In this document: positions 1 through 64,000 of the stretch, one piece after another
Layout: each line of letters begins with the position of its first letter
Position numbering within the stretch: position 1 is the first letter of the stretch
Assembly (NCBI GenBank): GCA_963971405.1
Contig: OZ020484.1
Location: 16,988,001-17,052,000, forward strand
Direction: 5' to 3'
Length of the DNA stretch: 64,000 nucleotides
Origin: Psococerastis gibbosa
Lineage: Eukaryota > Arthropoda > Insecta > Psocodea > Psocidae
Translations under genes and position numbers: made by a program
Notes under the pieces: generated by a model
Seen by the model: only the letters and a program-made list of their open reading frames with translations
Database searches by the model: none
What the model was told of the DNA's origin: nothing

Positions 1-305
1 TATTCGTTAGGTTTCTATGGCCACGAACCTCCTAATAAGTGTCCGTGTCCCACCCAAAGTATCGCTCAAAGTATCGCTGTAGCGCCAGTTTGCTTAAGAG
101 ACGCTTATTCCGAACTCATCCCTAAACTTATCATTCCAACAATAAGACGAATTAAAATGATGACTAAAATACCTACACAGATCCAATTCTTAACAAGTGT
201 ATTGAAGACCTAAGTGAGTTTCTGATAGTTCGTTTAACTCGCTGTGGAAACTACAATATAACTTGCAGTAGTGTGGTTTGCAACGTAGTCTGTAATTGGT
301 TGCAG
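1..305. other. Probable intron of the KDM3-like gene
   Basis: I see no convincing exon or repeat here. A polypyrimidine/AG acceptor ends at 305, so this stretch is read as the intron before the first visible KDM3 exon. The N-terminal part of that gene lies left of the window. Confidence 0.55.
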
Positions 306-3300
306 GATCTACTGAGGAGTCTTAAGACTGAGGGAACGAACGGAATTCGTGTGGATGTGAAAGATGATGAGAAGGAGAATAAGAAGAAAGGTAGTGGAGC
401 AGCCAACGGATCCGCCATCAAGACTGAAGTCAATCAACTTTCCCCGGCCTGGGCTGACGTTGACGGCAACAAAACCGAAGATGTGCGTATTTTTTTCTTT
501 AGGTGTCCCAATTTCCTATCTCTTGGTTTCTGTCGCCTCAATTAGTTTTCTATACGTCTATAGGAGAGAAAAGACAAATACTACCGCCAAATATATTTTT
601 TGAATTTCCCTCCTCTGCTCTAGCGTCAACTACCGTGGTACTAGTAACGTCACCTTCACCCAAGAATTATTGCTGTGGCCTACCCTATGGGATTTGAACT
701 TTTTTAAATGTAGAACAAACTGGATGATGATAATATCCACTGCATCGATTACTGCTTAAATAGTATTGAAGACAGGATTGAGTTCCTGACAGTTTGTTCA
801 ATTTGGTTTTTGCCAAGTGTTGCAATAGATAAATTTGACTGCTTTCTGATTGACATGTCTTACTTTATTGTAGGAAGACTCAAACAGCTGCTCGGATTCT
901 GACAAAGATGGCAGTTATTCGACTCTTCGAGAGCTCCTCATTCGACCTGCTAGTATATCAGCCGATGGAAGCTCACCACCACCGCCTACTTCCCCTATAA
1001 AACAGGAGTCAAGCCCTGGCCGTAGAAAAGAGGAGAAGAAAAAAGTAAAGTCGGAAGTTTTCAATTTAGTAAGTTATGCCCTGTGTTATTAATGAGGAAC
1101 TTTTGTATAGTAATCCAACCTTGGCAAAACGCCCTCCCTTGATTGGAGCGGCACATCTCAATACAGAACTTATGGCCATTAGCAATTGCGCCCCAGCAAT
1201 CAGAGCGTTGGATCATACACGGAAGCGATAGGTTACGATTCTCTCTGTATTCTTTAGAATAAGTAAGTGCGCCAATCACAGCGAGGTTTAGGGCTATATT
1301 ATCATATTAAAAAGTTCTCCATTGAATTTGAATAATCCCTCTTTCATAATAGTCACTTGCGTTTTCTATCAGACTTATTGACATTTACTTCTTTTATATT
1401 TAATATAAAAAATGTATATGAAGTTGTTTACCATATGTGCCATGCGGTGTGAAATACCCGTCAATTTAATTAGATAAAACAGCAATAAAATATCATGAAT
1501 TTAGCCGAAAGTTTTTCCAACACTGAAACAATCTGCTATAGTTCAATTTCTATTGCAAAATCAAAAAAATTGACGTCTGTAGACCGGGCAACTCAGAAGT
1601 TTGGGGTATCAAAAGTCGCCGTTAAAAGAAATTAGAAACAATGGAAGGATTCTGTTTGTGGTTTTGATGGCAATAAATGAAAATTTACAGAACAGAAAAA
1701 TTGCCAATATTCAGTTAGTTCCATTAGAAAATGCCAATGGCTCACTTGTTTTGGAAAAGGTAAACTTATTATGAAACAGAGGTAGTAATTCACAAAATAT
1801 TTCGTAGGTATCGATGCATTTTAGCATAACAAATTTTTTTTTTGGGCTTTTTGGACCACTGACAATTATGTTGATAAGCTTACCATAGATGGAACATCAT
1901 TTCTTTATAGACTGAGTCCTTAAAGCATGACTGTACTGAACTTTTGAAGTTTCTAGCTTTACTCTAAACTTCATTGCATTCTAATTGGTAGTTTCGGAGA
2001 GGTGGTTATGGGTCTGGATAATAATTTTTTGTTCTTTCTAATTTCAGTCATACCCTCTCAAATCAGAATTTGATGAGAGCAGCGGTAAGGAAGATGAAGA
2101 GGAGGCGGAGTGGGGTGAAGACCACAAAGTCAAAAGAATAATGACCCTGTCGGAGAGCAAGGACACCTACCCGGGAGTTCCACACTCGTGGCTGTGCGAC
2201 GGCAGGCTTCTGCGTCTCAATGATCGTGACTGTGAAAATAATTATAAAATATTCAAGGTTAGCTTCTTAAACCATGTTACAATATTTAAGTCTTAAAAGA
2301 GGCTTTCGATTTTGAGGTACTACAATTTCAATCAAATGAATGGCGGTCATGTAACCTAGAAACAAATGGTTTTGTGAAATTCTCTTAATAAATAGGATTA
2401 GACCTTTTTTTTCCTCCCCCTTAATGCCGCGTGCGCAGCGTGTGGGGAGGTTGCCCCGTACCCATTTCCTGAACTCGCCCCGGTCGGACGTTAACGCTTT
2501 GGATTAGGCCTTCTGTGGTCACAATCTCAACGATTGGTTGACTGCAACACCCTGCACATCATCTTCCAGCTCTCTCGGTCCTGCGCATTCCTCCTCAGCT
2601 CTTGGTACGTTCGAGCTCCTGCGTCTACTTTCAGTTGATCCATGTTCCTTCTTCGGCCTTCCTCTTCTATTGGTTCCTTCCACTGTGCCCTCAATGACCA
2701 GTGTACCAGATTTTCGTGTCTCAATAAATGTCCTACTCGCTCTTCTACTTTTTATATGAGGGAGCAGCTGTCTCTCTTCGTCAAGACCTATGTGTTAATA
2801 TTGCACTGGTTTGAATGGGTAGTCATTTATAAAGACGATTTATCAATGCGAGAATTTATTGGTCTACATTCACGTTCTTTCGAAATGCAGCATATAAGAA
2901 ATATAATACTAATTAGCCTATGAATTAGTTCTGGCGCGTATTTTAGTAGGTATCATCTTTTCTAAATTAGTGAATTTACACGTTTCTAGCCAGTTTCAAT
3001 TATTAAAACTAATACAAAAAATTAAATTTTGGATTAGCAGCTGCTCGCGTCCGAGTGCAAAACATGGGGACGCCGCGGACAGCATAGCAATGATGAAATA
3101 GACAACGACATTATTGAACAGGAACTAGCAATTTAGATGTACCAGCAGTCGTTTATCTAAATGAGTTTATTAAAAGACATGATATAGCTAGCTATCGACA
3201 TCGATGGCCAGGTGGTAGCGTGCTTGTACTTGTGCAAGTCTCTACACGCCATGCGATCGGAGACCTATTAGGTAACTTAGTGAGGCGACTGAAGAGGTCA

Positions 3301-5863
3301 ATCGGATACATTCATTGAATTGTTTGTATGTGATTAACCTTTTTTTAAACAGAAAAAGAAAGAAAGAAAAGAAAGCTAAACTTACCTAGACTACCATGCG
3401 ACAAGTCAGGACATGTAGCGTAGTGGTACGGACTCTGACTTTCACCCGAAAAGTTGTTGGTTCGAGTCCCACACTGGCTACATTTTCTGGCCATGCTTCG
3501 GAGGGCATGTAAAGCAGGCGGTCCCGGGTCATCCTAGTTGAGTGTAAGAGAGGGCTTTATAGCCCTAACTCCGCTAGGTTGGCTTAGTAATAGAAACATT
3601 AAAAAGTCCTTATTTATTTATTTATGTTTAATGAGCTTATAAGAATGATATGGTGTTTGCCTTATAGCCTAACGTGTGAGTGTTCTACCGCCTACTGGTC
3701 ACCCGTTAACCTGGACTATTTGTTTTATTTTACAGGATCAATGGTTCCGGGGTCAGCCGGTCCTAGTGAGGGATGTGGCGAAAGCATTTACCTTACCCAT
3801 ATGGCATCCCAATACATTTGCTGAAGAGTTCGGCGAGGAGAAAAATGACCTAGTCAACTGTATGACGGGCAAGATAGTTCCTAATCAGCCTATGCGCAAA
3901 TTCTGGGAAGGGTTTGAGAGCTACTCGAAGCGACTGAAAGACGAAAAAGGAAACGCAATGCTGCTCAAACTTAAGGACTGGCCTCCGGGCGAAGACTTTG
4001 CAGAAATCTTACCCACCAGGTAAACTAAAATGATTAAAACCTGTAGTCAATTTGTACAGAATAGTAATAAACCGTCTAACTGTGCAGAGACTCTCCTATG
4101 ATGAAATTACGAAAAAATTCTTAAGAGGGGGATTCGAATCGAGTTTTCTCATGCGCAGAATTTACTTTTTGAAGTGCCGTAGTTAAATGTAAATACATTT
4201 TTCATGGAGGCAATAGGTTTAAGAGTATTTGTTTCCGACTATAGGTTGATATATATGGGTGGTTTTCTTATTTTATCGACGGCGTTAACGGATTTGCAGT
4301 TAATTATTTTAATTGTCCTAATACACTTTTTTAATTCCAGGTTTGCGGATTTTATGAAGTCTTTACCACTGCCCAAATTTACGTTAAGGACTGGCATTTA
4401 CAACCTTGCTTCGAGGCTTCCCGACTGTTTTGTTCGCCCTGATTTGGGGCCCAAGATGTACAATGCTTACGGTTCCGCATTCTACCCGGATAGGGGAACA
4501 ACGAACCTTCATCTAGACGTTTCAGATGCTGTAAATGTGATGGTTTACATTGGAATTCCCAAGGACTACCTGTACGAAGAGCATATTAAGGAAGCGTTCC
4601 GCGCAATTGATGAGGCGGGTTGCGACATTTTGACGAGACGACGTGTACGCGAGAAAGGAGAACTGCCCGGTGCTTTATGGCACATCTACAATGCCACTGA
4701 TGCCCCCGCTATTCGTGACTTCTTGAATAAAGTGAAACGCGAGAAGGGAGGACGGGTTCTGCCCAACCATGACCCTATCCACGACCAGGATTGCTATTTA
4801 GATGCGAAGCTGCGTTACCGCCTGTACAGCGAATATGGAGTTCAGGGTTACTCGATCGTCCAGTGCCAGGGCGATGCCATTTTCATTCCTGCTGGGGCTC
4901 CGCATCAGGTACTTCATTACTTGCATTTAATTTCTTTTCTGAAGAAACAATTAGCTTACGAGATAAATTAATCGACTTCGGTGGCAAAGCGGGTATCGTG
5001 CTTGTACTTGTGCGATTTTATACACAGTACCCACCATGCGATCTGTGACGCGTCGTAACTCAACACGGGTAGGCTACTAACCTACAGAGGTAAATCAGAT
5101 ACATCCATTAAAATATTTTATGCAATTAACCTTTTATTTACAACAAAATTAAAAACGTTAATTTGAGATTCGTGGGCGTGGACCTTACCTGACCCTGCCG
5201 CCTGACTACTAAGTATTAACATGTTGAGGCGCATTCTTCAACGTCATAGCATCTCATTCATGGTTACATGATTGATATTTATTGAGAAATATGACTTAGT
5301 GCAAAAAGCATGTAGGGGGTGTCTGATTCGATTTTTTTAAAAGTTATAATCTCATACAAACAAATTAATGAATGCATCCGATTGACCTCATCAGTCGCCT
5401 CTCTAAGTTACCAAATAGGTAATTGTGTCGATGAGTTACGACACATTTCCGATCGCAAGGAGTGTTGCAGAAGCACAAGCCCGCTCCACGGTACTACCTT
5501 AATCCCTTCCTTGATACAATTTCAAACATAACTGTATGTGTCCATAGTGCAGGTTGTCAGTTTTGTGGCTCAGATGAGTATTTTAGTCGTAGATGGCTGA
5601 CGTAAATGTGTAAAGCCTAATGTTGTGATTTATTGCAGGTGCGTAATTTACACAATTGCATAAAAGTGGCTCAGGATTTCGTCTCAGCGGAGAACATCAC
5701 GAGCTGCTTCAAAATGACCCAAGAGCTGAGAATTTTATCTCTGCAGCATTTTAACCGGGAAGATAAACTGCAAATCAAGAATATTATGTTTCATGCAGTG
5801 AAAGACTCTTTGACTGTGCTCAGCCATCACTTGAGGTCGTCCACTCCCTCTTCAGTATCATAG
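306..5863 (+). CDS. KDM3: KDM3/JMJD1-family H3K9 demethylase, C-terminal part (5' end outside window)
   Basis: Six exons join in frame: 306-482, 874-1068, 2048-2257, 3736-4019, 4341-4908 and 5639-5863 (TAG), giving 552 residues. The first two encode an acidic/basic disordered stretch with [10 protein letters not shown], a phrase like one in KDM3 proteins. Exon 3 has [13 protein letters not shown]. Exons 4-6 form the JmjC domain, with [34 protein letters not shown] and [12 protein letters not shown]. The Fe(II) ligands are present: His at 4510-4512 and Asp at 4516-4518 in NLHLDVSD, and the distal His at 4903-4905 in PAGAPHQ. Family knowledge: nuclear Fe(II)/2-oxoglutarate dioxygenases that remove mono- and dimethyl marks from H3K9. 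The usual zinc finger and N-terminus must lie upstream. Introns hold a LINE fragment, a SINE and three copies of another repeat. Intact catalytic residues suggest an active enzyme. Confidence 0.93.
2405..2757 (-). mobile_element. 3' end of a non-LTR retrotransposon (LINE), degenerate
   Basis: Read on the minus strand this encodes the basic tail typical of LINE ORF2 C-termini: [15 protein letters not shown] in one frame, continuing in another as [17 protein letters not shown], then a stop and a short 3' UTR ending in a poly-purine tail at about 2409. The frame change and the missing upstream part show a 5'-truncated, decayed copy. Two more fragments of the same 3' end lie at 53575-53662 and 62395-62585. 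It sits in the KDM3 intron 2258-3735. Confidence 0.72.
3202..3352 (+). repeat. Dispersed repeat B, copy 1
   Basis: It shares the head TGGTAGCGTGCTTGTACTTG, then GATCGGAGA, then GAGGCGACTGAAGAGGTCAA and a TCGGATACATTCATT end, with copies near 4978, 5355 (inverted), 33240 and 43723. The head resembles a degenerate tRNA A box, so a SINE origin is possible but no clear B box is seen. Confidence 0.7.
3409..3626 (+). mobile_element. tRNA-derived SINE (family A), near-complete copy
   Basis: A pol III A box (TAGCGTAGTGG, 3416-3426) and B box (GGTTCGAGTCC, 3459-3469) lie 32 bp apart. An unrelated body with GAGAGGGCTTTATAGCCC and GCTAGGTTGGCTTAGTAATA follows, then an A/T-rich TTATTTATTTA tail. No tRNA cloverleaf continues past the B box, so this is a SINE and not a tRNA gene. 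Other copies lie at 6638, 15719 (minus), 25486 (fragment) and 59969. Confidence 0.88.
4978..5135 (+). repeat. Dispersed repeat B, copy 2
   Basis: It matches the family at the GTGCTTGTACTTGTGCGA head, the CTCAACACGGGTA middle and the AATCAGATACATCCATTAAA end, with small indels. It lies in the last KDM3 intron, about 220 bp from an inverted third copy. Confidence 0.68.
5355..5475 (-). repeat. Dispersed repeat B, copy 3 (inverted, truncated)
   Basis: The reverse complement carries GAGGCGACTGATGAGGTCAA and TCGGATGCATTCATTAA, matching the 3' half of the family. With copy 2 it could form a hairpin in the intron RNA. Confidence 0.62.
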
Positions 5864-6637
5864 CCCTGCCTGTAATATATTGTACAGAAAACTTTTGTTC
5901 ATAAGACGCTTTAACTTACTCTCAAGTGTCCATGGTGTAAGAAGAAAACAGTGTTCTAGGAAATGGATTGGAGTCAGCCATTTTGGTGTAATTTGTATAA
6001 GTGTACAGTGTGATTGGGTTTCAAATTGAATAGAGAAATGATCTCAGTTCTATTTTACTTGATATTTAATAACTTTTTTATTCTCATCATTATTTTTTAT
6101 TCGTGAAGTTATTGTTAAAAAAGTTGCTTTGAAGACGTGACTGTGTTTTTGGTGTCAACCGGTCTCTGGTAGCGGCACTCAGCCGAAGTCTAGTTTTCCC
6201 TGTTGTTCCTCGTGTCGAGGGCTCATGGAGGAACTGTGTTCCCAATACTATTACGGTACTCTCTTTTTGCTGTCGTGCTTTTTCTGTTACACAAAGGAAT
6301 ATGCGCAGCTTGTTGAGAAATAAATTCCACGAAAAGTATGGAATAACAAATGGTGTTTTTTTAACGACCCATCTCATCTGCAGACTCACTCATGTTGTGG
6401 ACTCTCAGCCCTCAGGGCCATGTCGCGCTCCTGTTATCACTGGTTACAAAAGCTAGTCACCATCTGAAAAATTGGATAAAAAAATTATATTAGTCCAGCT
6501 GGCCCTTTAAAACTTTTCTTTGTTATTGTTATTAAAATTGCGTATAGTCTTCTTGTCCAGGACTTCAGGTAGCAACGAGAAAAAGGAGCTGCAAGATGAT
6601 GCAGTACCTTAGCTCTGAATATTGAACATTTCAATCA

Positions 6638-6836
6638 GGACATGTAGAGTAGTAGTACAGACTCCGACTTTCACCCGAAAGATTGGTTCGAGTCCCACAC
6701 TTGCTACATTTTCTGGACATGCTTCGGTTGGCATGTAAAGTAGGCGGACCCGGGTTAACCTAGATGAGTGTAAGAGAGGGCTTTAAAACCCTAACTCCGT
6801 TAGGTTGGCATAGTAATAGAACAAAGAAAATGAATA
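6638..6836 (+). mobile_element. tRNA-derived SINE (family A), diverged copy
   Basis: It shows the same order of elements as the copy at 3409: degenerate A box (TAGAGTAGTAG), intact B box GGTTCGAGTCC, GGCATGTAAAGTAGGCGG, GAGAGGGCTTTAAAACCC and the GTTAGGTTGGCATAGTAATA end. More substitutions than the 3409 and 59969 copies suggest an older insertion. Confidence 0.85.
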
Positions 6837-7302
6837 TTTATTTAGTCAATGACGATCTAGTTAAGGTGTAGTATACGTATTATGTAGGCTAAAAGGGCAT
6901 GGAATGAAGTAGTTATGTATGCTATTTTAAACAGTTGAGTTGAAGGTGTTGGTTATCCTGAGTTCTTGACTAGCCCAGGACTGATTTGGAAACCAACTGC
7001 CGAGGATGTTCTGTATAAATGTTTATATGTCCATGGACCATGCCAACTGCAAATCTACTAAGGCGATTATATTTAATCTGGGATTAAAAATTTAAACAAG
7101 ATAATTTTAAAATGGAAAGTAATTATTGCTAAACGCCATACGCAGCGCTGGTCCTAAATTAACTACTTCTCACAACGCCCATAAGTTATAGCATAGCTAG
7201 AGTATTATAAAATTATTAATATAGGGTGACCAGAGTCCAGACAAGAGACGTGAGTCAGCTAGCTAGTTGCTAGTTGCCGAGGCAGATGTATCATTTTCAT
7301 TG

Positions 7303-7592
7303 GGCGCGAAGTCCACTGACCTCGCATTCGATAGTGATCCAGATATTGACGACAATACTGTCTTTAATGTCTGCTACCACGTCAATATCTGGATCACTAT
7401 CAAAGGGGGGTATTCCATATACGTACAACGTCAACGAAAAATTGAAAAATGACGTTTTAGCAGACATTAAAGACATACTAAAAATTCTGCTACCACGTCA
7501 ATTTACGTCATTTTGACGTCATTTTTCAATTTTTCGTTGACGTTGTACGTATGTGGAATGGGCACCAAATGCGAAGTCGATTGACTATGCGC
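7303..7592. mobile_element. Nested foldback MITE (Harbinger-like), two elements
   Basis: The outer arms are GGCGCGAAGTCCACTGAC at the left and its diverged complement ending near 7592. An inner stem pairs GATAGTGATCCAGATATTGA with its complement by 7403. A second element (about 7405-7565) has arms CATATACGTACAACGTCAACG and complement. The family 17-mer, intact or diverged, occurs at 7367-7383 (minus), 7451-7467 (plus, diverged) and about 7484-7499 (minus). Confidence 0.72.
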
Positions 7593-7914
7593 TTAATTAG
7601 GGGAAGTGTAGGTGCGAATTCAAAAGATGGCGCGTTTCTTTTGATTTGAACACCACGTGATCAAGTGTCAGTTTCACTCTGAATTCTGAAACCACGTTGT
7701 TTATTTACATACAATTCAATCTAATCTAACCTTGTCACCTAATTTAGTCAGTGTTCAGAGCCATACAACTTTCTAATTGATAGTAACATAATTATTAAGA
7801 TTTGACAAAAATGAGAACTAAAATTGTGATTATAATAATGAGGTTATTCAAACTTAAAGTGCATATTGTCAGTTGACATGTGGTAGAAGGAGAGACATAC
7901 ATTATGGTAGAAGG

Positions 7915-10900
7915 ATGTTGAAGTCATACTTATCTTTACAGCAAGGGTTAATGGCTCCAAATCAATTTATGCAAAATTTGAAAAACCAGCGGACACTGTC
8001 ATTATCGTTGTCTAAGCACCAGGACATTGATCATACCTTTAGTGGCTCTGTCAATTACTTGAATATTGATAACGGAGAAAACAGATAGTAAGTAGCATTG
8101 CTTTATCCTAGGGTAGGGTTCGTTGTAAACGGAGCGCTAGCCAACAGAACAGTTAGGGGACAAGATTAGACAGATTTTAAGCGAGATTCGCATCAAAATT
8201 AATTTGCAGACCGTAACTATTAAAAGTATAAATGCCATTAAATGATACTAGTGAATAGCCCTTTTGTGATTTCATGTAATTTCAAAAAGAATTAAAAATA
8301 TAAAACGATTTCTCAGAGAAGTTTCCCATAAGCTTAAGTTATATTCAATTTTACTGACTTCATTTCGATCGAAAAGAAGGCTGAGCTTGGATGGCATTCG
8401 CTACGGAATCCTATTCAGTCGACGTGGGTGGTCCAGTCTACAGTATCATGTGGTCGATTCTGACCAAATGAGTGACGTCTGATCCAACCTATTCAAGTTC
8501 TACTTTAATTTGAATTGAAATAAGTCCCAAGTCTGCTTTCATGTGGCAATGGGAGCCTGCAGAGGAAGTACATACACTTCCCATTATAATTTTAATGTAG
8601 TCCTTTGACCTACTTTTTTTTGTAAAAAAGTCATATGGAGTTATCAGTTATCAGTTATATTCATGCCATTTTCAAGCTAGCTAGGGCTAGCTTCTGGGCG
8701 TCGTCATCTATTTCTGTCGTCTAAAACAAAATAATAGTAAATAAATAAAGAACACAAGTTAAGAACACATGGAGGCGTCGTGACCCATTGTGTGGCCTTC
8801 ATAAAAGATAGTATTTTACCTAGGTACCTTCGTTAAAGCACTTAGGTGCCCATTCCATTGACCGGCTAGGGCTATTTCCAACAACGGTGACGTGGTAGCA
8901 GACATTCAAGACTTAGGTGGCGTTTCCACAGACCTCGCATTGCAGAATTGACGGAAATGTTTATTTTCCTCTATGCCATAGTTAAAATTGATCAATGATC
9001 ATACAGTAAAATCACAAACAAATAAATAATAAATAATGTACGCAGTACCACATAGAACTCTGTACCGAAAGAGTGTTGTCCCTCACGCGGTACGCGTCAC
9101 AGTAAAGTGCAGTGCGTAACTTAACTAACTCTGTATTGTAACTCTGTTAATGTTGAAATGACCCTTTGGTTGTAAATATATAAAATATATATTAAAAAAT
9201 GGCGTCATGGGATATGTTAAGTACGAACATTTTAATAGATTTCTATAAAAAGAAAAATTCTAATTTCCGTCAATGTCATTTGCATTCTGCAATGCGAGGT
9301 CGGTGGAAACGCAACCATGTCTTGAATGTCTGCTACCACGTCACCGTTGTTGGAAATAGCCCGAGCCGGTCAATGGAATGGGCGCCTTACTAAGATGCCA
9401 TCTCTGACTCGTTCCCGAACTTGGTTGAGTCATGCATATACGCTATTATATGTGGTTAATGCTTGTAGCCGTGTAGGTTGACATCGCGGCCGTTTACCAT
9501 TTTGCCGACGGCCAAAAATTCACGTGGAAATAGTAAGTACTTATAGTGTCAGAAAATACATGCGGTTGTTGACATTGGGCAAGGTTCAATGGAGCACTAT
9601 ACAAGTTAGCCTCCGTCCATAAAAACCCATTCAAATAATAAGATACCACCATCTGTTTCAGTTTATTATCAGGATGCTCTGATGGCAGCATATCTATTCA
9701 CGATCTCTTTAACTTAACCAAAACTACTTACTTTACTGCTAAGTGCGTGTCCAAAGTAAGTGCCAAGACTAAATATGCCCACGAGAAAAGTGTTGAATGC
9801 GTTACGTGGTATCCTACAGACAATGCGTTGTTTGTCAGTAGTGGTGGAGATAAGAAGCTCAAATTATGGGACACAAACCTCTTAAAGCCAATAGATATTG
9901 TCGTTGCAAAAGGGAGAATTAACCATCATCAATGCTCGCCAACCTCTGGGTCACTCATTGCCGGTGAGTTATAGTACCTAGTACCATTATAATATTTTTG
10001 AATGGGGGCATTAGCATTACTTCATATCCATCCGAGAAATACCAGTAATGGTCTTAATAATGTCAGCCCGAGTTTCGTACCAGTTGGGGGCACATGTTTT
10101 TCTTCGGCTAAGTCCCGGTACACGCGGACGATTCTTGCAGTTCCTTGTAACCATATAGGACTAGTAAATGATTTCTTGCCAATTTTGGCCGATCGCACCA
10201 AAGATTTTCCCCAAGACACCTGGGATCATAGAAATCTCCTGAAGTAGACTCTGTGTGTTTGTACCTACCATTCACCAAGCCCTATCCCTTCAATGATGAA
10301 AGACATCGGCAAATCGCGATTGCGACAATCGTCCGTGTGTAGGTACGTTCCGTTGCGAAGCGGAATAAATTTTATTGTTAATTTTTTTTTTAAAAAAAAG
10401 TTACATTATGCGGTTTTTCGAAATGAAATACGCGCATCCAAATGAAGACACCATAAACCGCTACTGGGAGGCCTGGTTGAACAACTACGGACGGGCATCG
10501 GAGTATTATAAAGTATTACAAAATGTGCTAAAACAGGCTTGTCAAATACGTAATAAACCGTACAACCATTCATTCGAACGCACCATCGACGACAACGCTA
10601 GCTTGTACGGTACGTTACATGACATAGATGGTAGTATGCTACATAAAAACATCAGACTCATTAACTGCGGTACAGCACTTTACATGGGGGACAGCAGCTT
10701 AGACCTGTGGGTATTTTGATTCTGATGATATTCTGTAATATGTTATTTTCAGTGGGAAGCCATACAAATGTTGTGGAGCTGGTGGATCTAAGGACAGGTC
10801 ATGGCTCGCATGAATTACGTGGTCACAAAAGTTCTGTTATGGCGGTGGCTTGGTCTCCCCTGGAGGGGTCGCTGCTGGTGTCAGCAGGAATGGATGGTGA

Positions 10901-11405
10901 GGCCAAAATGTGGGACGTTCGGTCAGCTGCGAGCCATCTCCTCAATTTCACTGCGAGCGATGCGAGCTCTGCCCACAAAGGACGAGTCAATGGCGTCTCT
11001 TTCACACCTGATGGACTTCACGTAGTCAGTTATGGCTCTGATAGGCATGTCAGAGTGTGGAATGCATTAAGTGGACTAGCCTTACCTACTAACTTCGGAC
11101 GAATAAAAAATGACTCGTGGCGGAATGTGCAATTGGATGTTAACGATCAATATATTTTTGTGCCAAGTAAGGGACATGTGCAAGTGTTGGATCTTTGGAC
11201 AGGGGAAATGGTTAATTCGCTATTGGGTCATTTCAATTGTGTGCAATGCTGCACAATTCGGCAGTCGTACTGTGAAGTCTACTCTGGCGGCAATGATAGG
11301 AATATTATGGTTTGGACAGCTGACGACCCACTTGATGCTGTACCAGTGGATAATGTGCCTATGGCTGATCAGTGGTCGAGTGATGAAGGGACTGACGATC
11401 AATAA
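7915..11405 (+). CDS. ERCC8: ERCC8/CSA, WD40 subunit of a transcription-coupled repair ubiquitin ligase (complete)
   Basis: Exons 7915-8087, 9662-9963 and 10753-11405 join in frame to 375 residues, close to human ERCC8 at 396. The start ATG gives MLKSYLSLQQGL, parallel to the human MLGFLSARQTGL, so it was preferred to the upstream in-frame ATG at 7873. WD40 repeats follow: YLLSGCSDGSISIHDL, the Trp-Asp ends KLKLWD, AKMWD and HVRVWN, then NDRNIMVW and an acidic tail DQWSSDEG like the vertebrate tail. Family knowledge: CSA recruits CUL4-DDB1 to stalled RNA polymerase II with CSB. An AATAAA at 11401-11406 overlaps the stop codon. Intron 1 holds a composite MITE; intron 2 holds a MITE remnant and an orphan coding-like ORF. 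Identification is firm because several WD blades and both ends align. Confidence 0.95.
8845..9386. mobile_element. Composite foldback MITE in ERCC8 intron 1 (TTA target duplication)
   Basis: The outer arms begin GGTGCCCATTCCATTGACCG and end with the complement at 9386, flanked by TTA at 8842-8844 and 9387-9389. The 17-mer GACGTGGTAGCAGACAT occurs at 8889-8905 and inverted at 9326-9342. A second palindrome (about 8916-9316) with arms TTTCCACAGACCTCGCATT sits at the centre. Inside that, about 170 bp of unidentified sequence (about 9030-9198) is absent from sister copies at 28265 and 63158. The structure is three layers deep. Confidence 0.8.
10109..10346. repeat. MITE family D, copy in ERCC8 intron 2
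   Basis: The terminal inverted repeats are GGTACACGCGGACGATTCTT on the left and AATCGTCCGTGTGTAGGTAC on the right. The body segment CATAGAAATCTCCTGAAGTAG is shared with sequence near 16245 (inverted) and 13580. A relative with ends GTATACACGGGCGATCGC and CCGTGTGTACCGGGC lies at 21425-21712. No transposase is present. Confidence 0.6.
10408..10719 (+). CDS. Orphan coding-like ORF (103 aa) in ERCC8 intron 2, unrecognised
   Basis: The ORF has protein-like composition unlike the surrounding AT-rich intron: NRYWEAWLNNYGRASEYYK, QNVLKQACQIRNKPYNHSF, DDNASLYGTLHDIDG and LINCGTALYMGDSSLDL. It starts at an ATG after a T/A run beside a family D MITE and stops 33 bp before ERCC8 exon 3. I cannot assign it. 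It does not resemble ERCC8, and its frame and position do not suit an alternative ERCC8 exon. It may be a fragment carried in by a mobile or virus-like element, or a chance ORF. Treat it as hypothetical. Confidence 0.3.
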   Translation: MRFFEMKYAHPNEDTINRYWEAWLNNYGRASEYYKVLQNVLKQACQIRNKPYNHSFERTIDDNASLYGTLHDIDGSMLHKNIRLINCGTALYMGDSSLDLWVF

Positions 11406-12828
11406 AATAAGAAATAACAAACCTTTTTGTTTTGTTTACCGCATACATTTATTTACTTTTCATACTAGCTATTTATACTGACATCGTACAAGAGACAATA
11501 AGTGAGTAGACGTACCTCAAGTTTCAATAGGTGATTTTATTATACAATATATTTATGTACCTGAAAATGCAGTACTATTAATAGGAATATATAGAGCTCC
11601 CGAAATTTCGGATTAGAATGCAATACCCTATTTAGACGTATAGAATGTCCAACTACATATTAATCTAATAACCTGACAGTGAAAAAAATAACTAATGATT
11701 TGTCCACTAGTAGCATGCAAAATTTGAACAAAATGGGGCGACCCACACCCTAAATTGCTTAGAGATCATCTCTTAGAGAAAGTCATTGCGCGTTATAAGC
11801 TAGGAATGAGCATACACCTGATATAGCGATTTTTCGATGATGTTTTGATTTTGACTTGGGTCAAATTTTAGCTCCCCCTGCCCACAGCTGCATACGCCCA
11901 TGAAATGAGCTAAACACCCCAGTCTTACTTTTAGCGACATGACATGACACGCAGCAAAAAAAATTTGAATGATGTGTGTTAGTGCTTAGGCGTTAAAAAC
12001 ATTTTAATAGATTGTTTATAAAACATTTTTCATCCATTAAACAGATCGGTGAAGGTCGATCTTACTTCGGATCTCCTACTATTATTAGGTTTTATTAAAA
12101 ACAATAAGTGTACGAAGAAAACAAATACAAACAAAATTTCAAAAAACAAATGCAAACAAATTTCAAAAATTTGGCGCATACGTGTCAATAGAAGAAAGTG
12201 ATCAATAGTAGAAAAAAACAAGTGGAATGTAGTGTATCAATAAAAAATTAAAATGTCCGTCAATACCACATTTACTATTGACTATTGACGTAGGTGGAAT
12301 ATGTGCCTTGTTATTAGGCGGCCATTCCACATACGTACAACGTCAATGAAAATTATGAAATTGAAGGATATTTCAATTTCTCATTGATGGGGGCCATTCC
12401 ATATGTTTCTAAAAAAATTGACAATTTTCAATTGAAGCGTATGCGCCAAATTTTTGAAATTTGTTTGCATTTGTTTCTTGAAATTGTTTTTGTTTTCTTC
12501 GTCGCCTTATTATTTAAACCTTATTATAATTTTTATACTGAAATGCTTTCTTTTTAGAGAAATCAATTAAAATAGTTGTACTTGTCATATCCCATGACGC
12601 CATTTCTTAATTTTAGATTGTTTCATTGTTTGTGATTTTACTCTATGATCAATTGATCATTGATCAATTTTAACAATGGCATAGAGTAAAATTGAAATGT
12701 CCTTCAATTTCATAATTTTCATTGACGTTGTACGTATGTGGAATGGGGGCCTTAGGATGTGGGTATTTTATATGTTCAATTAGTGATATGCTGAAATTAT
12801 CATTGTTTTTGACGCGTCTGTCTCTTGC
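11406..12828. other. Convergent intergenic region, ERCC8 (+) / OGFOD3 (-)
   Basis: No gene is seen. It contains the 3' flanks of both genes, AT-rich unassigned sequence (11500-12300) and a palindromic element at 12317-12751. Part of 12050-12310 looks like a decayed relative of that element (ATTGACGTAGGTGGAATATG). Confidence 0.6.
12317..12751. mobile_element. Foldback MITE with TTA target duplication
   Basis: The arms GGCGGCCATTCCACATACGT and its complement at 12732-12751 extend for about 50 bp. TTA flanks both sides (12314-12316 and 12752-12754). The core (TGATCAATTGATCATTGATC, CATATCCCATGACGCCATTT) is the core found in elements with different ends at 8916, 28265 and 63158, so ends and core appear to have been exchanged. 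Confidence 0.78.
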
Positions 12829-15268
12829 CTACATTTCCATAGGGTGCATTGTTGGGTCAGATATACTCAAACGTGAATCGCAGGTGAATGCTATGGTAAG
12901 CGCCAAGCGATAGCCTTTCGTTACTCGTTCCACTCTGTGTGGATTTTCCGCTCCAGAAGTAAATATTAATACACGTCCTCGTAAAGGTTCAACTACAGTT
13001 GTAGAGTTATCACGCTCAATGAACAGAAAACGTCCCCCTTCAAAATCAGTTCCATAGTCACTTAAATACAGGAGAGCGGTATAGTGGAATGACTCATATG
13101 TGTCCTGAAACAGAAGAGGTTTTTAGTTCTAAATTCTCCACGGTGGTCGCACCATTTCCGACTTTCAATATTTGTGTACCGTGCCGAGCCAATCTTTCGG
13201 GGGGAAGTACACTAGCTTAATACTTAGGCGCAAATTCCACCGACCTCGTTTTGTACCGTGGGCGTGACATTGACGTGGTAGCAGACATTAAAGACAGTCT
13301 AAAAAGGTCTGCTACCACGTCAATGTCACCCTCACAGTACAAAACGAGGTCGGTGGAATTTGCGCCTTAAACATGGTGGCAAGCAGTACGTGAATAAAAT
13401 ATCTAAGAGTCTTCTGAATATTAAAATTGATATGATGATATGTGTGGTGAAGACTGAGGCTAAGGCTAAGTTGACGGTTACCAAATGATAAATGGTGTGC
13501 CCGACGCACACTGACGCTGAGGAATTATCATTGGAGCAAATGGAGCTGGCGTTTCAAGGGTGCGGTCAGCTTCAAACCAGTTTCAGAAATCTTATGAAGT
13601 AGATTCTGTGGTTTGGCGCTGATTCCACCAACGTCAACAGTGATATTAAATGTTTTTTGACGTGGTAGCAGACATTTTTAGTATGGCTAAAACTGTCTAA
13701 AAATGTCTGCTACCACGTCAAAAACCATTTAATATCACTATTGACGTTGCTGGAATCAGCGCCATATACATACATCAACCCAATTGCTACACTGACAAAT
13801 CTCCGAGCGATCGTCCATGTGGCCTAAGGCGGCTATTCCACCGACAAAATTGCTTCACTAATCGATGTGGCGACGTGGTAGCAGACATCATTAATAAGTC
13901 TCTGCCATATTTTAAGGAGACTATTATGTAGATACTTAACTTATCTATTATAAATTAAGTTATAATATGGTAGAGACTTATTAATGATGTCTGCTACCAC
14001 GTCGGCACATCGATTAGTGAAGCAAATTTGTCGGTGGAATAGCCGCCTAATAATTAATTAAATAATTTGATCATATTTTATTTAAAGCTTTCCTATATGA
14101 TGGGCCAATTTTAGAAGAATTGAACTCATTTTATAGGCTACAAGTATGAAACCTATTAATGCAACACACTTTTTTTGTGGTGTCACTGTGGAATACTTAC
14201 TTTGTCAATATGACGATGCCAATACTCATCATGTATTATTATTGGAGGTTCAGCAGTGAGATTCGAAAAAAATGTGGGGAGCGTCAAGTGAAGTTTGGTT
14301 GAGTCTAGCAGGAACTGTGCAGCTACAATGTGCTGTATTTTTGTACGAACGGTTCTAAAAGGAAAATCATATAACTTAAATGAAAATAGCGCACGCATCT
14401 GCATGAACCGGTAGTTACCTAACATATTATTTTATGTAATATATGCATGCAAGTTCCAGACCTCTATGAGGACATTTTTGATAATTGATTACCAAGCAGT
14501 AGCATAGAAAAAGTACTAATAACAGCAGTACTGACCAGAGATTACGCGCTGGACCCGATATAAGACTGTTTCTATCTAACGAATAGCCATTTCCTCAAAA
14601 TAAGCAGACAATATATATTATATATGCAATACCGGTACACAGTACATACGGGTTTCTAAATAATGTGCATAATAACAATGACGTTTCTTACTTATATGTA
14701 TTAAAGTCTTCGGGTTTAATCAGTTTCCAAATATCAGACGTTTTGTAGATGTTAATGAATTTTCCACCGTATGTGACCGCGCCCGAATGTAGGTCGAGAA
14801 TAGCAGCGCTTCCCGCAGCACTTCCTTGTCCAAGGCCGCCTTTAGCAATCCTTAGTAAAGCTGCTACTTCATGTTGTGTGACAACTTTATCGTAAACTCC
14901 ACGCCCACACTTTCTTGGGAAACAACCTGGAGATAAAGCGCTATTACTTTAAAATAATAGCGGAAATAAAGATATTACCATGCTGATTGTTGAAGAACTT
15001 GTCGAATATCGACAGCATAGATCGGTGCAGATGCAGACCATGTATTAAAATTATAAAAAAACAATTCATGCAACTTACTTGGATAGCTGGAGATCTCTAT
15101 TTGAAAGCTTCTTGAGCATTCTAGCAGTGATGTTTTTTGAGGATATATTGTACCCTTTGAAGCAAAAATGCTTTCCTTGGGCTTATTGCCGTAGAAGTAT
15201 ACAATTACACACAGCGAAACACAGATAACTGCTCTGACAAACTGTCGCTGCTTCGGGAATGTAGGCAT
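12829..15268 (-). CDS. OGFOD3: OGFOD3-like 2-oxoglutarate/Fe(II) oxygenase, membrane-anchored (complete)
   Basis: Four exons join in frame on the minus strand: 15268-15079, 14926-14692, 14354-14201 and 13104-12829 (TAG), giving 284 residues against about 319 in human OGFOD3. A basic N-terminus and one hydrophobic segment (AVICVSLCVIVYFYG, about residues 13-27) indicate a type II membrane protein. Family signatures: RKCGRGV, ILDLHSGAV, a region ending HDEYWHRHIDK that supplies the HxD iron ligands, FHYTALLYLSDY, GGRFLFIE, TSGAENPHRVE with the distal His, and GYRLALTIAF with the 2-oxoglutarate Arg. The substrate of this family is not established to my knowledge. Intron 3 (13105-14200) carries three MITEs. 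Convergent with ERCC8. Confidence 0.93.
13227..13366. mobile_element. Foldback MITE 1 in OGFOD3 intron 3
   Basis: A nearly perfect palindrome of 140 bp with arms GGCGCAAATTCCACCGACCT, flanked by TTA on both sides (13224-13226, 13367-13369). The 17-mer is at 13272-13288, and an inverted copy lies at about 13306-13322. Confidence 0.88.
13510..13823. repeat. Decayed MITE family D copy, interrupted
   Basis: It contains GGAGCAAATGGAGCTGGCG, AGAAATCTTATGAAGTAG and CGATCGTCCATGTGG, matching family D members at 10109, 16240 and 21425. The foldback MITE at 13615 splits it. Confidence 0.5.
13615..13763. mobile_element. Foldback MITE 2 in OGFOD3 intron 3
   Basis: The arms GGCGCTGATTCCACCAACGT and complement end at 13763. 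The 17-mer lies at 13659-13675 and inverted near 13704-13720. The target duplication is not clear. It is inserted into an older family D element. Confidence 0.85.
13828..14047. mobile_element. Foldback MITE 3 in OGFOD3 intron 3 (TAA target duplication)
   Basis: The arms GGCGGCTATTCCACCGACAA and complement enclose the 17-mer at 13872-13888 and inverted at 13987-14003. TAA flanks both ends (13825-13827, 14048-14050). The core ATTATAAATTAAGTTATAAT is shared with the element at 24961, which has different subterminal sequence and no 17-mer. Confidence 0.9.
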
Positions 15269-15350
15269 AGGTCCATATTTTCTGGAATAGTAGAAATAAC
15301 AGTTACGAAACGTTGGGTTAACTTAAAATAAAATATATAGCGCTTAACCA

Positions 15351-15592
15351 TAAGCTAAGTATTGCCGATAGCAGTGAAACATGGGGGAAAAGAAGATGAA
15401 GGGGCAAAGGAAGCGTTTCCATGTTGTAGGGTTAGGGTGGGCCACCACAGCTCAATCAAGCCCTGACTGTTGAATTGTTGTTTTTAATTTGCCGTTACTT
15501 TCTTTTTTTAATGCTGGAACCCTACAACGTAGAAACGCTTCTTTTGCCGTTTCGTCATACGTTACACCGCTAAAGGCAATACTAAGCATATG
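15351..15592. mobile_element. Palindromic MITE family E
   Basis: The left arm has GCTAAGTATTGCCGATAGCAG, GGAAGCGTTTCC and TTGTAGGGTT. The right arm has AACCCTACAACGTAGAAACG and GGCAATACTAAGCATATGG as diverged complement. A one-armed relative lies at 24672-24800. Confidence 0.72.
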
Positions 15593-15718
15593 GCTTGGAG
15601 CCATCAACTATATTTTATTATCGTTGGTTCCAACATAAAAAATAAAACAACGGCGAATGAAAACAAATGAACAGAATACTGAATCTTAATTTTAAATAAA
15701 TAAATAAAATATTGAATT

Positions 15719-15907
15719 TTTGTTCTATTACTAAGTCAACCTAGCGGTGTTAGGGCTGCCCTCTTACACTCAACCAGGAAGGCCCAGGACCGCCTGCTTT
15801 ACATGCCCTCAGAAGCATGGCCAGAAAACTGAAAATGTAATAAGTGTGGGACTCCAATTAACCTTTCGGGTGAAAGCCGCAGCCTGTACCATTACTCTAC
15901 ATGTCAT
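15719..15907 (-). mobile_element. tRNA-derived SINE (family A), inverted and diverged
   Basis: The reverse complement gives TAGAGTAATGGTACAGGCT, TTCACCCGAAAGGTTAATTGG, CATGTAAAGCAGGCGGTCC, GAGGGCAGCCCTAACACCGC and TTGACTTAGTAATAGAAC, in the order of the family. The B box is decayed. Confidence 0.78.
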
Positions 15908-17194
15908 GACTGATTTTGACTGTAATAAGCTTATGGCTTAAACGAGGAAACTACCGCTGAATCGTGGATTGACTGAGCTCCGGATGCTCAGTTCACAACT
16001 TGTTTGTGACAGAATAAAGCACATGCAGCCACAATTTTATTGCTCTATGATGAAACCCCAGTGACATGTGTTTGGAGTCATATCAAATCAAATTATAAAA
16101 CGGTTTTCCACCACTGTCATTGCGAACTGTATTTTCATCACCAGTAATAAATTTGTCTTCAAAGCTTCTGAATAATGCCTTATTGTCTCAGGCAAAAATC
16201 CCTAATCTATACCTCCTGGAGAAGATACTATGGTTGTGTAAATCGAGTCTACTTCAGAAGATTTCTATGATCTGACGTGTCTACACTCTAAGGGAAAACA
16301 GTACACTTTCGTGGAGTCGGCTTCACGCCAGCTTCAGAAATCGTCAAGAAAACTTCTGCTAATAGTCTGTGTGTACCGAGCCTGAATGGATTTATAATCG
16401 TGCCTTCGATTATTTGTCCTTAGGACAAATATAAGGCAAAATGAATATAGGAGGGGATTATCCCATCCCCTTTACTTATGTTGCCTACCTACTTGGCTAC
16501 TCAAGTCTTGAATGTATAGCATTATTGCAGACACAGTTTACGTACAGGTTCACTTCTTTTTCTTTCAATTCCTCAGCTGCCTTATTTTTTGCATTTCTTT
16601 TAATTGCTTGTGGCATAATTGACCAAATAGGAGCGTAAAATGTAATGAGTTTTTAGAACTTTATTTACAAATAAATCTTATCAGCAGTCAGTGAGTGATG
16701 AGTCGCCATCGGATCGGCCATTGTCCCATTGTTGCCAACCAACCAAAGAATCTAAAATATTAGGACATTATAGGTTTATTAATAAGGTTTTACTGGTTTT
16801 ACTTCTTTTACGCAAAAAACCAATCAGGTCATTTCAATCGTGAATTCAACCAATGAAAACGTTGTGTTTTGACGTCTTTCTAGTTTTTGTTTCTTATTTC
16901 TATACAAAATAGTTACATTCGTCCATTGCTTTATCGTCTATGGTCTATTCACCTAATGGAGTTCTTGCGCAGGTAAAACAAAGATGGCGGGCTGTCGGAA
17001 ATGGAGGTGGTACCCCTGATTCTCGGACATCACCCCTCATTTTAACATGGAGTGTATAGGCTTTCCAATGAAATTTATTTTATTTTAAGAAATTTTCCCT
17101 TTTCAACGGCAAATTAGTGCTATTTATATGTTCCTTCAATACTTGCGTAGTTTATATTTTTCCTCTCAAAATCCGATTCTATCTAGTATCAAGC

Positions 17195-17530
17195 CATTTC
17201 ATCACGGGGGGGGGGGGGGGGGGGAAGGAGGTTGAACTCCCCCTTGGCTGCGGCCATGATCTCAATCGACTGTCCGATTGGATCAGGTAAATCTTTTGTT
17301 GGCCCACTAGGATCCACTAAATGTTTTGAACATATATACAAGGCTGTTCCCAGGTTATGATTTCGGGGGGGGGGGGGGGGGGGTGTCCAAACATTTTTTT
17401 ACGTATTTTATTAATGAATTAATGAATAAATTCTTCAAACCATACAGGTTTACCTGCAGAAATTTATTTCGGGGGATGGGGGGGGGGGGAGTGCGGACCC
17501 CATGGACCACCCCCTGGGCACGGCCATGCA
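17195..17530. repeat. G-run segments of the GCGTAGCCA repeat family, fragments
   Basis: Three long G runs lie within about 300 bp. Each G-run block ends in a C-rich flank such as CCCCCTTGGCTGCGGCCATG or CCACCCCCTGGGCACGGCCATG, echoing the TGGCTACGC ends of the element at 21777. Long G runs may vary in length or be assembly artefacts. Confidence 0.45.
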
Positions 17531-18650
17531 TATATATGTGTATTTTGTAACTTCAAATATTGTTTACTTCGTTCTACCACAAATATGCAACCACCACATG
17601 CATTTCTCAAGTTTTTCCAGTGGCTTGGGGAACGATATAATTCGTACCTCTCTCGTATGTGGTCTGTCCTGGTATCGGCTATCACTATTACACAAGCCAT
17701 AGCAGCAATGCTTAATATATAACGCTAGAAATATGAATAATAACAACTAAAAACTTTAAAAATCAATAGCGCTCTATGCACTTTATATCCTCCAATGGCC
17801 GAACAGCTGATTTTATTACACTATTTTCGCAATTACGCATGCGCTGTTAGCTCCGCCCTCTTACTGTGACATCACTGCGCAAGAACTCTATTCACCATTC
17901 GAAACAATTTGTAAACAATAACAATATGGACTATGGAGTATGGAATTACAGTAGAAACAGTACCGTTAGTTAGTTGAGAATCAATTAAAGAGATGAAAAA
18001 ACCTAACAATAACTCCAGTTTATTAGCAAATGGGTAAGACGAAGTTTTGTTTAGGAAGTCTGCTAGAAGGTGAATTTGAATTTGACTGAAGCTAAGCAGC
18101 CCAAGCTCCATACCTACACTACCTTTTGCACCGGGTCAGAGACTCGGCCACTCAGAGATATAGTGCATTGCTATGCCTATATTATATATGTTACATTAGG
18201 CTTAACAATGGGTCATAGCTTTATGGCGACTAGCTTAGGGAAACGTAGGCTCATAGGTTACCATAGGTAACGAAGGGTCGGAAGGGAACAGTGAACAGTG
18301 GATATTGCTGCGGATATCTATCCAATATTCCAATTTTGAAATTAAAATTAAAATACTTTATTTATATAGGCTAAGTGTACAATTAATAATAAGGTAGTTT
18401 TACATTTGTGAACTTCAAAGATGCGAATCTATGTGTGCTGCCCCTAAAAACAGGAACATTTTCTTGATATAGGTGTTAAATATATAAAAGAAGTAAATGG
18501 TTTTGGAAATAAAAACAATATAGCCTATATTGTTAAAGATTCAATAAAGCTCTAAAGCTATGTATCACGCAGTACACTAAGTCGTATGAAATGGAAGGTG
18601 AACGCCACATTTGCTAACTAATTTATATTTCAACCAAGGATTGTTGCATG

Positions 18651-20276
18651 AAGTAGACTAAAGCTTTGTGATGGTCAAAATTTTCGATTTCGAGTTTCAG
18701 TGGATTTACATGTTTTGAGGTCTCAGGAAACCGAAAAAGTGCGTGTCTGTCTGTTCGTCAATTTGTGGGCAAGCTACTCGGTGGATTTTGATGAAATTTG
18801 GCATGTGTGTGGCATGCGTTCACAAAAATCATAGCTCAGGACCAGTTTATTTATTTTGGGAGATTTTATCTCCCAAAAGCTAAAAATGTCTGCCGTCCCC
18901 GTAGGTTAGGTAACGTAAATATATTTAAAAATCCTTAAAACTCCCTTCTATCTAGTGTACGGCAGGCAATGTATTGGAGCGTGAATTTTATAGAATTTTT
19001 TCAAAAAAATTTTTTTCCCACAAAACCAAATACTTTTTTGGGAAAGCAACCTGTTCGGTTTTGTTACTCTTTTTAACACCTAAAACATACCAGAATGTAG
19101 AAATCATTGATAAAAAGGTTCCGCAGAAAAATTATTTTTCATAAAAATTGACTTATATTTATTTTTATTTTTTTACCCCCAGAAGGAAACTATCAAGGGT
19201 GAAGCGACCCACCGCTTTTTGTTAACATTAATAACGACTATGTGAATTTAAAAGAAATCGTTGGAGCCATAGAATAAATATTTACTTATTTATACATAAT
19301 GTATATAGATATAGCATTGGTCATAAATCCTGGAACAAACACGTTTATGGCTTTTTATACAAAAGTAGTTCACATATCAAACTGTCCATGATATTGTAGT
19401 ATCGTGGGTAGGTACCACACACTTTCACCAAAAAACTTTGAAATTGGATCAGTGGTTTCAAGAGGATCAGTTGAAGACGGAAATGTCGTTGGCCATAATG
19501 GTTGGAACAAACCTATCACAACTCTTGCTCACGAATTTTCGCCTTCTTAAATAATAATTTAGTATGTAATTGTAAACATTGAGCTTTTAAAACTTGATGG
19601 AGGACATGACATGACATGACCATGGACATGAGAGAAAGAATTCTGGCCCCCTTCAAGTAGGGGATGAAGCCTATTGACATTGGGTGGCAGGTACAGGTCT
19701 TCAGCTGATCCTCTTGAAACAACTGATCCGATTTCAAAGTTTTTTGGTGACAGTGTGTAGTACCTACCTACCCACGATACTACAATGTCAAGTACAGTTT
19801 GATATGTGAACTAATTTTGTATAAAAAGCCATAAACGTGTTTGTTCAAGGATTTATGACCAATACTGCATATATATATGTAATATAGAATATTTATATAG
19901 AGCCGTTTATGAAAAAAAATTTTTTTCTCTTTTTTAGTTTTTTCGAAAATAAAACAACCCAAAATTGAGTTACCCCAAAATATTTTTTTTCTTTTTTAAA
20001 ATTACACCATAGCACTAAGCTTCCGCCATCAGCTTTCTTGCTGCCCAATACAAAAAGCCCTAAATAAAAAAATGGTCCCGAGGTATGATTTTTGTAAACC
20101 TACATGCCAAATTTCATCAAAATCGACCGAGTAGTTTGCCCGGAAATCGATGAACAGACAGAGCGACAGACATTTCGTAAAAAACTCTTGGGTTCCTTGG
20201 ACCTCAAAACGTGTAAATCCGTTGAAATCTCGGTGTCGAAAATTTTGACTATCACAAAGCTTTCCTTATACTACGT
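18651..20276. repeat. Long inverted repeat (about 1.6-kb foldback), no ORF
   Basis: The outer left arm (AAAGCTTTGTGATGGTCAAA, GGATTTACATGTTTTGAGGTC, GATGAAATTTGGCATG) is matched by complements near 20105-20276. Inner arms at 19312-19475 and 19696-19868 are also complementary (CAAACACGTTTATGGCTTTT, AAAAACTTTGAAATTGGATCAG). Pairing is imperfect throughout. No transposase is visible, so it is a foldback-type or non-autonomous DNA element. Confidence 0.8.
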
Positions 20277-20501
20277 ATAAATTGGAAAGTCAAAAACGAA
20301 TACTTGGCTCCGGATATAAGTTCCATGGTTGAACATGCTGGGTTCAAACAAAAATCGTGAAAACGACCGGGATTGTGCTATGTGTGAATTAGTAAGTGGG
20401 TATTAACTGGATAAATGAGGTAGGAAAAAGTAATCCTGTCTTGTTTCCACAGTAGTTCCAGTAGCTTAATTACCTAATAATTGTATTAATATTGATTCAG
20501 G

Positions 20502-23500
20502 ATGGAATGGTGGCTCTCATTCCTTGGGATTTTAGTTGGCACATTGGTGACCAGATTTCACAAGGTCACGGAGCCTGACCACGTGTGTTGGGACGAGACG
20601 CACTTCGGTAAGATGGCTAGCTGGTACATCAACAGGACATTTTTCTTTGACGTACATCCTCCCCTGGGAAAAATGCTAATCGCCTTGTCTGGGTACCTCA
20701 CTGGTTACGATGGAGAATTTCCATTTGACAAACCCGGCGACAAGTACGAAGATGTTAACTATTTCGGAATGCGTATTGTAAGTTCGAAAGGTTCAGTTAA
20801 AATAAAGTTGGAAAAGTTCATGTTAAAATCATTTGTTTAATTACTTACGTTTAAATTAATAATCAAAGGGCCTTGATATGCTGCATTTCATGGAAGTAAT
20901 TATCGTTAGAAGAACGTCTAATGTTCTTAATGTTTTGGAATATGTAATAACTTGATACTATAAATTATTAATCTATTCGTCTGTTCGCTGGCATTATAAT
21001 TTTTGTGCTTTTAAGGGAAGAAAATATTCAGCAGTAGAAAAAGCATTTTCTGTTTTTGCGTTATTAACGCTGAGTAGTTTTGTTATATGACGAGATAGTA
21101 GAGTTGTCAACATTTTTCTCGTCAAATAACAGTATATTACCGTACATCAAAGTTAGACTCGAAAATTATAGTACAATGAAAAACAAAGTATGCATGAATG
21201 CGTCACTGAACGCCATTTTGATCAAGGTCAAATTAAGAGCATAATTATAAGCACCGTATAAAATCGGCACTAGTAAAGCTGAAACTTGAATCATCTCTTT
21301 TTTTCAGTTTTGTACGTTTCTTGGAGCTTGTATCGTTCCCTTTTCATACCTCACAGTATGGGAATTGACCAAATCAATAACCGCGGCGTTTTTAGCTGGG
21401 CTATTTATCTTATGTGGTAAGTATAAGGCCAAGTATACACGGGCGATCGCGACGCCGGGGACGCGCTGGGAACTTTGTCATTGAAGCAAATGGCTAGTTC
21501 GTAGTTGGAAAACCATAAAGCCAAGCTTAGAAGATTTCAGAGACTGGCGTGAAGCCGATCCCATACAGTTAAACGGCTTTCCCCTCGACACGCTTCAACG
21601 TTAGAAATCTTTCGAAGTTAATTCAGAAAGAAAGCCTATCACCAGACCATTTGTTCCCATGATAAATTTCTCAATATGTCACAGGCTGCGAACCTCCGTG
21701 TGTACCGGGCTTAATTTGTGTTTTTTAGGTTCTTCATTCCGCTGAATGAGAACTATGATATTGCCTTGAATACAGCGGCGTAGCCAGAATTTTTTTAGGG
21801 GGGGGGGGTGCACAGTTTTCAGGTTCTTGAAAAGAAATAGGCCTGAAATTGTGGAGTTTTACACATTTTGATGTATATATACGTCTTGTTTAGGTTTTAC
21901 AGCCGAAGAATAGTAGACCTACTGCAAGAAAGGAAGGCCCGGGGGTCTCCTTCGGGGGAATTATTCTGAAAAATAATAGGCCCAAAATAGTGGAAATTAC
22001 GCGATTTGAAAGCAGTTATGTTCATATTTTACATGTATAGAATATTACAGCTAACAAGGGGGGCTCGGGGTCTACCGCGGGGAATGTTTTTTAAAAGATA
22101 GGCCTGAAATAGTTTGTTGGCAAAAAAATTTGATTTTGCAGACGATAACTTTATTAACAAAACTGGAAACAGGGGTACCGGGGTCTCCCCGGGGAATTAA
22201 AAAAAAATATCTGAAAAATTTGCTGTTTTTTTTTTTTTGGGTGGGGGGGGGGGGTCCGGACCCAGCTGACCCCCCTTTGGCTACGCAATTGCTTGAATAA
22301 AGGTTAGCTGTCAGTGAAATCAAGTCTACAGGTTGTTCTGCGAGGTTTTTATTATTTCTGTCTATATTGGTAGAGATTTTAGTATCCTAATGGAGAAGTA
22401 CTCATTTGGTTTCATGCGTCCGTCAACGTTTTTTGTGAGAATTACATGAAAGTAATTAAGGAATTCACGAGGCGGAAAGCCAGAACATATTTAGCAATTT
22501 TCTTATCTTTTCAGATGTTGGAATGATAACTCTAAATCAGTACATCCTTCTCGATCCAATTCTTCTCTTTTTCGTGACTGGCTCTGTGCTCGGAATGGTT
22601 AAAGTACGAGCTCTTCAGGAATTGGCGTTTCAACCAGTGTGGTGGTTTTGGCTTGTCTGGACTGGAATCATGCTGGCTGGATCGGTTAGCGTAAAATTTG
22701 TCGGGCTCTTCGTTGTTCTTCTTGCCGGCTTGTACACCATTGCTGAGCTGTGGGAGCTATTGGGTGATATGGCTAAACCAGTGGTGGGTATATCTATTTC
22801 TCTTTACAAAAACGAGTGTAATCCTTTTTTTATTGCAACAATAGAAGCAAGGTTTTTTACTTTACTTAACTTAATTTAACTCTCTGCCTCTCTAAACAGT
22901 CAATAATTTAGACAAAACGTTTATTTCCATGAAATTAAATGGAACTTTTGTATTTGTCCAGTATCTATATGCAATGCTGATGTAGTAGCTCTTGCCTTCT
23001 ACTGTGCACTGCTATTTGCAAGAGGCTGTCTACAGTTTTATTAGTATTTAGTCAAAATTCAGGTTTTTTTGTGTTCCAGTCTGTAACATTAAAGCACTTC
23101 TGTGCTCGTGCACTATGTCTCATCATTCTTCCGTGCCTGTTGTACATGGCTTTCTTCTACATGCACTTGGTTGTGCTGGACCGCAGTGGAAGTGGAGACG
23201 GGTTCTATTCGTCTGCTTTCCAGTCGACGCTCAAAGGAAATTCACTTCATTATGCATCTATGCCTGCACAATTGGCCTACGGAGCAATCATCACTTTAAA
23301 AAATTCTAGGACGGGTGGAGGGTATCTACACTCACATTGGCATTTGTATCCCGAAGGTGTTGGAGCTAGGCAACAGCAGGTATATTGAAGAGTTTCTATT
23401 TTCGGAGGTATTTTGGGTTACTTTCTAGTCCAAAAGAGAACCAAGATACTTTCAGAACAATGATTAATTCAAATAAATCTCACCCGATGCCAAGGAACTG

Positions 23501-26500
23501 GCAAATTTGCTCTTAACGTCGTCAAGTGTGACCAGATTATAGTGTCTTGATTCTGAAGGCCTGGAAAGTGTCCGAACTAATCGGAAAGTACCAGAACTGC
23601 AAAATCATTTGCTATCTTTATCGATTCCGACAAATATTAGACCTTGTGGTCAAAATTTTGATAGCAAAGGAGCCTTTATTAATAGTATTGCCTATTCCGC
23701 ATTGGATTCTTTTTTAGTTTAGTAAAACAGTCGGCTTTAATTATGAACGTAGTATTGATAGATCTTAATATTAACAAGAAGAGCTCTTCCTAACTCAAGA
23801 AACCGTCGGCCACATCTTAAAGATTTGTCAGAACCTACCTACATTATAAGTAAATACTCCAAAACCATCTCTTTTTGCCTGATTGACTGTAGTTACTGTT
23901 AGTTTATCGCTAGTGGCATTAATTGTTTTTAGATTACAACATATACGCATAAGGACGATAATAATAAGTGGCTGATCAAATACTACGATAAAGATGAAAT
24001 TGGCGACGGCGTAGAATTCGTAAAAAATGGAGACTTAATTCGCCTTGAACACCAAACTACTAGAAGAAATCTGCATTCGCATCGTGAGCCGGCACCCCTG
24101 TCTACCAAACAACTGCAAGTTACTGGATACGGCGAAGTATGTGTCATTTCAAGACTCGGTACTAAGCACTCGAATTTTTAATTGCACCGCCAATTGCTAG
24201 GCTGGATGTTGGTTAGGTTGTTGGTGTTAGACGTTTATGATTTCCAAATATTTGTTAATTAAAGAAGGCCCGGGTATTGCTGAAGAAATTAATTATTTCC
24301 TCGTTCTACTGATTAAAAGTGGTCTTATGAAAAATTTGTAAAGAAAAACAAGCTTTCTAAAAAAGCAGATCATTTACCCGACTGATTTGCCGCTAACTAT
24401 TCTGTAAAATCAGTTTAATGCAATTTTCACGTTATTCTCAAGCAATAATTTTTTGCAATGAAAATTTATTTTTATTTGTTTTTCCTAAGAGCATTATTAT
24501 TTTTTAACTTTCTGGCCATGTTGCGAGTGCGAGGATTTAATAAATTTCGCCAAGAATGGCCGGACTTGCTTACAAAATATTTGGAAATTATCTGCCTCAT
24601 CGGGGTAGCAAAGTATAGCTCCATTGAATCTTGATATGCAACGATAATAAAATAGAATATAAGGCGCCAAATCATATGCTAAGTATTGCCGATGGTGGTG
24701 AAACTTGGCAGCCCTGCGATGGGGGAAATGACGGAAGAAGCGTTTCCACTTGCCATAAAAACCAAATAGCGGCAAATGAATAATAGAACAGGCCCAATAA
24801 GTTTCTGCGCATTTGGTTCGCAATCTAACTAGTTTGTTTTTACTGTATTAGGCTTATGGTGAGTACCACCCACTTACACGAGAATCGGTTGCTTATCCAG
24901 CCCGCCTGATATGAAGTTTACGTTTTGATATTCTCCAATATTGCCAAAAATCATACATATGGCGGCTATTCCACTTGTCAATATTCCGTCATTTGTGCAT
25001 CAATAATTGATGAGATTTATGTTTTAATTAGACTTACTGTATGTAGATACTTTACTTATTTATTATAAATTAAGTTATAATATGGTAGAGACTGATTATT
25101 GATTCATAAATTACGGAATATTGACAAGTGGAATAGCCGCCTAAACTGTACATATATATATATATATACATATATGCATTATATTGTATCATATAACATA
25201 TTAACCAATATTGACGCCAATGGCTGTGTGGCGATATTATTAGGATATAACTGTGTGGAGTCGAACGTTTAAAGTGTTGGATTTCTGCGGCCAAACAAAA
25301 AAGATTCAATATATTTTATTTTATTACTGTGCGTACTTACAACATAGACGAACGGAAGTGGACTGGTCAACTTGGGAAAAAATTCCTTTTTTTGAACGGA
25401 GCATTGCATTTTCTTACTATAAACATGGCCGGGATTATGGAGAGTTTAAATTAATCCGAAAATATAGTATACGTACAGTACATACGTTGAGTGTAAGAGA
25501 GGGCTTTATTGCCCTAACTCCGCTAGGTTGGCTTAGTAATGAAAAAAGTCAATATTTATTTATTTTATATACATTGTGTGCCTATTACTGAACTACATTT
25601 CAGAATGGAACTGGCGATGCTAATGATGTTTGGAAAGTCGTAATTGAAAAAGGTCACGATGGTGAAATTGTGGAGACGGTCAAGTCTAAGCTACGTTTGG
25701 TGCATTTTCTCCAACAATGTGTTCTTACTGCTTCTTCTAAGCAGCTTCCCAAATGGGCCTACGAACAACAGGAAGTCTCTTGCAATCCAAACCTTAGAGA
25801 TCCCAATGCCCTGTGGAATGTTGAATATAACTATTTTCCAACACGTAAGTGCATTATATGATCAGTTTGGCGTAAGTAGCCATTAGGTGCCTACCATTTG
25901 GCTACCTAACAAGCAAGCATATGTTTTAACCATAAAACTGAACGACCCCTGTTTGTATTGAACACAACCAACACGTATTTTACGCCATGACTCCGTTGGC
26001 TTTAAACGTTACCCTACGGTACAGTACTATCGAAAACCAAAGGCTTTCATGGCCGGAGTCTGATCATGGAACAGGTGAATCTGGATCGTGATGGGCTCTG
26101 AGATTAAATGCTTGAAGTCGAAGTACTATTTTAGTATCATTGAATATGTCGACTGTAGCTTTTCAGATCGATCATGGCCACTTTACCACATTTACATCTA
26201 TTAAAAGAGCCTTTCAGCTAATTTAAGAAATTCATAAATATGTAAGCACCAAAAAGTAATAGTATTTTTTTTTTTTCAGTGCCTACGGTTAGCTTTACGG
26301 TACATGCCCCAGGTTTTTTTGAACGCTTCCTTGAAAGTCACGCAGTTATGTTACAAGGTAATGCTGGATTGAAGCCCAAGGAGGGTGAAGTGACCTCACG
26401 GCCTTGGCAGTGGCCTCTGAATTATCGGGTAACGTAAAAATTGTTAAATGAGTGGGATTTAAAAAGAATTTCAGATATTGGTTATTACTTATCAAGTTAA

Positions 26501-28716
26501 ACAATGTTTGTTAGAGAATACTGGGGCCTACGTCAATGAGCTAGGAAACTATTGTGTTACTATTTGTCATTCCCATTTGTGGTTCTTCAAGGGCAAACAT
26601 GACAAAAGAAAACGGCAAAACGAAATTGAGCTTTATTTTCCTGAACAATAAGAGACTGCAGAATATAATTTTTAACTCTAACCAGTATCACCTCATACAG
26701 AGCGTATGTTTTGGTTGTATTCAATATCTGGTAGGAAAGTTTAAATTATTATAAGGACCGAGGCACGTTATTTAAAATAAATAATGGATTTTCTTCTTTT
26801 TTGAACTGTACTGTCTACGTCTGGGGCCTCCAGATAATTTTGAAGTGAATTTTGCTTTGCTACGTAATATTCCTGAGCGTTTCTGTGTGGCTGTAGGCCT
26901 AGTATTGTACAGTAATCATTATTGTCCTTTTTAGGCTATATTTACTGCCTTATTATTTTCCATATATTTCTGAAAGTGAAATAGGTAATAAGAGAAATTC
27001 AATTTTTCCAGGGCCAGTTCTTCTCCGGCAATATGTACAAAATCTACCTCCTTGGAAACCCAATAGTTTGGTGGGGAAATTTATTATTCTTACCATTGGC
27101 GCTACTTTTGCTGGCATACGACGCCATTATAGAAAAAAGGCGGATTGCAGAGATTGACCCACTTAATGGTTAGTGATACGAACTACTCCGGGACTGGCTG
27201 TAATACTGTTGCGCATGATTACTGATGGACAATACTATAGATCTGTTTCCTATAGAAATGCAACATGACGGTTATGCATGCTGCGTATGTAGGGATCGCC
27301 TGATAATTTGGCTTAGTCTCTGACTCAGGCCTACGATTTAAAATCACAGATAGAACAATGGTACCTTGAAGTAGTTTTGCATTTATTTTATTGGTTAATG
27401 TGACTCCGCCTTTACCCAACAAACCTTATGTAGGTACTAGGCGTGGGACCTATTTTTAGGACTATAAAATTATACACAATACAGTTTCTGAAATGTTATG
27501 ATTACAGAGTCACGCAGAAGGACAACTCAAGGCTGTCGATGGTTATTTCTTGGCTGGATTCTTCATTACCTGCCATTTTGGGCTATGGGCCGTATTCTTT
27601 ATTTCCATCATTATTTTCCGGCGTTGTACTTCAGTTCGATGCTTTCAGGAGTAACCTCAGCATATTTATTGAAGTGCCTTCCGTATATTTTACCGGACGC
27701 CTTGGCATCAACAGCAAGACACACTGCCCTAGCATTTCTGGTGTCCGTCTCGTGCTACAGGTGAATATCTCAAACCTTATGCCTGGGAGAGAGGGGACAT
27801 TCGCTCCCGAAAAGGATATTTTTGGAATATGTGGAGCCTCCAACCACGTCTTGTTCGACCAATAATCAGAGCACGCCTTGGTCGCTTCCAAGTAACAAAT
27901 TCCCATAGAAATTTATTTAACTACGTAGAATGCTGGGTACCATAACATCCCTTACGGGGCACCACTTACCATAAGCGAACTATCAGAAATAAAAGAACCA
28001 ACGTAAAAAATATCGAAGTCTCAAACATTGCAGCATAGCAAAATAGGTAACGGATAGACTGAAATGCATTTTTTTTTGTAAATAGCCTTGTTGGAAATGA
28101 AACGAAAATACGAGTTATGATGATGATGATTTCATGAAATTATGGTCAAAGCTTTACAATGTGACACTAAATGTGAAGAAGATATTGTCCTAAGGCGGGG
28201 ATTCCACCGACCGGCTAGGGCTAAATACAAAAACGGTGACGTGGTAGCAGACATTCAAGACTTAGGCGGGGTTTCCACCGACCTCGCATTGCAAAATGCA
28301 AATGACATTGACGGAAATGTTCGTTTTTCTTTTTATAGAAATCTATTAAAATGTTTGTAATTAACATATCCCATGACGCCATTTTTTAATTTTAGTTAGT
28401 TTGTTTGTGATTTTACTCTATGATCATTGATCAATTTTAACTATGGCATAGAGTAAAACAAACATTTCCGTCAATGTCATTTGCATTCTGCAATGCGAGA
28501 TCGGTGGAAACCCCGCCTAAGTCTTGAATGTCTGCTACCACGTCACCGTATTTGTATTTAGCCCTAGCTGGTCGGTGGAATCCCCGCTTAACATTGCAAT
28601 TAATTTTCAGCTTTTATCTATTCTCTCCTCTGGCTTATGGCATCACTAATCTGAATACAAATGAGTCAACATCTGTAATGCACTCTTTACGATGGCTCGA
28701 TACGTGGGAATTTTAA
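20502..28716 (+). CDS. POMT2: POMT2, protein O-mannosyltransferase 2
   Basis: Ten exons join in frame: 20502-20777, 21308-21416, 22515-22783, 23080-23379, 23933-24136, 25604-25844, 26280-26428, 27012-27168, 27508-27760 and 28611-28716 (TAA), giving 687 residues against 750 in human. The PMT catalytic loop is intact ([24 protein letters not shown]), followed by [12 protein letters not shown]. The MIR region contains [32 protein letters not shown] and VTGYG. Multi-span helices follow, then [17 protein letters not shown] and a C-terminus [10 protein letters not shown] almost identical to vertebrates. Family knowledge: with POMT1 it transfers mannose from dolichyl-phosphate-mannose to Ser/Thr of alpha-dystroglycan and other proteins in the ER. 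An acceptor-like TTGATTCAG directly precedes the ATG and an in-frame stop lies just upstream, so an N-terminal exon of about 50 codons may be missing from this model. Confidence 0.95.
21425..21712. repeat. MITE family D copy in POMT2 intron 2
   Basis: It starts GGCCAAGTATACACGGGCGATCGCGACG and ends CCGTGTGTACCGGGCTTAA, inverted versions of each other with divergence. The body shares GAAGCAAATGGCTAG and AGAAGATTTCAGAGACTGGCG with other members. Confidence 0.58.
21777..22286. mobile_element. G-run element with GGCGTAGCCA termini, POMT2 intron 2
   Basis: The left end GGCGTAGCCAGAATTTTTTT and right end TTTGGCTACGC are inverted. Just inside each end are long G runs. Internally, three imperfect repeats carry GGGGTCT followed by a CCGGGG-like motif and AATAGGCC(T/C)(G/A)AAAT. 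The same internal motif occurs at about 57310-57370. There is no coding capacity. The superfamily is undetermined. Confidence 0.65.
24672..24800 (+). repeat. MITE family E, partial copy in POMT2 intron 5
   Basis: It contains ATGCTAAGTATTGCCGATGG, GGGGGAAATGACGGAAGAAGCG and GCGGCAAATGAA, matching one arm of the element at 15351 and its right flank. Confidence 0.6.
24961..25141. mobile_element. Foldback MITE in POMT2 intron 5
   Basis: The arms GGCGGCTATTCCACTTGTCA and complement are about 50 bp with subterminal ATTCCGTCATTTGTGCATCA. TAA follows the right end; the left flank is ATAT. It has the ends of the element at 60307 but the ATTATAAATTAAGTTATAAT core of the element at 13828. Confidence 0.85.
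25486..25562 (+). mobile_element. SINE family A, 3' fragment in POMT2 intron 5
   Basis: Only the tail part is present: GAGTGTAAGAGAGGGCTTTATTGCCCTAACTCCGCTAGG and TTGGCTTAGTAAT, then TATTTATTTATTTTA. The pol III boxes are missing, as expected for a 5'-truncated retroposed copy. It ends about 40 bp before exon 6. Confidence 0.8.
27928..28058 (+). repeat. Dispersed repeat C, copy 1 (POMT2 intron 9)
   Basis: It shares ACCATAAGCGAACTATCAGA, AAAAAATATCGAAGTCT and ACATTGCAGCATAGCA with 47726-47850. Family unknown. Confidence 0.65.
28194..28588. mobile_element. Composite foldback MITE ending 22 bp before POMT2 exon 10
   Basis: The outer arms GGCGGGGATTCCACCGACCG and complement are flanked by TAA (28191-28193, 28589-28591). 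The 17-mer is at 28238-28254 and inverted at 28528-28544. A second palindrome (28265-28517, arms GGCGGGGTTTCCACCGACCT) sits at the exact centre, between GACTTA and TAAGTC. The same outer-inner arrangement occurs at 8845-9386. Confidence 0.9.
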
Positions 28717-29175
28717 TTTTGGAGTACTGAATACGGTCGCCAAACAAACGTCAAACGATGACCTAAAGAGGTGTTGAATGAATATAATACTGAGGTAAGA
28801 TTGTGACAGTGCCCTGCGGGCATCATCCCCGTGAAATATCATGCAGCCTACAGATTTGATCAGCACTGAGACAGTTGGATTCAGCCTGTTTTAGGGAATA
28901 TTTATTTCAAAGGACAAAGTTTTTAACGTGCCTCTATATTATTTACTTGCAATCTAATGCAATTGGTGACACGGTCGATCCGGCTCTGGCTGGTAAGGGA
29001 CTACAATATTTGTAATGTAATTGTATTGCTCTGATTTGTTAATAAGGAACCGAAGACTGAGACATGTAAATTTTAAAAATAGGCGGGAAATGGACATTTT
29101 TGTCTTCTGCTACAGTGTTGGTGTCATGGCGGCTACAATAATTTTCTATTAAATTTGTCGCTAAATATCCAAATA
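28717..29175. other. POMT2 3' flank and upstream region of the small gene
   Basis: No gene is seen. A weak T-rich stretch precedes the ATG at 29176, and no TATA box is evident. Any POMT2 poly(A) signal is not obvious. Confidence 0.5.
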
Positions 29176-29403
29176 ATGAGTGCAAAAGAGAGTAAAATTG
29201 TTCCCTTTATGAGAAGAAATATTGTAATGATCGTAATGCTACCTATGCTCGGCTTTTTACATTGGGGTTGGGGGAAGATGCAAGATAATCCAATTTTCGT
29301 CAAAGATTACGACAGAAAACCCCATCCTTTTTGGCAAGTTGTGGATGATGTAAAAAACGATGTGCTGTCTTCCAATTCAAAATCGACAAATGAAGAGAAG
29401 TAG
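29176..29403 (+). CDS. Small single-pass membrane protein, 75 aa, unidentified
   Basis: This is an intronless ORF starting at the first true ATG in AATAATGAG. Residues 1-15 are basic and polar (MSAKESKIVPFMRRN), residues 16-31 are hydrophobic (IVMIVMLPMLGFLHWG), then a charged tail has PIFVKDYDRKPHPFWQVVDD. A basic N-terminus, one helix and a short charged tail are common in small mitochondrial inner-membrane or ER proteins, but I cannot name a family. An AATAAA lies at 29490-29495, about 90 bp past the stop, which supports a real transcript. A chance ORF is possible but less likely given the composition and poly(A) signal. Confidence 0.6.
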   Translation: MSAKESKIVPFMRRNIVMIVMLPMLGFLHWGWGKMQDNPIFVKDYDRKPHPFWQVVDDVKNDVLSSNSKSTNEEK

Positions 29404-31160
29404 GTAGACACTTGTTTTATTTGTATTTAGTTATCTATCTATTTATTAAATTTTATATTTTGATGAAACTTCTATCTACAATAGATTAGAATAAAATGTA
29501 TTAGCCCTAATACTTGTACCTAACCAGTGTCATAAAAATTATACATTCTATAACGGTGCAGTAGAATGTAATTTACTACATAGACGAGGTGAAAATCCGA
29601 TATCTATTGTATGTACAGTAGTTAGTTTAATCAGAATTCTTTTCTAACCCGTGACAGTGGGAGAAAATTTACAATGATGATGTTTCCAACGTCCAAGCCG
29701 ATGTTTAATTCTCGATTGAATTGAAAAGACTCAATATTACGAATATGTAAACAAATCTACCATATTCTGCAGAATTTATCACTTTTGATTTGCCACTTAG
29801 AATAAGGCGATTGTCACAGATTGAGGTAAATGTTGAATTTACCCAGGAGCGTAATTTCTATATTTTTCAGGGGGGAGGGGGGTAAGACAACAATCAAGTA
29901 CATTTTTAAACATGTCCATGTGGGAGACCGGAGCCGTGGTCGATACCTAGATAGGTAGCCTAGGTAGGCTAGCCATCACGTTGGCCTCAAATTAAATACA
30001 CGATCCAAAAGTGTAATTTGTATTCTTTTATAAATTAATGTAATGAATACCTACCTAATGTATCTAACAATGCAAAAACTCTTTATTATACTGAATACTG
30101 ATAGATCTAATTCTAAATGATACTATGAAAAAGAAAAAGCACAGCCGATAAATAATTTCATCTTAAAATGAATTATTCTGTATTGATTTACTGATAATTA
30201 ATTAATAAACGTTACTACCCTAGTATAAGTTGAAAGCTTACGTACTGCATATATCAGTTAATAATTGAGTAACAGCTGCAATATATTGTATGTCGATGAA
30301 AATTCAAAGCACAATTAGTGGCTTGTCATAATATACTATCATATACATAGTCCTGGTTTTAATCCACTAAGTACGACGCATCTCCCACATTTTTATCTAT
30401 TTTTTTTTTTTATAGAGGCACTTGAAAAATTGTTGTGAATATTCGTATTCACAACAATTGAATTCACAAGAAATTGAATTCATAACGTCGCAAACTATAA
30501 TAGTGTGTTGACACTTGACGTACATATCCTTTCAGCAAACATAACCAATAGACTTCTATGGCTTATCCTACTGAGTTCTTTGACCCTTTGATGCACATAT
30601 GTTAGCTTTTTTCTATCTTAAGGTTATTTCTTGCTGGCTTAAGCAGGGGCGTTGTGAAGGCATTTTGGTTAGGGGGGGGGGGGGAACCCATTAATTTCCC
30701 AACTCCACTAACAAGTTTGCCAACTAAAAAATTCGTTTTTTTTTACTACCGTTCGAGCTTAATTTAATCCTAGCCTGTTGTAGGAGGGGGGGGGGCGCAA
30801 TTGACCTATAAGGCTACCTATTATAGAACTTCGAAACGCCCTTGGGCCTAATAGCGAGCTAGGCATTGCTACGCCATTGGGCACATTCTAGCTAGTGAAC
30901 AGTGGAAAAATGGGCTAAATCTCAACTGGGGGTCGTTGCCATGATTGGTTCGCTGCAGTAACATATTGCATAAGCCCACCAAAAACTTTACTACCGGTGA
31001 ATAGGGACGTAAGGGTCAACTCGGGACAAAACTTCCGTTTTAGTTTCGTTGCAGTTTCCTTCGTTTTTGATTTAGTTTTAGAAAAATCTGAATTTTGCCC
31101 TCAACTCTAACAATAGCGGTTTTGTCCCTATTCACCCGTTTTTACGGTACTACTAACATC
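29404..31160. other. Intergenic region, small gene (+) / CDKL (-), convergent
   Basis: No gene is seen. It contains a G-run fragment (29840-29885), AT-rich unassigned DNA, a 14-bp stem with a TTCG loop (30428-30459) and a G-run element fragment at 30644-30886. Confidence 0.6.
30644..30886. repeat. G-run element fragment
   Basis: It starts GGGGCGTTGTGAAGGCATTTTGG with a long G run and ends GCATTGCTACGCCATTGGG, a diverged version of the termini of the element at 21777. A second G run lies at about 30785. Confidence 0.5.
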
Positions 31161-35758
<4,598 letters not shown>

Positions 35759-37816
35759 GCTCGTAAAGTCTATTCCTCTGCAATGATATAGAGCAAACTC
35801 ATACAGTATATACTGTTAATTCACTATCGTCGTATATAAATACGAACCTTAGCCCAAACTCCAAAACCTAGTGATAAACCGGCTATTTAAAAATGTCACA
35901 CCGCGATTACTATGACCTTTCATTGTTCTATTAGTTCCACTATTTGTTTATTGATAGCCTACATGAATAGAAGACTTAAAAGGTTAAAAAGTAAAATTAG
36001 GCAATTAGGCAGAAAATCGTACGACGTTCAGGATGAAAGTTTCGGTTAGAAAATGTAGTTTTCACTTTAATCACAAGCTGACAAATCAGCACATAAAGAC
36101 AACGTCTTCAGCTTGAAATAAAATGTCCAGGAATGAGCACGACACTATGGCGCTTAAAAATAACACATTTTCCAATTTGCGTTGACGTAGAATGGATCCG
36201 AATTCTATTCGTGCTTGTGGAAGTCCATTATTCTTACTGGTTGATGCCATCTTTCTTCGGTGGCCTGCGGACTGCGGAAATAACATGCAGCGCTCCGTCT
36301 GCACGCAAAATGCAAATTGGTTCGAGATCACGAAACTGTGGGGTGTCATGTTATTAATAAGTTTTACTGGGCTAGCCCAACTTGTACAGTTTATTCGGTC
36401 CTGTGAAAAAAAAAATGATATTGATGGGCACCACTTGGAAGCGGTACAATATTTCGTGCGCAACCCACAGTAACCTTCATTCCATGATAACGGATAGAGT
36501 TTGTATATTTTGATAGCAGGTATAGGCTACCATCGTAACATGACAAAAAGTGGGTCATTTTACAGTGAGAGTTGACATGCTGCAGCATTCGCTGCCGAAA
36601 GCATACCTATAAAGTGCATTGAATCATTGCAAATTAATTTTTAATTTAAGTCGTTATTATTTACAAAGATAAGAAATTAACGTGGCGAGGTTTTGTAATA
36701 CTGTATGTACAATGATAGCGGACAAGTCGGGAGGTTGCCTCGCACGGCGTTGGCATGAGGGAGCACTTCAGCCTTTGTTCACTGATGTAAAAAATTAAGA
36801 AAATACACGAATTATTATTATTATTAAACACTTTTGTGCAATAACTACCCAGTATAGGTAGGCCTACTTAATTTTGATCTAAAAATTTTCTTGTAGAATG
36901 TGAGAAATGGATTTAGGCAATTTTATGCAAAACGGGATCATTGGACCTGAAAATATTATTGACAGTTACAGAGCAACACGCAGGAGAAATATCTGAAAGG
37001 AAAGAAAGGAAAATTGGTACACCCCTTACGTTTGGAAAAAAATAAAAAAAAATTCTTAGGAGGAGGAGGGCCCATTGATGGATGCGCCAATGAGTTAAAT
37101 TCAAATGTAACTTAGGAACGGAACAGAAAAGAATGGAGGCTCACATGTGACACCGAGGCAACTGGAATTGATTTTAGACTATGATGATGAAATGAAACAT
37201 ACAAAATGCTATTCCATCCTCTAAATCAATTGATTTAACCGTAGCCTTTTCACTTGTTAACGTAACTAATTTCCAATTGTGTTTTTAAAAAGTGCTATTT
37301 TATGTTAAGAAGTTTAAAATTGAAGCAATATAGAGAAAGAAACGAAGATCTGTATTGCTAGGTACTGCTACTCGCTCTGAACTATTCACTATTTCACCAG
37401 AGTTTTTAACAAACCTACTTCTTCAACAAGATTTAATGATTACAGTAGATAGCCTACCATTAATTTTACAAGTCTATACCCTGTTGCACTGCAGCTTTGT
37501 CTGACTGGAGTTATAATGTATCCTTATCTGCGGTCGCGGATCATTGTAGTATGATACTGATCATTAACATTCACAGTTAACTAGGTAGGTACTTGTAAAT
37601 TGCTGTCGAGCGTTTATAAAGTGACACCTGATATCAATATGTATATAAAGATTTGGTTATTGAAGTGAACGAAAGCAGCACCCCGCACGGCATTCACCAA
37701 CTGTTCCACCAGCACTTATCCTCGATAGCACCTAGTCATGCGATCTCAACTGCATGTGCCATGCGCGGGGCTTCTGTGTTGCCACCGTTGCATGGGTGAC
37801 CGGTCGATTTTCCAAC

Positions 37817-37832
37817 GGTTGCAATAGCAAAC
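37817..37832. promoter_or_regulatory. X-box-like (RFX) motif, speculative
   Basis: GGTTGCAATAGCAAAC resembles the split palindrome bound by RFX factors that drive ciliary genes. CDKL1/4 kinases are ciliary in other animals. It lies 2 kb upstream of the first known CDKL exon and does not fit the consensus exactly. Confidence 0.2.
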
Positions 37833-38084
37833 ACTTGATTGATACAAGACCAAGCTTTTCACCACAAACCCACTAATGAGTAATGAGCGACGCGAGGGGA
37901 GCTTCCGTGCACGGCTGTTGATTTTGCTCTTATCAATTGGGTTAGGCTCATTATAACTTCGTTATTTCATCGTACAGAAAATAATTTACTTAAGGGCTAA
38001 GGCAGAGATTTCCAATATCTTTGTTAACAGTTAGGGTGGACGAGTCATTAAGGCGAAATTAATGAATTAACAATCAATCGAAAA

Positions 38085-38970
38085 TACAACCTTCGTCATA
38101 AATAATATTATAAGGAATACTTGATATTAGTCGATAGAGGACATGATGAAGTATAACTAGCAATGTAAACTTCCAATAGAATACATATGGACACTCCAGA
38201 AATAAATTTTGCTTCATCCGTTTGAGGCATAATAGTTCGCACGCTTTTACTGAATCCTCTTTTAGCTTAAAAAGACCAAAATTTTTTTCCTTTGTCAATT
38301 TTATCATGTGAAGTGTTGTGAACATAAGATTTATAAAAAAATGCCAGAGTAAAATAAATTTCTCAAGAGTCAAGGAAGAAGATCAAGCAGCTACTTCTAC
38401 CACATTCAACAGTCCAGTCAATTAATAGGCTGTACCGTAAAAACGGTAGTAGTAGTAGTCCCAAACGAAAACAATCATTTCCCAGAGGGATCCCAGGCAC
38501 CTTAAGTCCTTAACTCTTCTGCACAGACGAGTAACGTTGAGGAAAATCACTAAAAGGTGTGGGAGGCTGGAAGGAAAGGTGTCTCTATATGAGAACATGC
38601 TGAAGGGTCATGAAAAATTAATTACTAATGCATTCTCATGTCATTTCGCTGGCCTGGTAAACTTCAGACTGAATCCTGATGACTTTAGGTCTTTGATTGT
38701 CCACATATCGTGACTCATCGGACCTAATGACACGTTTCCATCGGTTTTTGGGCCATTTTGTGAAGTTTCTAGCCTATTCTTGATGAAACATAATTTATTT
38801 CTGGAGTGTTCATATATACCAATGTATATATTTTATTGCTAGTTATATTTCATCACGTCCTCTATCGACGGATAGCAAGTATTCCTTATGTAGATTACTA
38901 TTAATTTGTTTAAAAAGAGGAGTTGGAAATGTTTGAGGAGTGCGAACTATTCTGCCTTTGGGTTGTAATG
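38085..38970 (-). mobile_element. Degenerate Tc1/mariner-type transposon
   Basis: On the minus strand about 38635-38755 encodes WKRVIRSDESRYVDNQRPK, matching the Tc1-family DDE motif around its second Asp (W-x-x-V-x-x-SDES), followed by a stop. Sequences with ATTTATTTCTGGAGTG, TGCTAGTTATA and CCTCTATCGAC occur on both sides (38085-38215 and 38775-38905) in opposite orientation, as terminal inverted repeats would. A second pair (GTGCGAACTATT) lies on the same side of both arms, so the right end is rearranged. The element is dead. Confidence 0.65.
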
Positions 38971-39278
38971 TTATTGGTTATTCCGGTAGGCTGCCTGCAT
39001 ATTCAAATAAAAATAACATAAAAAATATCTATTTTGAAGAGGTTTACTTTAAATCAGCATCAATCAGTTCCATTTAAACGGGTGTGATTTGCGAGCCATT
39101 TTCACTCATATCAATATAAAATAAGAAGCTTTAGGAACCAACTAGATGCCGGAGGTTACAATGCTTAAATGGGAATTAATTTACGCCCTTACAGAACTGA
39201 TAGCGCAATTAAGGTAGGTAGGCAGGCTCGAGCGTATATTAACAGAATCTCTTTTTTCTCGCAATATAAAAATTGGCA

Positions 39279-42200
39279 TTAGTTAAGACTCTGGGCAGGC
39301 TGATGTTGAATATTGGGTTCTCCGGCGGGGCTGTCACTCTTGGGCGGTGTTGGGTCACCTCCCTTTATCGTGAATGTCACGTAGTAGCGTTTACTTCTAT
39401 CAAGGCGGTCAGTTGGCAGTGATATGACCTAGAAATAGAAAGGAAGTAAACGGGAGATAAAGAAAAAAAATGTCAAAATACAACTTGCCCAGGCGGGGAC
39501 TCTTTAAAGACATGCGTCAGCAATTTAGCCAACAAGTTTTTTTTGTAAACAAAATAAATGATGCAGCGCTTGCAGGCGTCGCACAAATACAAATGATAAG
39601 TTATCCGGATATATTCTGTACATAGTGCTAATGTGACGTCAGTATCTGTCACAGTAGGTTTTTTCCGGGTCGGTTTGCAAACCTTGGCAAGGTCTGCAAA
39701 CATGATCTGGCTTGTGCATTTTGTCGCATCACTTCGGGTGTCGGTTGATGCATGTAGAACTTCAGGCTGTGTACCGTAGATGTCTAGGCCGCTTATGCTT
39801 ATACATGGGCGAGACCGGCTTCTTACGGTGTACAGTCTGATTAATCTCTAACGGTCATCCGGAGGTGATAAAAAGGCAGCGACTGACAGTTACTGCGTCC
39901 AGTCTCATCCAACTTTTACCGTAAACGTTCTTTTATTTTTGACATATTATGTATTTGATTCTTGACTCGCCAAAGTCACTTATTTAGAAGTAGCCTACTC
40001 CAAATTGTGAAAGTGTATAAAGTGATTATCTGAAATAAGTGTGAGTGAACTCCAATAATGAACTGCATGTAAACGTCGTAATGGGGTGGTGAGCGAGGGC
40101 TCCCCCCCCAATCATGCTGATCCAGTACTCAGAGCTGAGCGCATCGGGCCATTGCCCCTCGCGCCCCTTTCGACGGTTACCAGGGACCTCTACACTGTCA
40201 ATCCAGCCGAGTTACCAAACTGGCACAAGTGCGTGATATCCCACTTATAGAGTAAGTCCGCTATATGTGAATAATATAATGTACAACCATGTTTACCTAC
40301 GATATTTCTTATTAATTAGCAGAATGACCTACCCGTAGCTAGTCGGATGCTTGAGGAGATTTTAGAGTCAGTTCAAGAGAAATCTCCACAAGAAAAATGG
40401 CGCCCAACGTAAATTTTTTTTTTTTTTTTAACTTGATTAATGGTTTTTGATAGATAATGTTTCTGTGTTGCAGTTTTATTTTTCTCTTGCATTTTGCCAC
40501 TTACGGCTAATTCGGATTGTTCGCAATGTAACGTAATGATATTGTTCCTTGAATTTTTAATTGCACATGGTTTGCGGTCATATTTGTATAAGATAGTACT
40601 TTGCCATACGGTATGTTGTTCATAAGATGCCTTGCACTAGGTTCATATTGTACAGTTTTTTTGGTGAGCTCTTTATTCACGTAACGCGTACGTAATTATT
40701 TCTCCCAAATTTGATACATGCACATCTGGCGTGGGTCGATTGGTCACTGGCTAAAGTGCGACTTGAATGAATTTTCACTTGTTTCGGTGATGGAGAATGC
40801 TGTTAGTGGATGGTTTCTTATATTGGGATCTGCTGCAGTTTGGTGTCTTCTTAGGTAATCTGGTGTAACTCTTAATTGAAATTTTTCCTAAGGTGTCGGG
40901 AGTGCCTATGCGAGCCATGGGTTTGGGCTTGTCTTATTAGGTTGCCTCCTGTCAACTGCTACATGTGTGAGCAGGTTCGTTTTTGTCAGCTGTTAGTGCA
41001 GTAACGTGTATACTTTACTGAGAAACTAGGCGTAATTTTTTTCTTTTGTTTTATTTTTCTCTCTAATTGGGTAAGTTTTTCATGTACGTTAATTTCTGCC
41101 AGTATATTGTCGTGGGCATTGCCAGCCGACAATTGGCTACTGAGATTATTGTATATCTAGATTCTACTTCCTGATTGACTCTTGCCTACTATGAGAATTA
41201 ATGTGTGGTTTGTTTTTTTTTCATTACACGTACACGTACCCTTTTACACCGTTAATTTGCTCTAGGCGGAGTGTTGGGTTAGAATGTTAAACTGAGGCCC
41301 ATAGGGGGGTTAGGTAGAGTTACATAGGTTACCTACATACTGTATACGTACAGGTTGGCGTGGTTTAGGTTGAGTGTTTTATATAGGTTGGTGTTTGGAT
41401 GGACTGGTTACTGTTTTGGGGTTAGGGCGAGTGCCCGCCTTACCTATTTTATGAAAATTGTAGCCTTGGCTCATGTGACATTTTTAAATTCTTGACTGGT
41501 CGTTCTTCTCTTTGGGTTGTTTCAATATGCTTGGTAACCTATTTGGTTGTGTAGATGACAAGAGTTCGGTTTCCTTTTTGTTTACAGGTTCCCTAGAAGT
41601 ATGTTTGTATCTGGTTAAAGTTCCCCTGGGGACCCCAGATTGTGAATGGTGCCCCCTCTTGCTTCCTCGGTGGTTGAGCCGGGCAGTTTTGACCTGTTGT
41701 ATCACACCTTGGGTATGTTTGTAGCGGGTTCGCCTGAACTTTCAGTGAGATACCTCCTCTAGTTTTGGTTCCATTGGTTGTCGAGCCTGGCAGTTTTGGC
41801 CTGTTGTATCACGCCATGGACGACTAGTAGCAGGCTCGTCTGATTTGTCAGTGACGCTGTTTGAGATGTTGGTACTGATGGAACTCTGGTTTTCCTGTTC
41901 AACTTGTATGTTTGCTTGTGTGAATGAGTCTTGTGGTTCTCTGAAATGTATGTCATTGGTTTCCTTTTTATTTATTTATATCTCTTGTCACCTCAGAACC
42001 CGACTCTGTATTTTTCTTGGTATCGTATACCCGATTGCTCCTTAATGATTGAATTGTAACATGTACCCTAATCTGTGTCTGACTTGCAGAACTGTTTATT
42101 ATTTTTTGGTCTTCTTTCTCTCTCCTTTCGCTTTTTTTTGGGGGGGGGGGGATATTCTGTGACGTCAGTATCTGTCACAGTAGGTTTTTTCCGGGTCGGT

Positions 42201-45200
42201 TTGCAAACCTTGGCAAGGTCTGCAAACATGATCTGGCTTGTGCATTTTGTCGCATCACTTCGGGTGTCGGTTGATGCATGTAGAACTTCAGGCTGTGTAC
42301 CGTAGATGTCTAGGCCGCTTATGCTTATACATGGGCGAGACCGGCTTCTTACGGTGTACAGTCTGATTAATCTCTAACGGTCATCCGGAGGTGATAAAAA
42401 GGCAGCGACTGACAGTTACTGCGTCCAGTCTCATCCAACTTTTACCGTAAACGTTCTTTTATTTTTGACATATTATGTATTTGATTCTTGACTCGCCAAA
42501 GTCACTTATTTAGAAGTAGCCTACTCCAAATTGTGAAAGTGTATAAAGTGATTATCTGAAATAAGTGTGAGTGAACTCCAATAATGAACTGCATGTAAAC
42601 GTCGTAATGGGGTGGTGAGCGAGGGCTCCCCCCCCCAATCATGCTGATCCAGTACTCAGAGCTGAGCGCATCGGGCCATTGCCCCTCGCGCCCCTTTCGA
42701 CGGTTACCAGGGACCTCTACACTGTCAATCCAGCCGAGTTACCAAACTGGCACAAGTGCGTGATATCCCACTTATAGAGTAAGTCCGCTATATGTGAATA
42801 ATATAATGTACAACCATGTTTACCTACGATATTTCTTATTAATTAGCAGAATGACCTACCCGTAGCTAGTCGGATGCTTGAGGAGATTTTAGAGTCAGTT
42901 CAAGAGAAATCTCCACACTAAATAAACCTAACATTCACTCATTCAATTGTATGCGATAAATAGTTATTTTTAAATCAAAAAATAAAAATAAATACAATGT
43001 TGTAAGTAAATTGTCTTGTCATGGCGGCTGTTAAATATACATATAAATAGCTTATAATAATTAGACTAATTAACATATATATATATGATAAACATTGGTG
43101 TTGTTGAGGAGAATGAGTTCTTTAAATAATATAATAGTAGAGTAAAAAACTAAAAGTTTCGGTCGTAACTAAATGCAAAAAAGGGAAACAATACTTTTTG
43201 AAAGTGTTGCAGAATTAGCCACGAATAGGTAACCATTGTCACGTATAATGATAGTCGATTGCGAAGTTTTATCTTGTTTACTGGCAATCCATATTAGTTT
43301 TCAGAATACACCCTTAACTCGTATAGTGGGACAAGAATTTAAAATTTGGTACATACTGTATAAATCCAATAATGAAGCAAATTTTGATGGGATTGGCTGT
43401 AGGATCAATTCTGAGAATAGGTTAAGGAGCAGGCTCTTATTATAAAATATGTTAACGCTGGTCACCTGTTTATCGCGACCGTGCACAAGTTCTAGGGTGA
43501 CAGGGCGGTCGGCCGCACGACCTCGCCTGCTGGACGGACGACTGTTTGTGGAAGGCTCAATGAAAGGCAGAAACCCAGTCCTTTTCTCTTTTGGCATTGT
43601 GTGATGGTTCAGCTTCGTTACTGCAAATATAATTAAACGTGTTGACCTCATTTAGTAATACTCGCAGTACAGGCACCAAGGATTCTTCGAAGGATGGGTT
43701 CCCAAATGAAATAAAAATAAATCAGCTTCGGTGGCAAGGTGATAGCGTGCTTGTACTTGTGCGAGAGTCTGATCGGAGACGGAGATGACACTACCTACTT
43801 AGTGAGGCGACTGAATAGGCCAATCGGATCCATTCATTAAATTGCTGCGATTAACCTAAAAAACCGTATTTTCCTACGTATACATATTCGCCCACATGGA
43901 AAATAAAGACAATTTTCTTTCTTTTCTTTTATACGATTTTCAGATCAAAATCCCTAGGCTGTGGAAACACCCTCAAATGAATTTACCATGAAAGGTACAT
44001 AATATAAAACAGAAAGTGTAAATTTGTAGGGGACTTTAACATAGCCTATTCCAAAAATTGTAGTGAAATCCCCCCTCCCCCCCCCCAAACAAAAAAAAAA
44101 AATGAAAAAACTGAAATAATTGACCCAAGTTGAATCATTTCGCAAACTGGCTGGCGGCTGCACTTCGGGTTAACATAAGAGAACTCACTGTATGCTGCAC
44201 AAGGAACGCCGGTGTAAGCATGGGCCGCATGATGGCATCTGTGCGTTCCTCTCGTGCATAGAATTGGATTATCTAGGGCGTCGTCGAGTAGCTCAACACG
44301 TGTTCTTTTTAATATAGTCGAAAGGGTTTCAATGTCGTCATTGGGTTTCAACTGAGGAATGACAATCTGAGCTCCAGCTTGCAGAGTGTGCAGTTGATCT
44401 GAAGTATCAAATTAAATTAAGTTAAATATTTTTCCCCTTTTTTAGGATAACTACGTCAGCCAATTCAATGATAATAATAAAAATAATAACAACATAAGAG
44501 TCACTTAAATTGTAAGTATTAGTCGTCGGATCGGGTCTTAATGTACTCAACTTACCGTAAAGGAACCGTTCGAACTGCTTAAATGAATAGAGGCCGCTAT
44601 ACTGCTGTAATCCAGCTATCTGGCACGCGTGTTGATACTCGTCGACAAGGCGTTTCACCAATATCTGTTCATTAGCTCGACCAGCTCTAATTTGCAATCG
44701 CTTAAGCTCCAATAACTGATAAAATATTTTCCGCTCTAAATGATATTTGCGAATAGTATTTTGTACAGCTCTAGTTACTGATACCGGTGCCACAGGCTGC
44801 TCGCTATTCCTGCCTTTACGACATAGTCGAGGCACACGTCGCCTTGGGCTTGCTGTCGGCGTCCGCCGCTCATGACGAGGTGATGGTTCTATTCCTGAGT
44901 CAGGCAGAACTGACGAGTCCTCATGCCTAGTTGACCCACCCGAATCATCCCCTAAACTGGCAGATCGGCCCTCAGTGTCATCTAAGGCAACTTCTTTAAT
45001 AACAGTGTCCACATCAGCCATTCTCAGAGCTTCTTCTTCTCTTTCCTCACTCTCACTCCTCATAAATAAGCTACTACGCCTCCGGCGCTCAAAAGACAGG
45101 CTTTCGCCTTCAGACTTTCTTCTGCCTTTTCTACGTAATTCCGAAACCATTTCATCCATTTCTCCCCTGCCAATAACCTCGCCGAACCCCACCGACTGCC

Positions 45201-48200
45201 TTCTACCGCCTATTTTTATTGACATTTCTTCCCCGACGCCTGAAATTTCGGATCTTCGACTATTCAAGTCTACGTCCTCAGCAACGATACCAATTAGTCC
45301 TTTTTCACCTCCTATAGAGCGTTTTCGGGCAGTAGAAACTCTAGTAGGCGAAGTCGCAGGGCTGTCTTCTGAAGTTACTTTCTCAGCGTCACCCTCTTCT
45401 GCATCTTTAGTAGTATGAGTTAGTGTAATGACATTCGGCGTGTCTTTAGGGAGTGTAATCTCTTCTCCAGCAACAATATCAGTTGATTCAGAAGAAGCTT
45501 CTCCACTGATGTTTTGGTCTTGCGTATTTTTTATTCCCATCTCTTCGTCAGTTTCAATAGCCGACCGATGAACGCTTGCTTTCACTTCGATAGTTGTGTG
45601 GAGTGGTGCGGTCATTTTATTGATTTCTTCGAGGGATGAATCAGAAGGAACGGGTGGTGGCATTTCGAGCATAGGGACTGAATAATGATCCAACAGTGCA
45701 GGAGATGGTGTTGTCACTTTCTCCTCATGGACTTGTGTCTTACTTTCTGTACTTTTAACGTTTTCTTGATCCATCGCTTCTTCTTCTTGGTCAGAGTTAT
45801 GGTGTTCCGAACGTGGACTGCTTTCTGAGGATGTAGATTTTTTCGACTTGAGTTCGGAAGCGACATCATTACCAGACGTAACGGGAGCTTGTTCTTTTCC
45901 ATTTTCTCCGTCGCTGGTTTTCGAAAGTATGTTTTCATTATTTTTGACAATACTGTGACTATTGGTTTTTATTGCAGGGTCCGAATTGATATCGGTATTA
46001 GGTTGTTGGGTACCAAATGGAGGGGGGACTTCATCATCTCCCTTATTGTTACTGACACTTTGGCTCTTCTTAAGGGCAGGATTTAAGGCTTCTAAGGCGT
46101 CGTTACTATCAAGTTTTTGTTTTTCTTTATTTGTCAAATCGTCTATATTACCTTTACCATTATTAGTAACATTATTGCCACCATTTTTGGTTCCTTTGGA
46201 CTTTTTCGACTTTGTAGATGTGTCTTTTCTGGCACTTACTTTGGACGTTTTTGACTCAGCTGGTTTAACCTCAGGTTCTCGCTTAATACTTCTACTTCTG
46301 TGTTCAATTTTTTCTTTGAGTTTTCTGTTTCTAACTGCGGGTGAATCATCTTCACTCAAGTCTGCTGACTCCCTTTGCACTTCAAAAGCATCACTTTCTT
46401 GTGTAGATTCTTCGCTTTCTCCATTACGTTTGCTATGCTTCATGCTTACATGATCATTACTGCGCTTTCTAGGCTTCTTGTCTGCTTCATCACTGGTACG
46501 GCGTCGGCTCAGTTTCCGATGGGGTCGGGTATTGGAATCATGACAAGCATCGTCATCATTGCTGAATTCTTCTGCAGCACTATCTCCCCTGCGCCTTTCG
46601 CTTCTTCTTCTTCTGCGCCTTCTCCTATGCCTACATTCTTGGTCGCTACTCTCAATTTCGTAGTGATGATGGCAGATAGGAACATCTATTCTCTCAATAT
46701 GCTGAATGGCGGAATCATTCTCTCCTAGTCGTATCTGAAAACAATGATTTTCATTAAATTCAAGACGTCTATATCTTGTTATGACGGGGTTTAAACAACA
46801 ATTAATTATTGTAATATATTCATTTTATTTAGAAGTTACGGTAAAAGTCAAGAAAAAGTTCTAAACGGCTTTACATTTATTTATTTTCAGATTTATATTA
46901 AAATACTACGAAATCGTGAAAAACCTCTTAGTTTTTACTCCAAATGGAATTGAACAAATTTTTGTTCAAATTTCAATACAGAAGATGCGGCTATGGACAA
47001 ATCTAAGCCAGCCAACTACAAGAGCTCTTGAAAAAGTCCATAAAAAAGTAACTGCTCTAAAAATTGCGACATTTTTTGTTATTTTTCAAGGTATCCCGAA
47101 ATCGATCGATTGACAAGGAAAGTTCATTTTCAGTTTAAGAAAGTTTTCTGAAAACGCCTATTTCGGATAGCATATTAAGTAGGTAGGTATCTACTTACTT
47201 GCATTTGACTATCAAAAACATGTGGACTGGCAGTGTAAGTTACATGGGCTGGCAATCTGTGCAATGTGCTTCGCTCTGTGTTGAGCTCATCCAGTGGCAT
47301 TTCACGGCTGCAACAAAGACAACCAATGGTCATTTATTATCTCTGCTTGGAAATCAAATCAAGTGTGAATTTTACCAGCCAAAACAAGATAGAAGCAAAT
47401 AAAATTGGTGTAGCTCACAAGCACCCTTAAAAAATAGTTCAAATTCAATACCAGGGGTCTTAGGGTCCTTCTGACTACCCAGGTCAGTCTCCAAGGACTC
47501 TACTGGAATAGGGACAGACTGCTATAAGCATTTTTTAAGTCAATATTTAAAGGCCCCTTATGAGGAAGGCTCACCATATTTAGAGGGAGCTTCCGTATTA
47601 AAGAGCCCAGTTGGTCTTTTAGTTCTTGCCTCTATACTAGGGCTCTAGACAGGTATTGTCAACCGCCATATTGTATCCATTATCAGTCTGGTGTATAAGC
47701 CAAGCATAGAAATACATTAACTGGAGCAGCGGAAGCCATAATATGCCTTACGAGGCAACCGTTAACCATAAGCCAACTATCAGAGATAAGTACCAACGCA
47801 AAAAATATCGAAGTCTTACACATTGCAGCATAGCAGAACGGATACCTGGACCCGGTCGAAAACTCTGTACTTAGCTTGTGCAGGCTACACTTATCACCAA
47901 ATTGCGTATTAATCTTGTGCAGGCTACACTAGCAGCCATATTGATAACGGTCTCCAGCCACAGGATGAAGCCAAGCATTGGGTGTTTACCTATTTATTTT
48001 TAGAATTTTATCGTTTAATTATAATTATTTAAAAAACGTGCTACCAATTAGGGAAGTGTTTAATAAAAAAAAATACTAAAACGTGTATTCGTTTTTTTCA
48101 ATCTTTAACTTTTCTTACAATAGGCTACTTACCATAAGTTATATGAAATATGGGATACAACATGGCGGATGACAATACCCGGGTATATAGTGCCTTACCT

Positions 48201-51200
48201 ACTCTATACTTCTTATTTCGACTACCAGCATGCCGCTGCTATTGTATTCATGAACCTCACGATTACGACGGAGTGGCAACTGATGTGCATGAATAGCGAG
48301 TCCCGTAAACTATACTGATGAAAGGGTTAAGATTGCTAGGGATGGAAAGAGGGGACGGCATGACACCCTATGGTCTCACAAAAGCTCTGACTGACGTCCG
48401 CTCAAGTATACTGATTTGAATATAACGACCTTACTTTGGAGCGGACCCTTTCAAAGCAGCTGCTGCGTCGGACAGTTTGGACCGCGGAACACCTCCGTGC
48501 AGCTGTAAGAATTTCGCGCAGCTGCGATGCCCGCGATGTAATGATGCATCCAATGGTGTCATCATGGCACCTTTATTGCTGCGTAAAACAGGATTTACCA
48601 TTGAACCGGCATCTAAGAGGATCTGAAACCGTTAGAAATTAAATTTGCAAATATTTATTTCGTACACAGCCGAGAAAATTAAAGAAAAGAAAAATAAAAG
48701 AAAATTGTTTACTGGTATGCTCATTATGGCATTCTACAACACAACGTCAGACCCCTAACAAAACCTCATGTGAGTGTCACTATCCTACTTTTTAGGGAGA
48801 TTCATCTACCTATTGAGATGGCGACCAATGTTCGGCTTTCGGAAAATTTCTTCACAACTTTTCATTTCATGACCCCCTGAGCCTAAAACCACCCTCCGTT
48901 CAAAATGTTATACATATATATATGTATGTATATCGATTTTAGGAAACGCTCTAACTTCCGTAAATATTATGCGATTTTGATGAAACTTGGCACAAAAATT
49001 GATCATACGATTGTCTTGATCGAGTTTGTTAACCAGCTAGATCCACTGTTTAGTTACAAGATGGCGGCCGATTGAAACCTTGTATAATTCATATCTCAAT
49101 TAACATTGGTCGCAGAGGAATGAATTAAAATCTGACTGAAAGTCCGTATTATTATCTACGATAATGGTAATCATCACTTTTTACGACAAATCAACCATTT
49201 TAAGATGGCATCCAGTCAAAGTTAAAATAATTTGATAAATAAAAGTTCATAGTCTGCATTGTGGAACACAAGTGTTTTGTGTGTTGATGTTGTGTCGGAA
49301 AAATAATGTGGTATTTTTTATTTGTTATTATTGTACATATTATTATATATTATATAGCGTAGAGGAAACGCAGGGTCTGCGCAGTCTCCCTACTCCTGGT
49401 CGGCCAGAGCCGAAAGGGGTTTTTTCAATGGCAGAGGTCAGTTTTTGTAAAAACTAAATAAGTTGCTTCCCTTCACTCAAATCTAATTTAAATCTAATCA
49501 AATTTATACAAAAGTTATTAGCGTTTTCTCTATCACCTGACCATCATGAAAGACAACAATACCGGTAATGCTCTATCACTTTAAACTGATCATAAATAAT
49601 TGAGTTTCTACACCCAATTTTAGAGATCTACAATTGATTTTTATTACTGCTTGACATATTTATAGTACTATTCCTATACTAATGAGCCACAACGTAAAAT
49701 CAGGGTTTGCGGCCAAACTCATCTCCTTTTCCAGAGATTTCACATATTCTTCTAAATGCTTCTTTGTTCAATTTTTCAAGTTCTTGTGTATACGTGTAAC
49801 TTACGTATGTATGTGAAGTCTAATAAAATACCGCGATGCTATAACTGAGAAATTTGGCCCTGTTGCAATTACGGATTCCATTGTAATATCCATAAGAACA
49901 TATCGCTCATGCACGAGAAAAGTGACACATTTCTAAATATTGACTATTGAGATAATTCAAATTTTAGTTCTGACCATTTTTTTTAGTTTTTACTTGTAGT
50001 ACTATCGAGGCACTTAATACTTTTGAGATGTGACAGTTTACTTGAAAGAGAAGTGTAATTACCACGTCAACGCCTGGAGCACATTCCGAATTATGTCAGT
50101 ATTGCCAAACCCGACGTAGACAAACTTGACAATGGATCAGTGACAAAACGCAATCTTATGGAAACAAATTAACCTAGATATGTGATATATAAAATTCGCT
50201 ATATTTTCCTCGACAATTTTGTATAAATAACTCAATTTTGCAATTTTTTGAAATGTGTCGCTTTTCTCGTGCATGAGCGATATTGTATAATACATCAGCT
50301 TAGTTTCAAAATGTGTGAAATCTCAAGAAAATTCCGAGGTTAACTTATTGCACTGGACTAACATTGCTACACTCATAAAAAAGTGAAGTGTGTGTAAAAT
50401 GTACATACTTTTACCATATCAATGTTGTTGTTGATGGCAGCGACATGAATAGGGCATTTACCATCATTGTTTGCAACGTTAACAGCTTCTGGTCTCTGAT
50501 TTAGAAGCCATGAGACCAATTCACGTCGTCCTGACGCAACAGCTTCATGTAGAGTAAGATCTCCCTTGACATTCCGCAGCCATAGGTTCGCACCTCCTGC
50601 TAAAAGAAGACGCAATGTTTCCAACTGTCCTTTGGCAGCACCACAATGAGCAGGTCTGCAAAAGAAGGTACATCATTCACGCGCATACCATATGCTGTGG
50701 GTAGTTAAAGAAAGAATATAATATTATGATATAAACTACGAGATATTGGGGCATCAATTAAGTACTACACAATAAAGATAAAGTACTCATTCAAGTAGAT
50801 TTCACTAAATCAAATTTTCTAAATTTTTTTATGACGTCAAAGTGAGTGAGTAAGTAAGCCTTGTAAGTATACGTACGTGCGGCCTTTGCGATCCTGGCGG
50901 TTTGGCTCAGCTCCGAGATTGAGCAAGAGTTGTGTGGCGTCAGCATGGCCCAAAGTCGTCGCGTAGAAGAGGGCAGTGCAGCCATTGACATCAATGGTGT
51001 CCACATAAGCTCCACAAAGAGCTACTAATGTTTCTAAACAGTCTGTATGGCCGCGAGAAGCAGCGCAATGGAGTGCTGTAATAGTAAATAAAGCTTTCAG
51101 AGAACTTGTCATATAGGACTATATTGAAGTTTGAAGTTTTGAATTTTTTCTATTGACAGTTACCCTTCAATGAAAGATAAGCGTCGCGTCTTATGCTGAA

Positions 51201-54200
51201 ATAGAGTTTCAATCCAAATACCAAGCAGCTTTTACTTTTTCGTAAACAATAACTTTGTTAAAATTGTCTACACCTAAATTAAAAAGGTAGGCGTGCATTT
51301 TTTAAACCTGACGATAATTATTGATAAACCCGACTTTAGCAATACTCACCTGTGAGACCGTCCTTATCAGCAGCTTCAACCTTAGCGCCTGCCTTGACCA
51401 GCGTCAGGATAGCCTCCGCACTGCCTGAAGAAGCAAAGCGAGCACCAGGGTCACGTGACTGAGAGTCTGCATGCAACAAAAGCCTACCTCACTATCCACT
51501 ACCCCATGAAGATGCAACCAGGACTGACCAAACATGCATGCCGCATTTTAATTTACGAATATTCTTATTTTTGGTGACTAAATTGGTCTGACCCGTCCCG
51601 CGGTAGGCCTAAGTTGGTAAGTCCTCTATATTGCCAAAAAAACTAAAGGATGAGTGAGGTGACGATATAAGTAATGAGAGCTAAGTGAGATTTATTGCTA
51701 ATACTGGACACTTACGGTGTTATTACCAGTTAAATCAGTATAAAGCTATCCTATAATCAAAACCATGACAAACAATTTTAAATAAATTTGTTTTACACAA
51801 TATATAATAGTAGTCAGCGATTTCTCACACATTACTAGTTAGAAACGCAATATGCATATCTTCCTCGTACGTCTAATTCACTTTTAGAGTAGTTGGTACA
51901 ATTGGTAGAATGTAGACAGCCAACTACTTAGACCTTAACAACCTCATATCCATTTCATCGGAAAGAGCTGGTATGGGTAACCAAAAATCCAATCACTAGA
52001 AAGCCTTGAACAAGCGGAAATTGAATGGAAGGCGGGGAGGCAAGGAAATCACGTTTTAGTACCTAATTTCTAAAAGTCAACAAGAGAGACGTATGTCGTG
52101 ACTAGGAGACTGTTTGCGATCACTCGCGCGTTACGCCCAGCTGTCCAAACCAAAATCGATGGGACGAATGCCGATTGAATCTAGAAGGTTATTTAAAAAG
52201 TATTGGAATTTTAACAGATACTGTTGGTATCTTTTAAACGGAATTTTATATTGACGAGCCATGCTTTGCCTTGCTTGGAAGTAGCTTTGCTACCCGACTG
52301 GGAATAGAGCCAGGTTCAAGAGAGTGGCAGGCGATCATACTAATCGCTCAGTCGAGTCTATGGTTGTTTATAAAATGGATTGGTATGGACTTTGGTTGCC
52401 AGGAACAGACAGATGGAAGCGAATTAATACATAGGGATAGACCAATCACATGTTTTACCATTTAAATTATTCTCCTCGAACTTTTTCTTTTTTCCCTAAC
52501 TGGTGACTCCACCAGCTAGTGGAGTATAATATAAGTAACTAAACCAATTATTCCAAATTATACAATAGCACGATCACCCCGAAGCTTCCACTTGTCGGGG
52601 GTGGTGTCATCAAATAAATAAACGTCGCAACTTTTCTCACGTTTTAATTTTTTGTTTTGAAAGGAGGGGGATTTTGTGAAAGATCTTTGATACATAAACT
52701 ATCTCCTGTCTATCCCCGAATTTGTAATACGTAATAAGGTAGACCTGTAGTCTCTGCTGTGCATCTCATTTTATCAGTTACTTTATATTTTACAGTAAAA
52801 TAATTTTCTTTTACAATTTAAAGATGTAGGCCTATGCCTAACGCTGTTCCCAAAACAAATATAAATTTAATGAAGCATTTCGTTGCTGCAGCTCTGATAA
52901 CATTAAAAATGACACCATTATCGTATGGGCCCAAATAAATAGATATTAAATAAATTAAATCAATATCATTTTAGTCTTAAAACAGTAATGTCAATAGAGA
53001 AGGCTATTTATATGAAATATTTAAGGAGATGGTTTTACCTGCACTAGCCGCCCAAAGTATGGGCTGTCGTCCATCTTTATCCCGCTCATCAACGTCAGCA
53101 CCAAAGGCTAGCAGAGTCCGAAGAATGTTGAGAGCAGCGCGAGAGTCACCACGCATATTGGCACCAGGTCCACACATCTGGGCCGCGTAGTGCAGGGGGT
53201 ATCCGCCGTGCATGTCAGCAGTCGAAATGTTCGCACCAGCTCGCAACACCATCTCCAATGCTTCTTGTTCCCCACATACTACGAAATACCAAAAACTATT
53301 TAAGAACCTTACTAGGGGCCATAATAGCAAATGCCTCAAAAACTCTTATCAATGTAAAACCTAATAATAAGAAAAACGCTAACAGTGACGCACAAAAACT
53401 GGAACTTGCTAACTGACCCCAGACAGACTTGAACCAGCAACAAGTGTATGTTACACGATAGGCACTCTGCTTCCAATGTTTGTAACTAACTCTGTGTGAA
53501 ATCTCCTAACGATGCCTCATATTTAACACGAAAAAATTGAAAAAAATAAAATCGTCATTTACACCCCAAGGCGTTAGCATCCGACCGGGGTTAGTTTAGG
53601 AAATGGGTCCGGGCGACCCCCCCCCCCCCCACGCTGCGCACGCGGTATTAAGGGGGAAGAAGAAGAAGTTATTTACACCCCGTCATCTAAACCCTCCAAG
53701 GCAAGCCAGGGGCAGTGGAAACGTGATTTTATTATTGTAACAATTTGAAACCGTAGGATCTGATAGAATAGCAAGGTCAACAATGATGGCCAGGGGAGTT
53801 CGCGTGCACAAGAATTACTGCGAGCACGAAAGCTGGACAGCCTTATGCAATGCAAATTATCAGCTTTGGCAGTAGCCAACAAGGCCATGCAAGGCTAGGC
53901 CAGACACATTTTTTATTAATGATTCAAAGATTTTTTAAAATTTTAAAACTAGATTTCAATAATATAATACCGTAAATTTGAGTGAATTTGCTCGCATAAA
54001 GCCCCCCAAATCTCCCTTGTCCAATATACCATTGCTCAAACTGAACCTTTCACAGAAAACTTTAACCCCGACATAGTACCTAATCAAGAATTTTTCCATG
54101 CGCCGAAATTTTCCATAATACCAGAGGAAAATCTGAGTCACCCTGTGTATCATTTGCAATAGGGTACCGGTACCTTTTTTACTGAGAAATTCCAGCTGAG

Positions 54201-55408
54201 ATGGAAAAAATTACCTGTGGCCCAGTGAACAACAGAATGTCCCTCATGATCCAAGGCGTTAACATCGGCGCCACGCGAGAGTAGAAGTTGAATTAATGGC
54301 TTATTGCCGGCAATAACAGCGAGATGGACTGGAGAGTAGCCATCGTCATCACGAGCATTCAGGATGTCAGGTGCCACCCTCAACAATGCCTCAGCACAGT
54401 TTGTATTGAAGTTCTCGGCGCAGTAGTGTAGAGGGGTTTTCTTCGTTCGGTCAGTCTCACGAGCTGAGGAGGGCTTAAATAAATAAAAAGTAATATTATT
54501 TTATTCGACAATTAGGGCACATTCGACTAAAGCCTAATAAAAGATTGGATAACATCAGGCCTGAAGCTCATTTGTTTTATGTATTCTATTGCGCAATCGT
54601 CCATTAATAGAGCATGTAGAGTAATGTTACGTGTCTCAAGAGAAGCTGAGACCTCTAGCTCTTTGTTCCAGGGGCGCCCGTCCTTTAAGCGAATAAAGCG
54701 ACCCCTTAAAGCCCTGCGCTTTTGTACAAACTCACTATTTTGCGCATATTTATTCAAAAAACCCAGGACCCCCCCCCCCCCGTTTGCGATAATATTCTTT
54801 AACTGTACACTCAAAACGTTACTGCTACCAAAATACGTGAACCCCCATTATTTCTGGCCTATTTTTCAAAGCATTTCCCCGGAACAAACCTTCTGGCCTC
54901 CCCGGCAAGTGCCGCTAAGGTCAAGACTCTAAAACTGCGTACGTCCTTGGGTGTTGGTTAGAATGAATTTCCCCTTTTCTAAGTTAGTTAAGTTAAGCTA
55001 GTTTTCTTTGTTAGTTGGCCTTGTTAATCAACAGCTAAACTTTGTATTCATTTTTTTTAAGCTGAGCCTAATTTTGTTAGACAAAAATTAAATTTAAACC
55101 AACAGACTGTAAGTGACGGGCTGATTCAATAATTAATGGATTTGTCAAAATAGGTATGTGGGCTAGATGCAGGTAGTGTTTGATACATTCTTGGAAGGAT
55201 CATAGGACACGGTACTTTTTGTATTATAATATGGTAGTTTAATACCAATTCTCTAAAAGGGGCTAGATGAAAGGAGAATAATTGTAGTCACTTAAAAAAA
55301 TGTCCAAAAATTACCTACCTTCCTATTGAGTAGATCGAGGACTTGTTTCTCCTGAGACTGCTGACAAGCGTACATAAGGGGGGTTGCCCCTTCCTCCACT
55401 CCAGTCAT
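39279..55408 (-). CDS. Large ankyrin-repeat protein with a disordered middle and helical C-terminal region
   Basis: Twelve coding exons join in frame on the minus strand: 55408-55319, 54473-54215, 53278-53039, 51424-51350, 51075-50877, 50655-50409, 48622-48435, 47307-47199, 46734-44556, 44398-44189, 43620-43466 and 39428-39279 (TAA), giving 1366 residues. Residues 1-435 form about twelve ankyrin repeats (TPLHYCAENFN, YSPVHLAVIAGNKPLIQLLL, TALHCAASRGHTDCLETL, CPIHVAAINNN, MTPLDASLHRGHRSCAKFL). Exon 9 encodes residues 470-1195: an Arg-rich patch (RRRRRR), then a long Ser/Glu/Lys-rich disordered region, then a helical segment RKYHLERKIFYQLLELKRLQ at about 1130. Exons 10-12 add LLDDALDNPILC and a basic tail. 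I do not recognise the family; repeats resemble inversin-like proteins only generally. Introns hold a young LTR element, SINE-like and LINE pieces and a foldback. Confidence 0.88.
39632..42917. mobile_element. Non-coding LTR retrotransposon, young, in ankyrin-gene intron 11
   Basis: Two direct repeats of about 760 bp (39632-40390 and 42158-42917) begin TGTGACGTCAG and end CTCCACA. They look identical except for the length of one C run. The element is flanked by the 4-bp duplication CTAA (39628-39631, 42918-42921). Just inside the left repeat is TGGCGCCCAACGT (40398-40410), complementary to the 3' end of tRNA-Lys, a primer-binding site. A T8/G13 purine tract precedes the right repeat. The 1.77-kb interior has no substantial ORF, so it is a non-autonomous element needing proteins from elsewhere. 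The 4-bp duplication fits Ty3/Gypsy kin, though family is not proven. Near-identical repeats mean recent insertion. Confidence 0.93.
43723..43861 (+). repeat. Dispersed repeat B, copy 5
   Basis: It lies in ankyrin-gene intron 10, antisense. It has TGATAGCGTGCTTGTACTTG, GTGAGGCGACTGAATAGGCC and TCGGATCCATTCATTAAATTG; the middle is shortened. Confidence 0.7.
47726..47850 (+). repeat. Dispersed repeat C, copy 2 (ankyrin-gene intron 7)
   Basis: It matches 27928-28058 at ACCATAAGCCAACTATCAGA, AAAAAATATCGAAGTCTTAC and ACATTGCAGCATAGCA. Two related copies in different introns indicate a dispersed element of unknown type. Confidence 0.65.
49900..50286. repeat. Inverted repeat (33-bp strong arms) in ankyrin-gene intron 6
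   Basis: ATATCGCTCATGCACGAGAA with continuing AAGTGACACATTT (from about 49901) has its complement ending near 50283, with one mismatch in 33 bp. Weaker pairing (GAGATTTCACA) extends outward to about 49735 and 50325. The loop is about 315 bp. It is probably a non-autonomous DNA element. Confidence 0.7.
53425..53500 (-). repeat. tRNA-like fragment, possible SINE
   Basis: The minus strand has AGAGTGCCTATCGTGTAACATACAC followed by TTGCTGGTTCAAGTCTGTCT, with a B-box-like GGTTCAAGTCT. The stems do not close into a cloverleaf, so it is not a working tRNA gene. It lies in ankyrin-gene intron 2. Confidence 0.35.
53575..53662 (+). mobile_element. LINE 3' UTR fragment
   Basis: It has AAGGCGTTAGCATCCGACCGGG, AGGAAATGGGTCCGGG, a C run, ACGCTGCGCACGCGG and a GAAGAAGAAG tail. 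This matches the minus-strand 3' end at 2405-2500, so it is the same LINE family, severely 5' truncated. Confidence 0.68.
54669..54951 (-). repeat. G-run (C-run on plus) element fragment
   Basis: It starts CAGGGGCGCCCGTCC, has a 14-C run and ends GCGTACGTCCTTGG, a diverged relative of the GCGTAGCCA elements. It lies in ankyrin-gene intron 1. Confidence 0.4.
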
Positions 55409-57019
55409 TGCTTAAAAGAATCATTGACCCTCCCCTAAAAATAAAATTAACAGGAAGAGTTACTAACGATCTAGAAGAATAGAAAGGAGTAGGCATGCTG
55501 GTGTTATAAATTAAGGTACCTACAACAGTCGATACAACAAGCAGAAGCGAAGGTTTCAATAAGCTACTTAAAATTTAAGCGCCTACACAATATGGAAAAC
55601 AACTTGGAGAGACTAAAACATCGAAAATAAAAACGTGTACTCAGATGACATAGATTGCCATACGCCATGGGCTCAAGTGGGAACTTTTGTTTAGCCGATA
55701 TAAATAGAGAGTAAGGCTGTTCGCTAACGGAAGAGCTTCACAGAATAGAAATAAGAAATCAATGGAAAACAATCCTAGACTATCCAATGTTACCGGCATT
55801 GCTGACAAGAACATTTTTGGATATAGAAAGTCAATGTCATGCGGTTAAGGTTGAACCTCCATTTCGTTTGAAGTATTCGTCAGCAGAATGATTGACTAAG
55901 ACAGATGACTATCTCAAAAGGAGATCCTAGTCATTAAAAATTTTTGAATGCTGAGATTTCAAATTATACAGACCAAATTAAATTGAGGGAGGCCAAAAAG
56001 TTGTGGCGAGTGGTCTTGGGTTGCCTCATAAGCTAAAAGTAGACATCGATGAAGCAGTAGAATCCGGGATAAGAGGCTTTGGTCGATCATCCCGGATTCT
56101 ACTGTTTATCAAGTAACTCCGGCCGTGAAAGTCTTTGTAATTAGAAAGATAGACATGATCAATCTGTTCTAATTAATAATTAACATATCAATTTTTAAAC
56201 ATCAGGATTCGCTTTAATTTCTAATATATGCTTAGAATTAAGCAAACACTGTACAAGTACAGTTACAAGTTAGGGAGGCTACATAAATACTGATCGGACC
56301 TAAGCTCTCTTTACGGTGAATCAATTTTAAGTGCATACTTGTATAGGCCTATTTGCGGGGCTGATCTATAGGGAATTTTTTCGTATCGATTATTGTGGAG
56401 TAGCTTTCTGCGTTCTTTATCTATACGGTAGTCTTGATTATTGCTTTCCAATTTATTCGTAGTTTTGGAGTTGTTTTCTACGGTGTTCATCTGTATATGG
56501 TGTTGATAAAAATTTAAAATAAACAAAACACCGCTGAGAACAACTCTGGATTAAACGGATTCATCCTAATTCATAATCAATTATGATATTAGTAACTTTG
56601 ACTGACACGCGGTTATTTAAAATCAATAACAGAACTCGGCGGCCATGGTGTCATTTCCATCACAGTCTCAAGGTAAAAACGAGGTAATATCTGCAAATGT
56701 GACACACACCATCACTCCCTTCTATATTTACGTCAAATCTCAAATGGGACAGCTACAGGTTGGCACCAGTTCTCATGCAAACTTTGAAACATCCCAGCCC
56801 ATCACCTTCAATGAAATTATAGTCTAGTTATATGAACAGAAGGGCTCATCAGCAGAGGCGTACAGTTTTAGAATTATGGCGGGGGCAAAACCAAGTAGAC
56901 CTTATGACGTCATCAGGCTTTTCGTAAGGGTATTTTTCATGCATAGGCTTCCCCTTTCACGGAATCACAAAACTTTAAAGCGATTGATAGTTCTGAACTT
57001 CTGAATCTGGGACCTCAAA

Positions 57020-57583
57020 GGCGTAGCCAGGGTTTTTTTCCGGGGGGAGGGGGAGGGGCTGTGATCCTATCTAGTATGTAAATTGTTTTCTTGAAAACTC
57101 AATTGTATCTAGTGTATTCTATAATGGTTGTGGTGCTACTCGTATATTATATGATAGAGAAGGCACATCAAGCTTGAATTTATTTGTGGATTTAGATTTG
57201 ATGTGGGCACAGGCACATAATATAATAATATATTGCGGACATGCAGACTAAATCGCAATGTTATCATTACGACGGTTAAGATTTTATAGAAATAATATTG
57301 CATTTAACCAAAGAGGCGGGCTCGGGGTCTTCCCCGGGGGAAAAATTTGAAAATATAAGTTCAAAGTAGTGGGGTTTTTTGCATTTTAATAATAGTAAAG
57401 TATAGCTATAGATTTTACAAAGCTAACAAAGGAATGCTTATACATTCATATTGCTGCTAACAGGGGTCTCCATGAACCATGTCTTACAATGCTCGAGGCT
57501 GGGGGGGGGGGGGGGGCAAGGCCCCCAAAAGGAGCTAGCGGGGGCAAGATGGACCGTGCCCCCACCAACTTTACGCCCCTGGG
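57020..57583. mobile_element. G-run element with GGCGTAGCCA end
   Basis: It starts GGCGTAGCCAGGGTTTTTTTCCGGGGGG and contains GCTCGGGGTCTTCCCCGGGGGAA, the internal motif of the POMT2 intron element, and a long G run near 57500. The right end (TTTACGCCCCTGG) is diverged. Confidence 0.6.
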
Positions 57584-59077
57584 CTCATTTATAAGAGAAA
57601 CGTTCAGTGTGCAAAATTTTTTTGAAGGGGAGTTGATAGAAAGGGGTCATTCATTCAGTAGAATGTTGGTTTAAAACTACAACAGCAAGTAAAAGTACGT
57701 ATATGGAGGACTGGATGAGGTCGACTCGTACTACTATAGACTATTTGGTATTAAAATAAGATATAAGCTAATCGCTGAACAGATGACGTTCATATACTGT
57801 CATATACTGTATGTGTAGGCTACAGGGTTGATGATGCAGGGTAACTCAAAACCTTTGACCCCACGTGCAATATCCTGCTTGTCTGTTTTGTATCAATACC
57901 ATACCTGATGTAGGCTAAAATGTCTGAAATATCACCAAAAAATTCCTGCATGTTAATAAAGTTTCTAATTAGGCTACTCCAAGACTGAAAGACTCCATCC
58001 CACCTGTACTTTGTGTAGACAGCGCAGTGTTAAGTGACAAAAAAATGGTTGCTTTTAACCAGGTAAAGGAGCCAGGCAGCTGGAATGAATTGGTTCTGCC
58101 CACCACAAAAGTAAAATATTAAAAACTTGCCACCTTTGTATAAACAGTCACGCAAGCAACCTTCCCACATTTCCGGAGGTCAAGTTTGAATCTTAAATCC
58201 AAGGTTTGTTCACGGTTGTCCAGCAGTGAGCATAAGATACCTACCATACAGTACACATACACGACAACCCATTGAAGTTTAGGCCTGAGGACCGGTAATA
58301 TGGGATGTTGTGGCCAGGCACATGCTCGATAGCAGCGAAAGCAGACTACTATTAGGTTCTATTAGGTTCGGGTTGACCCAGGCCCGAGGAATAAAAGGTC
58401 GAGTCACCAACCTCGAAACCTCGCCCATACGTTCTTATTGACTAGTTCATTTTTCTCTCTACGAGAGTAGGTATGCAAATTTTGAAAAGTAAATTAAGTT
58501 GTGACTAAAGAAGCGCTGTGCGCCAAAATACTTCATCAATTTTCTAAATTTTGGATATGGAATCCAGTTGGCAAAGTATCTACTGTAGGTTGATTTCTTT
58601 GACGCCGTGGTACTCGTACCTAAAATTATGAGCAAACGACGGAAAAAAAGAAGCATGCATAGCCAGCATGGAGAAATTTACACCTAGGTAACGCACATCG
58701 ATCGAAAATTCTAGAGAAAAGTGAAGAGTAACCCTCGTTGAATTCGGTTGCCATGGAATTTAAAATCTCAGCCAGTGCGGTGCCTGCCACATGCATTTCA
58801 CCCACCGGTTAATTACCCCCCCCCCCCCTTCTTTAAACTCGATAACGCAGTCTTTCATTCAAAACTTATCACTTCTAGTAAATATCTTAAGAAATAATTA
58901 ATTAATTATTGGCCAACAGTATTGCCCATTATACTGTGAATAGTTATGGTACGCCATTTGTAAACAAACAAAAAATAGCCGAAGTATTATTGTAATGCTA
59001 GAAATGCACCGTTTTCGATTCAGGGCCGGATAAAGGGTAAAACGTCCAGGAAAAACTCGACCAGTTGTACAACTAAG

Positions 59078-60301
59078 CATTGAATATGAACAACAATTAA
59101 ATTACCCATCAGGTTATGATATTCTTACATTGAATATAAAATTTCGCTTTAAGAGCTAATTCTAGTCCTAAACTCAAAACTTGAGAGGGACCTCATGTTG
59201 TCTGAAAAACACATGCATTTTTTCTCAGTTTTGGAATTATACGTCTGGCTTTCTTAATACACCTTTCAGAAAACAGACTCTTCCTCCAATATTACTACTA
59301 TCAGTACTCTGAAGACTGAACAGAAATGGAAATTACATATACGTTATACGGAGCGCTCCTGCATGGCAAAGGGAAATTGCAGTAAATTTTATATACTAGA
59401 TTTCGGCAAGTTCTTCGATTGATTGTGCATTTCCAACTACAAACATCAATAGGCTATGATATTAGCCTATGCCAATTAATTTGTTAACTAAGCGTGGCCT
59501 CGCGCCCTTAATAAATCTATTTAAAAAAAAAAAAAATGTTAACTCATTTCAACAGTGTTTAAATGGCGTGCTGAGATTTTTCCAATTTCTGAAATAGAGT
59601 CAATCTTGCTGCATAGCTTACCGGTATTTACTGATAAATACGTGATTCAATGACTACAGACAGTAGGTGTCATACCGAAGTCGGAGGGCAAAGGATTTTA
59701 AATCAAGGGGAAGATCGATATCCAGCCTCAAGTAAATTTATCAGTGAGGAGATACTGTATATACTGCAGGGACATTAAATGATGAATGGATGGAACCGGA
59801 CAGCTGCATATCACGATTAGTAGTTAACTTCCCCAGTAGCGCGGCACGTGACTGGCTATATCATTGACTGTATAGAGATTCTCATAGGCATGCTATTGAA
59901 GTTTCATCTTCAAGGAAGAGTCTGTTTTCTGAAAGGTGTATTAAGAAAGCCAGACTGATAACTTTCCAGGACATGTAGCGTAGTGGTACGGACTCTGACT
60001 TTCACCCGAAAGGTTGTTGGTTCGAGTCCCACACTGGTTACATTTTTTGGCCATCCTTTGGAGGACATGTAAAGCAGGCGGTCCCGGGCCTTCCTAGTTG
60101 AGTGTAAGAGAGGGCTTCATAGCCCTAACTCCGCTAGGTTGGCTTAGTAATAGAAACAATAAAAAGTCCTTATTTATCCTGAGATCCCTATCTAGTATTG
60201 AGTTTAGGACTAGAATTAGCTCTTATATAAAGCGAAATTTTATACACAATGTAAGGATATCATATCCTGATGGGTAATTTAATTGTTGTTCATATTCAAT
60301 G
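59078..60301. mobile_element. Foldback element interrupted by a SINE
   Basis: Left arm 59078-59285 (CATTGAATATGAACAACAAT, GCTAATTCTAGTCCTAAACTC, CTTTCTTAATACACCTTTCAG) is complementary to two right-arm blocks: 59917-59960 and about 60190-60301. The gap between the right-arm blocks is exactly filled by the SINE at 59969-60177, so the SINE came later. No ORF is present. Confidence 0.82.
59969..60177 (+). mobile_element. tRNA-derived SINE (family A), intact copy
   Basis: Intact A box TAGCGTAGTGG and B box GGTTCGAGTCC, full body and AAAAAGTCCTTATTTA tail. It is very close in sequence to the copy at 3409, so these two are probably the youngest here. Confidence 0.9.
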
Positions 60302-60306
60302 TTTAA

Positions 60307-60832
60307 GGCGGCTATTCCACATGTCAATTTTTCTTCAATAATTGATGAGATTTTTTCTTTACTCTATGTCAGTGGTTCTCAAACTGTGGGCCACAGCGGC
60401 CTGTCAGGGAGGCCATGGGACTTCGAGAGGAAAAATTTATGAATTTTAGGAAAGATGACATTCCAACATTGGTAGCTAAGGCTCTGAAAATATTGATGTT
60501 TGACGTCATACCTATGAGAACGCTTTTTCTCAACGCTTCTTATGTTAAAGTTGAAGGGCCGAAACAAACTAAAAGACCTCGACGAGGAGCTGAGAGTGGC
60601 TCGTTCGCAAAAGCCCAACAAAAAAATTATCAGCCACATTTGTCGAATTAAAAAAGGAGCAATGTATTTTGATATTGATTTCTTTTTCCGTGTAAACTGG
60701 GTAGGGGGACACGGACAATTGTCTTCCATATATGTGGGCCACGGCCGTAAAAGTTTGAGAACCATTGCTCTATGTCATCTCCTCAATTATTGATGCACAA
60801 ATGACGGAATATTGACAAGTGGAATAGCCGCC
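60307..60832. mobile_element. Harbinger-like foldback MITE, split by a hAT MITE
   Basis: The ends GGCGGCTATTCCACATGTCA and GACAAGTGGAATAGCCGCC are inverted and flanked by TAA (60304-60306, 60833-60835). Without the insertion it would be 120 bp. Its ends match the element at 24961. Confidence 0.88.
60370..60767. mobile_element. hAT-type MITE with 8-bp target duplication
   Basis: The terminal repeats CAGTGGTTCTCAAACT and AGTTTGAGAACCATTG are classic hAT-type ends. The 8-bp duplication CTCTATGT flanks it exactly (60362-60369, 60768-60775). A 78-codon ORF inside (60415-60651) has no recognisable transposase motif and is probably fortuitous. Confidence 0.9.
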
Positions 60833-61815
60833 TAACTGCTCGATGTAGTTTTTGGACATTTTGGGAATAAGATTAAATTATTCTAAATAAACCCCAGTGG
60901 AGGTTACTTTACTTAAGGGAGTTATTAAGTAGAATACATTAATATTACTGATTGGGTCATGTTGGTACCGCTGTAAGTAAGTTAAGCATATATGCAACAA
61001 TTAATCACTGTTCTGTTGAAGAATTTGTAATATTAATTTATTCTACTCCCGTAAGTAAAGTTACATGCATTGCGGTATATTTATAATTATTCAATCTTAT
61101 TCCCGGATAAGCTGTTCTTTAAGACCATGGTAGGCCTGCATATGGAGCTTTATTAATGATTTAAAATGTTATTTTATTTTATTTCATGTCCCCAATCTGA
61201 CGTAACTAATCACGGTTCCCTGACGTATTCTTCACATATGGAGGCTGATATGAGGTAATTCTGGTATTAATGGCAAGCAAATAATAATAATTATCGCTTA
61301 AAAACCGCAAAGCTTAGTTTTAGAACAGAATGCAATTAACACACGTTGTAATTTTTGTAGCATTAGAGAAAATAATTGACTTAAGTAATCTTCAATTATC
61401 TACAGATAATTTGAGTAAAAATTGGAACTCGTACTTATCCTTAAGTTGCAATAACAACCAAATGTAAAGTTAAGTACCGGTAGTTACTTATAACCATATA
61501 ATTATGCACTTGTAGGGCTAACTTAGTATGAGACAGAGGAACTAATTCACCTACTTCCTTAGTAGGATGGTACACGTATTACCATTTTACTATGTAGTAG
61601 ACTACCTACGTTTTTAAAGTAAAATACCGGAACGTAAAGTATTATGGCAAATGAAATTGTACCACATTAGCAAGAAATAAAATAATACTATATAAACGCC
61701 TTTACCCACATATATGGGTCAGGCGCTAAAAAACTATATATATCATCAGATTTTTACACTTAGAAAAAAGCTGAGTTACTTGGAAACGAGTATATACGAA
61801 ATGAACTGGACTCAC

Positions 61816-62050
61816 CGTGCAATCAGCGGAGGAGTGATGGAAGTACAAACTCTGCGTCGATTGCCAGCCAACTAACGTCAGGCGAAAAGCAGCGTGGTGT
61901 ACAGCAGGTCACCCCGGCAACCGCCAGCCCAGCACTTCCGGTCCACGCCAAAATCAGTTCAAGACCACTCACGTCATCCACAAGATGCCGAGCTTTCCCC
62001 ATTGGCTCTTCCCAATATAAACGAGTTCAAAGCGGTAGGGGAGGAAAGGA
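61816..62050 (-). promoter_or_regulatory. Promoter and non-coding first exon, minus strand (probably the ankyrin gene)
   Basis: This GC-richer island reads on the minus strand as TATATTGGG, a CCAAT box (GAGCCAATGGGG), CRE-like TGACGTGA and TGACGTTA, and an ETS-like CCGGAAGTG. It ends in a strong donor GCACG followed by GTGAGT (61815-61810). No long ORF crosses the exon, so it is probably 5' UTR. The nearest downstream minus-strand gene is the ankyrin gene, whose first coding exon has an acceptor at 55435. Confidence 0.6.
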
Positions 62051-62394
62051 CGTTAAATCGATATTAATTTCCGATTAGGTATGGTATACTATAGGTATGG
62101 TATAGGTATGGTTAGGACGGACAGTTCTTCGCAGATAAATCAATTAGGGATTTTAAAAGTTCATGTTAAACAAAGGCCTCTTCGTCCCGGAAACACTGGC
62201 CTAGGTACATCGTAGTGTCCTTAGCTGTCACGGAGATTAAAGAACTAATTAATCAGTACCTATAGTAAATAAAAAATAAAAATGCCTCGTACCAACAACA
62301 CAACTTCGAGAAGTATATATTTTATTTATATAAGATTACCCCGTACGGCGTATATAATAATCATTAATTTTACTTATTATCATTTAATTGATGG

Positions 62395-62585
62395 TTAGGG
62401 CATTTGTTAAGGCACGAAAATCTGGTACCCCATCATTGAGGGCACAGTGGAAGGAACCAATAGAAGAAGGCAGAGAATTCATAGATTAACTGAAGGAGGA
62501 CGCGGGAGCTGAAGAGGAAGGCGCAGAGCTGGAGGATGATGTGTAGGGAGTTGCTGTCAACCAATCGTTGAGATTGTGACCTCAG
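62395..62585 (+). mobile_element. LINE 3' fragment (same family as 2405-2757)
   Basis: It has GCACGAAAATCTGGTACC, GAGGGCACAGTGGAAGGAACC, GCTGGAGGATGATGTG and TCAACCAATCGTTGAGATTGTGACC, all in the minus-strand copy at 2405-2757. Reading frames are decayed. Confidence 0.72.
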
Positions 62586-62775
62586 ATGAAGAATTGATAA
62601 TAATCATTTAATTAATATTATATAATCATTTAATTTAAATATTCATTTAATTTAAATATTAAATTAAAAGAACACGGGGGACATTGAAAATCATAGAACA
62701 GATTTAAAACACTGAAGCCGGACTACACGGCATGTAATAAATAATAACAACTGTTCTAGGAACGATAATTAATGG

Positions 62776-63698
62776 TTATGTTATAGGCACCGTCCCGTTA
62801 CATTTGTGACTGCTTTTAGCGGTCTTTGATATTTTATAATTTTTGAATTCGGAATGTGAAATAGGAAAATCGTCAGCCAAGTCAATAGTCTGAAAGAAAA
62901 TTGAGGTAAGAGAGACACTATATAATGCATAAATACATTAAATAAGCTTACAGGAATGCTATTGAAGGTTTCATTGAAAATTCTATGAACCCTTAGGGAC
63001 AATAATTATTGGAATTTAAATTATGACTCGTTGCTGTGTAACAATTTGAATTTACACATCTCATCTTACATTATGAATGATCCTAACCAAATTGTTGAAT
63101 ATCGTAGCCCTGTATGTTACTTGTACAGATACTTCACTGAGGTGTATACATTCATAAGGCGGGGTTTCCACCGACCTCTCATTGCAGAATGCAAAGACAT
63201 TGGCGTTGTAGCAGACATTGAAGACTTCGGCGGATATTCCACCGACCTCTCATTGCAGAATACAAATGACATTGACAGAAATTTTTGTTTTACTCTATGC
63301 CATAGTTAAAATTGATCAATGATCAGAGTAAAATCACAAACAAACTAAAATTAATGGAATATGTTAAGTACAAACATTTTAATAGATTTCTATAAAAAGA
63401 AAAATTCAAATTTCCGTCAATGTCATTTGCATTCTGCAATGAGAGGTCGGTGGAAACCCCGCCTAATGGTGAGTGAATAAAGAGCGAGATAAAATGGGCT
63501 TGGTAATAACAGGCGGCTTACTGGTTTGTTTTAACTGAAGCACTATTAAACTATTGTACTTACATCAACAGGGACGAACCAGTCCAGGATATCAAGTATT
63601 AGGGAGCAGAGGACAACCACCAGAAGCCAAGGCAATACTCCAGCAGACATGTAACGGGCCAGCTGCGAAGCAAGGGACTGTCGGGGATGAATTGCAAC
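62776..63698 (-). CDS. C-terminal exons of an unidentified membrane protein (5' end outside window)
   Basis: Exon 63698-63564 (45 codons, both junctions in phase 0) encodes a basic lead RQSLASQLARYM and a membrane helix VLPWLLVVVLCSLILDILDW. After a GTAAGT donor, the exon 62889-62776, with the strong acceptor CAATTTTCTTTCAG, gives a 37-residue polar tail (TIDLADDFPISHSEF, KISKTAKSSHKCNG) and TAA. The tail is Lys/Ser-rich, probably cytosolic. I do not recognise the family. The intron between contains a MITE. Earlier exons must lie right of 64000; a LINE fragment occupies the start of that upstream intron. Confidence 0.6.
63158..63463. mobile_element. Foldback MITE with TAA target duplication
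   Basis: The arms GGCGGGGTTTCCACCGACCT and complement are flanked by TAA (63155-63157, 63464-63466). Near the left end a diverged 17-mer (GGCGTTGTAGCAGACAT) is followed by a second copy of the arm (CGGCGGATATTCCACCGACC), so the left side has a duplicated terminus. The core GATCAATGATC, CAAACAAACTAAAATTAATGG is shared with 12317, 8916 and 28265. Confidence 0.85.
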
Positions 63699-63784
63699 CT
63701 GAAAATAAATGACCATCTGTTTGCAGATTTGGCACAGGCTAAATTCAACACAACGGTATTAGTTTGTTCCCCCAACTAATACCG

Positions 63785-64000
63785 CTTTATCAGCTCTTCC
63801 AGAAGTTCAGGTAGTTGTTGTATGTTGTAACTGACTTAGGTTGGCGCGTCCAGCCCCGAGGGGACTTTTGGCCGCTGCCACTAAACCACACCACCTCAGA
63901 CGATCTTCCGCCGCTAGCTGCCAGTCTCGGGTGCCGGTGGCGTGCACATCTTCGAGCACTTGGTCTCTCCACCCTAGTCTTGGCCTACTGGGACGCCTAG
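63785..64000 (-). mobile_element. LINE ORF2 C-terminus, second family (runs off window)
   Basis: The minus strand encodes PRLGWRDQVLEDVHATGTRD, then WQLAAEDRLRWCGLVAAA, the usual 'W..DL...G..DW...A.DR..WR' ending of LINE reverse-transcriptase ORFs. The coding stretch stays open to its stop in the visible part. It differs from the family at 2405. Confidence 0.75.

Follow-up and report, generated by a model that had tools for sequence, protein, structure and literature searches.

The window, by which we mean the whole stretch of 64,000 nucleotides analysed here, contains a minus-strand host gene that we take to be OGFOD3 (OGFOD3-like), following the naming in an earlier note on this DNA. Its exon lying 5' of the intron end, in the stretch 12901-13110, gives a match to the 2OG-Fe(II) oxygenase domain of Pfam (PF13640). 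The intron contains three foldback elements, within which a motif scan located the copies of a recurrent 17-base motif (hereafter the 17-mer):

13105..14200, minus strand: intron with the three elements, its bounds placed by eye from the splice consensus (GTAAGT and TTTCAG on the minus strand)
13227..13366, unstranded: foldback element 1, spacer class II, flanks TTA/TTA
13272..13288, plus strand: 17-mer in element 1, exact
13305..13321, minus strand: 17-mer in element 1, 1 mismatch
13615..13763, unstranded: foldback element 2, spacer class III, flanks TTT/ATA (unequal)
13659..13675, plus strand: 17-mer in element 2, exact
13703..13719, minus strand: 17-mer in element 2, exact
13828..14047, unstranded: foldback element 3, spacer class IV, flanks TAA/TAA
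13872..13888, plus strand: 17-mer in element 3, exact
13987..14003, minus strand: 17-mer in element 3, exact

As the earlier note had proposed, these are three intronic foldbacks that carry the 17-mer facing outwards once in each arm, five of the six copies being exact. Their inverted-repeat arms are 64, 68 and 89 nt long in elements 1, 2 and 3 respectively, with a complementarity of 94-96%, and together the elements occupy 509 of the approximately 1,096 bases of the intron as bounded by eye. The two elements that were folded as DNA, elements 1 and 2, gave z-scores of -19.05 and -20.75. The tip sequences given in the earlier note are correct. The outer 30-40 bp of the three elements had been described as differing, which is true of tip positions 5-7 and mainly of the sequence from about position 19 onwards, but GGCG and ATTCCA are common to all three tips. 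The packing of three elements into 820 bp means little, because chance alone would give roughly 4-44 such triples at this density, according to a hand estimate that assumes 13,000-28,000 elements in 409 Mb. Across the window the 17-mer occurs at 14 sites with three or fewer mismatches, 10 of them exact, against a shuffled expectation of 0.09; the figure of about fourteen copies given previously is correct. The further elements of the window are:

7405..7566, unstranded: class III element with the 17-mer variants GACGTTTTAGCAGACAT and GACGTGGTAGCAGAATT, flanks AAA/AAA, inside another palindrome
8845..9386, unstranded: class I two-tip element, flanks TTA/TTA
12317..12751, unstranded: foldback with the same tip and without the 17-mer, flanks TTA/TTA
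24961..25141, unstranded: sibling of element 3 with the same tip and a similar centre, without the 17-mer, flanks TAT/TAA
28194..28588, unstranded: class I two-tip element, flanks TAA/TAA, inner layer 28265-28517
60307..60832, unstranded: element with the same tip and without the 17-mer, flanks TAA/TAA
63158..63463, unstranded: one-sided two-tip element, flanks TAA/TAA, whose left side alone has the outer tip and a 17-mer variant with 2 mismatches

In the region 7281-7580, the further palindrome around the first of these, a class III MITE, includes one exact 17-mer (7367-7383) and is enclosed by weaker inverted ends.

A genome-wide count recovered 26,272 exact 17-mers (13,052 + 13,220) across the 409-Mb assembly and 0 for the reversed control. 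TTCCA, which represents letters of the tip, is found 20-50 nt upstream of the 17-mer in 23,652 matches and 51-81 nt upstream in 1,019, both being counts of pattern matches in which a 17-mer with two upstream TTCCA is counted twice. Among the 100 matches listed, which are from contig 1, the gap between TTCCA and the 17-mer is 30-34 in 97, and the distance from the GG tip to the start of the 17-mer is 43-47 bp in 97 and 44-46 bp in 91; the three exceptions comprise gaps of 48 and 36, which arise from a second upstream TTCCA, and a gap of 41, which reflects a longer arm. Over the same part of contig 1 a tip lies within range for 94 of the 99 17-mers listed. These TTCCA counts and gaps bear out the prediction that the motif sits at a nearly fixed distance from the termini. 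Off-range arms among the fetched loci measure 51-56 bp in L024, L032, L040 and L041; at L019 a single arm measures 31 bp. The distances of 20-21 bp computed in one subtype of class I arise artificially from a TTCCA within its spacer. The class III MITE at L032, L040 and L041 has 10 bp extra before the 17-mer in one arm (56 versus 46 bp), or about one helical turn. The earlier picture of a conserved motif between diverged ends needs amendment to the extent that the ends are not really diverged and the tip is itself a second conserved module. A 19-base extended version of the motif had 0 exact matches in viral contigs, and a literature search that did not use the letters of the motif found no paper describing the 17-mer.

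The sequence between the tip and the 17-mer defines four spacer classes. Class I (spacer GGCTAGGG) accounts for 80 of the 100 matches listed, the remaining 20 falling outside it; class II (CTCGTTTTG) is that of element 1, class III (GTCAAT) that of element 2 and its relatives, and class IV (AATTTGCTTCAC) that of element 3. The similarity between representative spacers of the four classes is at the shuffled level. The same applies to most between-class pairs in a set of 12 hand-picked two-armed elements, in which a small number of II/III and I/III pairs slightly exceed shuffles (for the best, 8 of 200 shuffles were as good) and the left and right spacers within one element agree at 0.82-1.0. 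On contig 1, intermediate spacers connect class III to class II in steps reached by 0 of 500 shuffles, and these two classes share bases past the 17-mer (AAAGACA..TCTAAAAA). Because the intermediates bridge II and III, there are only three independent spacer groups, namely I, II with III, and IV. Element 3, of class IV, has the exact 17-mer in both arms at 44 bp with dissimilar sequence on either side. Common to all classes are the tip, the 17-mer and the distance between them. The concern that all copies might be recent duplicates of one element is answered by the several classes with dissimilar spacers, but II and III do not count as independent.

The dominant class I ends have a compound layout: an outer tip, the spacer, the 17-mer, and then GACTTA with a second tip. 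In almost every class I element read, the inner tips adjoin GACTTA; this hexamer immediately precedes 7,625 of the 8,829 inner-tip matches, and the simplest predicted empty centre of class I has 0 genome matches at three or fewer mismatches. Since the inner tips mostly follow GACTTA and the empty centre is without matches, the two-tip compound appears to be the amplifying unit. In the element at 63158-63463 only the left side has the second layer. The outermost 43 nt on that side show 98% complementarity to the right end, and the junction of the element has 1 exact occurrence in the genome and 258 matches at 2-3 mismatches. The element is possibly a product of arm-to-arm copying or of the use of an inner tip as an end.

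The flank analysis covered 35 elements, four of them without the 17-mer. They remain from 55 rows after removal of 16 inner layers, of one row that overlaps another, and of three closely similar copies of a MITE that travels with a single transposon family. Left and right 3-bp flanks agree in 23 of these elements and differ in 12, against a shuffle mean of 8.6 and a maximum of 18 in 20,000, with TTA or TAA making up 16 of the 23 equal pairs. This corresponds to the 3-bp target duplication, usually TWA, expected of PIF/Harbinger MITEs, and agrees with the earlier expectation of TTA/TAA-type flanks, the duplications being mostly A/T. The elements are likewise short and high-copy, as expected of such MITEs, with lengths of 140-542 bp in the window and the 26,272 exact 17-mers in the genome.

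A search with PF13359 (DDE_Tnp_4), in which 150 of 220 candidates were scored, recovered at least 150 genome matches, many with equal scores and open frames of more than 300 aa. One of these loci, L065, is a two-gene PIF/Harbinger element with TTA on both sides that codes for a MADF protein (PF10545) and a transposase seen as two PF13359 pieces, one above the cut-off and one below. Set against six variants of the MITE tip, its TIR agrees at 11-15 of 19 positions, a resemblance that was noticed post hoc and whose best value of 15 was reached by 18 of 200,000 shuffles; L063, the only other clean TIR seen, has 4-8 positions matching the MITE tips. Compared with each other, the ends of L065 show 24 identical nt, then agreement at 3 of the next 9 positions and at 13 of 14 over positions 34-47. 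They follow the plan of the MITEs, with a tip, a gap and a conserved subterminal module of their own. As a parent L065 was rejected, as it is without the 17-mer and its TIR matches the best tip variants at only 15 of 19 positions. No transposase between ends of the MITE type was found in 28 transposase stretches (4.3-7.6 kb, some interrelated) or in 20 copies from another family, read with about 1.5 kb to either side; the flanks covered were about 1.5-2.5 kb, so that longer elements could escape, and most of the flanks of the 220 candidates lie outside the loci read. MITEs of this group do occur near transposases (the L031 family, L063, L069, L070, L073, L074 and L077), but in none of the stretches read do matching ends enclose a transposase. 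In the PIF/Harbinger family L031-L050 such a MITE lies downstream of the transposase in 20 of 20 copies read; it was rejected as a link to the parent, for it sits within the transposon and is carried along. The proposed PIF/Harbinger affiliation gains a tentative link through the L065 TIR, but an autonomous element with the same ends and the 17-mer was not encountered at the loci read.

Parallels to described systems can be drawn. Tourist-like PIF/Harbinger MITEs, for example mPing, which Ping/Pong mobilise, are like the present elements in their 3-bp duplication (TTA for mPing; PMC2836001), short TIR, lack of a need for coding capacity and high copy number. Two-protein PIF/Harbinger elements exist in this genome; a division of labour between ORF1 and the transposase is described for such a system (PMC2836001). 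Unlike Tourist-like MITEs, the elements found here are near-complete palindromes, have a 17-mer at nearly fixed distance that is common to otherwise dissimilar arms, and in their dominant class display two tips per end, with no autonomous partner found at the loci read. Harbinger3_DR of zebrafish offers a likeness in its subterminal motif, which is 9 bp long and reported to be bound by a Myb-like protein (PMC9710019); the motif is 17 bp here, and its binding by a protein would be by analogy. Galileo of Drosophila, a member of the P superfamily, has TIRs of dynamic structure for which template switching and ectopic exchange have been proposed (PMC4168063), and is similar in this respect; it differs in its 7-8 bp duplications and in the superfamily of its transposase.

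The 17-mer is not indispensable, because a same-tip sibling type without it gives more matches: arm matches number 2,854 for the sibling and 226 for the counterpart that has the 17-mer, approximately 13 times more, as counted with different 30-base patterns at three or fewer mismatches each, the absence of the 17-mer being seen in the copies read (24961, 60307 and L011). Element 3 and the element at 24961 have the tip and much of the centre in common and differ in the arm block between these, in both arms, with the 17-mer present only in element 3. In 25 class I arms, other than those that retrieved the locus and with subtype-diagnostic sites omitted, 19 of the 425 sites of the 17-mer are changed; the corresponding figures are 23 of 600 for the spacer, 5 of 375 for the tip and 4 of 125 for the bases just inside. 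Some of the changes are shared variants, and 6 of the 19 in the 17-mer fall at its last base. Of these parts the tip alone seems better preserved; resident 17-mers degrade as the spacers do, without protection, and therefore any selection on the 17-mer acts on founders and not on resident copies.

We propose, at a probability of about 0.6, that elements 1-3 are non-autonomous PIF/Harbinger-type foldback MITEs with the 17-mer as a putative protein-docking module. Each arm combines a tip (GGYG-NNN-WTTCCAY), placed beside a 3-bp and mostly A/T duplication, with the 17-mer, whose start in most arms lies 43-47 bp inward; what separates the two modules is free to change. A PIF/Harbinger transposase would act (cut) at the tip and an element-encoded Myb/MADF-like partner, or the transposase itself, would bind the 17-mer, such that founders keeping both modules at the right spacing would have amplified. 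Precedents are the subterminal site reported for Harbinger3_DR (PMC9710019) and the division of labour described between ORF1 and the transposase (PMC2836001). What we observed, and what this proposal builds on, is the structure of the elements, the distance between the modules, the copy number, the dissimilarity of the spacers, the length of the duplication and a TIR that resembles the one of a two-gene Harbinger element; which protein binds, that it requires the 17-mer and that the elements are mobilised in trans are our inferences. A docking site is suggested because the 17-mer keeps its distance from the tip although the sequence between them has changed. If the 17-mer is a binding site, the thousands of natural copies with changed spacers constitute a ready test of the base and spacing needs of PIF/Harbinger elements.

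The main rival is shared descent with arms changing in step, whereby all classes would come from one palindromic element in which the 17-mer and the core merely survived without function, and the arms either drifted together or underwent symmetric replacement through recombination or foldback gap repair. We regard this as possible, if on balance doubtful. The chain of intermediates joining spacer classes II and III strengthens it a little; their common bases beyond the 17-mer, the partition of element 3 and its sibling at 24961 into shared tip and centre and differing arm blocks, the spacer-like decay of resident 17-mers and the flourishing of the same-tip type without the motif are also in its favour. 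Shared descent alone, however, would not predict the conserved spacing across dissimilar spacers, and the exact copies in both arms of element 3, at 44 bp amid dissimilar sequence, argue against it. That the 17-mer instead serves a host factor or a hairpin RNA, in a regulatory or small-RNA role of the foldback unconnected with transposition, seems to us very improbable: the very strong hairpins of the two elements folded (z of about -19 and -21) and the presence of three elements within one intron are consistent with it, but the window has no Rfam family at the gathering threshold, resident 17-mers are unprotected, and the distance to the transposon tip would be left unexplained.

With regard to the dominant two-tip class, the regular start of the inner tips directly behind GACTTA, seen in almost every class I element read, could point to an independent MITE that inserted into the centre of a second one and is carried along, an origin compatible with the docking-module reading. 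We consider it rather unlikely, given that the simplest empty centre is without matches at three or fewer mismatches, that a free inner family is rare or absent, since most inner-tip matches follow GACTTA, and that the inner flanks are mostly GACTTA/TAAGTC with no equal 3-bp duplication. A still more tentative idea, to which we give little weight, is that new MITE lineages might be founded by alteration of one arm block between tip and 17-mer that is then copied to the other arm by foldback repair; the element at 63158-63463 would then be a caught intermediate, and the two-tip class would have had its second layer added likewise. If true, the spacer would turn over while both putative protein sites and their distance stay. 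Symmetric arm changes such as these bear on the founding of palindromic MITEs, which to our knowledge is poorly understood. Within the two-tip class, the element at 8845-9386 is longer than the other class I elements (542 versus 371-395 bp), its extra sequence lying near 9050-9190.
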